Assembly: GCF_003585935.1 (NCBI RefSeq) | Contig: NZ_NRJG01000020.1 | Span: 1-52,926, forward strand | Reading direction: 5' to 3' | DNA from: Psittacicella hinzii | Lineage (GTDB): Bacteria; Pseudomonadota; Gammaproteobacteria; Enterobacterales; Psittacicellaceae | Length of the DNA: 52,926 nucleotides | Part shown: piece after piece, positions 1 through 52,926 of the stretch | Layout: each line of letters starts with the position of its first letter | Position numbering within the stretch: position 1 is the stretch's first letter | Notes under the pieces: generated by a model | What the model saw: only the letters and a program-made list of their open reading frames with translations | The model's database searches: none | Told to the model about the DNA's origin: nothing | Made by a program: the position numbers and the translations under genes

Positions 1-2
1 GG

Positions 3-206
3 AGACAATGGAAAACACCACAGAACAGGAAGAAAAAGTTACTCCAACTTAATCCTAAGTTCAAAGGGAAAATACCATGGTCAGGATGCCGCAGATATAG
101 GTTCTGTTCTAGTCTATTAAACTCAGCATTAACTAACGAAGCGTTAGCTAAAGCTGGTTTTACTTGGCTAAACCTAATTCATCGCGAATATCTTAACAAG
201 AATTAG
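3..206 (+). CDS. Group II intron reverse transcriptase/maturase, C-terminal fragment
   Basis: The frame is open from the window edge to a TAG at 204-206 and gives the last 67 residues. It begins with a basic WKTPQNRKKKLL stretch and continues through GCRRYR to LNSALTNEALAKAGF. This matches the usual C-terminal (maturase/D region) pattern of intron RTs of the LtrA type: W-K-[ST]-P-K-x-R..., then a G-x-x-x-Y-R/W segment, then L-[NH]-x-A-L-[ST]-N-x-x-L...G. The protein would bind and help splice its own intron RNA and prime reverse transcription at the target. The polymerase motifs are outside the window. A different short frame (2-52) ends early and looks like a shadow. Confidence 0.7.
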   Translation, partial: RQWKTPQNRKKKLLQLNPKFKGKIPWSGCRRYRFCSSLLNSALTNEALAKAGFTWLNLIHREYLNKN

Positions 207-250
207 GGTAATAAGAAAAGCCCAGAGTACTAGGTCTCTGGACTTTGGAC

Positions 251-340
251 GTAACCGCCGTATACGGTCCCGTACGTACGGTAGTGTGAGAGGTCGCGAT
301 CCTAGGTATAACTATACAACCTAGGCCGGATCTACTCGAT
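251..340 (+). ncRNA. Group II intron domains V and VI
   Basis: Positions 253-285 form a hairpin in which the CCGTA near 257-262 pairs with TACGG near 277-281, with a short upper stem and a two-base bulge, as in domain V. One C opposite A near the base of the stem weakens it. Positions 286-340 contain GTGTGAGAGG pairing with the terminal CTACTC. This leaves one unpaired A, the expected position of the branch-point adenosine of domain VI, and the segment closes on CCTAGG/CCTAGG inverted repeats. Recognition is by pattern, not by a covariance model. Confidence 0.72.
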
Positions 341-347
341 TGAGCAC

Positions 348-374
348 AAAAAAGTGCGACTGGTGACACAAATC
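348..374 (+). promoter_or_regulatory. CRP-like site upstream of cpdA (TGCGA-N6-ACACA)
   Basis: The 16-nt core at 355-370 fits the CRP layout TGTGA-N6-TCACA at 8 of 10 positions. The TGCGA half is the form found in CRP-S sites of Haemophilus and E. coli, which need Sxy. The flanks are A-rich on the left and AAAT on the right, as in good sites. The whole 27-nt block matches 13389-13415 at 24 of 27 positions. A TATGAT hexamer lies about 35 nt downstream. Known: E. coli cpdA is under CRP control. Inferred: cAMP feedback here. Confidence 0.5.
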
Positions 375-523
375 TGACTATTAGTAATTTTTCTTGTATC
401 TAAGTATGATATAGTGATCCATACAAGGAATAAGCTTTGATTTGTCTTGCCATCCTCAATTTGCTGAGCTTGGTAGCAAAGGCTGCAATCACAAATTTAA
501 GTCAATTTTAAGTCGATTTTTTA

Positions 524-547
524 GCAAGATAAGAGATCTTATCTTGC
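524..547. repeat. Perfect inverted repeat, 11-nt arms
   Basis: The arms GCAAGATAAGA (524-534) and TCTTATCTTGC (537-547) are separated by two bases. Neither strand has a following T-run, so it is not a standard intrinsic terminator. A regulator operator or a structured leader for cpdA are possible readings. I cannot choose between them. Confidence 0.6.
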
Positions 548-925
548 GACAAATGCTGTATTTATTATTGCGTTGTAGAACTAAAAGTAATCTTAAGCAC
601 AGGGAAAGAATTTATTAATGCTTTTTGCTCTATAGCTCCTTGTACCTAAGTGCTCTAAGCCCTATGTGAGCTTACTGCGTAAGTTAAATGTATAGAAGAT
701 CGCTAAACTTAGTCAGGTTTCAGAGTAACTTTTACTTAATCTTATCTAGGAAATAGGATTGAGCTTTTGACATTTCCCTGCATGTCCCAACCTGTGGTCA
801 GAAGTAGCTATTACAAAGCTGGATTCAGAGTTAGCAAACTATGATATCCACTGTAATATAGCAAAGGAAAATTTCCTTTCTGGCTAGATCCTCTATCCAA
901 AGCGGTGATTTCACCAAGAGAGACA

Positions 926-1783
926 ATGCAATTAGAATCTTTTAAGATATTGCATATATCGGGTCACCATCTGCTACCAGAAGCACAATGTTTATTTGCT
1001 GGTATCGCTCCTTATAGCTGTTTACAAGCTGTATTAGAGCATGCTGCGCAAACTAGTGTCAAGCTAGATCTAACCTATGATGCCATTGTCTGTACAGGAG
1101 ATATAGTACATGATGTAGTGTCATCGCATGATCATTTAGCAGATGCTTATGAGCTGTTTATTCAAGCTCTGAGATCGCAATATCCGCAAACACCTGTTTA
1201 CCTTTGCCCCGGTAATCATGATCCGTTAGATTTATTTGCCCAACTTGTGCAACATGCACATTTTGAGCCAGCAAAATTAGTTGCGCAAGTAAATCAAGCA
1301 GTAGTTATTAATTTAAATCAGTATTGGAATCTGATATTACTCAATAGCCAATTACCAACCCAAGTGGGAGGGGAACTAACTCAAGAGCAATGTACATTCA
1401 TCCAAGAGTTAGTAGTTTCCCAGCCCGATAAACATGTACTTTTAGCCTTACATCATAATCCTCTACCAACCGGCTGTGCTTGGTTAGATAGTTATGATTT
1501 TAAGGGAGTAGATAAGTTTTGGCAAAAGGTACAAGCCTTAGAGGCTATTAAAGGTATAGTGCATGGACATATTCATCAAGATATTATTAGTATGGTAGGC
1601 AATACTAAAGTTATGGCAGTACCAGCTACGTCTATTCAATTTAAACCGCATGCGGTAGATTTTGCCTTAGATGAATTAGCTCCAGGCTATCGGATTTTAA
1701 GTTTAGAAGCCAACGGAACTATTGAGCAGCAATTATATCGTCTCGATGTAGTTCCATCTGTAGAACCTATTACCGGTTATTAA
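926..1783 (+). CDS. cpdA: 3',5'-cyclic AMP phosphodiesterase CpdA, motif I altered
   Basis: This is a cytoplasmic calcineurin-like metallophosphoesterase that hydrolyses cAMP to AMP. From ATG 926 it is 285 aa, close to E. coli CpdA (275). Visible motifs are CTGDIVHD, CPGNHD, ALHHNPLP and HGHIHQD, the SIQFKPH segment and the terminal Gly-Tyr, all shared with E. coli. The first motif, normally D-x-H (ITDTHL in E. coli), reads ISGHHL: the metal-binding Asp is Gly (codon GGT at 959-961; GAT would restore it). I prefer ATG 926, behind AGAGAG, to the GTG at 905. It stands alone, with the CRP-like site about 560 nt upstream. Activity may be reduced or metal use changed; family assignment is firm. 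Confidence 0.9.
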   Translation: MQLESFKILHISGHHLLPEAQCLFAGIAPYSCLQAVLEHAAQTSVKLDLTYDAIVCTGDIVHDVVSSHDHLADAYELFIQALRSQYPQTPVYLCPGNHDPLDLFAQLVQHAHFEPAKLVAQVNQAVVINLNQYWNLILLNSQLPTQVGGELTQEQCTFIQELVVSQPDKHVLLALHHNPLPTGCAWLDSYDFKGVDKFWQKVQALEAIKGIVHGHIHQDIISMVGNTKVMAVPATSIQFKPHAVDFALDELAPGYRILSLEANGTIEQQLYRLDVVPSVEPITGY

Positions 1784-1847
1784 AGATTAGATTTTAGGTA
1801 GATGCTTAGATATAGTTCTAAGGTTAAGATGAACCGGTAAAGGTAGT

Positions 1848-1875
1848 AAAAGTCGACAGCTTGCTGTCGACTTTG
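1848..1875 (+). terminator. Probable terminator after cpdA
   Basis: AGTCGACAGC (1851-1860) pairs with GCTGTCGACT (1863-1872), extended by A/T pairs, just after cpdA. The T-run is short and interrupted (TTTGCCTTT), so termination may be weak. Confidence 0.5.
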
Positions 1876-2079
1876 CCTTTAGTTAAAGTATTAGTTAAAG
1901 CTTTGATTACGAGTTTAAGGTTTTGAGCTGTGGCTTATACCTTTTGTAATGAGATCTACTTTATCTTGTAATTAAGCTAGCTTTATTCTAACTTGTATTT
2001 ATAGCGATATATTTTTGCGCTATTTAGCCCACTTTCGCAAAAAAGATTTGTCTAAGTAGTTAAATTTTAAAAAATTCTT

Positions 2080-2238
2080 ATGAATAAATTTGATGCCAAT
2101 GATTTAGGAGCTCCAGAGGTTAATCCTAAAGCTCGTAAACCACGCAATTTTGACTTTGCCCAGCCGCAGGTAGATCATCACGTAGATCCTCTACGTAAAC
2201 CTCGTTGGTGGCGCAGAATTTGTTGGTGGTTAAATTAG
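2080..2238 (+). CDS. Small basic, Trp-rich hypothetical protein (52 aa)
   Basis: I do not recognise this frame. ATG 2080 to TAG 2236-2238 gives 52 residues. The N-terminal half is polar (MNKFDANDLGAPEVNP) and the C-terminus is dense in Arg and Trp (RKPRWWRRICWWLN), suggesting an interfacial membrane-binding tail. Codons resemble those of neighbouring genes (TTA, GCT, CGT), which supports translation. Against it, there is no clear Shine-Dalgarno sequence before the ATG (preceded by AAAAAATTCTT) and the frame is short. It lies alone between cpdA and bamD on the same strand. Alternative: a chance frame in an intergenic region. Confidence 0.42.
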   Translation: MNKFDANDLGAPEVNPKARKPRNFDFAQPQVDHHVDPLRKPRWWRRICWWLN

Positions 2239-2401
2239 TTAGGTTATTGGTCCTGTTAAGTAAAATTAGCTTGAGCAGTTGAATTATGGCTATGTCAGCC
2301 ATATATTTATCTTAGTTGGTAATTAACTGTATTTTCTTAGCGCTAATTATAGTAAAGATTGCAAAGTGCCGTTTGTTAGCCAGACGTGCTATAGGCTGCT
2401 A

Positions 2402-2437
2402 TGCTATAATTAAACAGCACGGTAAAAAATTTACCGT
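2402..2437 (+). promoter_or_regulatory. Extended -10 promoter and leader hairpin of bamD
   Basis: TGCTATAAT at 2402-2410 is an extended -10 element. A perfect hairpin, ACGGTAAA-AAA-TTTACCGT, sits at 2419-2437 in the predicted leader. I found no convincing -35 hexamer. The rest of the 2239-2559 gap holds nothing else I can support. Confidence 0.5.
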
Positions 2438-2559
2438 TTCCTCAGATTTTTCTCTTACCTAAAACTAGGTAGTGCTAGTTTTATGGTTATTTGCTTATAT
2501 AAAAATACAGTTTAAAAAGCGTTTTACGCTACCTTAAACCGCTAATTTTGGAAACCCTC

Positions 2560-3381
2560 ATGGCTTTTAACAAATTAAAATTAGTTTCAGGCATCGCAAT
2601 TGCTTTAGCATTAACTGCTTGTGCAAGTAAAGAGCAAACCGTAACTTACATTGCGGGTAACGAACAATCTTTATACCAAACGGTAGTGAGTGATTTAAAT
2701 AAAAATAAATTCTCACATGCCAATAGCGTATTAACGCAATTATCATTACAATATCCGTTTGGTCAATACGCACAACAAGTAAGTGTGTTACAAGCATATA
2801 CTGATTTTGCGCAAAAGAACTATGATTTAGCAACTGCGCAAATCAATAAATACTTTACAAGTTTCCCAAATAAAGTAGCTCCTTACGGTGACTACATGTT
2901 ATTAATTCACGCTGAAAGTTCATTTAAAGCTAACCGTGGTTTCTTCCAAGAGTTATTTAACATGAACCAAGCGGATAACGATTTAACAGATATTGAAACA
3001 GGTTTAACTGACTTACGAGCTCTTTTAGATTTATATCCAACTTCTGTTTATAAAGAGTATGCGCAAAATCTTTTCAACTTCTATGCTGATAAAGTAGCGC
3101 AACACAACTTAAAAGTAGCACAACTTTACTTACGTTTTGATGATCCTGTGGCTGCATACAAACGTGCAAACACAGTATTAATTAACTTTGCTGATTCAGC
3201 TTATGCTGAACAAGCTTTAGAAGTATTAGGTAAAGCGGCTAGTACTTTAGGTTTAGAATACTCAGCTGAATATGAAGCAATTAAAGCTCGTTTAGCACAA
3301 GTTACCAAACGTCCATTAATTACGAAAGTACCTAGTCTTGCCTCTTATCGTCCAGCATTCTTAGATCAAGAGAGCAAATAA
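2560..3381 (+). CDS. bamD: Outer membrane assembly lipoprotein BamD
   Basis: BamD is the essential lipoprotein of the BAM complex, which folds beta-barrel proteins into the outer membrane. From ATG 2560 it is 273 aa (E. coli 245). The N-terminus is a lipoprotein signal with a lipobox LTAC; the Cys would be lipidated and +2 is Ala, fitting outer-membrane sorting. The body is a TPR-like helical repeat protein with the conserved QYPFGQYAQQ segment (E. coli RYPFGPYSQQ), GFFQELF (E. coli GFFGVDR) and LYPTSVYKEYA. I reject the upstream TTG at 2548; GGA at 2549-2551 serves the ATG. The next gene, lolA, is 63 nt downstream and also concerns the outer membrane. Confidence 0.93.
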   Translation: MAFNKLKLVSGIAIALALTACASKEQTVTYIAGNEQSLYQTVVSDLNKNKFSHANSVLTQLSLQYPFGQYAQQVSVLQAYTDFAQKNYDLATAQINKYFTSFPNKVAPYGDYMLLIHAESSFKANRGFFQELFNMNQADNDLTDIETGLTDLRALLDLYPTSVYKEYAQNLFNFYADKVAQHNLKVAQLYLRFDDPVAAYKRANTVLINFADSAYAEQALEVLGKAASTLGLEYSAEYEAIKARLAQVTKRPLITKVPSLASYRPAFLDQESK

Positions 3382-3444
3382 GAGCGAGCTAGTAATATTT
3401 ACCTTTATCCTTGATAAAGAGTAATACGAAGGAATTCTCTTATT

Positions 3445-4080
3445 ATGCGTCGATCTCTAGTTAGTTTAGGTTTAGCTGTTGCTTGTTTAGCAAGTCCGGT
3501 TTTAATGAATAGCGCTCAAGCTTTTAAAGTAAGCTTTGCCGGTGCTGCTAAACAAGAATTATTAACTTATTTACAAAATTACAATGCTTTTACAGCCAAA
3601 TTCACACTTAAAGCAACTGATCCTAAAGGTAAAGTGCTAAATGAACAAAGCGGTGAATTACGTGCGCAAAAGCCAAGTAATTTATACTTACACCAAACTA
3701 GTCCAGTAGAAAACTACCTAGCGGTATATAACAACCAAATTACTTACTATGATCCGTTCGTAGAGCAAGTAACTATTTCGGCTTTAGATAAAAACAAACC
3801 TATGCCATTTTTATATTTATTAAATACTAAAAGTGAAGCTTGGGATAATGTAAGTGTACAAAAAGCTGATGGTTGTTACGACATTCAAGATTCTGCATTA
3901 AAACAAAGCTACAAATCTTTACGCGTTTGTTTAAATGATGGTAATTTAACTGAATTTAGCTATGTAGAAGCTAATGGTAATCAAGCAAGTTATAAATTTA
4001 GTAACTTTACAGTTACTAGTTTAGGTGCGGATTCATTTAAAGTTAATTACCCAGCTAATGCTAAAGTAACTCGTAAATAA
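3445..4080 (+). CDS. lolA: Outer-membrane lipoprotein carrier protein LolA
   Basis: LolA is the periplasmic chaperone that takes lipoproteins from LolCDE at the inner membrane to LolB. Its 211 aa match the family (about 203). It has a Sec signal peptide ending in NSAQA, followed by the mature start FKVSF. Recognisable LolA features are the long N-terminal strand pattern with F-x-A-x-F-T-L-K, the LRAQKPSNLYL segment (family: G-x-x-x-x-x-R-P-x-x-F-R/L) and the NNQITYYDPFVEQVT segment (family: D-G-x-x-x-W-x-Y-D-P-x-x-x-Q-V-T). AAGGAA at 3430 serves as ribosome site. It follows bamD with a 63-nt gap, so both are probably on one transcript ending at the hairpin 4096-4116. No LolB gene is visible here. 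Confidence 0.88.
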   Translation: MRRSLVSLGLAVACLASPVLMNSAQAFKVSFAGAAKQELLTYLQNYNAFTAKFTLKATDPKGKVLNEQSGELRAQKPSNLYLHQTSPVENYLAVYNNQITYYDPFVEQVTISALDKNKPMPFLYLLNTKSEAWDNVSVQKADGCYDIQDSALKQSYKSLRVCLNDGNLTEFSYVEANGNQASYKFSNFTVTSLGADSFKVNYPANAKVTRK

Positions 4081-4082
4081 AT

Positions 4083-4128
4083 AAGCATAAAAATGGACCC
4101 CTCGTAATGAGGGGTCTATTTTTATGCT
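4083..4128. terminator. Bidirectional terminator between lolA and rapZ
   Basis: GACCCCTC (4096-4103) and GAGGGGTC (4109-4116) form the stem. It is flanked by ATAAAAAT on the left and ATTTTTAT on the right, giving a U-run on either strand. It overlaps the last codon and stop of rapZ (4122-4127) and serves both converging genes. Confidence 0.88.
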
Positions 4129-5009
4129 TGATAATTGTTAGTCACACCTAAACTATAATGGTGGGCTTGCGTACGATAACCCAAACGGGCATAATGTTGG
4201 GCTAGTTGTTCGGCAATATATACCGAACGGTGTTGTCCACCCGTACAACCAATCGAGACAATACAAAAACGGCGACTGGTAGTTTTATCAACCATATGTA
4301 ACCAACCATCTAAGTAAGTAATAATGCGTTCGAGTTCGAGTTGAGGTTCAGGGTGTTGTAAAAAGAACTCTTGTACTGGTTTATCATTGCCGGTAAGTAC
4401 AGCTAGTTTTTTATCCCAATAAGGATTAGGTAAGTGTCTTACGTCAAAGACAAAGTTCGAACTAGGTGGAGGTCCTTTTTTAAAGCCAAAGCTATTAAAC
4501 AGGAGTTTAAAGCCTTGATGTTCATTATTGATTTCGCTTAATTGTAAGAAATCATTAATGCGACTAGCTAACTTGTGTACGTTTAAGTTGGTCGTATCTA
4601 ACTGTAAGTCTGCACATTCGCGGATTACGGCGAGTAAACCATATTCACGTTCAATTGATTCTTCGAGACTTAAACCATCGGCACTCATTAAAGGGTGGGT
4701 GCGACGTGTATCAGCATAACGACTAATAATTACATTTGGATCACAATCTAAAAAGACGATGCTCGTGCGATATTTTTGGCGCAGAACTTGTAATTCTTGC
4801 TCAATATCTGCTGCAGAGGTAAAGGTTTTAAGATTACGGATATCTAAACTAATGGCTACTTTTTGCGTAGTATTATTTAGAGCATCTACAACTTGATCCA
4901 GTAATTTTACTGGAATATTGTCAATACAATAGTATCCTTGGTCTTCGAGCACCGAAAGCACGACTGATTTACCAGCTCCCGAGCGACCACTAATTACAAT
5001 TAAATCCAT
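4122..5009 (-). CDS. rapZ: RNase adapter protein RapZ (YvcJ-type P-loop protein)
   Basis: RapZ is a nucleotide-binding adapter that, in E. coli, delivers sRNA GlmZ to RNase E and so controls GlmS and amino-sugar synthesis. From ATG 5009 it is 295 aa (E. coli 284). The P-loop GRSGAGKS lies at residues 8-15, a Walker B-like IVFLDCD follows, and the C-terminal domain contains FVFDVRHLPNPYW and SIGCTGGQHRSV, both family hallmarks. The frame is open further upstream inside mnmA, but GGAGT in the right place and the family N-terminus (MDLIVISGRSG) fix the start at 5009. It lies 14 nt after the mnmA stop, so the two are probably cotranscribed. No glmS is visible. Confidence 0.93.
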   Translation of the reverse strand: MDLIVISGRSGAGKSVVLSVLEDQGYYCIDNIPVKLLDQVVDALNNTTQKVAISLDIRNLKTFTSAADIEQELQVLRQKYRTSIVFLDCDPNVIISRYADTRRTHPLMSADGLSLEESIEREYGLLAVIRECADLQLDTTNLNVHKLASRINDFLQLSEINNEHQGFKLLFNSFGFKKGPPPSSNFVFDVRHLPNPYWDKKLAVLTGNDKPVQEFFLQHPEPQLELERIITYLDGWLHMVDKTTSRRFCIVSIGCTGGQHRSVYIAEQLAQHYARLGYRTQAHHYSLGVTNNYQA

Positions 5010-5023
5010 ATGTAACTCCGATC

Positions 5024-6211
5024 TTAATTTAGAGTTTTGTCGATAATGCCACCACCAAGACAGCGTTCGCCATAATAAAAGACAGCTGATTGTCCAGGAG
5101 TGATTGCCCATTGAGGCTCATTAAAAGTTACTTGTAACGTTTGCTCGTCTAAGTAAGTTAATTGACATGGCACATCTTGCGTACGGTAACGTACTTTACA
5201 AGTAATGCCTTCTTTTACGCGTCCAGTTTGTGAATCAATAAAGTCCATAAAGCTTAAGCTTGATACACATAATTGGGTAACGGTACAGCCTGTTGCATAT
5301 AAAGCAGGATCTTTATCTGAATCTACAACATAAAGCGTATTAGTAGTTACGTTTTTTTGTGCTACGAACCAGCCAGCATCTTGATGACCTTTAATCCCAC
5401 CGATGCCTAGACCTTTACGTTGTCCGATAGTGTAGTACATAGCACCCGAGTGTGTACCAATTACTTGTCCATCTGCTAAATTGCGGATCTCACCTTTTTT
5501 AGCTGGTAAGTATTGGGCTAAGAACTCTTGGAATTTACGTTCACCAATAAAACAGATCCCAGTAGAATCTTTTTTCTTAGCTGTTTTTAAGTTTAAGTGT
5601 TCAGCAATCAGACGTACTTGTGGTTTTTCGAGTTCGCCTACTGGAAAGAGCACTTTAGCTAAAACATCTTTAGAAAGAGTGTATAAGAAATAACTCTGAT
5701 CTTTATTGTTATCTAAGCCACGTAAAAGCGTAGCATTGCCATCGGCATCAGCGCCACTACGAGTGTAGTGACCGGTAGCAATGTAGTCAGCGTCTAGATC
5801 TTCGAGAGCGTACTCTAAGAAGGCTTTAAACTTAATTTCTTTATTACAAAGAATATCTGGGTTAGGAGTGCGTCCGGCTGCATATTCTTGTAAGAAGTTT
5901 TCAAAAACTTTATCCCAGTATTCGGCTGAAAAGTTGATTTTGTGTAACTTAATGCCTAGAGCATCAGCTACAGCCTGCGCATCAGCTAAATCTGCGGCAG
6001 CAGTACAATATTCAGTACCATCATCTTCTTCCCAGTTTTTCATGAACACGCCTTCGACTTTATATCCTTGTAATTGCAGGATATAAGCCGAAACAGATGA
6101 ATCCACACCACCAGACATGCCGACAATTACTTTAGTGTTGGCATTTTCTGGTTTGGCACTGGCTTTTAAATGGGCAATTAGTTCTTGCACGTTTGCGGTT
6201 TGCAATGTCAT
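5024..6211 (-). CDS. mnmA: tRNA-specific 2-thiouridylase MnmA
   Basis: MnmA adenylates and thiolates U34 of tRNA-Lys, -Glu and -Gln to make s2U. The protein is 395 aa (E. coli 368), with about 20 extra N-terminal residues before the PP-loop ATPase motif [12 protein letters not shown]. Further hallmarks are [32 protein letters not shown] (first catalytic Cys), [16 protein letters not shown] (second catalytic Cys), [10 protein letters not shown] and [12 protein letters not shown] near the C-terminus. The Shine-Dalgarno sequence is weak. It sits between nqrM (75 nt upstream) and rapZ (14 nt downstream). The apbE-nqrM-mnmA order is, as I recall, also found in Haemophilus. Confidence 0.95.
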
Positions 6212-6286
6212 AAATAAACCATTTCTGTTAGCGATAAAATCTGTAGCAAAAAACAGGCAACTCTAAATGAGCTGCCTTTAAAAATC

Positions 6287-6586
6287 TTAATCCCGAGTGA
6301 ATTTACCTTCACCTGTACGGTCAGCCACATATGCAGCTTGCAGATTAGCATCAACTTCAGGTAATTTATCAGTACCTTGGGCTTTACGTTGATCGAGTTG
6401 TTCTTTTGCCATACGTTCTTGTGCTTGTGAGCAAGGAGTTTTACATGAGCAAGCTTTAGCAATGCCTAGAGCATCTAAGCCGCCGCATGAGCCTTGAATT
6501 GGTTTACGTTTAAACATTACACCAATTGAAGCTCCAGCTACTACAAGTAGGAGAATGACAAAAGTCAGGATAAAAGTAATATACAT
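6287..6586 (-). CDS. nqrM: Na+-NQR maturation protein NqrM (DUF539)
   Basis: NqrM is needed for maturation of the Na+-translocating NADH:quinone oxidoreductase, where it is thought to deliver iron to the NqrD/NqrE site. The protein is 99 aa. It has one N-terminal membrane helix (residues about 3-25, FILTFVILLLVVAGASIGVMF) followed by the Cys-rich signature GSCGGLDALGIAKACSCKTPC, with five Cys. The tail is charged and soluble. AAGGTGG directly upstream is a good ribosome site. Together with apbE upstream on the same strand it implies that the organism has Na+-NQR, though nqrABCDEF is not in the window. Confidence 0.92.
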   Translation of the reverse strand: MYITFILTFVILLLVVAGASIGVMFKRKPIQGSCGGLDALGIAKACSCKTPCSQAQERMAKEQLDQRKAQGTDKLPEVDANLQAAYVADRTGEGKFTRD

Positions 6587-6766
6587 ACCACCTTGGCCTT
6601 AAGGCTTATAGCTTCTTCAGAGGAGGGATAAGAAGTTGAGCCTAGATTTTATCAGGGTTAATAAGAGATATGGAAGATTTAACTGAAGAATAAAATATGC
6701 AGTTAAATCTGTGACTATTATAAGCGATTTAGCTTAGGATTACTTAAAAATCGGCATAGACGAAAA

Positions 6767-6796
6767 GCCTGCAAGAAATTCTTGCAAGCTTTAGAG
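6767..6796 (-). terminator. Probable terminator downstream of apbE
   Basis: On the minus strand AGCTTGCAAGAA pairs with TTCTTGCAGGCT (6778-6802 on plus is AT-rich flank), followed by TTTTC. It lies about 220 nt after the apbE stop and before nqrM. Confidence 0.5.
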
Positions 6797-6848
6797 TGTA
6801 AATTAAGTGTAGCGATTAATACGCCTCTTAAGGGCTTTTACTAAATTG

Positions 6849-6965
6849 ATCTACTAAGAGGATCTACTAAATGCATCTACTAAATGCATCTACTAAATGC
6901 ATCTACTAAATACATCTGCTAAATACATCTGCTAAATACATCTGCTAAATACATCTATCGAATGT
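6849..6965. repeat. Minisatellite: nine tandem 13-bp units
   Basis: The unit ATCTACTAAATGC and its variant ATCTGCTAAATAC are repeated head to tail from 6849 to 6965. Units 2-4 are identical and units 6-8 are identical; the first and last units are diverged. It lies in the 426-nt gap between the apbE stop and nqrM. The rest of that gap (6587-6766, 6966-7013) shows no gene. Confidence 0.92.
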
Positions 6966-7013
6966 ATTTAATAGTTAGTCTATTAACCAATTAGTAGCAA
7001 GGCAAAAGGTTAA

Positions 7014-8162
7014 TTATTTTTTCGCGTTTAATTCAGCTTCTGTTAGTACAGCTTTACTAAAGGCTGAAGACTGACGCATTACAAATTTACCATCTTTAAA
7101 TTGAATAGTAAAGATTGCTAAATTGTATTTTTCGGCAATTTCTAAAGCTTTATCCGCTCCCATTACGTATAAACCGGTAGATAAACCGTCAGCTGTCATA
7201 CAGTCGTTAGCAATAACTGTTAGACTAACGGTATCGTGCGTAACTGAATGACCGGTAAATGGATCGATTTCATGGGTAATGCGTTTACCATTTACGTAGC
7301 GGAAGTTACGGTAGTGACCTGAAGTTGCCAGAGCTTTATTCTCAATACCAATAATGGTATTAACAGAGTTCGCCCCATCTTCACGCGGTTGGTCAATAGC
7401 TACTTGCCATGGACGATTTGATGGATTAACTCCTTTAGCAACAATTTCGCCCCCGATTTCTACGAGGTAGTTTTTACCGCCGTGCTCAGCAAGGTATTGT
7501 GCTGCTAGGTCAACGGCATAACCTTTAGCAATTGAAGAAAGGTCAATTTGTAATTTACCGTCGCTTTTAACTAAGGCAAAAGTCCCATCTTGGTGTTCGA
7601 TTAGAGCTAACTTATCCATACCTACGTGAGTAAGTAATTCTTTTACTTGCTCATCAGTTAATGAATCGTTAGCTTTGCCTGGACCAAAGCCCCAAGCTTT
7701 TACTAAAGAGTAAACCGTTACATCTTCGTAACCTTCGGTCATTTCCCAAATTTCACGAGCTTTAGCGATTACGGTTGCAAAGTTACGCGATACTGGAAAC
7801 TCAACGTTTGCCTTATCAAAATCATTAAATTGAGAAATTACTGATTTAGGATCATAGGTTGAGAACTCACTGTTAAATTGTTTAAAGAACTCAATTAAAC
7901 CAGCTTGGATTTGTTCTGGTTTTTGATCCATTTCAGAAGGTAAGAAAGTAATGTGATATGACGTACCGAAGACATTACCAGAAATTTGCACAGCTGGAGT
8001 TTTAATGTCATCGGTGTTAGCAGCAGTTGTTGCTGCGGCTTTTTGATTATTTAAAGCTGCGGCAGCTGTATCTTCATTTTTATTAGGGAAGAAAGTTTGT
8101 TTAAGAATTAGGGCAATAATAAAGAAAATAATTACCCATATTAAACGTTTTTTTGTAGACAT
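7014..8162 (-). CDS. apbE: FAD:protein FMN transferase ApbE
   Basis: ApbE covalently attaches FMN to Thr residues of exported flavoproteins such as NqrB and NqrC, acting on the periplasmic face. From ATG 8162 it is 382 aa. Family signatures are GTSYHITF, the DLSSIAKGYAVD segment, EIGGEI, HEIDPFTGH and MTADGLSTGLYVMG (Mg-binding C-terminal motif). Residues about 5-25 are a membrane segment. Unlike many ApbE proteins it has no lipobox Cys there (the segment ends KQTFFPN), so it is probably an uncleaved membrane anchor. An Ala/Thr/Asn-rich linker follows. Neighbour nqrM shares the NQR pathway. The TTG at 8174 is a less likely start. Confidence 0.93.
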   Translation of the reverse strand: MSTKKRLIWVIIFFIIALILKQTFFPNKNEDTAAAALNNQKAAATTAANTDDIKTPAVQISGNVFGTSYHITFLPSEMDQKPEQIQAGLIEFFKQFNSEFSTYDPKSVISQFNDFDKANVEFPVSRNFATVIAKAREIWEMTEGYEDVTVYSLVKAWGFGPGKANDSLTDEQVKELLTHVGMDKLALIEHQDGTFALVKSDGKLQIDLSSIAKGYAVDLAAQYLAEHGGKNYLVEIGGEIVAKGVNPSNRPWQVAIDQPREDGANSVNTIIGIENKALATSGHYRNFRYVNGKRITHEIDPFTGHSVTHDTVSLTVIANDCMTADGLSTGLYVMGADKALEIAEKYNLAIFTIQFKDGKFVMRQSSAFSKAVLTEAELNAKK

Positions 8163-9093
8163 ATTTGTTTCCAAAAAAGATAGCTCTAAGCATAATCACT
8201 AAAGATTAGCTCTAGGATAAAGAAAACTGGAGTTAACAAGATTAAAACTTCAGAAAATTTCGCTCTATTTTTACCTACTAGTATCTTTAATCTTGTAAAT
8301 TTGCCCTTTATTATACTTAACTTAGTCTTAGCCACAAGGAAAAAGTGATACCACACTGTGATCTCTTTACCCAACGTGAGCTGTACCTTAAAGATGACAT
8401 AAAAATCGCTTTCTTCTTCCTCTTCTTTCTCGTCTCCTTTCTCCTCTTCCTCCTCTTCTTCTTACTAACTTCTTGCTCGTTTTAGGTGTTTTCTGATCGT
8501 TTAGATCATAATCATCTAAATCAATTTGTGACTTAGTTGGCAAAAAGTAAGTTTTTGCGTAAAAAGTTGCATCTCTTTCCTTTTCTAATACTAAAATAGT
8601 ATTTAAAGCAAAGACCTAAAAGTAATTAATCACTCATAAAAACATCTTACCTATTAATTCACTTGCAACTGTAGATATGAAAGTTGTTAGGCAAACGAAA
8701 GGTAGAGTAGAGAGTTAACTTGGTATATTTTTTACATGCTCCAAATATACTCTATTACTTTCTTACATTCTTACTTTTTCTAACACTCTCCAGTTTAATT
8801 TTTGTTGACAATAATCAGCTCTAAATTTTGAGTAAATTGTAGGGAAAAAGAGGAAATACTTTTACCACCTGTAGAATGGTTATAGTTCTCATGAGCTTAG
8901 TTCGTAACGGATCTTAGTTCATAATGAGCCTTAGCTAGTTTACGGGTTATATTTGTCTTGTTAGGTACTAGCTTTAAGTATTACCCTCTTCTGGGGTAAA
9001 GGCTTATTTTTAGTCACAGAATAAGGTATAATATAGACCGGTTTTTGAAATAAAAACTTTGTTGTAAAAGTGCAAAAGCTAGGAATTATTTCC
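8163..9093. other. Gene-free stretch with polypyrimidine tract
   Basis: No frame here looks coding; a 62-codon minus frame at 8186-8374 starts with TTG and lacks family features. Positions 8409-8463 are pyrimidine throughout except for G 8432. TTGACA occurs at 8804 without a matched -10. A small hairpin TTACCC/GGGTAA lies at 8981-8999. The scrA promoter is at the right end. Confidence 0.6.
9004..9032 (+). promoter_or_regulatory. Probable scrA promoter
   Basis: TATAAT at 9027-9032 is a perfect -10, about 60 nt before ATG 9094. The -35 (TTATTT at 9004-9009, 17-nt spacer) is poor, so an activator may be needed. A TCACA half-site lies at 9014-9018. Confidence 0.5.
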
Positions 9094-11091
9094 ATGAAAT
9101 ACGAACAAGATATAAAAGCCATTATTGCAGGTGTAGGTGGTAAAGAGAACATTATCTCTGTAGTACACTGTGCTACGCGCCTACGAATGGTATTAAAAAA
9201 TCCAGATCTAGCTAACGAAAAAGAGCTAGATAAGATTGATCTAGTAAAAGGTACTTTTAATACTAAAGGTCAATTCCAAATTATTATCGGTGCAGGTACA
9301 GTAAATGTAGTTTGCGCTGAAATGCAAGAGATGCTCGGCTTAACTGAAAACAAAAACGCTGCAGCAGCTGACGACCAACAACCGAAAAACGTAGTTTTAC
9401 GTGTTGTAAAAATTCTTTCTGATATTTTCGTGCCGATCATTCCAGCAATCGTTGCTGGGGGTCTTTTAATGGGACTTTATAATGTATTAACCGCTTCATT
9501 CTTTGCTGACGGTTCTTCATTATTATCTCGTTATCCAGGCATTGATGGCATTAGCCAAATGATTAACTCATTTGCCAATGCGCCATTTATTTTCTTACCT
9601 GTACTAATTGCGTTCTCTGCAAGCCGTATCTTTGGTGGTAACCCATTCTTAGGTGCTGCAATGGGGATGATCATGGTGCACCCAGATCTTCTAAACGCTT
9701 ACGTATATGGTAGTACAGCAGCCGACCAAGTTCCTTACTGGGATATTTTTGGTTTCCACATTGATAAAGTTGGTTACCAAGGTACAGTATTACCAGTATT
9801 AGCCGTAACTTGGATTCTTGCGAAAATCGAAAATTTCCTACGTTCAATTACACCATCATGGTTAGATAACTTATCTACACCATTAATTGCGATTATTGTT
9901 ACTTCAGCAATTACGTTTATTTTCGTAGGTCCGATTTTACGTGACGCAGGTGATTACTTAGCTGCAGGTTTATCTTGGATCTACTACAAGTTAAACTTTG
10001 TGGGTGGAGCAATCTTCGGTGGTCTATATGCACCAATCGTAATTACCGGTTTACACCAATCATTCGTAGCAATCGAAACCCAATTAATTGCTGCTAAAGC
10101 TGAAACTGGTGGTACGTTCATTTTCGTAACTGCTGCATGTTCAAACGTAGCACAAGGTGCTGCAACTCTAGCAGTATTACTAACTTCACGCAACCAAAAA
10201 GTTAAATCTTTATGTGCGTCAGCAGGTATTTCAGCCTTACTAGGTATTACTGAACCAGCAATGTTCGGGGTTAACTTAAAACTTAAATATCCGTTCATTG
10301 GTGCGATTACTGGTGCGGCTCTAGGTGCGGCATTTATGTCATTCACTAAAACTTTAGCAGTTGCTTTAGGTGCTGCTGGTTTAGTGGGCTTTGTGTCAGT
10401 TGTACCTGCTCACTGGGGTGATTACTTCATTGCTTTAGCAATTTCGATTGTGGTAGCATTCGTAGTTACTTTAGTTTTAGGTAAACGTGCTGAAGCTAAA
10501 GCAGCTCTTGAAGAACAAGAAGCTGCAAAAAAAGCACAAGAAAATAAAGATTTAAACACACAAGTGCGTTTTGAGAAAAAAATCGCAGTAGCGCAAGTTA
10601 AAGCTTTAGAAAAAGGTCAAGAATGTCAATTAGCTTCACCTATTAGCGGTAAAGTATTACCATTAGACCAAGGTTCAGATCCAGGCTTTGCTTCTGGTGC
10701 TATGGGACCGGGTATGGTAATCCAACCAAGCGAAGGTCGAGTTTACGCTCCAGTAAGCGGTAAAGTTGAAAGTCTTTTCCCATCAAAACACGCTTTAATC
10801 TTACAATTAGATAACGGTATTCAATTACTAATTCACTTTGGCATGGATACTGTAAGCTTAAATGGTCAAGGCTTTACAGCTCACGTCCAAACTGGTGACC
10901 GTTTTAACGCTGGTGATTTATTACTTGAAGCTGATCTTGAGTTCATTAAATCTCAAGGTTTATCTACAGAAACGCCAATTGTTATTACCAACTTCGAAGA
11001 CGATGATGGTGAAGAACAATATGCAGTAGTAAATGTTCGTAGTGGTGATCTAGCCCACAATGAACCTGCATTAGTAGTAGCTGCTAAATAG
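9094..11091 (+). CDS. scrA: Sucrose-specific PTS transporter, EIIBCA fusion
   Basis: This permease imports sucrose with phosphorylation to sucrose-6-phosphate. From ATG 9094 (AGGA upstream) it is 665 aa in three domains. EIIB covers about 1-90, with the phospho-Cys in VVHCATRLR at residue 26. The membrane EIIC domain covers about 105-470 and includes GITEPAMFGVNLKLKYP. An EIIA(Glc)-like domain covers about 515-650, with the phospho-His in LLIHFGMDTVSL at residue 581. Many ScrA proteins lack EIIA and use Crr; here it is fused. Substrate is inferred from scrB next to it, since trehalose and beta-glucoside EIIs share the fold. A strong terminator ends the unit before scrB, and no ScrR is visible. 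Confidence 0.88.
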   Translation: MKYEQDIKAIIAGVGGKENIISVVHCATRLRMVLKNPDLANEKELDKIDLVKGTFNTKGQFQIIIGAGTVNVVCAEMQEMLGLTENKNAAAADDQQPKNVVLRVVKILSDIFVPIIPAIVAGGLLMGLYNVLTASFFADGSSLLSRYPGIDGISQMINSFANAPFIFLPVLIAFSASRIFGGNPFLGAAMGMIMVHPDLLNAYVYGSTAADQVPYWDIFGFHIDKVGYQGTVLPVLAVTWILAKIENFLRSITPSWLDNLSTPLIAIIVTSAITFIFVGPILRDAGDYLAAGLSWIYYKLNFVGGAIFGGLYAPIVITGLHQSFVAIETQLIAAKAETGGTFIFVTAACSNVAQGAATLAVLLTSRNQKVKSLCASAGISALLGITEPAMFGVNLKLKYPFIGAITGAALGAAFMSFTKTLAVALGAAGLVGFVSVVPAHWGDYFIALAISIVVAFVVTLVLGKRAEAKAALEEQEAAKKAQENKDLNTQVRFEKKIAVAQVKALEKGQECQLASPISGKVLPLDQGSDPGFASGAMGPGMVIQPSEGRVYAPVSGKVESLFPSKHALILQLDNGIQLLIHFGMDTVSLNGQGFTAHVQTGDRFNAGDLLLEADLEFIKSQGLSTETPIVITNFEDDDGEEQYAVVNVRSGDLAHNEPALVVAAK

Positions 11092-11286
11092 TCAACCTAA
11101 AAGTTTAGGCTTAACTCTTAGACCAATGGTTAAGCGCTTGCCAAAAAGTAAGACTAGTTGCTATTGCTAATTTCTTCCTTTTTGCCTCACTTAGATGCAA
11201 GGTAGTAAGATACGCCTTATTCTTTGGCGCTCTCCGCAAGCGTAATGTCTAAGTAATTTAAACCTCTACTTTTACAACAAATTAAA

Positions 11287-11318
11287 CCCAGAGATTCAGA
11301 ATCTCTGGGTACTTTTTT
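11287..11318 (+). terminator. Intrinsic terminator after scrA
   Basis: CCCAGAGATTC (11287-11297) pairs perfectly with GAATCTCTGGG (11299-11309), then TACTTTTTT. It separates scrA from scrB about 195 nt after the scrA stop. Confidence 0.88.
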
Positions 11319-11577
11319 GTCCGTAAGGCTTACTGTACGCACGCTCGGTATACTCCGTACTTATGCAAGCATACAAATTGCGAGTATTGCATATATTGCA
11401 CGCACTGCACATATCGCAAGTAAGTACACATCTTAAGTACGTACGCGAACAGCACGCGAGCACTTTTACCACAATGGTATCATTTTAATACTAATTTGCT
11501 TTAATGCTATAATAGGCTAGAAAAAAATAGCAGGTATTTTTACCTGTACCACAATCAAACAATACTTAGGGATTTCT
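11319..11577 (+). promoter_or_regulatory. scrB upstream region: extended -10 and leader hairpin
   Basis: TGCTATAAT at 11505-11513 is an extended -10, the same word as before bamD. A hairpin CAGGTA-TTTT-TACCTG sits at 11531-11546 in the leader. Positions about 11335-11460 are unusual, with many alternating purine-pyrimidine runs (GTACGCACGC, GTACGTACGCG) and repeated TTGCA/TGCA words. An operator function is possible but unproven. AGGGA before ATG 11578 is the ribosome site. Confidence 0.55.
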
Positions 11578-13044
11578 ATGAACAAACAAGAATATTTAGA
11601 TAAGTATCATACGTCTGAACAACAAGCAGTACGTCAAAACGTAGCTAATGATCCTTATCGTTTACAGTTTCACATTCAACCTGAATCAGGTTGGATGAAC
11701 GATCCAAATGGTTTAAGTGTATTAAACGGTACTATTCATTGGTTCTACCAATACAATCCATTTAATCCTAAAGGTGGAGCTATTTTCTGGGGTCATGTTT
11801 CTACTAAAGATTACGTGAACTTTACGCATCATGCGCCTGCACTATATAACGATCATCCTGCCGACCGTGATGGGGTGTATTCAGGTTCAGCGTATATAGA
11901 GAATGGTACAGCTTACTATTTTTACACTGGTAATGTAAAACATCGTGATCAAGAATACGATTACATTACTGCTGGTCGTGAACAAAATACCATTCTCGTA
12001 ACTTCTAAAGATGGTGTAACTTTTAGTGAGAAAGAAGTAGTATTGTGTAATGCTGACTATCCTGCAGATATGTCAAACCACGTGCGTGATCCAAAAGTTT
12101 GGAAACAAGATGGTCGTTACTACATGGTATTAGGTGCACGTACTTTAGAGTCTAAAGGTATGGTACTAATCTATGTATCAGATGACTTACATAACTGGTC
12201 ATACCACATGCGTCTAGACGTAAATGGTACTTGTGGTTATATGATGGAATGTCCGGATCTATTTAATTTAGACGGTCAATGGTTCTTAATCTCTTGCCCA
12301 CAAGGAATCGAAGCTAAAGGTTACGAATATAACAACGTATACCAATGTGGTTACCATACATTAGATATTGATCTGCAAGCAAAAACTTATCGTTTTACTT
12401 CGGACTTTATTGAAATTGATCGTGGTTTTGATTTTTACGCAGTTCAAACTTACGTAGATGATAGCAACCGTCGCATTTTAGTGGGTTGGTTTGGTTTACC
12501 AGATATTACTTATACAAACCCTACTTTAGCGCAAGGTTGGCAACACTGTTTATCAGTACCTCGTGAACTAAAAAATGTAAACGGTCGTTTACACTTATGT
12601 CCAATTAACGAGTTACAAGCTCTACGTCAAACTCCAGCTACTCAAGCTGTAGTGACAGATGAGCAATTACGTGCTGGCATTAACACTAAAGTATATGAAC
12701 TAGACGTAGTACCAGCGGCTGGTGACATTACTCTGGCTTTACGTCGTGACGTAACTTTATCTTATAATGCACAAACGCAAGTGGCAACCTTAACTATGGG
12801 TAAATCAGGTTATGGTCGTGATGTGCGTCATGTAAAACTAGCTCAAGCATTAAGTCGTATTCACGTATATAGCGATACTTCGACTTTAGAAATCTTCTTA
12901 AATGATGGTGCTGAAGTATTTAATACGCGTGTATATGCTGAACCAGCTGATGAAGTTGTATCTTTAGTGCAAGGTAGTACAACTAAAGCTGAACTTTATG
13001 CCTTAGGTAGCTTAAAAGTAACTAATTTAGCTGGTCAAGCTTAG
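11578..13044 (+). CDS. scrB: Sucrose-6-phosphate hydrolase (GH32)
   Basis: ScrB hydrolyses sucrose-6-phosphate to glucose-6-phosphate and fructose in the cytoplasm. It is 488 aa, usual for the family. GH32 catalytic motifs are all present: WMNDPNG (Asp nucleophile), the FWGHVSTKD segment, VRDPKVW (transition-state Asp) and MMECPDLF (Glu acid/base). There is no signal peptide, as expected for the intracellular enzyme rather than a secreted invertase or levanase. The C-terminal part is the GH32 beta-sandwich. It pairs with scrA but has its own promoter and terminator. It could also act on other fructosides; sucrose-6-phosphate is inferred from the PTS neighbour. Confidence 0.92.
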   Translation: MNKQEYLDKYHTSEQQAVRQNVANDPYRLQFHIQPESGWMNDPNGLSVLNGTIHWFYQYNPFNPKGGAIFWGHVSTKDYVNFTHHAPALYNDHPADRDGVYSGSAYIENGTAYYFYTGNVKHRDQEYDYITAGREQNTILVTSKDGVTFSEKEVVLCNADYPADMSNHVRDPKVWKQDGRYYMVLGARTLESKGMVLIYVSDDLHNWSYHMRLDVNGTCGYMMECPDLFNLDGQWFLISCPQGIEAKGYEYNNVYQCGYHTLDIDLQAKTYRFTSDFIEIDRGFDFYAVQTYVDDSNRRILVGWFGLPDITYTNPTLAQGWQHCLSVPRELKNVNGRLHLCPINELQALRQTPATQAVVTDEQLRAGINTKVYELDVVPAAGDITLALRRDVTLSYNAQTQVATLTMGKSGYGRDVRHVKLAQALSRIHVYSDTSTLEIFLNDGAEVFNTRVYAEPADEVVSLVQGSTTKAELYALGSLKVTNLAGQA

Positions 13045-13230
13045 TTTGTATTTAGCAGGTTAAGTTTAGTTTGCAATTAGCTAGTCAAGCTTAGTTTATC
13101 TAAACGCACCAAGCTAAGTTAATTATTAGAAAACTTTTAAATAATTGAGATTGGAACAATCTTAACTAAGCTTGTGCTTAAATGGTTATAGACCACACCG
13201 CACAATTTAAATTGATAAAAAATTTCTTTT

Positions 13231-13261
13231 CCCTCCTAAATTAATTTTTAGGAGGGTTTTT
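13231..13261 (+). terminator. Intrinsic terminator after scrB
   Basis: CCCTCCTAAA (13231-13240) pairs with TTTAGGAGGG (13247-13256), followed by TTTTT. It sits about 190 nt after the scrB stop, in a gap (13045-13550) that otherwise holds imperfect repeats of CTTAGTTTG and the CRP-like site. Confidence 0.85.
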
Positions 13262-13388
13262 GCGTCAAATAACCATATAAATAGTGTTGGTTTGGGTTTT
13301 GCTTCTAAGTCCTTGAAAATTAGCGCAACCGTGGAGACCTAGCTAGCAAAAATTACTCCTTTTTTATCACGTAAATCCTTTTGCAACA

Positions 13389-13415
13389 AAAAAAGTGTGA
13401 CCGCTGACACAAATC
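13389..13415 (+). promoter_or_regulatory. CRP-like site upstream of small membrane protein
   Basis: TGTGA-CCGCTG-ACACA at 13396-13411 matches the CRP consensus TGTGA-N6-TCACA at 9 of 10 bases, with A-rich left and AAAT right flanks. TATAAA words at 13424, 13453 and 13461 are candidate -10 elements at class II or class I distances. The 27-nt block is nearly the same as 348-374. Confidence 0.62.
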
Positions 13416-13550
13416 GCAAAGGATATAAAGATTTTTTCATTAAATAGGAGTAATATAAAAGTATAAATAAGGCAAGACCTACATATAATTAGCAATTAAA
13501 ATTTAGGTTAGCGCCTTACACTAAGCGGATTTAGATTTTAAGGAGGACTT

Positions 13551-13772
13551 ATGTTCCTTATTGATGTTGTGTTAAAAGCCTTAATGCATATTAGTATTTC
13601 TTTATGTATTATCTTTGTTTTCGTGATCCTACCTTTATACTTATTAAGTCGTAAAGTGAAATTAGTACGTCGTTATCGTCGTATTAAACGTGTAAACGAA
13701 ACAGTAAAAGCTACTCCGGTTTCTCCTGTTGAAGCTATTATTTCAACAAATAAAGGTAAATCAGCAGCTTAA
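13551..13772 (+). CDS. Small single-pass membrane protein, unknown function (73 aa)
   Basis: I do not recognise the family. The protein has one hydrophobic helix at about residues 8-32 (ISISLCIIFVFVILPLYLL). A strongly basic stretch follows (SRKVKLVRRYRRIKRVN), then a polar tail ending GKSAA; the positive charges predict N-out/C-in topology. Translation is well supported by AAGGAGG at a good distance before ATG 13551 and by codon use like the neighbours. The best CRP-like site in the window lies 140 nt upstream with promoter-like words between, so it is probably a cAMP-CRP-controlled single gene. A long hairpin at 13809-13854 follows. A role as a small regulator of a transporter would fit, but nothing shows this. 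Confidence 0.75.
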   Translation: MFLIDVVLKALMHISISLCIIFVFVILPLYLLSRKVKLVRRYRRIKRVNETVKATPVSPVEAIISTNKGKSAA

Positions 13773-13808
13773 TTACAGCATAAAATCTGATTAATTGTCT
13801 TGCTTAAG

Positions 13809-13854
13809 CAAACGGCACTAACTAGTCGCGTTCACGGCAAGTTAGTGCCGTTTG
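13809..13854 (+). repeat. Long hairpin (15-bp stem, 16-nt loop) after small gene
   Basis: CAAACGGCACTAACT (13809-13823) pairs perfectly with 13840-13854. It is followed by TCGTGTGAG, not a T-run. This may be an mRNA 3'-end stabiliser, part of a small RNA, or an operator. Confidence 0.7.
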
Positions 13855-13905
13855 TCGTGTGAGCTTAAGTTTGCCACCAAGCAACAGTAATTTTGAATGA
13901 CATTA

Positions 13906-13974
13906 ACTTTAAGTTACTGAAGTTTTAACACAAGCTTTAAGTAACCAAAACTTTAAGTCATCGAAACTTAAAGT
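13906..13974. repeat. Four copies of ACTTTAAGT-type word upstream of nanM
   Basis: The copies are ACTTTAAGT at 13906-13914 and 13950-13958, GCTTTAAGT at 13934-13942, and the inverse ACTTAAAGT at 13966-13974. The last three are spaced exactly 16 nt apart. The array ends 60 nt before the nanM start and may be a regulator-binding cluster. Confidence 0.6.
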
Positions 13975-14034
13975 AACTTGCTTGGTAACAATCGCTTTCC
14001 TTTTCACTTCCCTCGCACTTTATTGGAGTCCATA

Positions 14035-15171
14035 ATGAAGAAATTAGCTCTTAAATCTTTGGCAACTTTTAGTTTACTAGCTTTAGCTGGTACTGCTTTA
14101 GCAAACCAATATCCAAATCTTCCTAGCCCAGTTGCTCAAGGTGGCGGTGCTTTAATTGGAGATACGGCTTATGTTGGTTTAGGTTCGGCAGGTAAAAAAT
14201 TCTTTGCCTTAGACCTTAAAGCAGCAACCCCTACGTGGCGTGAGTTAGCTGAATTCCCTGGTGAAGCTCGTGTACAGCCTGTAGTGGTAGCGGTAAACGG
14301 TAAAATTTATGTCTTTGGTGGTTTGGCTAAAGTTAATGGCGTAAATACTTCGGTAAATGACGCTTATGTTTATGATCCAGCAACTAATAAATGGTCGACA
14401 CTTAACACACGTTCACCACTAGGTTTAGTAGGGGCTGCAGGTGTAAACTACAAAGATAAAATTTATGTTGTAGGTGGTACGAACTTTGAAATCTTTAATG
14501 GCTTTTTCAAAGATCACACCGCAGCTAAAGATGACGCAGCTAAAACAGCTATTGCTAATGCCTATTTTGATTTAAGAGCAGAAGATTACTTCTTTAATAA
14601 CGTACTCTTTAGTTACAACCCAGCGACCAATAAATGGGCTAACGAAGGTAGTATGGAAATGCGTGGACGTGCAGGGGCAGGTGTTGCCGTTTATGACAAC
14701 AAACTATACGTAGTAAGTGGGGAAATTAAACCTGGTCTACGTACAGATAAAGCTTCTGTAGGTAAGTTTGAACGTAATGGTGAAGTAGATTGGGAATCAA
14801 TTAAAGATTTACCTGCTAACCCAGGTGAAAAAGTACAAGACGGCGTAGCTGGTAGCTACACTGCCTTTGTAGGTAAAACTCTATTTGTTGCCGGTGGGGC
14901 AAACTTCCCTGGTGCTCACGATGCTTATAAAGCAGGTAAATTATATGCACACCAAGGTCTGAAAAAAGTTTACCAAAAAGCATCCTTTGTCCTCAATGAT
15001 GGTAAATGGAGTTTTGCAGGTGACTTACCTCTAGGTTCGGGTTATGGTGTAACTTTATCCTATGGTAATCAAGCTTTAATTTTTGGTGGTGAAACCGATG
15101 GTGGTAAAGGTTTAGCTGAAGTATGGGTTGTAACCTATGATCCAGCAACGAACAAAGTTTCATTTAAATAA
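14035..15171 (+). CDS. nanM: N-acetylneuraminate epimerase (sialic acid mutarotase) NanM
   Basis: NanM speeds conversion of alpha- to beta-N-acetylneuraminate in the periplasm, helping capture of host sialic acid. From ATG 14035 (GGAG upstream) it is 378 aa (E. coli 368). A signal peptide MKKLALKSLATFSLLALAG...ALA precedes the mature start NQYPNLPSPV, which matches the E. coli mature start pattern. The body is a six-bladed Kelch propeller with repeated segments such as GKIYVFGG, DKIYVVGG, NKLYVVSGE and QALIFGGE and the DPATNKW turns. The longer frame from 13978 includes non-family residues and lacks a ribosome site. No other nan genes are adjacent. Confidence 0.92.
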   Translation: MKKLALKSLATFSLLALAGTALANQYPNLPSPVAQGGGALIGDTAYVGLGSAGKKFFALDLKAATPTWRELAEFPGEARVQPVVVAVNGKIYVFGGLAKVNGVNTSVNDAYVYDPATNKWSTLNTRSPLGLVGAAGVNYKDKIYVVGGTNFEIFNGFFKDHTAAKDDAAKTAIANAYFDLRAEDYFFNNVLFSYNPATNKWANEGSMEMRGRAGAGVAVYDNKLYVVSGEIKPGLRTDKASVGKFERNGEVDWESIKDLPANPGEKVQDGVAGSYTAFVGKTLFVAGGANFPGAHDAYKAGKLYAHQGLKKVYQKASFVLNDGKWSFAGDLPLGSGYGVTLSYGNQALIFGGETDGGKGLAEVWVVTYDPATNKVSFK

Positions 15172-15642
15172 AGTGAAGAATCTACAAAACAAGTAAATTA
15201 CAAGTGGTAATTTAATAAAAAATTTACGTAGTTTACTTACACCTTCTTCCTTAAGATAGTAATCCTTTATGGGTTACACTATTGACTAGATTAGTTTTCC
15301 GGGTCGTATGACTCGGAAAACTGTATTTCCAAGCTAGGAAAAATAAAGAACTAAAAAGCAAATAAGCAGCTAGATTTAATGTTTTAGCCTCTAAAACGAC
15401 AATCATAGATAAAAATTTTAGCAATTTTTATCCCGAAAAATTACAAGTTTAAGGCTTGGAAGCTAATTTTTTTACTAAAAAATGCTTTTAAGTTATTGCG
15501 CAGACTTTAAATTGCTGTTAGGATATAAGTAGAAGATTATAATTTTTAATTATAAAAAGGAACGAGATAAAGAATAGTTTCTTTATCCGCATTAAGATAA
15601 ATATAAAAGAAGTATTAACTTCGTGTTGATTAAGGACGCAGT
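15172..15642. other. Gap between nanM and oppA
   Basis: No gene is seen. A hairpin AGTTTTCCG...CGGAAAACT at 15293-15322 (loop GTAT) may end nanM transcription, with only a short T-run. A perfect inverted repeat TTATAATT-TTT-AATTATAA lies at 15537-15555, shortly before oppA, overlapping possible -10 words (TATAAG 15524, TATAAT 15538). Confidence 0.6.
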
Positions 15643-17289
15643 ATGAAAAATTTCACTAAAGTTGCTTTAGCCCTTGTATTAGCAGCTGCAACCGGCAGCT
15701 TCACGGCAACCTCTGCATTTGCGGCAGATATTCCAGCAGGCACTAAACTTGCAGAAAAACAAGAATTAAACTATAACTATGGTAACTCTCCAGATACCAT
15801 TGACCCAACTTTAAGTGTATATTCAGATTCATTCTCAGTTTTAAGAATGTTATTCGATACACTTGTACGTCAAGACAGCCATGGTAACTATATCCCTTGG
15901 GCTGCGGAAAAATGGGAAACTTCAAGCGACGGTTTAACTTGGACATTCTACTTACGTAAAAATGCTAAATGGACAGATGGTAAACCTGTAACCGCTAAAG
16001 ATTTCGTATATTCTTGGCAACGTTTAACTGACCCTAAAACTGGTGCTGGCTATGCTGACTACTTAGCAACGGCAAACGTGAAAAACGCAGCGGAAATTAA
16101 CGCAGGCAAGAAAAAACCTTCTGAATTAGGTGTTGAAGCAAAAGATGACTACACTTTAGTAGTACACTTAACAACACCAACTCCATGGTTATCACAAATG
16201 ACAACCTTATCGGTGTTATCACCATTACGTGAAGACGTAATTAAGAAACACGGTGAAAAATGGACATCTGTAGAGAACATTGTTACTACTGGTCCGTTCA
16301 AAATCGTAACTAACCGTCTAAATGATACTATGGACTTTGTAAAATGGGACGGTCACTGGGATGCTAAAAACACTGTGATCACTAAAGTACACTTCGACTT
16401 TATTAACAACCCATTAACCAGTTACTATAAATACTTACAAGGTGAATACCCAACAACAGGTATCCCTGTACAATTTAAAAAACAAGTATTAGCTGAACGT
16501 AAAGATGAACTAGTAACGATTAATCCTTTAAGTACAACTTACTTAAAATTTAATAACAAACGTTTATCAGATGCTCGTGTACGTAAAGCTTTAACTTTAC
16601 TTGTTGACCGTAAATTCTTTATCGAGAAAATCTTAGGCTTCGGGGTAGCAACAAGTACCGTAACTCCTCCAGGCATTAAAGATGGTCAAGACATCAAACA
16701 AGCAGCATGGTTGGAAAGAGACTTTAAAGCAAACGTAGAAGAAGCTCTTTCATTATTAAAAGCTGCTGGTTACAGTAAAGAAAAACCATTAACTGTTACT
16801 TTATTAAGTAGTTCGGGTGCAGATAAGAAAACTTTCGTTGCTTTATCAGGTCTTTGGGAACAAAACACTGGTGGTGTAGTAATCCTGAAAAACGAAGTAG
16901 TTGAAAGTAAAACATGGCAAAGCCGTGTATCTACCGAACGTAACTATGATTTAACGATTGGTGGTTGGAATGCAGACTACGACCAAGTGTCAACTTTCTA
17001 CAACATCTTTACTTGTGACTCACCAATCAACGATGTACAATACTGTAATCCAGAGTTCGATAAATTAGTGAAAACTGCTGCAGCTGAGCAAGACGGTGCA
17101 AAACGTGCTCAACTTTACGCTAAAGCTAATTTAATCTTAGAAAAAGATTTACCAGTAGGTCCATTATGGAATCCAACAACTTTAGCTCTTAAATCTCCAG
17201 CGTTACAAGGTTATAATCCAAATAACGACGTTCGTTACTTCTACGATTACTACTTCATCGCTGGTAAAAAAGCTAAAGGTGCAAAATAG
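15643..17289 (+). CDS. oppA: Periplasmic oligopeptide-binding protein OppA
   Basis: This is a family 5 extracytoplasmic solute-binding protein that captures oligopeptides for an ABC importer. It is 548 aa (E. coli OppA 543), with a Sec signal peptide ending TSAFA. Hallmarks are ELNYNYGNSPDTIDPTL, the LFDTLVRQD segment, WTFYLRKNAKWTDGKPVTAKDFVYSW, TTGPFKI, NNKRLSDARVRKALTLLVDR and a late NYDLTIGGWNADYDQ. The ATG at 15643 follows AAGGAC. It stands alone; oppBCDF are not next to it and no lipobox is present, so it is soluble. MppA- or SapA-type ligand range cannot be excluded. A strong terminator follows. Confidence 0.9.
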   Translation: MKNFTKVALALVLAAATGSFTATSAFAADIPAGTKLAEKQELNYNYGNSPDTIDPTLSVYSDSFSVLRMLFDTLVRQDSHGNYIPWAAEKWETSSDGLTWTFYLRKNAKWTDGKPVTAKDFVYSWQRLTDPKTGAGYADYLATANVKNAAEINAGKKKPSELGVEAKDDYTLVVHLTTPTPWLSQMTTLSVLSPLREDVIKKHGEKWTSVENIVTTGPFKIVTNRLNDTMDFVKWDGHWDAKNTVITKVHFDFINNPLTSYYKYLQGEYPTTGIPVQFKKQVLAERKDELVTINPLSTTYLKFNNKRLSDARVRKALTLLVDRKFFIEKILGFGVATSTVTPPGIKDGQDIKQAAWLERDFKANVEEALSLLKAAGYSKEKPLTVTLLSSSGADKKTFVALSGLWEQNTGGVVILKNEVVESKTWQSRVSTERNYDLTIGGWNADYDQVSTFYNIFTCDSPINDVQYCNPEFDKLVKTAAAEQDGAKRAQLYAKANLILEKDLPVGPLWNPTTLALKSPALQGYNPNNDVRYFYDYYFIAGKKAKGAK

Positions 17290-17349
17290 TTTTTAAAGTT
17301 ATTACTTTAAATTAACCTTAAGTATATAAATATTATTAGACAACAAGTG

Positions 17350-17386
17350 AGCCTTATTCTAGTATCCCTAGAATAAGGCTTTTTTT
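17350..17386 (+). terminator. Intrinsic terminator after oppA
   Basis: AGCCTTATTCTAG (17350-17362) pairs with CTAGAATAAGGCT (17368-17380), followed by TTTTTT. Confidence 0.9.
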
Positions 17387-17393
17387 GGGGGCA

Positions 17394-17424
17394 TAAAAAA
17401 ACTCTGTGCGTAAGCACAGAGTTA
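17394..17424 (-). terminator. Intrinsic terminator of the secreted-protein gene
   Basis: AACTCTGTGC and GCACAGAGTT form a stem at 17400-17423. Read on the minus strand it is followed by TTTTTT. It faces the oppA terminator in the convergent gap. Confidence 0.82.
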
Positions 17425-17512
17425 AAGGAGTAATCATTTAAATGTATTGTTTCAATGTAATAAACAAAAGATTCCCTATCATATCAACATTGATAGGAAG
17501 GTAACTTAACGT

Positions 17513-17932
17513 TTAGTTATTTTGCGTTAAGTCATCTGGTAAAGCAACTTTTAATTGCAGTTTTTCTAAAAGTTGCGCAATCTGTTGTTGCGTAATTACT
17601 GCCGGAGCTTGAATAATATACGAACCTAAATTGTAAGTAATTAAGGAGATATTTTCTTCATCGTGATTAGTATTGATCAGAATATTACTTACATAAGGTG
17701 AGCGGTATAGGGTTGCGACAATCGCACGCTCTGGAGTTTTAATTACGGCGAAATCTTGGTGTCCGTAGAAATTATACCCATACGGATCATTGTATTCTTG
17801 CCATGGCATATCAAACTCGCGTTGCGGAGGGATGCCATAATTTTTCGGAAATGAAGCCGCTGTTGCTGCTTGAGCACTCAAACTTGCTAAACCTGCAGCT
17901 ACAAATAGCAGATTTAAAAGCATTTTTTTCAT
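17513..17932 (-). CDS. Secreted protein of unknown function (139 aa)
   Basis: I do not recognise the family. The N-terminus is a clear Sec signal peptide (MKKMLLNLLFVAAGLASLS, cleavage after AQA), so the mature protein of about 115 aa is periplasmic or exported. The mature part starts ATAASFPKNYGIPPQREFD. It contains an aromatic Tyr-rich stretch (YNDPYGYNFYGHQDF) and then an alternating strand pattern around TPERAIVATLYRS and SLITYNLGSYII. The C-terminus is helical and Gln/Leu-rich. There are no Cys residues. AAGGAC precedes the ATG, a TTAAGTC/GACTTAA hairpin overlaps that site, and a good promoter lies at 17991-18019. It is a single-gene unit with its own terminator. Confidence 0.8.
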   Translation of the reverse strand: MKKMLLNLLFVAAGLASLSAQAATAASFPKNYGIPPQREFDMPWQEYNDPYGYNFYGHQDFAVIKTPERAIVATLYRSPYVSNILINTNHDEENISLITYNLGSYIIQAPAVITQQQIAQLLEKLQLKVALPDDLTQNN

Positions 17933-17942
17933 GCTAATGTCC

Positions 17943-17960
17943 TTAAGTCGTATGACTTAA
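17943..17960 (-). promoter_or_regulatory. Inverted repeat next to ribosome site of secreted-protein gene
   Basis: TTAAGTC-GTAT-GACTTAA at 17943-17960 lies just upstream of, and touching, the AAGGAC ribosome site for the gene starting at 17932. It could mask the site in the mRNA or bind a protein. Confidence 0.45.
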
Positions 17961-17990
17961 TGATGTTTGTTCGTTGTTTTTTGTGACTTT

Positions 17991-18019
17991 ATTATATATT
18001 ATTTTGCCTTTTTGTGCAA
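17991..18019 (-). promoter_or_regulatory. Promoter of the secreted-protein gene
   Basis: On the minus strand TTGCAC and TATAAT are separated by exactly 17 nt, a near-consensus sigma-70 promoter. The leader is about 50 nt. Confidence 0.72.
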
Positions 18020-18022
18020 AAA

Positions 18023-18058
18023 CTAATAAAAAAACCTACAACCGTAGTCGTAGGTTTC
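18023..18058 (-). terminator. Intrinsic terminator of the MFS gene
   Basis: On the minus strand AACCTACGAC pairs with GTTGTAGGTT (one G-U type pair; plus coordinates 18033-18056), followed by TTTTTATT. It is about 50 nt past the MFS stop. Confidence 0.75.
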
Positions 18059-18105
18059 AAACTTTTAGGAGTCGTAAAAATATTTATTAAGAAATGTTAC
18101 TTGTA

Positions 18106-19431
18106 TTAGTGTCCAGCTGCCATGCCAGCCCCTGCGCTACTGTTAATGCCCCAAACCGCACGATAGAATAATGAGCATAAACCACTAAGCGCAATTGCCG
18201 CTCCAGTGATTAAGAGCATAGTAGTTCCTTCGTGACGATCTGATTTAATAATAAAGTCACAGTGACTAATTACTAAACCTGGTACAAGTAACATAATTGC
18301 TTGCATTAAGCTCGAAGCTGTACCTGTAATATGTGGATAACGAGTTAAGTACACCATCATAATACTTGAACTAATCATACCGCTAAAGAAAGTATTCGAA
18401 CACATAGCGGCTGTAATAGTATACTCGTTTTTAACTGTATATATTACCAGAATATTTAAAGCTACGGCTAAAACTTGTCCGGCAGCAGCAACTGTCCAGA
18501 TAGTTTGTAAGTTAACGCCTTTTTTAATTAAGTGTTGACTTACATACATCCCTAAAGAGAGGAATACGATTAACATAGCTAGGAAATACGAAGAATTAGT
18601 ACTACTTACCTTATAGTCAATCATTAATACTGCAGGGAGTAAAGTTGGATAAGCAAAACTCGCTAACTCAAAGGTAGTAAAAGCAAGAATTAAGACTACT
18701 GAACGTGGATCTTTTAAAATCGCACCGTAGTTTTTAAGGATACGAATGGTATTTAGTGATTGACGTTTCTCTGGATCTAAAGTTTCAGGGATCTTAATTA
18801 AGAATACGGCTGCACTAAAGAGAATGAGAAGTGAAATAAAGTAATAGATTCCTTTCCAAGGCATGATTAGAAGTAACCAACCACCAATCATTGGCGCTAA
18901 GGCTGGACCAAAGAAGAAAATACTCATTAAGTAAGAGTTATAAATAACAAAGTCTTTAGGTGAGTAAGCATCTTTGAGCACAATAGAAGGAATACTACCA
19001 ATACCAGAAAAGACAATCCCTTGTAAAACTCGTACAGTTAAGAGTGCGGTGTAGTTAGCAGTAAACTGTAGAATACCATTAAGAATTAAGCCCAGAACTA
19101 CTAAAAGCATAATAATGCTTTTCCGTCCAAAGCGGTCAATGCACGGACCCCAAATTAATTGTCCGATGCCCAGACCAATAGCAAAGTAAGGGATAATCGC
19201 TTGGATCTGTTCTACCGAAGCATTAAAGTAAGTTGAAAGGTCTAATAAAGCAGGAATAACCGCGTCATTAACTAACGATGCATTCATCGCTAATAGACCT
19301 AAAGTGAAAATTAAAAGGATCTTATTAGGAAGTTTTTTCTGTAAGGCTTGTTGGTGAGGAGTTATAGCGTCAAAGCCTACATAAGTTGATCCGGCTTTAC
19401 CAATTAAAGTGTCATTTTTACTTTGTGACAT
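18106..19431 (-). CDS. MFS multidrug exporter, Bcr/CflA (DHA1) type
   Basis: This is an inner-membrane proton-driven exporter of the 12-helix DHA1 family, to which bicyclomycin and chloramphenicol resistance proteins belong; the substrate is unknown. From ATG 19431 it is 441 aa. The first helix starts around LLIFTLGLLAMNASLVND, and motif A is seen in QLIWGPCIDRFGRKS between helices 2 and 3. The motif C region in helix 5 is around FFFGPALAPMIGGWLL, characteristic of antiporters. There is an unusually long polar N-terminus of about 35 residues. I see no clear Shine-Dalgarno sequence; a TTG at 19443 is an alternative start. It is monocistronic. Confidence 0.85.
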   Translation of the reverse strand: MSQSKNDTLIGKAGSTYVGFDAITPHQQALQKKLPNKILLIFTLGLLAMNASLVNDAVIPALLDLSTYFNASVEQIQAIIPYFAIGLGIGQLIWGPCIDRFGRKSIIMLLVVLGLILNGILQFTANYTALLTVRVLQGIVFSGIGSIPSIVLKDAYSPKDFVIYNSYLMSIFFFGPALAPMIGGWLLLIMPWKGIYYFISLLILFSAAVFLIKIPETLDPEKRQSLNTIRILKNYGAILKDPRSVVLILAFTTFELASFAYPTLLPAVLMIDYKVSSTNSSYFLAMLIVFLSLGMYVSQHLIKKGVNLQTIWTVAAAGQVLAVALNILVIYTVKNEYTITAAMCSNTFFSGMISSSIMMVYLTRYPHITGTASSLMQAIMLLVPGLVISHCDFIIKSDRHEGTTMLLITGAAIALSGLCSLFYRAVWGINSSAGAGMAAGH

Positions 19432-19880
19432 AAAAAATTTCAAATTAAAGGTGACCCATAAAGGGAGGAGGGCAAGAACTACATATTCCTTAGTTAAGGA
19501 AACCTAAACTATTTAAAGGTAAAGATAGGCGCATATGTAGAGTTTATTCAACTTTAGACGCCCCAGGATCTAAAGTAAGCTACAAGAATGGCAACAGATC
19601 TTAAGATTATTATTTAGCAGATCCTGCCTTAATAGCTCGTAGATTATAGCGATATTTACGTAAATGTCAAAGGGTAAATGAAGATTTTTCATCAGTTTAA
19701 GTTGTGATATCTTCACAAATATGCGAAAGCTCCAGAAGTTAAGGCTTGTATTTTTATTGTTTTTTAGTTTGCCATAATGGATTATCTGGTTAATAACCAT
19801 AATTTTATTTACGGGAATTAAGTAAATCCTACAAGACTGTATGTATGGTTGCGGGTTGTCTGCAAAACTTTAAAACTCAT

Positions 19881-19980
19881 ACTTAAATCTGACACTTAGA
19901 TCTAGTACCTAAGTCTAGCACTTAAACAAGTGCCTAAATCTCGCACCTAAATCTAACACTTAAACAAGTACCCAATCTAA
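19881..19980. repeat. Degenerate tandem repeat, about 13-bp unit
   Basis: At least seven units of 12-13 nt run head to tail, consensus near ACTTAAATCTAGC. Examples are ACTTAGATCTAGT at 19894, ACCTAAGTCTAGC at 19907 and ACCTAAATCTAAC at 19945. ACTTAAACAAGT recurs at 19920 and 19958. This is a second 13-bp-period array in the window and is older-looking than the one at 6849. Confidence 0.8.
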
Positions 19981-20057
19981 TGCTCAATCATCCCCATCAA
20001 TTTAGCAGCTAAAACTAAAATCAATACTCCATATTCCTCAAACGCTAAATTTTTTCG

Positions 20058-20087
20058 ACAGAAAAAGCACCTCCGAAGAGGTGCTTT
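20058..20087 (-). terminator. Intrinsic terminator of hflKC
   Basis: AAAGCACCTC and GAGGTGCTTT (20064-20087) form a perfect stem with loop CGAA. On the minus strand it is followed by TTCTG after the stem A/T pairs. It sits 40 nt past the hflC stop. Confidence 0.8.
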
Positions 20088-20126
20088 ACCACTTAAGACA
20101 TAATGCCTTAAAGTAATAACCATTAA

Positions 20127-21269
20127 TTAAGGAGCAGATGGCGATGTTGCTGGTTCAGCTGGACTAGCAGGGGTTGCTGGTGCAGCAGGTGCAGCTGGAG
20201 CTTGCTCATTGGTTGCTGGAGTGGTTTCTGTTGGCGCAGCTGGTTGAGCAGGTTGCTCTGGCGTAGCTGGTACAGTTGCTGGTAAGCTAACAGGATTACT
20301 TGGTAAAGCATTCGCTGGTACTTGTACTCCAGTTTGTGGTTTTAAATTAGTATTTGAAATGCCGTTATTGAATAAGAATTGATAGAAACTATCTTTCTCT
20401 GGATTCACTAAAAGCACGCTATTGTTTTGCGCTAAACTTGTTTTATATGCTTCCATATTTTTTAGGAAAGTAAATAATTCATAGTTTTGCGTATAAGTTT
20501 GGTTGTAAATAGCGTTAGCTTGAGCATCAGCAGTTGCGCGGATTTTTGCAGCTTCTAATTGTGCTTCAGAAAGGATTACGGTAATGTTACGGTCAGTTTC
20601 GGCACGCATAATTTGTGCTTGCTCTTGACCTTGAGCACGGTGTTCACCTGCTACAGCTTGACGTTCAGCACGCATACGTTGGTAAATTGAATCTGCGACT
20701 TCAGTAGGTAATTCAATTTTCACTACACGTACGTCAATTACTTGAATCCCGAAGTTTAACGCACCGTCTTCAGCTTTGTTTACAGCATCAAGCGCTTGGC
20801 TCATCAGTTCAGAACGTGAACCTGATACGATATCAGAAATAGTTTGGCTACCTACTTCAGAACGTAAACGGTCATTAATTTTACGACGTAATAAGTCATT
20901 AGCACGGGTAAATTGACCACCAGTTGAAGTATAGAATTTACCAAAATCTACAACTTTCCATTTTACGTATGACTCGATTAATACGTCTTTTTTCTCAACA
21001 GTTAAGAAACGGTCAGATGTATCATCAAGCGTTTGTAAACGAGCATCAATATTTACTACGCTATCAATAAATGGTGGTTTAAAGTGAATACCTGGTTGAA
21101 TTACTACCACGTTGTTGTTACTGTCACGCACTACTTTATTAAAACGTAATTTAATAGCACGAGTTCCTTCTTGCACGAAGTAAACCGAGTTTAGTAAGAG
21201 CACCACAACAATAATTAGTGCCACACCTAAAGCAAGAAGTTTATTGTGATTATTATTGTTTGTTGACAT
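20127..21269 (-). CDS. hflC: FtsH modulator HflC with long Pro/Ala-rich tail
   Basis: HflC is an inner-membrane SPFH/band 7 protein that forms the HflKC cage around the FtsH protease. It is 380 aa (E. coli 334). It has one N-terminal membrane helix (LLALGVALIIVVVLLLNSVYF) and the SPFH start VQEGTRAIKLRFNKVV. The conserved region spans IDARLQTLDD to the helical RAERQAVAGEHRAQGQEQ and EAAKIRATADAQANAIY. The extra length is a C-terminal tail of about 85 residues rich in Pro, Ala, Thr and Gln (periplasmic in the known topology). Its ATG overlaps the hflK stop by one base (TAATG), so translation is coupled. The tail is not a family feature. Confidence 0.93.
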   Translation of the reverse strand: MSTNNNNHNKLLALGVALIIVVVLLLNSVYFVQEGTRAIKLRFNKVVRDSNNNVVVIQPGIHFKPPFIDSVVNIDARLQTLDDTSDRFLTVEKKDVLIESYVKWKVVDFGKFYTSTGGQFTRANDLLRRKINDRLRSEVGSQTISDIVSGSRSELMSQALDAVNKAEDGALNFGIQVIDVRVVKIELPTEVADSIYQRMRAERQAVAGEHRAQGQEQAQIMRAETDRNITVILSEAQLEAAKIRATADAQANAIYNQTYTQNYELFTFLKNMEAYKTSLAQNNSVLLVNPEKDSFYQFLFNNGISNTNLKPQTGVQVPANALPSNPVSLPATVPATPEQPAQPAAPTETTPATNEQAPAAPAAPATPASPAEPATSPSAP

Positions 21270-22627
21270 TAGTTACTACCTCTGGTGTTAAAACGGCTAG
21301 GAGCGGTACGAGAACCATCACGAGTTACTGGACTGCGGTTATCAGTGGCAGCTGGAGTAGTCGTGGTTGGAGTAGTCGTAGTTGGGGCATAACTTGGTGT
21401 AGGAGTTGTTGGTTGTGCTTGATTTGGATCTTGCAGTAATGAACCATCACCTTGTTTTACCTGTGTAGGAGCTTTGCCCGTAGATAAAAGTTTATCTAAA
21501 GGTAAGAAAGTAATCGCATTGTTATCTTGCATAATAACTTTAGGCGTATTACCGTATAGCTCTGCCATTGCTTCTAGGTAGTATCTTTGTTTAAATACTG
21601 ACGGATTAGCCAAGAATTGTGGTAAGAGGTTATTGTACTCAGCAGCATCGGCATTAGCTTTAGCGATAATGCTTGCAGCATAACCTTGTGCTTGAGCAAT
21701 AATTTGTCTTGCTTGACCACGTGCAATAGGTTCACGTGAACGTTGGTAAGCTTCAGCTTCACGAATATAGCGTTGCTCGTCTTCTTGCGCTTTAATCGCA
21801 TCGTCAAAAGACTCTTTAACTTCTTCAGGTGGACGCGCTGATTGGAAGTTTACGTCCACAATACCGATGCCTACGTTATAGCTCTCAAGAGTTTTTAAGA
21901 GCATTTGACGTGTATTCTCTCTCACAATAGAACGACCAGTTGTAATTACGTCGTCCATTTTCATGTGACCCACCACAAAACGTAATGAAGCTTCGGTTGC
22001 TTCACGTAATGTAGTTTCTGGAGCGTCTACCATGTAAAGGTAGTTGTATGGATCGTCAACACGATATTGTACGGTTAAAGTAACATTAACTACGTTTTCG
22101 TCTTGAGTTAACATAGTTCCCTCAATACGTAATTGTCCAACTTGTTGCACGTTAACTTTAGTTACTTTATCAATAACCGGTACACGCCAGTTTAGACCTG
22201 GCATTTTTGTAGCGTAGTAAGCACCAAAACGTTTTACTACCCCACGTTCAGATTCGTTTACGGTGTAAAAACCTGTTGCTAAAAAGCCTAAAAGCACAAC
22301 TCCTAAACCTAGAGTTTTAATTGCTTTTGAGCCTTTACCGAAGTTAAATTTAACATTAGAAAAATCAGGCATAGTAAATGATGATTTCTTTTGTTGTTTG
22401 TTGTTTGATGATTGGTCAGGTTCAGCTGAAGTGCGAGTAGTCTGCTTGTCTGTTGCGCTATTTTCGTTTTTAGGGGTACGAGGAATAGTTTTAGACTTTT
22501 CCTTTTCTGTCTCATCTTCAGATTTATCTTCTGTCTTACCGCTCATTTCACGATATTTTCTAAAGCGCTCTTCTAAATCGCGGCTTAGATCTTCTCTATC
22601 GTAATCGCGTTGGTCTTTTTCACTCAT
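21269..22627 (-). CDS. hflK: FtsH modulator HflK
   Basis: HflK is the partner of HflC in the FtsH-controlling membrane complex. It is 452 aa (E. coli 419). A charged, low-complexity cytoplasmic N-terminus of about 95 residues (DYDREDLSRDLEERF, then Glu/Lys/Ser/Thr-rich) precedes the single membrane helix TLGLGVVLLGFLATGFYTV. The SPFH domain starts NESERGVVKRFG and includes QYRVDDPYNYLYMV and the VDVNFQSARPPEEVKESFDD segment typical of HflK. The end is a Thr/Pro-rich tail (TTPTPSYAPTTTTP). The usual Gly-rich N-terminal stretch of E. coli HflK is replaced by acidic sequence. It is first in the operon; the promoter is inferred at 22870-22898. Confidence 0.93.
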   Translation of the reverse strand: MSEKDQRDYDREDLSRDLEERFRKYREMSGKTEDKSEDETEKEKSKTIPRTPKNENSATDKQTTRTSAEPDQSSNNKQQKKSSFTMPDFSNVKFNFGKGSKAIKTLGLGVVLLGFLATGFYTVNESERGVVKRFGAYYATKMPGLNWRVPVIDKVTKVNVQQVGQLRIEGTMLTQDENVVNVTLTVQYRVDDPYNYLYMVDAPETTLREATEASLRFVVGHMKMDDVITTGRSIVRENTRQMLLKTLESYNVGIGIVDVNFQSARPPEEVKESFDDAIKAQEDEQRYIREAEAYQRSREPIARGQARQIIAQAQGYAASIIAKANADAAEYNNLLPQFLANPSVFKQRYYLEAMAELYGNTPKVIMQDNNAITFLPLDKLLSTGKAPTQVKQGDGSLLQDPNQAQPTTPTPSYAPTTTTPTTTTPAATDNRSPVTRDGSRTAPSRFNTRGSN

Positions 22628-22869
22628 GCGTTAGAACCTTATAGTTAAGTCTTTACCAAAGTAAAGAAAAGTAAAAATAGTAAGAAAAACAATTTATTTG
22701 CTAATCTCTCATTAGTAGAAATTGTTAGTCTTGCGTATGAGGAAGTGACTCTGAAGTCAGTAAGGTAGTAACTCTTAGATAAACTAATTGTTAGCTTAGA
22801 TTAAGTTGATTTTTCATTTTCTTAGAGTCGATTGAAAATAAAAAGCGTTTAATACATAACTTCATTTTT

Positions 22870-22898
22870 ATTATAACAAACAACAAGAGAATCCCCAA
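22870..22898 (-). promoter_or_regulatory. Probable hflKC promoter
   Basis: On the minus strand TTGGGG and TATAAT are 17 nt apart, with TG at the extended -10 position (TGTTATAAT). The leader to hflK would be about 240 nt. Confidence 0.55.
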
Positions 22899-23101
22899 GA
22901 TAATAAAGGCTAAGTTGGCAATTTATGGGGTAGAAATACACTTAGCAACAAGTGTGTATTGCAGGCTGTCTATGTACTCTTGCAAATGGAGGGGAAAAGT
23001 TTAGTTCTAGCTGATTATCACAACAACACTATACAATCCTGAAAAGGAGGTGCTGTTAACTGTAAAGATGAAAATGGGGGGTATGTAAATAATACAAAAG
23101 C

Positions 23102-23165
23102 TAAACGTAAGTAATCCTGTGGTGAGGCGAAACATAAACGAAAGATAAACGTAATATAAACGAAA
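23102..23165. repeat. TAAACGWAA repeats with 11-bp spacing
   Basis: TAAACGTAA occurs at 23102 and 23146, and TAAACGAAA at 23135 and 23157. The last three are exactly 11 nt apart, roughly one DNA turn, as in clusters bound by a cooperative protein. The binding protein is unknown. Confidence 0.6.
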
Positions 23166-23601
23166 GTTTTCTTGCTAAAACATAAGTTAAACTTGCAGCA
23201 AAATTTTACTCTTTGCTGATTACTCATGCTTATCTATACTTCACAAAATCTTACTTTCATCTTGAATTAAATCACATCTTCTTTATCATAAAATTTAGTA
23301 AATGATTGGCAAAAAAGAGGTGCTTCACACCAGTTAAGTTCTGAACAACAAAGGACTATAGATTGCCTTAAGGCTATTTGGTTTTAAGTTTAGGTTCTAC
23401 ATAATCAAATAGGCGAACCAAATAAAGATAATTTTTAGTCTGTGAAATTACAGCTTCGTGTAAATTAACATTGGGGAGATGTTAAGTAAGAAGTAGCAAC
23501 TGATATTATAAAGTTGTAATTTATCCTTTTTTAGGGGCTTGGAGATTTTTTAACCTCTAATTTAGAGTTTTTTCTTCTCTTTGTGGTGGTTAAAGGGTGT
23601 G

Positions 23602-23626
23602 TATAAATTTTGTGAAAATTTACAAA
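23602..23626 (+). promoter_or_regulatory. Possible cyaA promoter element with weak CRP-like site
   Basis: TATAAA at 23602-23607 is followed by TGTGA-AAATTT-ACAAA at 23611-23626 (8 of 10 CRP consensus bases, but AT-rich so chance is likely). In E. coli a CRP site overlapping the cyaA promoter represses it. No good -35 is seen. Confidence 0.28.
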
Positions 23627-23841
23627 ATTTTAACTATACCCGTGATTTTTGTGTGGGTATTTTTGCTTCAGAATATTTCTTTCGTTATTTTCGTTTAAAT
23701 TTGACGGCAGAGTTTCAGTAAAAAGTGCCATTTACTCGAAAGTATCTTATTGATAAGTGTAGATTGAATTTTTGAGGGTAGCTGTTTTCGCAATTAGGGC
23801 TTAAAAAATGCCACTTTAAGGGATTTTTCTGTAATATATAA

Positions 23842-23864
23842 GCAGGAGAACAAGATTCTCCTGC
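23842..23864 (+). repeat. Hairpin in cyaA leader region
   Basis: GCAGGAGAA (23842-23850) and TTCTCCTGC (23856-23864) are perfect arms with a 5-nt loop, not followed by a T-run. It could be a leader structure or attenuator remnant. Confidence 0.5.
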
Positions 23865-24033
23865 ACTTTACGTATATTTGCGGATTAATTTTAGTTTTTA
23901 TTTCCTTCTCTTAGATAGAAGTTACAAAAAGCTAAATATCATTCCCTTTCAGAGATATTAATCTATAGGCACACTCTTTACCGTTAATAATCTGACCTAG
24001 GTTGTTATGCGGCCAGCATGACAGGATTTTCTT

Positions 24034-27000
24034 ATGACAAAAGTTGGTTTAACTTACAAGCAAGCCCAAAAAGAACTGAGCAAAAATATTGTGCGTATGA
24101 CCGATTTTCATCAACGTCGGTACGCTTTTACGCTGGCTTCTAAATCAGCAAACATACGAGAATTTCTGCTGCAAGTTCCTTTTATTCTGCACTTTAATCC
24201 ACCAGGCATGCGTTTCTATGTGCCTGATGCTCCACACGGAGTATATAACTTCATTCCTTTACCGCAACAATTAGAAAGCTTTGCTAACTATGCAGATGTT
24301 AACTACGACCAGTTAACTAATCCTGGGACTTATACCATTGAAGGGGTGTATGTAATGGGATCGGCAAGTTCGGTTACTTTTACCGCTGATTCAGATATAG
24401 ATCTGTGGGTAGTTGTAAGTCCCGAACTTGAAGCTGTAAAGCGTCAAGCTTTACACCAAAAACTCGAGAAAATGAGTCAATGGTTACAAGCTGAACATCA
24501 TGTCGAAGCAAGTTTCTATATTGTTGACTGTCAACATCTTCTTTATAATCGTCACACTAATCAAACTTTAGCTGATGGGGGAATTCGAGAAAAGATTTTC
24601 TTACTCGATGAGTTCTATCGCTCGGCTACTAAGTTAGCAGGTAAGTGGTTACTTTGGTATTTCTTACCAGAAGTTAAAGGTTATAGCTATCAAGAAGTAA
24701 AACAAGCTTTTATAGATTTTGGATTAATTCATCCATGTAACTGGATCGATTTTGGTGATATGGACTTAAAACTTTTAAGTCACCAAGCGTTTTATGCCAA
24801 TGTTCTATGGTTAATCTATAAAGGTTTACAAAACCCTTTTAAATCCTTTATTAAAATCGGCTTATTAGAAGCCTATTTCAACGAATATCCTTATACTGAG
24901 TTAGTTTCGGTATCGATGAAACGTCGTATTCTGCAGCAAGATGAAGTCACAGTAACACCTCCTGTAGCGCGAGTGCCGGTAACTTTTGCGTCGGTTACTC
25001 ATAAAACTTCACCAACTGCGGCAACTACGGCTCATATTTGGAAACACGGGATGTTTGATGCTACAGCTGATTCAGCTTTAAGCTTACAACATGCCGTAAA
25101 CCCGCATGCCCAAGCGTCAATTGACACTGGGGGCGCTGCTGCATGGGTAAAAAATCGTTTAGCCGAAAAAGCCCATGCACATTGGCAAAGTCAACAGCAA
25201 GCGCAAAGTGCAAGCAATAGCACTAGTACGACTAATGCTACCCAAGCAACTAAACCTAAAGCTTATAAAGTATCTCCTTTAGCTACGACTACAGCCGAAA
25301 TTTGGACGGCTGGGGCGATTAATGCCACTATTGCTAAAGCAGCTGGTTTATTAGTTGAAGATCCATCTTCAACTAATAAAACACCCAACGTTAATGACGA
25401 CTATAGCTTTATGCACCTTTATGGTACAGAGCAAGCTGCAAGTTCGACTTACTTTGGGATTGGTTTTGACGCTTATGAGATGGTGTTAGATAAGGTATTA
25501 GCTTATTTAACTTCGATTGGTGATACTAATCGTCAGTATTTAGCAATAACCAGCTTTCTTTTAAAAGTAAATAAACTCTTTCAGCCAAGCATTAATCGCA
25601 TTATGCAGCGCTTAAAATGTCATGAGCGCAAGGCAATAGATTATTTACTTGATAATCTAAGTGACTTTTCTGATCCTTATATTAAAGTGCCAACTGATTT
25701 ACGTCAGATGCTCATTCGCTTACAGCAAAGATATGCAATCAATAAAATTGATCTGCAAATTGCTCTACGCTTTAAGTATTGGCATATTGGGGAATTAGTT
25801 AAATACACTGATGATTATAAAAAAGCTTTAGTGCGTACTTATCTTTCACTATATAAATTTGTTTTACAAATCCCAAGTGAAAGTAAGAAAGCTATTAGCT
25901 TTACTGATAAGCAAGAGCTACAGGCTATTGAACAAGCCGTTGTTAGTTTATTTGTTCACCACCGTAACCAGATTATGATCTATAACCGTTATCCGGAATT
26001 AGATCTTAGTGAACCATTCTTATACTTTGGTTGGTTTGACAATCAACAAGATGCTTCGAATATAGTTTGGTACGTAGTGAATGTGGATAAGCATAACCCA
26101 TTAGCTAATGCTGAACGTAAACACTTAGAAATTAACTACGACTTAATAAGTTTAGTTTGTTGGTGTTACTTTAATGGTTTAATTACGGCCAAAACTCGCA
26201 TTCAGTTAAAACAAAATCCATACTTTAACCAAGAAATGCTGGTAAACCTGATTAAAGGTTTACGTAATCGTGGCAATTTAGGTTCGTACTTTGGACGTTT
26301 GTCGCGTGCGGTATCGGATTATTTATTTGAAGATAACCAAGTGTACCGTGATCCGGTGACCGGTCTGATGGCACAAGGGAAAGGGCATGTTAGTGCTAAT
26401 AGTGTTAATCCTACTACTATTAGTGCAATTAACCATATCCCAGCGGTAAATAAAATTTTCCGTGAACAAACACCAGCATTTTTACAACCAAAATCCCATA
26501 AAGAAAACACTAATCTTGCTCCAAGTTTAGATACGGTGGTACAGGATTTTGTTACGAGTGAAGAGCTCAAAGAGCAAATGCGTAACCAAGGAATGCTTAC
26601 TTGGGAGGAAGATAAAAGAGATGCGCATATTGCTTATTCAACCTTAGTTGATTTAAGTACTCCTGAATTACCAGTTAATGCTACGCAATTAGTAACTAGT
26701 GCTAGCTCAGAGTTAGTTGCTAATGCTAATGAAGCTTTAGGCTTAAACGAAGAAGCAAGCAAAGAAGTTACTGCAAGTAATGCAGGTCTTAGTCAAAGTC
26801 AATTTGCTAATGCAGCAGTAACAATTACTAACTCTGAACAGTATGAACTGCAAGAGACTGAAGAGATAGTTGTCTCTTCGTACGAGCTTTCACAAGAAGC
26901 GGATAAAGAACAAGCCCGAGTACTATCTCTAGCGCAAGAGCATAAGCAAGAGACTGAGCAAAAATCAACTGCAGAAGAAACAACTAGCTTACATCTGGTT

Positions 27001-30000
27001 GGCGTGCCGGTAACACCTGTGCAGCAACCACAGGTGGAGTTAGAAGAACAATCTAAACTTACTTCTTTAGAAGAGCAAGACAAGATTACTTCTTTAGATC
27101 TTATTGCTACTTCAGATAATGCTAGTGCAACTATTGCAGCTATCACTGATACGGTAGCTCCGCAACTTGTAATGTCGCTAGACAATACTTCGACGCAAGT
27201 AAAAGTTGAACAAGTACAAGTCACAAGTATGGTGAACTTAAGTCGCCAAGATACATATGTATCAGGCAGTATGAAGTTCCCTGCAGGTTTAGCTTTAGCG
27301 GTGCAAGAAGATGTAAATCTTACAGATCTCATGTACCTAACTAAAGGGAAAGCAGTCGTAAGTTTACATTCGTCTTTAGCCAACGAAGATGTTTGCCAAA
27401 TGCTTGTAGGTGCAGCGGTATCTTTACCAGTGACAGATCTTTCGCAAACTTTAACCGTTGATCTGTATAAAGCGCAATTACAAGCACGTACCGAGTTACA
27501 AACTTATCCATTTATGGAGGTTAATACCGAGCACGAACTACAAGCAGTTAAACCACAAGGTAAACTCTATGCTTGGAAGAACGCCGGTCCAGGACAAGAG
27601 ATCCCTATAGACACTAGTTATATCTCTGACTTAAAAATTGAAAGTAAGTTTAAGGGGCAAGGAAGAGTATCTTTCCTAGTGCAAGATACTCATAGTAAAG
27701 AGAATAGTGGTTTCAATGCGGAGAATAGTCAGCAAGGCTTAACCTTAGGAGGTAATGCCTCGCGTGCAACCTGTCTTGAATTAGCTCCAAAAGTAGATAA
27801 TAGTTCGGTAGAGAAAATCACCTGTGCAGCTACCTTAGCTGCAACTAAAGCTTGGCAAGCTGGCGGTGGTTTAACCGCTGAACCAGAGCAAACTACTTAT
27901 ACCCAAGATAAAGCTATTACCACAGCAACTTTCTTAGCAACTAATCTTGAAACTATTACGGCACAAATAACGCTAAATAGTAATCAGCAAGGTAATAAGC
28001 AAGCTGCAAGTCATAGCAACTACTTAAATAACAATCTAAATCCGAGCCTAAATAATAGTAACGAACAAACTACTATTGCCCTTAATCCAAGATCAACTAA
28101 TTACGCAGCTCTCTTAACCCAAGTAATTAGAGAAAGTAACCAAGAGCAAAGCGAAGTAATTAGTTTAACCTTACCGGAAATTACTACGGAACAAGTTAAT
28201 AGTAACGAGAAAGTTAAACCACCTAAAGTACTGCAAATTATGCAGTCAATTAGTTCGTTCTTCTATTTGTTTAGTGTTACGAGTGCAAGTAATTACTGGA
28301 ATAATAAACCTCAAGCCTTTGTTTATCATGATCTAAGTAAGCTAGCTCGCGAGTATTACGCTAGTTTAGCTTTAGCCCCACAAGGCTTTATGCTCAAAAA
28401 CTACTTACCAGCAGTAGTAAGTCAAGGTTATACAGTTAAAGAAATTTTCTTAGGGATTACCCCAGCCGTACAAGTAACCCAAGCAGCAGCCAAAGCTGTA
28501 GCTCAACTAGTAAAACGTACCTTTACTAAAGAAATTTCTTATGTATCTCCTACAACTGATCGTAGTTGGTATAGTTATGCTTCTTTAGATCAACAAGCGG
28601 AAAATGCTGCTTTACCAGAAAGTGGTGATCTAGGTTATGAGCTAGCTGGTCGTGATATCTATGCTCATGCAGCTGCTTTAGCAGCCGCGCAAGTAATGGC
28701 GCAACAAGTTGCGCAGCAACTACAAGCTCAAGTAGAACAAAGCAAAGTAGCTTCAGAACAATACTACACTAGCGAAGTTGTTAATCAGGAAAAAAAATCA
28801 GCTTTAGAGATCGTAACTTTACTCCGTAATCGTGCGAAATGCTTAGATGGTCGGATCTTTGAATATATTAAAGATAAGGTTACGGCAAATAGTATTAATA
28901 ACGCCGATGAAGTTAACTCTAATAATTCTCAAACTGATTTTGGTAAGCATGAGCAAGGATTAGCAACAGCAGAGAAAGCGCAACTAGTTAATGATTCAAC
29001 TTTAGTTAGCGATGAGCAAGCTGCAGTAACTGATGATGTTCAAACACAAGTTAAGCATAAGCAAGCTGCAAATACTGAACCTACAGCAGTTGAGCATGAG
29101 CAAACCGAACATGCTAAAGCTGCCTCAACGATTACAGCTCTACATGCACGAGTAACTGCTCCTTATAGTTCAACTCCTTACCCTAGACGTATTTATACAC
29201 GCATGGGTATCAATTTGAACTTAGCCCATCATTATTTACAAGGTGAGGCGGTACAGCATACTGAAGAGACTTCTACAGTTGCTAATCATGATATTGAACG
29301 TGAACAACCAATTTCTAATGAACTGTTACATGTAGAAGTAGTTGCTGCTCCAAGAGGTGAAGAAAGAGAAAATGCTGCACGCACTTTAAGTGCTCGAGCT
29401 AATCCATCTTTTGCTTCGGTAGAACAAGAACTAGCAAACTCTGATGTTGTTACGTCTCAAGTTGTATCTCAAGAAGTTAATGCTCTTGAAAATGCTACTG
29501 CTAATAAGAAAAGTAGTCAGCTAAATCTAGCTCAAGACGATAATTCGTCTAAAGCAGATCCATTACAAGGAATAGCTAATGCTTTAGAAACTTTAGCGCA
29601 AGATAATGACTTAATAAGACAACAAACTAAAGGTTATAACACCTTATTCCAACAAAAAGTTGTTAATGAAAAAGGTGAATCTCAAACCCATAGTGTGTCT
29701 CTCCAACCATTAACCACTGAAGTTGAAAATGCAATTGCTACAGTATTTAGTGAACAAGCTACGGCAGCTTATGTACATACAGCTGTACCTGAAACTCCAG
29801 GGGCACATGCTGATGGACATGTTACTTATGGGCAAGTGCATCTTAGAGATTTAAGTCCAGCAGCAGATCATATGGATTTACCAAATTTCCATATGCAAAC
29901 TGCGTGGCAAAAACTCCAAACTCAAGCCCAAGCAGAAAACATTAACTTAGGACAACAAGTCTATCCGTTAACCCAAATAGCAGGTACAACGGATAACTGG

Positions 30001-33000
30001 GAATTACTCTTAAGTTATGCTGCAGCTGCTGATAGTTATAATCTCTGGCAAGTACAAGCTCATGAGCATGCACAAGCATCTTTAGCGCAGCGTCTTGCTA
30101 ATGCAGGAGATCAAGCACGAGATCGGGCTTTACAAGCAGCGAATTTAGTTGCAGTTGCAACTGCAAGTTCAGCTCTAACTCAAGGTTATACAGCTTCACC
30201 AGATCAGTCACACATTGCCAACTACATTACCAATGCTAAACTGACCGATCATGAAGTTAATAATCAATTAGCCGAGCATGAACAAGCAAGTGAGCAACAA
30301 ACACCAGCAAGTATTAACTTCCGTTCATGGTATGAATTACCATCAGCTAAATCTCCACAATCTCTAACGCAATTACGTAGCGGCTTGCAACAAGAAACTA
30401 AAATTGTTGTCCCTATTTCAGCTGAAAGTGAAATTCTTGCGGCGCAAGTGTTAGATGAATTAGGGATTATAGGTTTAAACGTACCAACAACTGTTGATGA
30501 ACAGGTTTATGGAGATATTGCTTCCAAAGACCGAAATACAGTTAGTGTAGATGAGGTCGTTGGTAGGACTAATGCAGTAGCTGAAACTACAAATGTAGAA
30601 GGTGCGGTTTCAGTCTCTTCAAGTGTTGGAAATAACAAGTATGAAAATCTCGAAGGACAACAACCTACAATTCTCCAAACTGGAGAGGTTAATCCTTTAG
30701 CTACTGAAAGTACAAGCAATAGCCAAGCTGATAATGCTGCGTTATTTGTAAGTACTGATGTTTACCTTACAGCTAACACTGAGCAAGAAGAGGGTAAAGG
30801 TACTGCTACAGAAGTTATTTCTGACACTACAGCAGATGCTACAACAGAAAGTCGAATTGATGCTGCTGTTGTTGAAACCACAGCAGAAACTCCGGTTGTT
30901 GCTACAACTGAAACTACAGTTGATACTACAGCTCAAACTACAGACCAAACCACTGCTAACTCATCGCACTACGAAAGTTATTCACCGTTACCAAGTTTAT
31001 ATAATCGTACGGTGCGTAATGGTTATGCTTTAGATAATCTAGCGCGAGTGACTAGCGCTTTAGCAAAAACTTCAGCTGATTCTCCTAAAGAAGCTGACCT
31101 TAAAGTAGAGGCGTCTGTAGTTCCAGCTCCTAAACCTTTATCGGCTTATCTTTTACCGGTTAAAGGAGCTCTACACTGGTATAACTATGATCCGCAATTA
31201 ATGTTAATTGTTTTAGCGCACTTTAGAGATTATCGGGCTCTAAACTACAATTACATTAATTACTTAGGTAATCTTATTTATGCCAAAGTAAAAATCTGTG
31301 TTACAGGAAAAGAACAAATCCGCGTTTATCACCAAAACCTCCGTTATCTAACCGAAGACAATATCTTATTAGAGTTAGGCACACCTGTAGACTACACTTT
31401 AAGCGATAAGCTTGAAGTCGATGTCTTAGCAACTAATGCCATGACTAATAATGAGTTTGCTCATTTACTGCCACCATTTAGTGGTGCAGGAGCTGGTTTA
31501 AGTTCGGTAACGGTGCTTTTAGATAAGAATGCGCAGATTAATCCTAATGGCAAGCAAAGCTTAGATGCTATTGCTGCTGCGGCAGTAATACCACCTTTAG
31601 CTCCATCCTTTAGTACTCTTAGTACTGAAAGCATAAGTACAGATCCTTTAACTACAGATACGCGCTTACAAAAATATCTGAATATGCTAGGTAATAAGCA
31701 ACATACTTTAGCTAAGCCGCTCATTGTCGATGATGACTATGACTTTGTGCAAACAGCTAAGTTTATGTTGCCAGGATTTGCTGATCATCCTACCCCTACA
31801 GTTGAAAGTCTAAATCAAGCTTTACGAGGTGAAGTAACTATGCAATCTTTACCTTTACAGTCACCAGTTAATGTTGCACTAAGTAATGGTAATGAAAGCT
31901 TAAAAGCAGTAACCTCATCTGACTTATACGGCTCAGGCACAAACAATAACAGCAGTAGACAAGATAACTTAAGGGTAAATGAGGCTGCAAGTACTAGCTT
32001 TGCAAGTACTACAAATCCAGAAAGTGCTGCAAGTGCTGCAAATCCTGCAAGTACTGCAAGTACTGCAAGTACAAGCTTAGGCAATACAGAGCAAGCATCT
32101 ACGCTTGTTAATGTAAGCGAGACCCAAGTAGAGCTACAAGGCAAAGGTAATACCCAAAGTTTAGCAACTGCTAAGCATAGTGCGATTAAAGTAGCAACCA
32201 GTGCGAACAACTTGGATGCGCAAAGCGCTAGTCAAACCGAGGTTATACCAGCGCAAGACTTAGAAACGCAAGCCACGCATGCTTTAGGGCAAGCGCGACG
32301 TAGGGTTCACAATTTAACTTCACAAGATCAATTAGTTGAGACTGTTGATGCTCTTGCTTCTAGTAACCAAGCAACATTCTTAACTCCAGAACTAACAAGT
32401 GAATTAACCCAAGTATTAACTCCGCTTAATAGCTCTCTAGCTATATCAACACCTTTAGCAAGTTATGCCCAAGTGTGGAAATATAAACGCCAAGAGTTAT
32501 TAGTTAACCATGTGTTACAAACGGCTCATATTGCTGGAGCACAAGCTGCAGCTCATGCTGCAGCTGCTAGTCTCGAGCAAACGGCTGCGATATCTCCTTG
32601 GTTAAATCATCCGGAACAATTGGGACAAGTAATTGAAGTTTATCCTTTTGTGCATGGACAAAAACTTTACGGCTTAATGCATAAAGTTCGCTTAGATCCT
32701 GGTATCCAAGCTGCTAATTTAGTGTCTGTACCTACGGCTATAGGTTCTTACTTAGGGGAAAATTGTGATACCTTAGAAGCTATAGTGCGTTATGCTCAAC
32801 CAGGGCTTAATGCTCGCACTGAGTTTGCGCAAGTGCTACGGCAACGTCGTCTAGCTGTAGTTAACGACTTATTAACTTACGCTTTAGACTTTAAACGAGC
32901 GCAAGCTTATAAGTATACGGTTGAACATACAAGTCAAGATTTACCATTACCTTTCTCACGTGATTGGAACTTAATAAATCTTAGACATTTATATCAACCA

Positions 33001-34485
33001 TATACTAGTCCGTCAGTATCTTTAGCTCGGCATTTAGAGAGTTTTAATGCTCTCTACTTACCATCTTCTCTGGCAGCTCAAGATACGCCATTATCTGAGT
33101 TTAAAGTTAATCTTACAGACAAGCAACAAGCAATTATTGCTCCAAGTACTTTAACTTTAGACGCAAGTAAACTTAATGCCTCTAAACCACCTAAAGCTGC
33201 CGTAACTAAAACGACAGCGGCTAATATTGCTTTAGCAGATTTAAGTACTCCTCTGCCGCGCCAAAGTAATGATTACTTAAGTCCAGCTGATCTCTTAAAC
33301 TTAAATCAAGCCACAAGCTCTTATGGTTTAGAAGCTAACTTAAATCTAGGTGCTCTAGCTACTCATGGGGAAGTAGATACTGAACCATTAGTTTTAGACT
33401 TAGCGCAACTGCAATATACTACTCGTGGCAAGGTAAATATTGACATGGGAGTTCTAGCGCAGTTTAAAGCGGCTCAAACAACTAAACAAGAAAAAACTGA
33501 GGTTAATTCTTTAATTACGAGCCCTTTAGCGGCCGAGCTAACCAATGAGCAAAACCAACAACTATTAGTTAGTAATGATACGCAGCAACCAGACAATGGA
33601 GATAAGTCTGCACCTATCCAAACTACCATTTCTCATCTGGCGAATATTTTTGCAACTAACTACTTGGACGAAGCCGAACAAATCGCTTCAGCCTATGTGT
33701 TTGTAAAATATTTACCACAACTAACGACTCCAGAAATTGGTAACTTACGTGCAAGTCTAGATTTAATGCAATATAGTTTTGCGCGCATAAGTAGTCGTTT
33801 AATTGAGTATTTTAGTTTGGTGTACATCACTAAAGTAGGTACTTATCGTAATGTAAGATTTACAGGACAACAAGCTTTACCGCATTTGATTCGTTATATG
33901 CAAGAACACTTAGGCAGTAAACATAAACTACCAAACATAAGTGTGCATAAGCTTAATGGACCAAATGTAAGCTATATAAACCAGTTAGTTTTACAAGCGA
34001 TAACCCAAACTTTACAAGAAAAACAAGAAGCTGTGCGCAGTGCTCGTTTAGAACAAGAAGTTAAACAACAAACCTTACAACTAGAGTTTATGGCGGTATA
34101 TCATGTACCTCAATGCTTAAGTCCGGACTTAGCTCTAGGTAAGGTTAATAGTTTAATTCAAGGACTAACAGCTCAACAGCAGCGTGTTTTATCTGCTGTC
34201 CAAGCGCAACAACGCCTAGGGATTATGCAACTCTGGGTAGAGATAACTCCTCTATCTGAAGTTGATATGCAATATGATCTCTATTTAAGTACTCCTGACA
34301 ATCTGTTCTATGCTTATTGGCAAGTACAAGGCTTTTTAGAAGCTTTATTGCAAGATGCCCTATGGTCGGTGTATCCGGCAGCAAGTGCACAAGTACTTAA
34401 TCTTCAAGTCTCTCTGGTAGAGCAAGATGAGCAACAACAATGTCGTTTTACTCTTATTCCAGAGTGGTCGCAAGTATTAATATAA
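24034..34485 (+). CDS. cyaA: Giant class I adenylate cyclase with low-complexity insertions
   Basis: This enzyme makes cAMP from ATP. The open frame encodes 3483 aa, while class I cyclases are about 850. Residues 1-300 are a full catalytic core: GSASS, then DSDIDLW with the two catalytic Asp at 121 and 123 (E. coli 114, 116), and FLLDEFYRSATKLAGK. Residues about 301-470 are an Ala/Thr/Ser insertion. The conserved middle resumes at FGIGFDAYEMVLDKVLAYL and runs through YWHIGELVKY, DLSEPFLYFGW and WCYFNGLITAKTRI to about 765. About 1600 mostly low-complexity residues follow (nt about 26330-31130). Family-like sequence returns near AKVKICVTGKEQIRVYH, another low-complexity block follows, and the C-terminus from about nt 33640 resembles the E. 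coli end. AGGA precedes ATG 24034. There is no stop or obvious frameshift. Cyclase identity is sure; the role of the insertions is unknown. Confidence 0.93.
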   Translation: MTKVGLTYKQAQKELSKNIVRMTDFHQRRYAFTLASKSANIREFLLQVPFILHFNPPGMRFYVPDAPHGVYNFIPLPQQLESFANYADVNYDQLTNPGTYTIEGVYVMGSASSVTFTADSDIDLWVVVSPELEAVKRQALHQKLEKMSQWLQAEHHVEASFYIVDCQHLLYNRHTNQTLADGGIREKIFLLDEFYRSATKLAGKWLLWYFLPEVKGYSYQEVKQAFIDFGLIHPCNWIDFGDMDLKLLSHQAFYANVLWLIYKGLQNPFKSFIKIGLLEAYFNEYPYTELVSVSMKRRILQQDEVTVTPPVARVPVTFASVTHKTSPTAATTAHIWKHGMFDATADSALSLQHAVNPHAQASIDTGGAAAWVKNRLAEKAHAHWQSQQQAQSASNSTSTTNATQATKPKAYKVSPLATTTAEIWTAGAINATIAKAAGLLVEDPSSTNKTPNVNDDYSFMHLYGTEQAASSTYFGIGFDAYEMVLDKVLAYLTSIGDTNRQYLAITSFLLKVNKLFQPSINRIMQRLKCHERKAIDYLLDNLSDFSDPYIKVPTDLRQMLIRLQQRYAINKIDLQIALRFKYWHIGELVKYTDDYKKALVRTYLSLYKFVLQIPSESKKAISFTDKQELQAIEQAVVSLFVHHRNQIMIYNRYPELDLSEPFLYFGWFDNQQDASNIVWYVVNVDKHNPLANAERKHLEINYDLISLVCWCYFNGLITAKTRIQLKQNPYFNQEMLVNLIKGLRNRGNLGSYFGRLSRAVSDYLFEDNQVYRDPVTGLMAQGKGHVSANSVNPTTISAINHIPAVNKIFREQTPAFLQPKSHKENTNLAPSLDTVVQDFVTSEELKEQMRNQGMLTWEEDKRDAHIAYSTLVDLSTPELPVNATQLVTSASSELVANANEALGLNEEASKEVTASNAGLSQSQFANAAVTITNSEQYELQETEEIVVSSYELSQEADKEQARVLSLAQEHKQETEQKSTAEETTSLHLVGVPVTPVQQPQVELEEQSKLTSLEEQDKITSLDLIATSDNASATIAAITDTVAPQLVMSLDNTSTQVKVEQVQVTSMVNLSRQDTYVSGSMKFPAGLALAVQEDVNLTDLMYLTKGKAVVSLHSSLANEDVCQMLVGAAVSLPVTDLSQTLTVDLYKAQLQARTELQTYPFMEVNTEHELQAVKPQGKLYAWKNAGPGQEIPIDTSYISDLKIESKFKGQGRVSFLVQDTHSKENSGFNAENSQQGLTLGGNASRATCLELAPKVDNSSVEKITCAATLAATKAWQAGGGLTAEPEQTTYTQDKAITTATFLATNLETITAQITLNSNQQGNKQAASHSNYLNNNLNPSLNNSNEQTTIALNPRSTNYAALLTQVIRESNQEQSEVISLTLPEITTEQVNSNEKVKPPKVLQIMQSISSFFYLFSVTSASNYWNNKPQAFVYHDLSKLAREYYASLALAPQGFMLKNYLPAVVSQGYTVKEIFLGITPAVQVTQAAAKAVAQLVKRTFTKEISYVSPTTDRSWYSYASLDQQAENAALPESGDLGYELAGRDIYAHAAALAAAQVMAQQVAQQLQAQVEQSKVASEQYYTSEVVNQEKKSALEIVTLLRNRAKCLDGRIFEYIKDKVTANSINNADEVNSNNSQTDFGKHEQGLATAEKAQLVNDSTLVSDEQAAVTDDVQTQVKHKQAANTEPTAVEHEQTEHAKAASTITALHARVTAPYSSTPYPRRIYTRMGINLNLAHHYLQGEAVQHTEETSTVANHDIEREQPISNELLHVEVVAAPRGEERENAARTLSARANPSFASVEQELANSDVVTSQVVSQEVNALENATANKKSSQLNLAQDDNSSKADPLQGIANALETLAQDNDLIRQQTKGYNTLFQQKVVNEKGESQTHSVSLQPLTTEVENAIATVFSEQATAAYVHTAVPETPGAHADGHVTYGQVHLRDLSPAADHMDLPNFHMQTAWQKLQTQAQAENINLGQQVYPLTQIAGTTDNWELLLSYAAAADSYNLWQVQAHEHAQASLAQRLANAGDQARDRALQAANLVAVATASSALTQGYTASPDQSHIANYITNAKLTDHEVNNQLAEHEQASEQQTPASINFRSWYELPSAKSPQSLTQLRSGLQQETKIVVPISAESEILAAQVLDELGIIGLNVPTTVDEQVYGDIASKDRNTVSVDEVVGRTNAVAETTNVEGAVSVSSSVGNNKYENLEGQQPTILQTGEVNPLATESTSNSQADNAALFVSTDVYLTANTEQEEGKGTATEVISDTTADATTESRIDAAVVETTAETPVVATTETTVDTTAQTTDQTTANSSHYESYSPLPSLYNRTVRNGYALDNLARVTSALAKTSADSPKEADLKVEASVVPAPKPLSAYLLPVKGALHWYNYDPQLMLIVLAHFRDYRALNYNYINYLGNLIYAKVKICVTGKEQIRVYHQNLRYLTEDNILLELGTPVDYTLSDKLEVDVLATNAMTNNEFAHLLPPFSGAGAGLSSVTVLLDKNAQINPNGKQSLDAIAAAAVIPPLAPSFSTLSTESISTDPLTTDTRLQKYLNMLGNKQHTLAKPLIVDDDYDFVQTAKFMLPGFADHPTPTVESLNQALRGEVTMQSLPLQSPVNVALSNGNESLKAVTSSDLYGSGTNNNSSRQDNLRVNEAASTSFASTTNPESAASAANPASTASTASTSLGNTEQASTLVNVSETQVELQGKGNTQSLATAKHSAIKVATSANNLDAQSASQTEVIPAQDLETQATHALGQARRRVHNLTSQDQLVETVDALASSNQATFLTPELTSELTQVLTPLNSSLAISTPLASYAQVWKYKRQELLVNHVLQTAHIAGAQAAAHAAAASLEQTAAISPWLNHPEQLGQVIEVYPFVHGQKLYGLMHKVRLDPGIQAANLVSVPTAIGSYLGENCDTLEAIVRYAQPGLNARTEFAQVLRQRRLAVVNDLLTYALDFKRAQAYKYTVEHTSQDLPLPFSRDWNLINLRHLYQPYTSPSVSLARHLESFNALYLPSSLAAQDTPLSEFKVNLTDKQQAIIAPSTLTLDASKLNASKPPKAAVTKTTAANIALADLSTPLPRQSNDYLSPADLLNLNQATSSYGLEANLNLGALATHGEVDTEPLVLDLAQLQYTTRGKVNIDMGVLAQFKAAQTTKQEKTEVNSLITSPLAAELTNEQNQQLLVSNDTQQPDNGDKSAPIQTTISHLANIFATNYLDEAEQIASAYVFVKYLPQLTTPEIGNLRASLDLMQYSFARISSRLIEYFSLVYITKVGTYRNVRFTGQQALPHLIRYMQEHLGSKHKLPNISVHKLNGPNVSYINQLVLQAITQTLQEKQEAVRSARLEQEVKQQTLQLEFMAVYHVPQCLSPDLALGKVNSLIQGLTAQQQRVLSAVQAQQRLGIMQLWVEITPLSEVDMQYDLYLSTPDNLFYAYWQVQGFLEALLQDALWSVYPAASAQVLNLQVSLVEQDEQQQCRFTLIPEWSQVLI
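24935..25447 (+). other. CyaA insertion 1 (about 170 residues) with internal repeat
   Basis: This insertion sits between the catalytic core and the next conserved block. It contains two related segments, TAATTAHIWKHGMFDAT and LATTTAEIWTAGAINAT, about 75 residues apart. The rest is rich in Ala, Gln, Ser and Thr. In E. coli CyaA the two flanking blocks are nearly continuous. Confidence 0.75.
26330..31130 (+). other. CyaA insertion 2 (about 1600 residues, low complexity)
   Basis: This stretch is dominated by Gln, Glu, Ala, Thr, Ser, Asn and Val, with a few more ordered islands (for example around QIMQSISSFFYLFSVTSASN at nt 28240, and AAVVSQGYTVKEIFLGITP nearby). A Thr/Ala/Val repeat region lies at nt 30830-30960 (ETT, ATTE, TTVDTT). 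I recognise no known domain. Confidence 0.7.
32023..32078 (+). repeat. In-frame 9-bp tandem repeat within cyaA
   Basis: The unit GCAAGTACT/GCAAGTGCT recurs five to six times, encoding Ser-Ala-Ala or Ser-Thr-Ala triplets (SAASAANPASTASTASTS). Length changes by slippage would keep the frame. Confidence 0.75.
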
Positions 34486-34523
34486 AAAAAGATCCAAGAT
34501 AGTAATATCTTGGATCTTTTTTT
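34484..34523. terminator. Bidirectional terminator between cyaA and the GT25 operon
   Basis: An 18-bp perfect stem runs from AAAAAAAGATCC to GGATCTTTTTTT with loop GTAA. It gives a U-run on both strands and overlaps the end of cyaA. Confidence 0.92.
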
Positions 34524-34526
34524 GTC

Positions 34527-37500
34527 TTAGTCGTGCGTTACGGCTTGTACAAGTTTAGCATTAGTTTGGGCTAATACAGGATTAGCTATAGCTACACTAA
34601 ATGGTACAAACGGTAAGACAAACGTAAAGTTATCAGCTAACCAATAAGGTTTAGCAAATTCAGAAGCCGCATTGCGTAGTGCTTGTTTACGAATTAAATA
34701 ACAACCATTACTATGAGCTGGTAAGGTTGGCATTAATTGTAAATCTTGCAGATCACTTACAATTAAGTATTCTTGCGGATAAGTAAGCAGTTGTTTATGT
34801 GTTCCAAGGTTTAAGTCACCTAGAGGTTTAAACGTATCTACTTGTTCCACTTGCGTAAGAATTAATTGTAAATGTTTAGCATAAGGAGACTTAGCATAAG
34901 ACAAGATTTCATTTAAGCGTTCACGCCATTGCTGATTAAACATTAGTGGCGTTTGGCAAATTAGCACCCAATCTTGCTCGCCAATAGTATCGTCGGCAAG
35001 GATTTGCGTATAAAGCTGACAATGACTAGCGGTTTGTGCCATGGCTTGTGGCGTTGGTTTATAACCAGCTAAGCGTTGGAACAGGTCAGTATTAAACTTA
35101 GTAGCTAGTTGCTTGTCATTAGGGTTAACAGCTGCTTGAGCATTAAACTCTAATGGCGCAACTTGATGCTTAAAGTAAGCTAAGGCTTGAGGGGCGCTCG
35201 GATCATAAAGTACAAACTTGTGTAATTGACTTACATGATCTTGTGTACCTACTTTACGGGCAGTATCTTGAGCAAAGAAACGCTGGAGACTAGTCATCGA
35301 AGTATCACGTGATTGATGTAAACTTGGACGTGGCGATGTTTGCGCAAAGAATTGCTGCATGTAGTTGTTAATTGCTAACGCAGGTTCAATTTGCCCAACC
35401 TTAGTTTCAGGTAACACTAACTCTCTAAACTCTTCAAGCTTAAAGGTAAATGTATTAAAGGCTAAAGCACGGGCTTTAGCACGTAAAGCTCCAACGTTTA
35501 AGAGTAGAAGATTTGGTGTGAGAGTAGCAGACACGCTTCTCGAGCTTAAAGCTTCACTACTTACAGAATTTGAATCATCAAGCCATTTTACGCGTGGGTA
35601 AATTAACTGCCAGTCAGTTAATACATACTCACCTTTACTAATAATTTGTGCTTGTGGCCAAACATATGAAAGAGTAGTATTAGCTTGGCTATATAAACTA
35701 TTAGTACCTAGGAGGTAGTCGTTTGGAGTTAAAGCATCTACGTATTGGGCAATTTGCTTACGCACAACTTTATCTTGGTTGGTACGACTATCTTGGTTAG
35801 TATACGGAGTATTAATCTGCTGACTAAAGTCAATGTACTCATTACTAATGCGTTGAGCATTTTGCTGCATAAATTTAAAGACACGCTCTTTAACAGCTTG
35901 TAAGTCGGCTTTACTTGCCAGACGTTTAAAGCTATCAACGCCATTTTGTGGAAAGGTGTTGTGCCCAGTGTGGCTTTGTAAAAAGCGCGTAATTACTTGC
36001 AGCGATGAGTTTTGATCACTAGTAGCGTTAGTATTAGAATTGGTATTAGCAGCTTGTTCGAGCTCTTGACGCAGAATACCTACTTGTTGTGCACTTAATG
36101 CCGCTAAGTTTACTTGCCACAGGCGACTAAGTTCAACTTGGCGTTGTTGATCTTGGGCACTTAAGAGACTAGGCTCTACTCCAGCTAAGCGTAAGAACTC
36201 TTCGCTATCTGGCAGACTACCCATAAAGGCTTCAGTACTTGCAAGATAGAGTGGAGCTTGCAGACTAGCACCTTGATCCTGAGCGGCATTTGTTTGGCTT
36301 TCCTCGGCATTTGCTTGCTCCTGTGCTGCTTCATCTTGCTCCTCTACGGCATTTGCTTGAGAGGCTAGCGCTTGCTGCGTAGGAGCTGCAAGGAAGTTAT
36401 CCGCAAGGATGCCATATAACACTTCAACTGGTTGATAAGTTAGAGCTAGATTATTTTCCCATTGGTAGCTCGTTTGCGCCAAGGCTTGAGCTGCATTAAG
36501 TGTATAACGAGCATTTACTTGCGCTACTGGTAACACACTATAGCCAGCTTCTGCTTTAGCACAAGTCGCTAGAGCATTATTACCAGCACGAGCTGCATAA
36601 GTAGCTTTAAAGTTACGCTCGCTAGTTGTCCCTAAAACTAAAGCTCCAGTCTCAGGTTGCTGATAAGCTAGGCTAAAGAGTTGAGCATTAAGTTTTTGTT
36701 GCCAATGGGTATCAAGCACTACATTATCCGAACTTAGTAGTACCCAATCGTGATTACCAAGATTAGGATCAGTAAGCACTTGCGTAAGTAATTTCCCCCA
36801 TGCGAATTCGGTACGTAAAGTATTTAAACTTGCATGCGGAGTTAAATACTCAAGCTGTCCTTGTTTAGTTTGCAGTGAGAGATACTCTTGGAACTCGGCT
36901 TGATTTACTTGCGGTAAGGTTACTAACTTAAAATCAGCGGTATGAGCTTGAGCATAGAAACGTGATAATTGTGAAGTTGGACGCCATGCAAATGCTCCTT
37001 GATCTGCTAAGACATATTTTTGGATATGACTACTTAAGTTATAACCTTGGCACGGTAGTCTTAGATCATTAGGAAATACCGGCACTTCTTGTTGCACTAA
37101 AGTTTGTAAAAACTCTTGCTGGGTTGCACTTAAGCTTTGCCAATGCTCTAATGAGGCATTCACTTGCTCTTTAATGTACTCTTTGTACTCTACATGCGAA
37201 GGGATTACTACTTGTAAACTCCCTGCCAGAGCTAAATCGGTAAGTACTTGCGGTTGCGCTTTCGTCAGTTGGCTAAAAGCAACACTTAAACTAGGTAAGA
37301 TTACACGGGCTGAGCATTGAGCAAGAATCTGCGTTAAGCTTAAATCAATTTGCTTGCCTAAATCTTGCGCAAACTCAGGTTGTTTATAGCTGGCTAAAGC
37401 TTGGTTAACACTTAAATACATATTAGCTAAATGTTTAGCTGTAGCTTTAGTTAGAGCATAAGCTTCTCCGGTAAATGCAAGTTCAGGATTAGCTTGAGCT

Positions 37501-38141
37501 AGCATACTAGCTTGTAAGTAAGGCTCTTGGTACTGCCATAATGGATGGTTAGCCATTTTCTCATGTACATAGTTTTGTACAGGATCGTTAATAGGTAAGA
37601 GGTTACTTACTTGCAGTTTAGCTAGAGCGCTCTCTGTAAACTCGTGCTCTTTAGCATGCCAAGCAAGAAATTGCGGATGCCCTAAGTGCACAATTGGCAT
37701 TAAGCCTTGGATATTTGCAGCTTCTTGTTCTTGTGATTCTTGTTGAGGTTGCTGTTCTTGCTGTTCTTGCTGATTTTGTTGAGCTTGTTGAGCTTGTTCT
37801 TGCGCAGCTTGTTGTTTAACTTGCTCTATAGCAAGATCTAACTTGCGTTGCCAATGCGGAGCTAAGGCAGTACCTTGCTCAACAATTACCACCCAAGCTT
37901 GCTCATCTAGACTCGGATCAAGGGCAATGTTTTGCCATAAACGTAAATGGCTTAGCACTTGCGTTTTTTGTGTAGCACTTATTTCAGTGCTAAACAAATC
38001 CGGAATCTCTGGCGGTAAGCTTGCCCAATTTACGGCTTGTACAGTCGTAAATTGACGCACAAAAGGCGTAAAGCTTGCTGCAAAGTCGCGTGCTGCGTCT
38101 AAGCCAGTAAGCATATAAGCCCGAAATTTGGTTTGTGCCAT
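34527..38141 (-). CDS. Multi-module GT25-like protein D (1204 aa), catalytic motifs lost
   Basis: This is the last gene of the GT25 block. I recognise at least three family 25 (LPS/LOS) glycosyltransferase-like modules by their core: a strand such as WVVIVEQG, a spacer and a conserved Trp. The cores are AWVVIVEQGTALAPHW (about nt 37845-37905), DWVLLSSDNVVLDTHW (36694-36753) and DWVLICQTPLMFNQQW (34921-34980). None has the E-D-D motif, so catalysis is unlikely. A fourth, vaguer module may lie between the last two. The C-terminal module starts HVSQLHKFVLYDPSAP and keeps the late GCYLIRKQALRNA region. Gln-rich linkers occur near nt 37690-37810 and 36270-36370. There is no signal peptide. It starts 5 nt after gene C, with CAGGAAAA upstream. 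Confidence 0.75.
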   Translation of the reverse strand: MAQTKFRAYMLTGLDAARDFAASFTPFVRQFTTVQAVNWASLPPEIPDLFSTEISATQKTQVLSHLRLWQNIALDPSLDEQAWVVIVEQGTALAPHWQRKLDLAIEQVKQQAAQEQAQQAQQNQQEQQEQQPQQESQEQEAANIQGLMPIVHLGHPQFLAWHAKEHEFTESALAKLQVSNLLPINDPVQNYVHEKMANHPLWQYQEPYLQASMLAQANPELAFTGEAYALTKATAKHLANMYLSVNQALASYKQPEFAQDLGKQIDLSLTQILAQCSARVILPSLSVAFSQLTKAQPQVLTDLALAGSLQVVIPSHVEYKEYIKEQVNASLEHWQSLSATQQEFLQTLVQQEVPVFPNDLRLPCQGYNLSSHIQKYVLADQGAFAWRPTSQLSRFYAQAHTADFKLVTLPQVNQAEFQEYLSLQTKQGQLEYLTPHASLNTLRTEFAWGKLLTQVLTDPNLGNHDWVLLSSDNVVLDTHWQQKLNAQLFSLAYQQPETGALVLGTTSERNFKATYAARAGNNALATCAKAEAGYSVLPVAQVNARYTLNAAQALAQTSYQWENNLALTYQPVEVLYGILADNFLAAPTQQALASQANAVEEQDEAAQEQANAEESQTNAAQDQGASLQAPLYLASTEAFMGSLPDSEEFLRLAGVEPSLLSAQDQQRQVELSRLWQVNLAALSAQQVGILRQELEQAANTNSNTNATSDQNSSLQVITRFLQSHTGHNTFPQNGVDSFKRLASKADLQAVKERVFKFMQQNAQRISNEYIDFSQQINTPYTNQDSRTNQDKVVRKQIAQYVDALTPNDYLLGTNSLYSQANTTLSYVWPQAQIISKGEYVLTDWQLIYPRVKWLDDSNSVSSEALSSRSVSATLTPNLLLLNVGALRAKARALAFNTFTFKLEEFRELVLPETKVGQIEPALAINNYMQQFFAQTSPRPSLHQSRDTSMTSLQRFFAQDTARKVGTQDHVSQLHKFVLYDPSAPQALAYFKHQVAPLEFNAQAAVNPNDKQLATKFNTDLFQRLAGYKPTPQAMAQTASHCQLYTQILADDTIGEQDWVLICQTPLMFNQQWRERLNEILSYAKSPYAKHLQLILTQVEQVDTFKPLGDLNLGTHKQLLTYPQEYLIVSDLQDLQLMPTLPAHSNGCYLIRKQALRNAASEFAKPYWLADNFTFVLPFVPFSVAIANPVLAQTNAKLVQAVTHD

Positions 38142-38146
38142 AAAAT

Positions 38147-41100
38147 TTAATTTTCCTGCGTAATAAATAATGGCGGAAACACGGTAGCAAAGGCTACACT
38201 ATGGAAGTAAAGCATATTCGGTAAATCACCATGACGCCAACTAATTTTTTCGCTTGCGACTTTATATTCAGCAATGTCATAACTGAAAATAAAGTAAGCA
38301 CGAGGATATTGTTCAGCGTATTGATTGAGCACCTGAATGCTTAGATACGGATTGATTTTTAAGTAGGTAGTATCTGCTTGATCCCCAAAGACATAATATT
38401 GCGGATAAGCTTCTGGTGCAATTACGTAATCCGTAAACTTATAGCCAAACTGATTAACTTGCTCATCATACATAGGTAAGCTAGTTAAATCACGTCCTTG
38501 TTGAGCTAATTGCGCCGCTAGATCTACATGTCCTGGTAAGGCTAAAGGATTACCGTCTACGGCCTTAAGCGCTCGCTCCATAAAGGTGTTTTGGAGGAGA
38601 ATAAAACCAGTATTTGTATTTAAACGTGAAGCTACAGCCGTCACTACTAAGTTGAGATAATTCGCTAGTTGATTAGTTAATGGCAGCTGATTATCTTCAA
38701 TAACTAAGAAGTAATTATGCACTTCGGTAGTTAGTTTGTGAATGTACTTATAGGCTTCTTGGTGCATAATCGCCAAGATCATTTCTTCACGTCCAGGTAA
38801 ACACTTATAGCGCTCTTGATATGCAGCTTGGTTATAGAATTTATCTAATAATTCTTGATCGCTGTATTTCTCGTAATCAGCACGCGGGATAATATGTGTT
38901 ACTTCCGGATAACGTTGTTTAATCTGCACGGTTGTAAGTTTATTTTGCAGAATAATTACGTGTTTATGAATAAAGTTAAGCGGTTTGTAGAGTTCTTTAT
39001 TGCGTAAACGTTGACGATTTTGCAGAATTACGTTTTCGCGGTCATCGTTAATTAACGAGTTAAACTCTTCGACGTTTTGTTGACTTAACATCGGTAGCGA
39101 GTAAGTATAAGCGTCTGGTTTAAAAGCAAAAAACTGTGGAAAATCATCAGCTACCCAATAAGGACGACTCTGATTAATAAAACGCGCTTGGCGTAATAAA
39201 GATTTACGGAACAGATAGTTCGATGAACCATAACTTACAACATTGTGCGGGAAGAAAATACTTTGCCCTTGTTGTAAGTAGTACAGGTCTTCGTCGGCAA
39301 AATTAAAGAAAGTAATTTTCTTTAATTGCTCAAGGCTTAATTCGCTATCTTTGTTTAGATTATTGTTATTAAGCTGAATAAACTCTGGAGCTGCTTGGTT
39401 TTGTGTTTGTAGATAATGCAGTAAGTGATTTAAGCGTTGATACCAATCAGCGCGGAATACTGTATCGTCTTCACAAACTAAAATCCATTGATCATCGGCA
39501 ATTGAATCATCAGCTAGCACTTGTTGATATAAGTGCATATGTGAGAGCGTACAACCAATCTCTCCTGGAGCAACAGGACGTTCGTAAATTTGATAGAACT
39601 TAAGGACGTCGAATTGCTCGTGCACTTGTTCTGGGCTTAGATCTTTACCATATACGGCTGGGATGATTTGGAAATCGTGCGTATAAGGTTGGGCTAAGAA
39701 AGCTTGTTTACGTTCTACTGATTGCGGTAAGTTAATTAAGAACTTAGGCATAGGAGCAACGTAATCTGGAGTTTGCGATTTATTGCTTTGACTATAACGT
39801 AAAGATCTTTGGCTTTGACGATTAGTGCGACGCACTTGGCGTGAAGTTAGAGCATACAGATCGTTTTGCGCCTGAGCAAAATCCTTCACCTTAGTATTAG
39901 GAATGCTTAAAGGTGGATTAAGTTGCACAATATCATGAGCACTAAAAACTTTAATCAGATTAGTAATCTGTAAAAACTCAAACATAAACAATGGCGCAGC
40001 CATTGCCATTACCTGACTATCACTTAAAGTTTGCCAGTCTACAAGTTCGGCAAGGGCATTAAGATCAACAAAAGGATGATTTTGTCCGTGACTTTGACGT
40101 AATAAGTAATTAAAGCTTAAGAGGCTTTGTAGCGTAGCGGTTTGGCGCTCATGCGGAGTTAGCTGTTTAGCTAAGTTAGTTAGTGCTTGCACTTGCTCGC
40201 TTAGTTGGCGGTAAATTTTACTGCTTTTTTCTAAGCGATAGCCTTGGAACATATTGTAAGCTTCAGGCACAGTGTTCAGATAATCTTCGATTAGATCATA
40301 GTTACTGTTTTGCTCATAAAACTCTTGTTCCACTTGGGTTGTATGAGCTTGCTGTTTTTGCAGCTCGGCTTGTCTTGCTTGGATACTTGCAGGATCAAGT
40401 ACTACTTTACTTAATCTATCACGTAAGCGCTCTAAGTAAGAGAAGATAAATTGCTTACTAAAGAGCCAAAAATCTATATCTCGTCGCACAAAACGCACGA
40501 GTGAATTTAGCGTTTGTGCATAAAAGTCATGCTCTAAATAGAGCTGCGGACTTAAGGTTGGCAGTAAAGATAATGATTTATGCAGAGACTCATCAAAGTT
40601 TTGATGGGACTGTTTAAAGAAGTTAGCAGGTAAATAGTTAAAATCCGTAGCACCATCAACACTACCAGCAATCATTAAGTTACTGCTTACAAGGTTGGCC
40701 GTTACGCGTAAAGCTTGATTTAAACGCGCTTTCCAGTACGGAGCTAATTCATTATCAGCATTAAGGACAATAAAGTAATCACCAGCTTTAAAGTCTTGGT
40801 TTACTAATAATGCTTGGAAAATGCGATATAGGGCAATGCTTTTATTTAAATGCTCTTTGTAGACAAGGAGTTGGCTATTACCGATCGTATTCACCATAAT
40901 CGTCCACGCATTAGCTAGACTTTGTTGCTCATGAGCTGAAGGTGAACTTAAGGCTACCGGAATAAAGTCAGCTGTATCCTCTTGGCGATAAAAGTAACTT
41001 AAAGTATAAGGGTCTTGCTCATCATAGGTAACAAACTTAGGCATTTGCGCTACATAGTCGTAGCCAAGGCTTTTTTGCTCGACTACGATCTGCATGCCTA

Positions 41101-42172
41101 GCATATAGTTAACATACTTTTGCGCGTCAAACGAGAGAACAATTTGTCCTTGATGATGCTGACTAACACCGAGATCCGGATTAGCTGCATAGGCTTGCCC
41201 TAAACGATAATCTGTAAGAATTAACTCCCATTGTCCAGGATGCCAAGCAATAGTTTTATGCCAAGGGGCAGCATCAATTCTAGGACGTTCAAGCGCAGGT
41301 GCGGCTTGATAAAACTTAGCCTCTTGGGCTGCAAGCTTAGCTATAGCTTGTTGTGCTTGTGCTACTTGTTGTTGCATTAATGCAGCATCAACTTGCAGCT
41401 GTTGCACAATTTGGCGTACTGTTGCTACTTTAATTAAGTAGAACGGACTATAAGCCTGTTGGTTGTTTAATTCAAGTTTAAGCGCCTGATTTAAACTCTC
41501 GAAGTTACACGTCGAGTTCTTTAAATTAATTGTTGCAAACTCTTTAGCTTTTTGTCCGTGTAGATTATAAATATCTTGGGCTTGCTCACTGGCAAAGTTA
41601 AAAGGATCGGCTTGCTCAAGATAAGCTGCAAATTCAGGCATTAAAGCAGCACGCTGACTTTGATACCGAGCTTGCTCTAAGCTAAAAGTAGTTGTTAGCT
41701 CTTGCGCTTGGATTTGCTCGTTTGTTTGCGGATCATATTGTGCAGGCTCACGACTTAATAATGATAAATTCTTAAGATTAGATAAATTAATTACCCCAAT
41801 CTTAGCTGCAAGCGGATCAGTTGTCAGCACATGCAGAATATCTTCTACTTGTTCTTGCCAATTTGAAGCAAGGATTTGTCCGTTCTCACAAACAACTACC
41901 CATTGCTCATCACTAAGTTGTTCATCGCTCGCAATTAAAGCATAGAGGTCTAAGTGTGCAAGGATTTGTTGTTGCAAGGTCATCGATACTTGCTCGTCAT
42001 TGTTTAGCGTAGCTTTATAAGCTTGCGCATCAAAGCGAGCCGCTAATTGCGCTTCACTGTAGTTAAAGGCTGGGACATGCGTAAAAATCTGCGCTCCAGG
42101 TTGACGACAACTTAGGGCATAAGAAAGATTATGCCCTAAGAGTAATAAATAAGATTTAGCGAGTTTAGTCAT
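38147..42172 (-). CDS. Multi-module GT25 protein C (1341 aa), one intact module
   Basis: This gene has four GT25-like modules. Module 3 is canonical: KFLINLPQSVERKQAFLAQP, then APGEIGCTLSHMHLY, then WILVCEDDTVFRADWYQRL (about nt 39436-39498), and a late SYGSSNYLFRKSLL. Such enzymes add sugars to lipooligosaccharide using nucleotide sugars at the inner face of the membrane. Module 1 has VVVCENGQILASNW (41850-41912), module 2 FIVLNADNELAPYW (40725-40783), and module 4 YFLVIEDNQLPL (38665-38720), where the last Asp is Asn. Module 2 is preceded by GYDYVAQMPKFV, a boundary shared with the paralogs. The frame is open to 42211, but ATG 42172 lies 2 nt after the gene B stop and begins MTKL like gene B, so I use it. 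Donor and acceptor are unknown. Confidence 0.82.
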   Translation of the reverse strand: MTKLAKSYLLLLGHNLSYALSCRQPGAQIFTHVPAFNYSEAQLAARFDAQAYKATLNNDEQVSMTLQQQILAHLDLYALIASDEQLSDEQWVVVCENGQILASNWQEQVEDILHVLTTDPLAAKIGVINLSNLKNLSLLSREPAQYDPQTNEQIQAQELTTTFSLEQARYQSQRAALMPEFAAYLEQADPFNFASEQAQDIYNLHGQKAKEFATINLKNSTCNFESLNQALKLELNNQQAYSPFYLIKVATVRQIVQQLQVDAALMQQQVAQAQQAIAKLAAQEAKFYQAAPALERPRIDAAPWHKTIAWHPGQWELILTDYRLGQAYAANPDLGVSQHHQGQIVLSFDAQKYVNYMLGMQIVVEQKSLGYDYVAQMPKFVTYDEQDPYTLSYFYRQEDTADFIPVALSSPSAHEQQSLANAWTIMVNTIGNSQLLVYKEHLNKSIALYRIFQALLVNQDFKAGDYFIVLNADNELAPYWKARLNQALRVTANLVSSNLMIAGSVDGATDFNYLPANFFKQSHQNFDESLHKSLSLLPTLSPQLYLEHDFYAQTLNSLVRFVRRDIDFWLFSKQFIFSYLERLRDRLSKVVLDPASIQARQAELQKQQAHTTQVEQEFYEQNSNYDLIEDYLNTVPEAYNMFQGYRLEKSSKIYRQLSEQVQALTNLAKQLTPHERQTATLQSLLSFNYLLRQSHGQNHPFVDLNALAELVDWQTLSDSQVMAMAAPLFMFEFLQITNLIKVFSAHDIVQLNPPLSIPNTKVKDFAQAQNDLYALTSRQVRRTNRQSQRSLRYSQSNKSQTPDYVAPMPKFLINLPQSVERKQAFLAQPYTHDFQIIPAVYGKDLSPEQVHEQFDVLKFYQIYERPVAPGEIGCTLSHMHLYQQVLADDSIADDQWILVCEDDTVFRADWYQRLNHLLHYLQTQNQAAPEFIQLNNNNLNKDSELSLEQLKKITFFNFADEDLYYLQQGQSIFFPHNVVSYGSSNYLFRKSLLRQARFINQSRPYWVADDFPQFFAFKPDAYTYSLPMLSQQNVEEFNSLINDDRENVILQNRQRLRNKELYKPLNFIHKHVIILQNKLTTVQIKQRYPEVTHIIPRADYEKYSDQELLDKFYNQAAYQERYKCLPGREEMILAIMHQEAYKYIHKLTTEVHNYFLVIEDNQLPLTNQLANYLNLVVTAVASRLNTNTGFILLQNTFMERALKAVDGNPLALPGHVDLAAQLAQQGRDLTSLPMYDEQVNQFGYKFTDYVIAPEAYPQYYVFGDQADTTYLKINPYLSIQVLNQYAEQYPRAYFIFSYDIAEYKVASEKISWRHGDLPNMLYFHSVAFATVFPPLFITQEN

Positions 42173-42174
42173 AC

Positions 42175-45100
42175 CTATTTTTGAGAGGAAATGGTCATAG
42201 GTGGTTGGCATACGGCAATAGACTTAACGCTATATGGCATACCTAACACATAATCACTTGCTAAGAAGAAGCGTTTAGTACCATTAGTTAAATAATGATG
42301 TTGAACGCTTGGTACGAATTTTAAGAAGATGTACGATCCCGAACCGTTTGGTGTTTTACGCGTAGTTACACCAATATCGATTTCGTCGTTAACGTGGAAG
42401 TACTTATCTTCTGGAACAAAGAGATGGTTAGCTTCCCATTGTTCATAAGGTAACTTATTCTCAAAGCTTTGTTCTTGAATCGAGTTTGAAGTCATGATTA
42501 AGAGTGTATCTAAATCTAGACGCGTATCGACATAATCACATAAGCAATTGAGCTTATATTTGTAATCATGGATTAACTCTTGATCATCTTCTACAATAAA
42601 GTGGAACGTAAAGTTCGAGATTGGCATTTGCAGAATATGATTCCACGCAGCTTGGTGTGCCAGAGTTAGATTTAACTCTGCAGGTGTAATTTCTCGTCCG
42701 TACGATTGCTTAAAGCGTTCGAAGTCGAATAACTCTTCTTGTTCAGCACGCGGTAAAGCAGCATAGTCTTTAAACGGAATGATCGTAAATCCTGGGAACT
42801 TACGGTTAATCTCTTCTTCACTTAAGCTTTTTTGGATCACAAAGTAGTGACTAGCTTGTAAATATTCAGATGGAGAAGTAAGTGGCACTGAGCGCAGTTT
42901 GATTTTCTCGCGCTCAAGACTAGCAATACGTTCAGCATTAAGAATAGACTCAAGAGCTGTATCGTCATAACCCATTTGTGGATTAGTGTAGGCAAACATG
43001 CCAGGTCTAAAACGATAGTAAGCAGCAATGTCATCACCTACCCAGTCGATTTTACCTTCAATACGTTTACGTTCAGCCACGAGCAGACGTTTCTTGATTA
43101 GGTAGAAACCTGCACCAGCAGGGAAAGGTTTTTGTAATAAACCTATACCTAGAGTATCTGGAGCTATTTCATGATAGCCTGGAACAATTGAGTTTAACGA
43201 GTGTACACTACAGAACTCTTCTGGTTCTAAGAAGTTAAAGTGAGGTACTTGGTTTTGCGCCCCGTTAATAATCATTACACGATCACGTAAATGATACTCA
43301 ACATAAATTAAAATCTGATTCAGTAAGTTATACCAATCTGGATGTAATTTAGTGTCATCTTCGATAATCATTACCCAATCATCGAGATCGAGTTCAGGAT
43401 CATATAAAGCTTTACGCAGAATTTGCGTATGCGATAAGGAACAACCATATTCGCCTGGCTGCATTTCACGATTGTAACGTGCGTGATAACGCGGAATATC
43501 AAAGGCTGCTTCTTTTTCTTCTTGGTTGAGGTTTTTTCCGATTACAGCATGGTGCACGTAAAAGTCGGCAATATGCGACTGCTGCATAAAGGCTTGCAGA
43601 CGATCTACCGAAGAAGGTAAGTTAATTACGTATTTTTTAACTTTGGCTAGTTTATCTGGTAAAAAGCCAGCACGTGCATATCCAGCCAGATTTTGTAATT
43701 CTGGTGATTTTTGCTGAATTTTAGCTTGAAGTTCTGGCTCTTGTTGCGCAATTAACTCGGTAATTGGCACATCTGTCCCAAAGTACCATGGTTTGTCAGC
43801 AGCAATTTTAGCAGCTTGCTCGGCAGTTAAATCACTGGTGTCGAGGTTTTCAGGTACGTAAGGAGCATTGAGCTCACCGGTTTTATAGTAGTCAGCACGC
43901 GTAATGTCTTCATCAGTTGGCAATTTAGTTGCAGGTAAAGGATTAATACGCTCAATTTGCGCTTGAATTAATGCTTGCTGCATATCTTGCGGTTTACCAG
44001 GATATTCAGCAATTAATTTATTTAAGTCTTGCTGCTCAACTTCACCATGTAGTAAATAATCAACCGAATGATCTTCTTGCGTAGCCGCACTTGGGTTTTG
44101 GCTAATTTTCTCTTGACTATAAACTAGAGCTAAACTTGGGTTTAACCACAGACAACTACCCACTTTAAACTCAAACAGCGACGCATAGCGATCGAGGTAA
44201 AGTTTACTCCGATCACGATAATCATCGGCTTGCAGTTTTTGCGTTAGTGCTTTTTTACGAATCAGGACTAAAGGATATTCACTAAAAATATATGAACTAC
44301 TTACTGCTGCTTCGAGATCAGCACCTAGAGGGTGCACCCAATCTTGTTGTTGGGTATGTAAGTTATTTTTACGTAAGAGTTCGAGTTTAGTATTGAAATT
44401 CGGATCATCAATTGGTCTAAAACCAGATTCAACCGCGCCAATCCCAGTAAATAATAAGTTACACTCTGGATAACGTTGATGCATAAAGCCAATGGCTTTA
44501 TTTAAAGTGTTATACCAAGATGGACGTAATAATGCTCGGTCTTTAGCAATTAGCACAAAGTCATCATCGGCAATGGTTTGATCATTAACAATGCTTAGCA
44601 GTAACTCACGTTGTGCTAAGGTTAGCGCCGTAGTCTCTAAACGCGGTTGTACCGGTTGCGAGCGTTGCATGTCAATTGGATAATAGTAACTTTGCTCGAC
44701 CTGCTCTAAATCCCATTTTTCGATGCTAGGTAAAGGCCAAGCGGTAAAGTTTTTAGTATTTTCTTGACTAAAGAAGCGCCCTAAATATTGCTGATTATCA
44801 GTAGTCGTCATTACATACTTACGAATATTACTTAAGTAATCATAACCATGAGAAGTAATGGCATGACTTTGCTGCTCAAAGCCGAGCGCCATACTTGCTT
44901 GTAAAGCTAGTTGTTGCGCTTGCGCGTCGTGTAGATTATTGGCATTATCTTTACGCGTGTGTACTCCTAGGGCTGGATTTGCCATAGCTACACTATGGGT
45001 AGTAAACTCCATAATAAAGTGCACAGCATCTTTAGTCCAGTACAGATTCCCATCAAACGGTAAGAGGGTGTGATATTCTTGCCAGTTAGCAGTTGTTTGT

Positions 45101-46107
45101 TTTAAGTATTCTGGTAAATCTGCTTGCTGACGCGCAATGGCTTGTTCACTTACGGCTAGAGGTACTGATTCATGAGTGTTATCACCATTGAGGCTTTGTA
45201 CTTTTACGATCCCTGATGAGTTTAGAGTAGTAAAAGCTTGTCCATAAGTCAGCTTATCTAAAGCGCGAATTACAGACGGAGCAATTTTTTCACTTAAAGC
45301 TGGTTTGCGGATCAGGAAGAATGCACCACGATAGAAGTTAAAAACATTCGACGGGTTAATTTCTTGTTGCCCTAAAATCGAATTTAACTTATAGGTGTAA
45401 CTGCTTACATCGGTATCGATCTGGCTTTCAGGATAAATGCCTAAATTATCTAATTCTTCTTTGCTTAGTTGGGCAAAAGAGGCATTTTTATCATAGCTTA
45501 AGAAGATGTATTTAGTGTTATTTAAGTATTGACGTTCTTCTGCGGTCGTACGCTGCTCTAAAGCTACAAGTTGTTCTTGCGTACAAAGATCTCTTTGTAA
45601 TTGTCCACTTAAACCATAACTCGCGAGAATACTTTCTAAACGCCATGCCCATTCAGGATGAAGATTAACTTGATCTTCACACACTAAAACCCACTGTCCA
45701 TTAGCAATATTCGGATCTAAAGCAACATGAGCTAACAGATTATTAACGCTAATAGCTTCGTTTACGCTTTGGATCGATAAGACAGTTGAAGGTAAAGGTG
45801 AACACTGTTCTTTGTACTTATAAAAGTCAAAATAGGGTTGGAGTGCTTTTAAGAATGGGGCATGCTCATATTCGTCAGTAGTAAAACCTGGAGCATTAAT
45901 ATCAAACTCAAAAGCAGGATGGTACAAATTAGCCATCTCTTGGCTAATTTGTCCACGTTCAAGCATAAGCTTAACAATGTCTACCCCTTTAATTGGAGTA
46001 AACATTGCTGCATATGGTTGATGAAAAAAGTCTAGTTCCGGCTTATTACCGGTAGGCATTTCTATAACAAATTTAGGAATGCTGGCTAAAAGGGGTAATT
46101 TAGTCAT
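42175..46107 (-). CDS. Multi-module GT25 protein B (1310 aa), two modules with E-D-D
   Basis: This gene has four GT25-like modules and is the best preserved of the set. Module 3 is canonical: KKYVINLPSSVDRLQAFMQQ, QPGEYGCSLSHTQIL, WVMIIEDDTKLHPDWYNLL (about nt 43330-43385) and GAGFYLIKKRLL. Module 4 keeps FIVEDDQELIHDY (42556-42608), but its LSH is LAH and the Trp is Tyr. Module 1, starting IPKFVIEMPTGNKPELDFFH, has WVLVCEDQVNLHPEW (45640-45700). Module 2, starting GYDYLSNIRKYV, has FVLIAKDRALLRPSWY (44515-44572). No signal peptide or membrane helix is seen. It begins 5 nt after the gene A stop with no clear ribosome site and is probably translationally coupled. Role in LOS or capsule sugar transfer is inferred from the family. 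Confidence 0.85.
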   Translation of the reverse strand: MTKLPLLASIPKFVIEMPTGNKPELDFFHQPYAAMFTPIKGVDIVKLMLERGQISQEMANLYHPAFEFDINAPGFTTDEYEHAPFLKALQPYFDFYKYKEQCSPLPSTVLSIQSVNEAISVNNLLAHVALDPNIANGQWVLVCEDQVNLHPEWAWRLESILASYGLSGQLQRDLCTQEQLVALEQRTTAEERQYLNNTKYIFLSYDKNASFAQLSKEELDNLGIYPESQIDTDVSSYTYKLNSILGQQEINPSNVFNFYRGAFFLIRKPALSEKIAPSVIRALDKLTYGQAFTTLNSSGIVKVQSLNGDNTHESVPLAVSEQAIARQQADLPEYLKQTTANWQEYHTLLPFDGNLYWTKDAVHFIMEFTTHSVAMANPALGVHTRKDNANNLHDAQAQQLALQASMALGFEQQSHAITSHGYDYLSNIRKYVMTTTDNQQYLGRFFSQENTKNFTAWPLPSIEKWDLEQVEQSYYYPIDMQRSQPVQPRLETTALTLAQRELLLSIVNDQTIADDDFVLIAKDRALLRPSWYNTLNKAIGFMHQRYPECNLLFTGIGAVESGFRPIDDPNFNTKLELLRKNNLHTQQQDWVHPLGADLEAAVSSSYIFSEYPLVLIRKKALTQKLQADDYRDRSKLYLDRYASLFEFKVGSCLWLNPSLALVYSQEKISQNPSAATQEDHSVDYLLHGEVEQQDLNKLIAEYPGKPQDMQQALIQAQIERINPLPATKLPTDEDITRADYYKTGELNAPYVPENLDTSDLTAEQAAKIAADKPWYFGTDVPITELIAQQEPELQAKIQQKSPELQNLAGYARAGFLPDKLAKVKKYVINLPSSVDRLQAFMQQSHIADFYVHHAVIGKNLNQEEKEAAFDIPRYHARYNREMQPGEYGCSLSHTQILRKALYDPELDLDDWVMIIEDDTKLHPDWYNLLNQILIYVEYHLRDRVMIINGAQNQVPHFNFLEPEEFCSVHSLNSIVPGYHEIAPDTLGIGLLQKPFPAGAGFYLIKKRLLVAERKRIEGKIDWVGDDIAAYYRFRPGMFAYTNPQMGYDDTALESILNAERIASLEREKIKLRSVPLTSPSEYLQASHYFVIQKSLSEEEINRKFPGFTIIPFKDYAALPRAEQEELFDFERFKQSYGREITPAELNLTLAHQAAWNHILQMPISNFTFHFIVEDDQELIHDYKYKLNCLCDYVDTRLDLDTLLIMTSNSIQEQSFENKLPYEQWEANHLFVPEDKYFHVNDEIDIGVTTRKTPNGSGSYIFLKFVPSVQHHYLTNGTKRFFLASDYVLGMPYSVKSIAVCQPPMTISSQK

Positions 46108-46112
46108 AAATA

Positions 46113-49100
46113 TTAAGACAGTTGTTTAGCTACTATTAAGTCAGCTAATTTTCTTAAATCTAGTTGGTACTGATATACAGTTGCTTGCTCGTTTGCAGAA
46201 TTTGCAACTAAAGAGCTCTTAGAAGCAGACGTTTCCTGTTGTTTGTTTACCTGCTCGCTATAAGCTTGATGGTTGTTAGTTACTTTGTCCTCATTGCTAG
46301 CGTTAGCTTTAGATTCAGCTTTAAGCTCTGCTTTAGGTTCTTTCTTGCTGCCTTTAAAGAGGTTGCGGAAAAAGCCACCTTTAGTTTTACTTTGTGCTTG
46401 AGAGATCCTTACAGCAGCAGTAGTAGTTTCAGCATTTGCAGTAGCGTCGGTACTTACAGTAGTGTCACTATTAGCAGAAGTGTCACCGTCAGAAACTGAA
46501 TGAGAATTACTTTCTGCAGTAGCTTCTGCTTCGGCGGTTGTAGAAGAATTTACTTGCTTAGCAGTAACTACTTGCGGCTCACAGCTTAAAGTACTAGTTA
46601 ACTCAGCAAGGCTTAATTGTAAATCTTTGGCTAATTGCGCAAACTGCTTCTCACTTAGTTCTAGGTCATGTAATGCAACGCTTGAGTTTAAGCTTTGTTG
46701 CATTAGTTCATAAGCGAGTAAGCTTGTTTGTTGCGCTTCAACATCCAGAGCTAAAGGAGCTAAGTGGGTAACTATGCCGTTTATCGCTAACGCAGCAACC
46801 GTTTCTCCTGCTGCAAGTTGTTGCACAATCTTAGGTAAAGCTCGTTTAGCGACAATAATCCCTCCTAAAGAAGCTAAAGTAGCGGTACTAACTTGCTCGT
46901 TAGTAAGAGATATGTCACTTGAAGTTACATTATCTGTTGTACTTGTTGCACTAGTCTCATTTGTGTTAGTACTTGAAGTAGTGCTTGAGGTATTAGTACT
47001 ATTAACCGGTAAAATAATAAAGATTGGTACTTCACCTGCACGTACAAATGCTTGAGTTAAAGCTTGATTTGCTTGCTTATACCAATCTGCACTAAAACAT
47101 GCCGTACGTGGCACTAGGAGTAAATAATCGTAAGCAAGAATACTTTGATCAGCGTTTACTTGTTGAGCAAGAGTTTGTAAATTGCTTAAGCTTAAATCTT
47201 GCAGTAGTGCAGCTAGATCTAACTTAGAAGTTGCTTCTTGCAGGTTTGTACTATGGTTAAGGGCAAGAGTATTACATAGTTGGAAATCGACCGTGTTCTC
47301 TTGCGCAAAGAAGTTACCTAAAACTTCTTGACTAGTTGCACTATTACCTAAAGTGGTATAAGAGATACTTGCTGCAGGAGTAATAAAACCTAAAGCATCT
47401 AAGTGACTACTATGGGCTGCAGCTGGTGCAAGTACATATTTACGCATGGTTGCTAAATAGTCATAACCAGTACTTAGTGTACCTTTTTGATAATTTACAT
47501 CATAGAGAGCTTGACTTATAGTTGCCCAAGCATTTGCTACTGCTGGTTGCTCTTGAGCTAAAAGCATACCTAAACTTGGGATTGCATTAGCGACAACGGT
47601 TTGTCCTTGTTGCCAATTACTAAATGCTCCAGCTAAGAGTGAATAACGTCCTTGAGGGACACAAGGTTGCCAGCCTAGTTTTTGCAGGATTTTACTGTGA
47701 GCTTGACTAGTAGTAAAACCAGCTTGATCTAAACTTATGCTCGTAGTACTAGCGATATGGTTCTGTAGTAGGGCTCGTTTAGAGACTAAAAAACCAGCAG
47801 CTCCCGTACCTTGTAAAGCTTGTAAAAACTCTAAGCCGAGATGTATATCTTGCTCAGCTACTTGCGGATAAGCACTTGGACTAGTGCTTAAATTTAGATG
47901 TACTTGATGAGCGGCAATGCTAACTAGGTTGCTTGGATGTTTATGCGGATTATCGACATTTACCCAATTAGCAAGAGTTAAGTCTTTAGCTTGATAGAGT
48001 TGGTTCCCTAATTTAATTAAACCGGTACGTACCAGACGATCTAGTAAAGCTACTAAAGCATGTTCACCACGTGCTAGAGCCGTTTGTAAATATTCAGGGA
48101 GTTCGCTATAAGCTTGCAGTAAAGCTTGGCGATAGGTTTGTTTATAAGCTACAAAGTTTTCTTGCTCGGAACTTTGAGCTGAACTTTTAGCTGTACTTTG
48201 AGCTACAATTTGTTCTGTGCTTTGAACTGTGCTTTGTGTAGCGTTAGTATTAGCGTCAGTATCCTTTGTAGCTGAAGCTAATTCACTATCAGTGTTAGCA
48301 AAGCTTATATCAACGCGAGAGCTAGCAGGGTTAGCAGTGTTTGCTTTTACTCGAAGAGCTTGTAGTTCTGCATTGTTCGCTAGAGATTGCTGTAAGATTG
48401 TTACTAGTTGCAGATACTGCTCAACACGTAAGCGCCAATCTGGTAAGAGTTTTAACTCTTCATTAACTACCATTACCCACTCTTGCTCTTGGAGTTGCGA
48501 GTTTTGGGCAATGTATTGGTAAATGAGGCGTTGCGTTACTGCGGCATTAATTTGCTTAAGGGTAAATTTACCTTGTAATTGCGCGGCTTGCGCTTTAGTA
48601 CCTTGCCAAAACAGACGTAAACGTAATAAGCCTTTAGTACCTAAAGTAGCTTGTGTCTTATCGCTAAGAAGTGAGGCAATGTCAACTAAATCACTTGCTG
48701 CGTCAGAGGCTGTAATAATTGTTTGTCCCCAAGCATTAGTGCTAAGTTGTTGGCTATTGGTAAGCGCGGTGTTTTGTAGCGTATGTTTGTCTAGGTTAGC
48801 GGCTTTGTTAGTGCTAGCTTTTTTATGCGCTTGAAGATTAGTGCTTTGCGCTAATAGTTCATTAGCTAAAGCTTCTCCGTAAGCTACTAACGGTGCTAGT
48901 TCTAGAGTTAAAGCACTAGCGCGAGCTAAACTATGTTGTAAACGCTCTAAATAGTCTGTATGAGTTGCATACAGAGGAGCTTGCGTTACCAGATCTGGTA
49001 AGGCTTGCGTATCTAGATCACTTGGCACGAGATAACCAAAACGTACTAATTGTTGTACAAAGTACTGATCATCGCTCAAGCGTCCAGCCTGAAAGCCGCT

Positions 49101-49223
49101 AAATTGCGTAAATTCTTCGGCATAAGGCTGCGTATAGAAATCTGCTGCTATCTTAGAATCACTACCCCACACGATTTTGCAAAGGTTAGTGACTTCTGGC
49201 AAAGATAAGAATGAGTTTTTCAT
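46113..49223 (-). CDS. Multi-module GT25-like protein A (1036 aa), first gene, motifs lost
   Basis: This is the first gene of the operon. Two degenerate GT25-like modules are visible. Module 1 has WVMVVNEELKLLPDW (about nt 48430-48495). Module 2 starts GYDYLATMRKYV, includes FFAQENTVDF, and has YLLLVPRTACFSADWY (47076-47137). Neither keeps E-D-D. Between and after them lie long Ser/Thr/Asn/Gln-rich stretches (nt 46920-47000, 48180-48350). The C-terminal 150 residues are Ser/Thr/Ala/Glu-rich, with a single basic-aromatic patch GGFFRNLFKGSKKEPK (about nt 46330-46380) that could bind membrane. No signal peptide or clear ribosome site is seen at ATG 49223. Family membership rests on alignment with genes B-D. 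Confidence 0.72.
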   Translation of the reverse strand: MKNSFLSLPEVTNLCKIVWGSDSKIAADFYTQPYAEEFTQFSGFQAGRLSDDQYFVQQLVRFGYLVPSDLDTQALPDLVTQAPLYATHTDYLERLQHSLARASALTLELAPLVAYGEALANELLAQSTNLQAHKKASTNKAANLDKHTLQNTALTNSQQLSTNAWGQTIITASDAASDLVDIASLLSDKTQATLGTKGLLRLRLFWQGTKAQAAQLQGKFTLKQINAAVTQRLIYQYIAQNSQLQEQEWVMVVNEELKLLPDWRLRVEQYLQLVTILQQSLANNAELQALRVKANTANPASSRVDISFANTDSELASATKDTDANTNATQSTVQSTEQIVAQSTAKSSAQSSEQENFVAYKQTYRQALLQAYSELPEYLQTALARGEHALVALLDRLVRTGLIKLGNQLYQAKDLTLANWVNVDNPHKHPSNLVSIAAHQVHLNLSTSPSAYPQVAEQDIHLGLEFLQALQGTGAAGFLVSKRALLQNHIASTTSISLDQAGFTTSQAHSKILQKLGWQPCVPQGRYSLLAGAFSNWQQGQTVVANAIPSLGMLLAQEQPAVANAWATISQALYDVNYQKGTLSTGYDYLATMRKYVLAPAAAHSSHLDALGFITPAASISYTTLGNSATSQEVLGNFFAQENTVDFQLCNTLALNHSTNLQEATSKLDLAALLQDLSLSNLQTLAQQVNADQSILAYDYLLLVPRTACFSADWYKQANQALTQAFVRAGEVPIFIILPVNSTNTSSTTSSTNTNETSATSTTDNVTSSDISLTNEQVSTATLASLGGIIVAKRALPKIVQQLAAGETVAALAINGIVTHLAPLALDVEAQQTSLLAYELMQQSLNSSVALHDLELSEKQFAQLAKDLQLSLAELTSTLSCEPQVVTAKQVNSSTTAEAEATAESNSHSVSDGDTSANSDTTVSTDATANAETTTAAVRISQAQSKTKGGFFRNLFKGSKKEPKAELKAESKANASNEDKVTNNHQAYSEQVNKQQETSASKSSLVANSANEQATVYQYQLDLRKLADLIVAKQLS

Positions 49224-49526
49224 GGATAAATCGAATAATAATTTAGCTTAAAAGTAAAAGCTTACTCTTAAGTTAGACAATTTTTTACGTCTTATATTTT
49301 ACTACATAATGCCCTTTAGTTATGTCTGATAGTTCTGCTTGTCCTGCGCAAAGGTTGAGCTTGATATACTTCGCGTTTGATTGCTGATATATGGTAAAAT
49401 TTAAGGACTTTTTCATCCCTAATTAACCAAGATTTATGTGAATGGCAATCCCATTCAAGTCAGAGCTTACCAGTTAAGGCTTAAGTAACCTTAATTTGTG
49501 AGAAATGACCTAAAAGTAGATATTCT
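49224..49526. promoter_or_regulatory. Divergent intergenic region of GT25 operon and polA
   Basis: The 303-nt gap must hold promoters for both directions. AT-rich -10-like words are present (TAAAAT at 49395 on plus; TAAAAT-like words near 49295 on minus), but no matched -35/-10 pair convinces me. No gene is seen. Confidence 0.4.
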
Positions 49527-52500
49527 ATGTTTGATCAAACCTTATACATTATTGATGGTACGGCCTTAATTTTTCGTAACTATCATGTCTTCTTAGATTT
49601 ATATTTAAATTCGAAAAAACAAGATACCGGTGCTATTAACGGTACTATTACTTCTTTAAATGCTCTGTGGCGTAATCAGTTACCAGAAAACATTGTGGTA
49701 GTTTTTGACCCAAAGAGTCCGTCGTTCCGTCAAGAAATTTATAGCGAATATAAAGGACATCGTGCCTCACCTGATGAACAATTAAAAGCACAGTTTGAAC
49801 CGATTATTAAACTTATTAAAGCCATGGGTTTCCCAGTGCGTATTATTGATGGCTATGAGGCCGATGACGTAATCGGGACTATTGCTAAGTATCACAGTGC
49901 TAAAGGGCATCACGTAATTATTGAGTCGCGCGATAAAGACTTTATTCAGCTAATCGATGAACATATTAGTCTAAGTGATGAAGGTAAGTCTAGCTATGAT
50001 CTAAAAAATGCTCATACTAAATTTGGTGTACCAATTGAGTACACAATTGACTTCTTAGCCCTTTGTGGTGATAGTGCTGATAATATTCCAGGGGTAAAAA
50101 ATGTCGGAGAGAAGTCAGCGGCTGCCATTATTAATGGTTATGGTGGTTTAGAAGACATTTACCGTGCAATCGATAATGGAGAGTTTACCAAACAAGTAAC
50201 TAATCTCCGTCCAGAAACCCTAGCGAAGCGTTTACTTGAAGGACGTGAGAATGCTTTCTTATCGTATAAACTAGCAACTATTTACACCCAAGTGCCGCTC
50301 GAGAATATTGAGTTAGAAGATTTTGTGATGCAAGATCCGGATGTAAACAAAATCTTGCAAATTGTTGAAGAGTACGAATTAAATTCTTTACGTAGTTCTT
50401 TAATGGCAAATACGCTGCACTTCTTAGAAGATAAACAAGATTTAGTACAACCTGGGATTGCAGCCTATCATTCTGAGCATGGAATGTTTGAATCACGTCC
50501 GTTCCTGAAAATCAATAAAACTGCGATCAAGCATTTAACACCTGAAGAGCGTCAAGAAGTATTTAATACAGGTTTGCTGCCTGATGGTACTCCTGCTAGT
50601 GAAGCTCCAGCTTCATCACGTGCGCGCGCCAACAGTAAAACAAAAAGTTCGAAGAGCTCTAAAGGAGCAAAAGCAGATAAACAAGAAGCTTATATTTGTA
50701 CGGAGCAAGATTTAGCTCTCTTAGCAAGTACCGAGAAGTTTGCGGTTGATCTTACGAACTACTCTGACAAGATTGTTGAGCAACAATTAATTAATCTCTC
50801 GAGCGTAAGTGATGAGTTACCCGCTCTTACTTCATTAGAAGCTAAGCAACAAGTTTTTAGTCGAGCTTTACAAGCTAGTCCTTTAATGAGTGCTTTAGCA
50901 CAGGCGGCACAAGTAAGTTTGCTCTGGGAATTCAACCCACTACATAAAACACCTGTGGCTCTAAAAGTACTGGTTGAAAGTCAAACAGACACAGCAGCGC
51001 AAGAGGCCAACCAACAGGCTCTAGCGCAAGAGAAACAAGTTGCGGCATTAGATAGTAACTATGTACGTCCGGCATGGCAAACAGAGTTTGCAAGTCGCCA
51101 AGTATTTAGCTTATCGTTTGAAGGAGTTCAAGAATTACTTACCGGACAAATCTTTGTTGCTAAAGAGAAATCTGCGCAATATGTAACCGAAAATTTTAAA
51201 GCTTTTGTGGGGGCTTTTAAAGAGTTAGTAGTTTTACCTCTTTTGGATCAGAAGTATGCGCATATTCCAGTTTTAGTAAGTGACTTAAAAGATCTAGCAC
51301 ATATTTGTGCTTTAGACTTAGCAACCGTACAACAAGTAGGCGCGAATGTGCATGATCTCAAAGTGCTAGCTTATACACGTAACTCAGCAGTTAAAGATAC
51401 TAATATTGCTGGTTATGCGAAAGCTTTTACTGGTCTAGACTTTACGCCAATTAAATACTTAAAAACTAAAGTTGATCTTGAGCAAATTATGACAGCGCTA
51501 AATGAAAGTATTGCCTTTATGCCAGTACTTTATAGTTGCTGTAAAACCCTTGCGCAAAGTTCACTTTACGCGCAAGTTGAACAACCTCTATGGAAATACC
51601 TCTATGCCATGGAAGTTAATGGGGTTAAAGTTGACTATACGCGTCTCAAAGCTGTTGCTCAAGCTTTACAGGCTGAAATTGCACAAGTTGAAGCTAAGGT
51701 TTATGAGTTAGCCGGACAAGAGTTTAATATTAACTCTCCAAAACAAACCGGACAAATCCTGTTTGAAAAACTCATGTTACCAGACATGAATAATGGTTCG
51801 ACCAGTGCTGAAGCTTTACGTGAGTTATCGCATCCAATTATTGAGCCGATTTTAGAGTACCGCTCATTAACGACTATTATTAGTACCCACGTATTACCGC
51901 TAATTGAACTCGCTAAAGCGAATAAAGAGCAAATGATCCACACCACGTTCCAACAAACGCAAGTGGTAACTGGACGTTTATCATCGCAAGATCCAAACTT
52001 ACAAAACGTACCAGCACGTTCAGATATAGCTAAAGAAATCCGTGCGAGCTTTGTAGCCCAACCTGGCTATAAGATTGTAAGTTTCGACTATAGTCAAATC
52101 GAGTTAAGAGTTTCTGCATGTTTATCACAAGATGAGCATATGTTAGAAGCTTTTGCCCATGGAGAAGATATCCACGCTCGTACAGCTTCTAAACTTTTCA
52201 ATGTTGCACTATATCAAGTAGAGTACAAACAACGTCAAATTGCTAAAGCGATTAACTTCGGTTTAAACTATGGGAAAACGGCTTATAGTTTATCAATCGA
52301 ATTAGGCATTAGCCGTCAAGATGCTAAAGCTTATATTGATAGTTACTTTGAGACCTATCCAAGCATTAAGGGCTTTATTGATAAGACAATTAATAAAGCA
52401 AGCAGTTGTATGTACGTACAAACAATTGAAGGGCGAGTAATTCCATTACCACGCATTCAGTCGACAATTCGTCCGGTAGCTGAGGCGGAAAAACGTAATG

Positions 52501-52757
52501 CGACTAACTATCCAATCCAAGGTTCGGCTGCCGAAATTATTAAAATCGCCATGGTGGCTTTAAATAAAGCTATTACTGAGAAAATGCCAGAAGTGCTACC
52601 GTTATTACAAGTACACGATGAGTTAGTATTCTCGATTCCAGAACACTTAATTTATAACTATGTGCCACAAATTAAGCAATTAATGGAAGAGTGTGTAAGC
52701 TTACCAGGAGTGAACTTATTAGTAGAATTCTCGGTAGGTGATCACTGGAAAAAATAA
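49527..52757 (+). CDS. polA: DNA polymerase I, proofreading domain degraded
   Basis: PolA removes RNA primers and fills gaps in replication and repair. It is 1076 aa (E. coli 928). The N-terminal 5'-3' nuclease is intact (IDGTALIFRNYH, GYEADDVIGT, DKDFIQL, GDSADNIPGVKNVGEKSA). The polymerase has motif A FDYSQIELR (Asp 854), motif B AKAINFGLNYGKTAY and motif C QVHDELVF (Asp 1031). Between them a Ser/Lys/Ala-rich linker (nt about 50584-50685) leads into a diverged 3'-5' exonuclease region. There the D-x-E motif reads FAVDLTN, with Thr for Glu, and the late Y-x-A-x-D-A-D region reads NESIAFM, so proofreading is probably lost. No clear ribosome site precedes the ATG. A terminator follows. Confidence 0.95.
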   Translation: MFDQTLYIIDGTALIFRNYHVFLDLYLNSKKQDTGAINGTITSLNALWRNQLPENIVVVFDPKSPSFRQEIYSEYKGHRASPDEQLKAQFEPIIKLIKAMGFPVRIIDGYEADDVIGTIAKYHSAKGHHVIIESRDKDFIQLIDEHISLSDEGKSSYDLKNAHTKFGVPIEYTIDFLALCGDSADNIPGVKNVGEKSAAAIINGYGGLEDIYRAIDNGEFTKQVTNLRPETLAKRLLEGRENAFLSYKLATIYTQVPLENIELEDFVMQDPDVNKILQIVEEYELNSLRSSLMANTLHFLEDKQDLVQPGIAAYHSEHGMFESRPFLKINKTAIKHLTPEERQEVFNTGLLPDGTPASEAPASSRARANSKTKSSKSSKGAKADKQEAYICTEQDLALLASTEKFAVDLTNYSDKIVEQQLINLSSVSDELPALTSLEAKQQVFSRALQASPLMSALAQAAQVSLLWEFNPLHKTPVALKVLVESQTDTAAQEANQQALAQEKQVAALDSNYVRPAWQTEFASRQVFSLSFEGVQELLTGQIFVAKEKSAQYVTENFKAFVGAFKELVVLPLLDQKYAHIPVLVSDLKDLAHICALDLATVQQVGANVHDLKVLAYTRNSAVKDTNIAGYAKAFTGLDFTPIKYLKTKVDLEQIMTALNESIAFMPVLYSCCKTLAQSSLYAQVEQPLWKYLYAMEVNGVKVDYTRLKAVAQALQAEIAQVEAKVYELAGQEFNINSPKQTGQILFEKLMLPDMNNGSTSAEALRELSHPIIEPILEYRSLTTIISTHVLPLIELAKANKEQMIHTTFQQTQVVTGRLSSQDPNLQNVPARSDIAKEIRASFVAQPGYKIVSFDYSQIELRVSACLSQDEHMLEAFAHGEDIHARTASKLFNVALYQVEYKQRQIAKAINFGLNYGKTAYSLSIELGISRQDAKAYIDSYFETYPSIKGFIDKTINKASSCMYVQTIEGRVIPLPRIQSTIRPVAEAEKRNATNYPIQGSAAEIIKIAMVALNKAITEKMPEVLPLLQVHDELVFSIPEHLIYNYVPQIKQLMEECVSLPGVNLLVEFSVGDHWKK

Positions 52758-52804
52758 CTTGGCAAGTTTGGATCATTTTGAGGGTACAGCTTTGATAGAG
52801 ATTT

Positions 52805-52836
52805 ACAACCTAATTTTTACCATAGATTAAGGTTGT
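52805..52836 (+). repeat. Hairpin downstream of polA
   Basis: ACAACCTAAT near 52804 and ATTAAGGTTGT near 52826 are complementary arms with one mismatch. It lies just before the stronger terminator hairpin. Confidence 0.45.
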
Positions 52837-52843
52837 GAGAATA

Positions 52844-52886
52844 GTTAAGGGTAGAGAGGAGTTCCTCTCTACCCTTAACCTATTTT
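52844..52886 (+). terminator. Intrinsic terminator after polA
   Basis: GTTAAGGGTAGAGAGG (52844-52859) pairs perfectly with 52864-52879 (loop AGTT), then CTATTTTG. The 16-bp stem is strong and the T-run short. Confidence 0.8.
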
Positions 52887-52926
52887 GTAAACCTAATCGA
52901 TAGTCATATTTTGTAATTTTGGAATA

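Follow-up and report, generated by a model that had tools for sequence, protein, structure and literature searches.

The 52,926-nucleotide stretch of Psittacicella hinzii DNA analysed here (contig NZ_NRJG01000020.1, positions 1 to 52,926; hereafter the window) carries an operon of four giant genes, A to D, in which we confirmed 13 GT25-like modules of the GT-A fold, two in A, four each in B and C and three in D. The best explanation, to which we assign a probability of about 55%, is that two or three of these modules are active cytoplasmic GT25 transferases, probably of the lipooligosaccharide (LOS) outer core, embedded in pseudo-enzyme scaffolds that form a complex. An earlier note on this DNA had offered three readings, a multi-domain LOS assembly line, a pseudo-enzyme scaffold surrounding a few active modules and a reservoir for recombination. 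The scaffold fits best, as only the M3 modules of B and C and the M4 module of B combine an EDD site with slow evolution.

The operon consists of four contiguous open reading frames on the minus strand, named in the order of transcription, and is flanked by polA and by an enlarged class-I adenylate cyclase gene, cyaA (Table 1). With the inner ATG of C (position 42172) taken as start, the genes are separated by 5, 2 and 5 nt, in agreement with the earlier note, which had described four adjacent genes with gaps of 2-5 nt and products of 1036-1341 aa. The highest mean hydropathy over 19 residues in A-D was 1.8, and the proteins look cytoplasmic because none of their segments is conspicuously hydrophobic. 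The same operon was found at the same polA-cyaA position in three further genomes of Psittacicella (contigs of P. melopsittaci, P. hinzii and P. gerlachiana), a genus of the order Pasteurellales. These contigs were detected by a scan with an alignment of B, which is 42-44% identical between the window and its relatives; the same scan with C alone as query gave zero matches. The operon is intact in all four Psittacicella assemblies, which share its synteny, and an artefact of frame or assembly, a concern of the earlier note, is therefore excluded. A phage or plasmid source was also rejected: phages and viral contigs gave no match, and the plasmid search returned a single weak GT25 match on a Parabacteroides plasmid.

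Table 1. Operon genes, their modules and flanking genes in the window. Profile values are probabilities against the closest single-domain GT25 family.
Feature	Position	Strand	Length	Description	Evidence
Gene A	46113..49223	-	1036 aa	two degenerate GT25-like modules (M1, M2) and low-complexity stretches; EDD site absent	ORF; profile match to B
Gene B	42175..46107	-	1310 aa	four modules	ORF; PF01755; self-alignment
B M1	44938..46107	-		degenerate; EDQ in place of EDD	profile 93.6; motif table
B M2 and following linker	43750..44880	-		degenerate; KDR	profile 94.9; modelled
B M3	42949..43647	-		putative active GT25 module; GEYGCSLSH, EDD, DWVGDD	Pfam; profile 99.1; model
B M4	42181..42852	-		EDD kept; putative, possibly active	profile 96.3; model
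Gene C	38147..42211	-	1354 aa from first ATG; 1341 aa from ATG 42172	four modules	ORF; PF01755
C M1	41141..42172	-		degenerate	profile 94.3
C M2 and linker	39887..41083	-		degenerate; weakest module in C	profile 47.5
C M3	39059..39757	-		putative active GT25 module; GEIGCTLSH, EDD, PYWVADDF	Pfam; profile 99.9
C M4	38153..38962	-		EDN in window, EDD in the other three genomes	profile 79.0
Gene D	34527..38141	-	1204 aa	three modules, M4 lost	ORF; alignment with orthologues of 1337-1367 aa
D M1	37254..38141	-		degenerate; Q-rich insert	profile 96.5
D M2	35355..37079	-		degenerate; long, mostly helical, low-confidence insert	profile 95.6
D M3	34545..35231	-		EDD lost in window (CQTP), kept in the other three genomes; long branch	profile 99.8
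polA	49527..52757	+			
cyaA	24034..34485	+		enlarged class-I adenylate cyclase gene	

The modules were identified by profile-profile comparisons with sets of orthologues, by shuffle controls and by two structure models. Pfam family PF01755 (GT25) exceeded its gathering cut-off of 24 only in C (residues 822-1017) and B (824-933), where the M3 modules scored 73.7 bits (E 2.4e-20) and 64.3 bits, respectively; A gave no Pfam hit, and D of the window had none above the cut-off. In the profile comparisons, proteins of the B, C and D types each showed four modules and A showed two, with the probabilities listed in Table 1; these values come from the orthologue sets, and in that of D M4 reached 95.1. 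Aligned with itself, B matched with a probability of 99.5 at a shift of one module, or about 424 residues; at a probability of 100, the three proteins B, C and D are colinear. Residues 7-636 of A match residues 4-548 of B, that is, B M1-M2, with a probability of 98.9. Against the single-domain family A M2 reached 81 and A M1 only 4.9, and for the latter reason the module assignment of A appears to rest mainly on its kinship with B. Column-shuffled profiles (n = 40) reached at most 4% and the unrelated cyaA at most 0.6%, which rules out that the weak matches arose by chance or from composition. D of the window stops after M3, while its orthologues continue into M4; the total in the window is therefore 2 + 4 + 4 + 3 = 13, in line with the at least 13 modules claimed in the earlier note.

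Both structure models, of B (residues 400-1310, pLDDT 68, with M3 and M4 mostly at about 75-93) and of D (residues 1-1200, pLDDT 56), are of modest confidence. The GT-A order of strands and helices occurs three times over in the D model, with lower confidence at M1. As shown by VIA-align, M2-M3 of this model match human COLGALT1 with Z 19.1 at an rmsd of 13.9 Å, so the match holds domain by domain, and the COLGALT1-like domain arrangement may differ in D or be poorly predicted. By the same method D M3 matched mimivirus R655 (Z 17.7, 3.1 Å), D M2 matched SpsA (Z 9.2, 3.7 Å) and D M1-M2 a chondroitin synthase (Z 9.1, 16.8 Å). In the B model, M2-M3 superpose on both domains of COLGALT1 (9evj_B; Z 18.8, 363 residues aligned, 6.6 Å) and M4 resembles the GT-like fold of vaccinia H3 (Z 12.6, 3.3 Å). 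In the models, which cover B and D, a GT-A fold was thus matched by B M3, B M4 and D M2-M3, with B M2 included in the COLGALT1 match. M1 appears to be the module least supported by structure, and the modules of A are predicted from sequence.

COLGALT1 (GLT25D1) provides a known parallel to the domain order of M2-M3. It consists of a non-catalytic GT-A domain, through which it dimerises, followed by a catalytic GT25 domain whose EDD (E435-D436-D437) is the metal site (PMC13382579). A sequence search aligned M3 with the catalytic domain only (E 8e-11, EDD on EDD); the likeness of M2 to the N domain is structural. COLGALT1 is, however, a two-domain collagen enzyme of the ER, to which Psittacicella adds M1, M4 and an operon of four paralogues.

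Among the sequence motifs, the complete set of GExGCxLSH, EDD and WxxDD was intact only in M3 of B and of C, in all four genomes. The EDD is also retained in B M4 in four of four genomes, and in C M4 and D M3 in three of four, the exception being the window in both cases. M1 and M2 of every gene lack the EDD/WxxDD set in all four genomes, apart from an ED pair in D M2 of two relatives, and an EDD following GExGCxLSH was found neither in M1 or M2 nor in A nor in D of the window. The metal-binding site thus appears to be kept only in M3 of B and C, and probably in M4 of B, and most modules are predicted to be unable to act through the usual GT25 site. M1 and M2 could use some other, unrecognised active site; metal-independent GT-A enzymes exist (PMC7185993).

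Conservation follows a similar gradient. Between the window and the other genomes, identities were 60-62% for B M3 and 55-58% for C M3, compared with 53-57% for PolA; 55-58% for B M4 and 37-43% for C M4; and 30-37% for M1 and M2 of B and C. In D the modules reached 22-35%, and A reached 28-30%. The M3 modules of B and C are conserved about as well as PolA, and M1 and M2 change faster.

These data bear directly on the assembly line of the earlier note, in which most modules would be active and each would add a different sugar, as in the WbdA O-antigen polymerases. Polymerases in which each linkage has its own GT module are known from bacteria (PMC11231755), and the EDD of the M4 modules of B and C would fit such an enzyme. 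The absence of EDD and WxxDD from M1 and M2, the much faster evolution of these modules and the lack of any intact module in A nevertheless make it rather unlikely. Only its weak form stands, namely that two or three transferases may work in one complex. WbdA and WbbB, which act in a membrane-associated complex, resemble the Psittacicella proteins in having several GT modules per chain (PMC11231755). They differ in that their modules belong to other GT families, are active and were probably recruited from different sources, whereas all modules of Psittacicella appear to stem from a single enzyme that was duplicated in tandem, and the majority are inactive judging by their sequences. The WbdA pattern, in which each GT module is competent, was not found, M1 and M2 being devoid of the GT25 metal site.

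The closest single-domain proteins are GT25 enzymes of Pasteurellaceae, of about 260-280 aa, which are encoded in an LOS cluster; the neighbouring genes specify a flippase, two GT2 enzymes and a membrane protein of the EpsG type. We take the flippase and the EpsG-type protein to be such by recognition of their sequences; the GT2 enzymes were also identified by search. Motifs shared with M3 are FFxQxNTxDF, GEIGCTLSH, CEDD, YLIKKSA and WLADDF; the Pasteurellaceae enzymes have one domain, in contrast to three or four modules, most of them without the site, in the 1204-1354 aa of the Psittacicella proteins. In Haemophilus influenzae, lsgC (HI1698) belongs to the lsg LOS locus and is given as a putative galactosyltransferase (PMC6530457). 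The Pasteurellaceae GT25 sits in the lsgC position, a name given from gene order and not from comparison with HI1698. LOS is the most likely acceptor of the putative active modules, judged by their kinship with the gene in this position. Lipid A genes and genes of the heptosyltransferase family (GT9) are present in Psittacicella; a search there for the EpsG-type neighbour, run without a positive control, gave zero matches.

Alternatively, the complex might glycosylate proteins instead of LOS. The two closest solved structures, COLGALT1 and mimivirus R655, would suit this idea, but kinship in the GT25 fold says little about the acceptor and the closest sequences lie in the LOS cluster with flippase, GT2 and EpsG-type genes. 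We consider protein glycosylation improbable.

In a tree without COLGALT sequences, the M3 modules formed one clade (support 100/99) that joined the Pasteurellaceae LOS-cluster GT25 at 100/99. In the tree of all modules, those of B, C and D grouped by position (M1 96/86, M2 80/83, M4 100/99), and the M3 modules did not resolve as a single group. The grouping of M1, M2 and M4 by position favours quadruplication inside one gene before the gene duplications.

In the mechanism that we favour, a single-domain LOS transferase of the lsgC type was quadruplicated into one M1-M2-M3-M4 chain, which was then duplicated to give B, C and D, with A corresponding to the M1-M2 half. The two M3 modules of B and C, perhaps together with B M4, would bind a Mn-nucleotide sugar through the EDD site and transfer the sugar in the cytoplasm, most likely onto the LOS outer core. 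M1, M2, all of A and D of the window have lost the catalytic site and would have taken on a structural role. They may place M3 correctly, mediate dimerisation or keep the four co-translated proteins attached to one another, comparable to the N-terminal GT domain of COLGALT1, and A would be a wholly non-catalytic partner. The computations establish homology, the number of modules, the sequence of duplications, where the motif was lost or kept, the gradient in conservation and synteny, while catalysis, the LOS acceptor and assembly into a complex are inferred from them. A related case is COSMC, an inactive GT copy that has been kept and serves an active paralogue as chaperone or scaffold (PMC7185993). 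COSMC forms a protein of its own, whereas the pseudo-modules of Psittacicella lie in cis and, with gene A, also in trans. A bolder version, in which A-B-C-D form one obligate hetero-oligomeric machine for glycan assembly with pseudo-GT25 modules organising two or three active centres, is doubtful. If it were true, the pseudo-modules would have been selected for new jobs (holding the acceptor, measuring chain length, docking), and a glycan assembly line would have arisen in a single genus as modules were duplicated in tandem and lost their catalytic function.

LOS genes of Pasteurellaceae are often variable, and with many paralogous modules side by side the operon could be imagined as a reservoir in which surface sugars are varied by module shuffling, as the earlier note had proposed. 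The module tree, the repeat search and the search for shared words all contradict this highly improbable reading. Apart from the overlap of genes B and C, exact shared DNA words of at least 18 bases between the genes are absent; when the species are compared, modules of the same position fall into a separate orthologous group each time, and exchange between modules was not seen. Tandem repeats were short and of low match, and a tetranucleotide phase-variation tract was not found.

The extra modules might also be partly decaying ballast on ordinary transferases in a genus that inflates its proteins generally. LpxB, LpxK, PolA and CyaA are enlarged as well, and D of the window has lost both M4 and the M3 site that its sisters retain. 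Such neutral growth is nevertheless unlikely: among the three other genomes M1 and M2 are open, colinear and 37-60% identical, a predicted GT-A-like fold is kept where it was modelled (weakly for M1, better for M2), and the four-gene layout is conserved.

Outside Psittacicella, about 1,400 sampled genomes showed no tandem GT25 protein; as the samples overlap and each species is represented by a single genome, rare tandem cases may escape. None occurred among the matches listed for 395 genomes of the order, in 198 relatives searched with the full B profile, in 369 genomes of the class or in 398 of the phylum. Of two larger ORFs inspected in the samples of class and phylum, one encodes a 696-aa protein in which GT25 is joined to an O-antigen ligase (Wzy_C) domain (L094:543-2633, elsewhere in the phylum), and the ORF listing for the other gave no obvious tandem GT25 protein. 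Elsewhere in the order GT25 proteins are mostly 220-320 aa long, which bears out the earlier statement that the family normally consists of small single-domain proteins.

Already known are pairs of pseudo-GT and active GT (COLGALT1), pseudo-GT chaperones (COSMC) and modular bacterial polymerases (WbdA, WbbB). In the literature searched we found no description of four-module GT25 chains in a four-gene operon, derived from one ancestor and mostly inactive. The operon represents a clean natural experiment in the conversion of an enzyme into a multi-module machine: the sister family still has the single-domain ancestors, active and dead modules occur within the same chains, the derived form is present in four species and one of these is currently losing modules. 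The purpose of pseudo-glycosyltransferase domains, a question shared by COLGALT1, LH3 and chondroitin synthases, thereby becomes testable. The operon also draws attention to a so far unstudied system for surface glycans in bacteria that live with birds, Psittacicella being a little-studied genus of parrot bacteria.

Further giant proteins with GT25 modules occur in Psittacicella, and none of the PF01755 matches in the genus falls in a gene of the usual 250-aa size. Protein E (about 1,900 aa; L047:6225-12059, orthologues in L036, L044 and L045), encoded near lpxK in all four genomes, has a C-terminal GT25 module that has lost WxxDD and kept EDD, preceded by about 1,650 residues of unknown fold. 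The genome of the window contains a second giant GT25 cluster (L046:7601-15024) with F1 (1231 aa), F2 (298 aa, the smallest PF01755 protein of the genus) and F3 (863 aa). Taken as a pair, F2 and F3 are colinear with F1; they look like a single gene that is split, with F2 as its front.

Enlarged housekeeping proteins suggest a genus-wide inflation of proteins. LpxB has about 650 aa, LpxK 665-713 aa and PolA 1033-1092 aa (L036:484-2463, L047:2711-4849 and polA of the window). CyaA comprises 3483 aa in the window and 1946-2003 aa in two sister species; it starts as a normal class-I adenylate cyclase (about 300 residues, 62-67% conserved) and continues into a huge tail rich in A, Q, S and T, with little homology between species.
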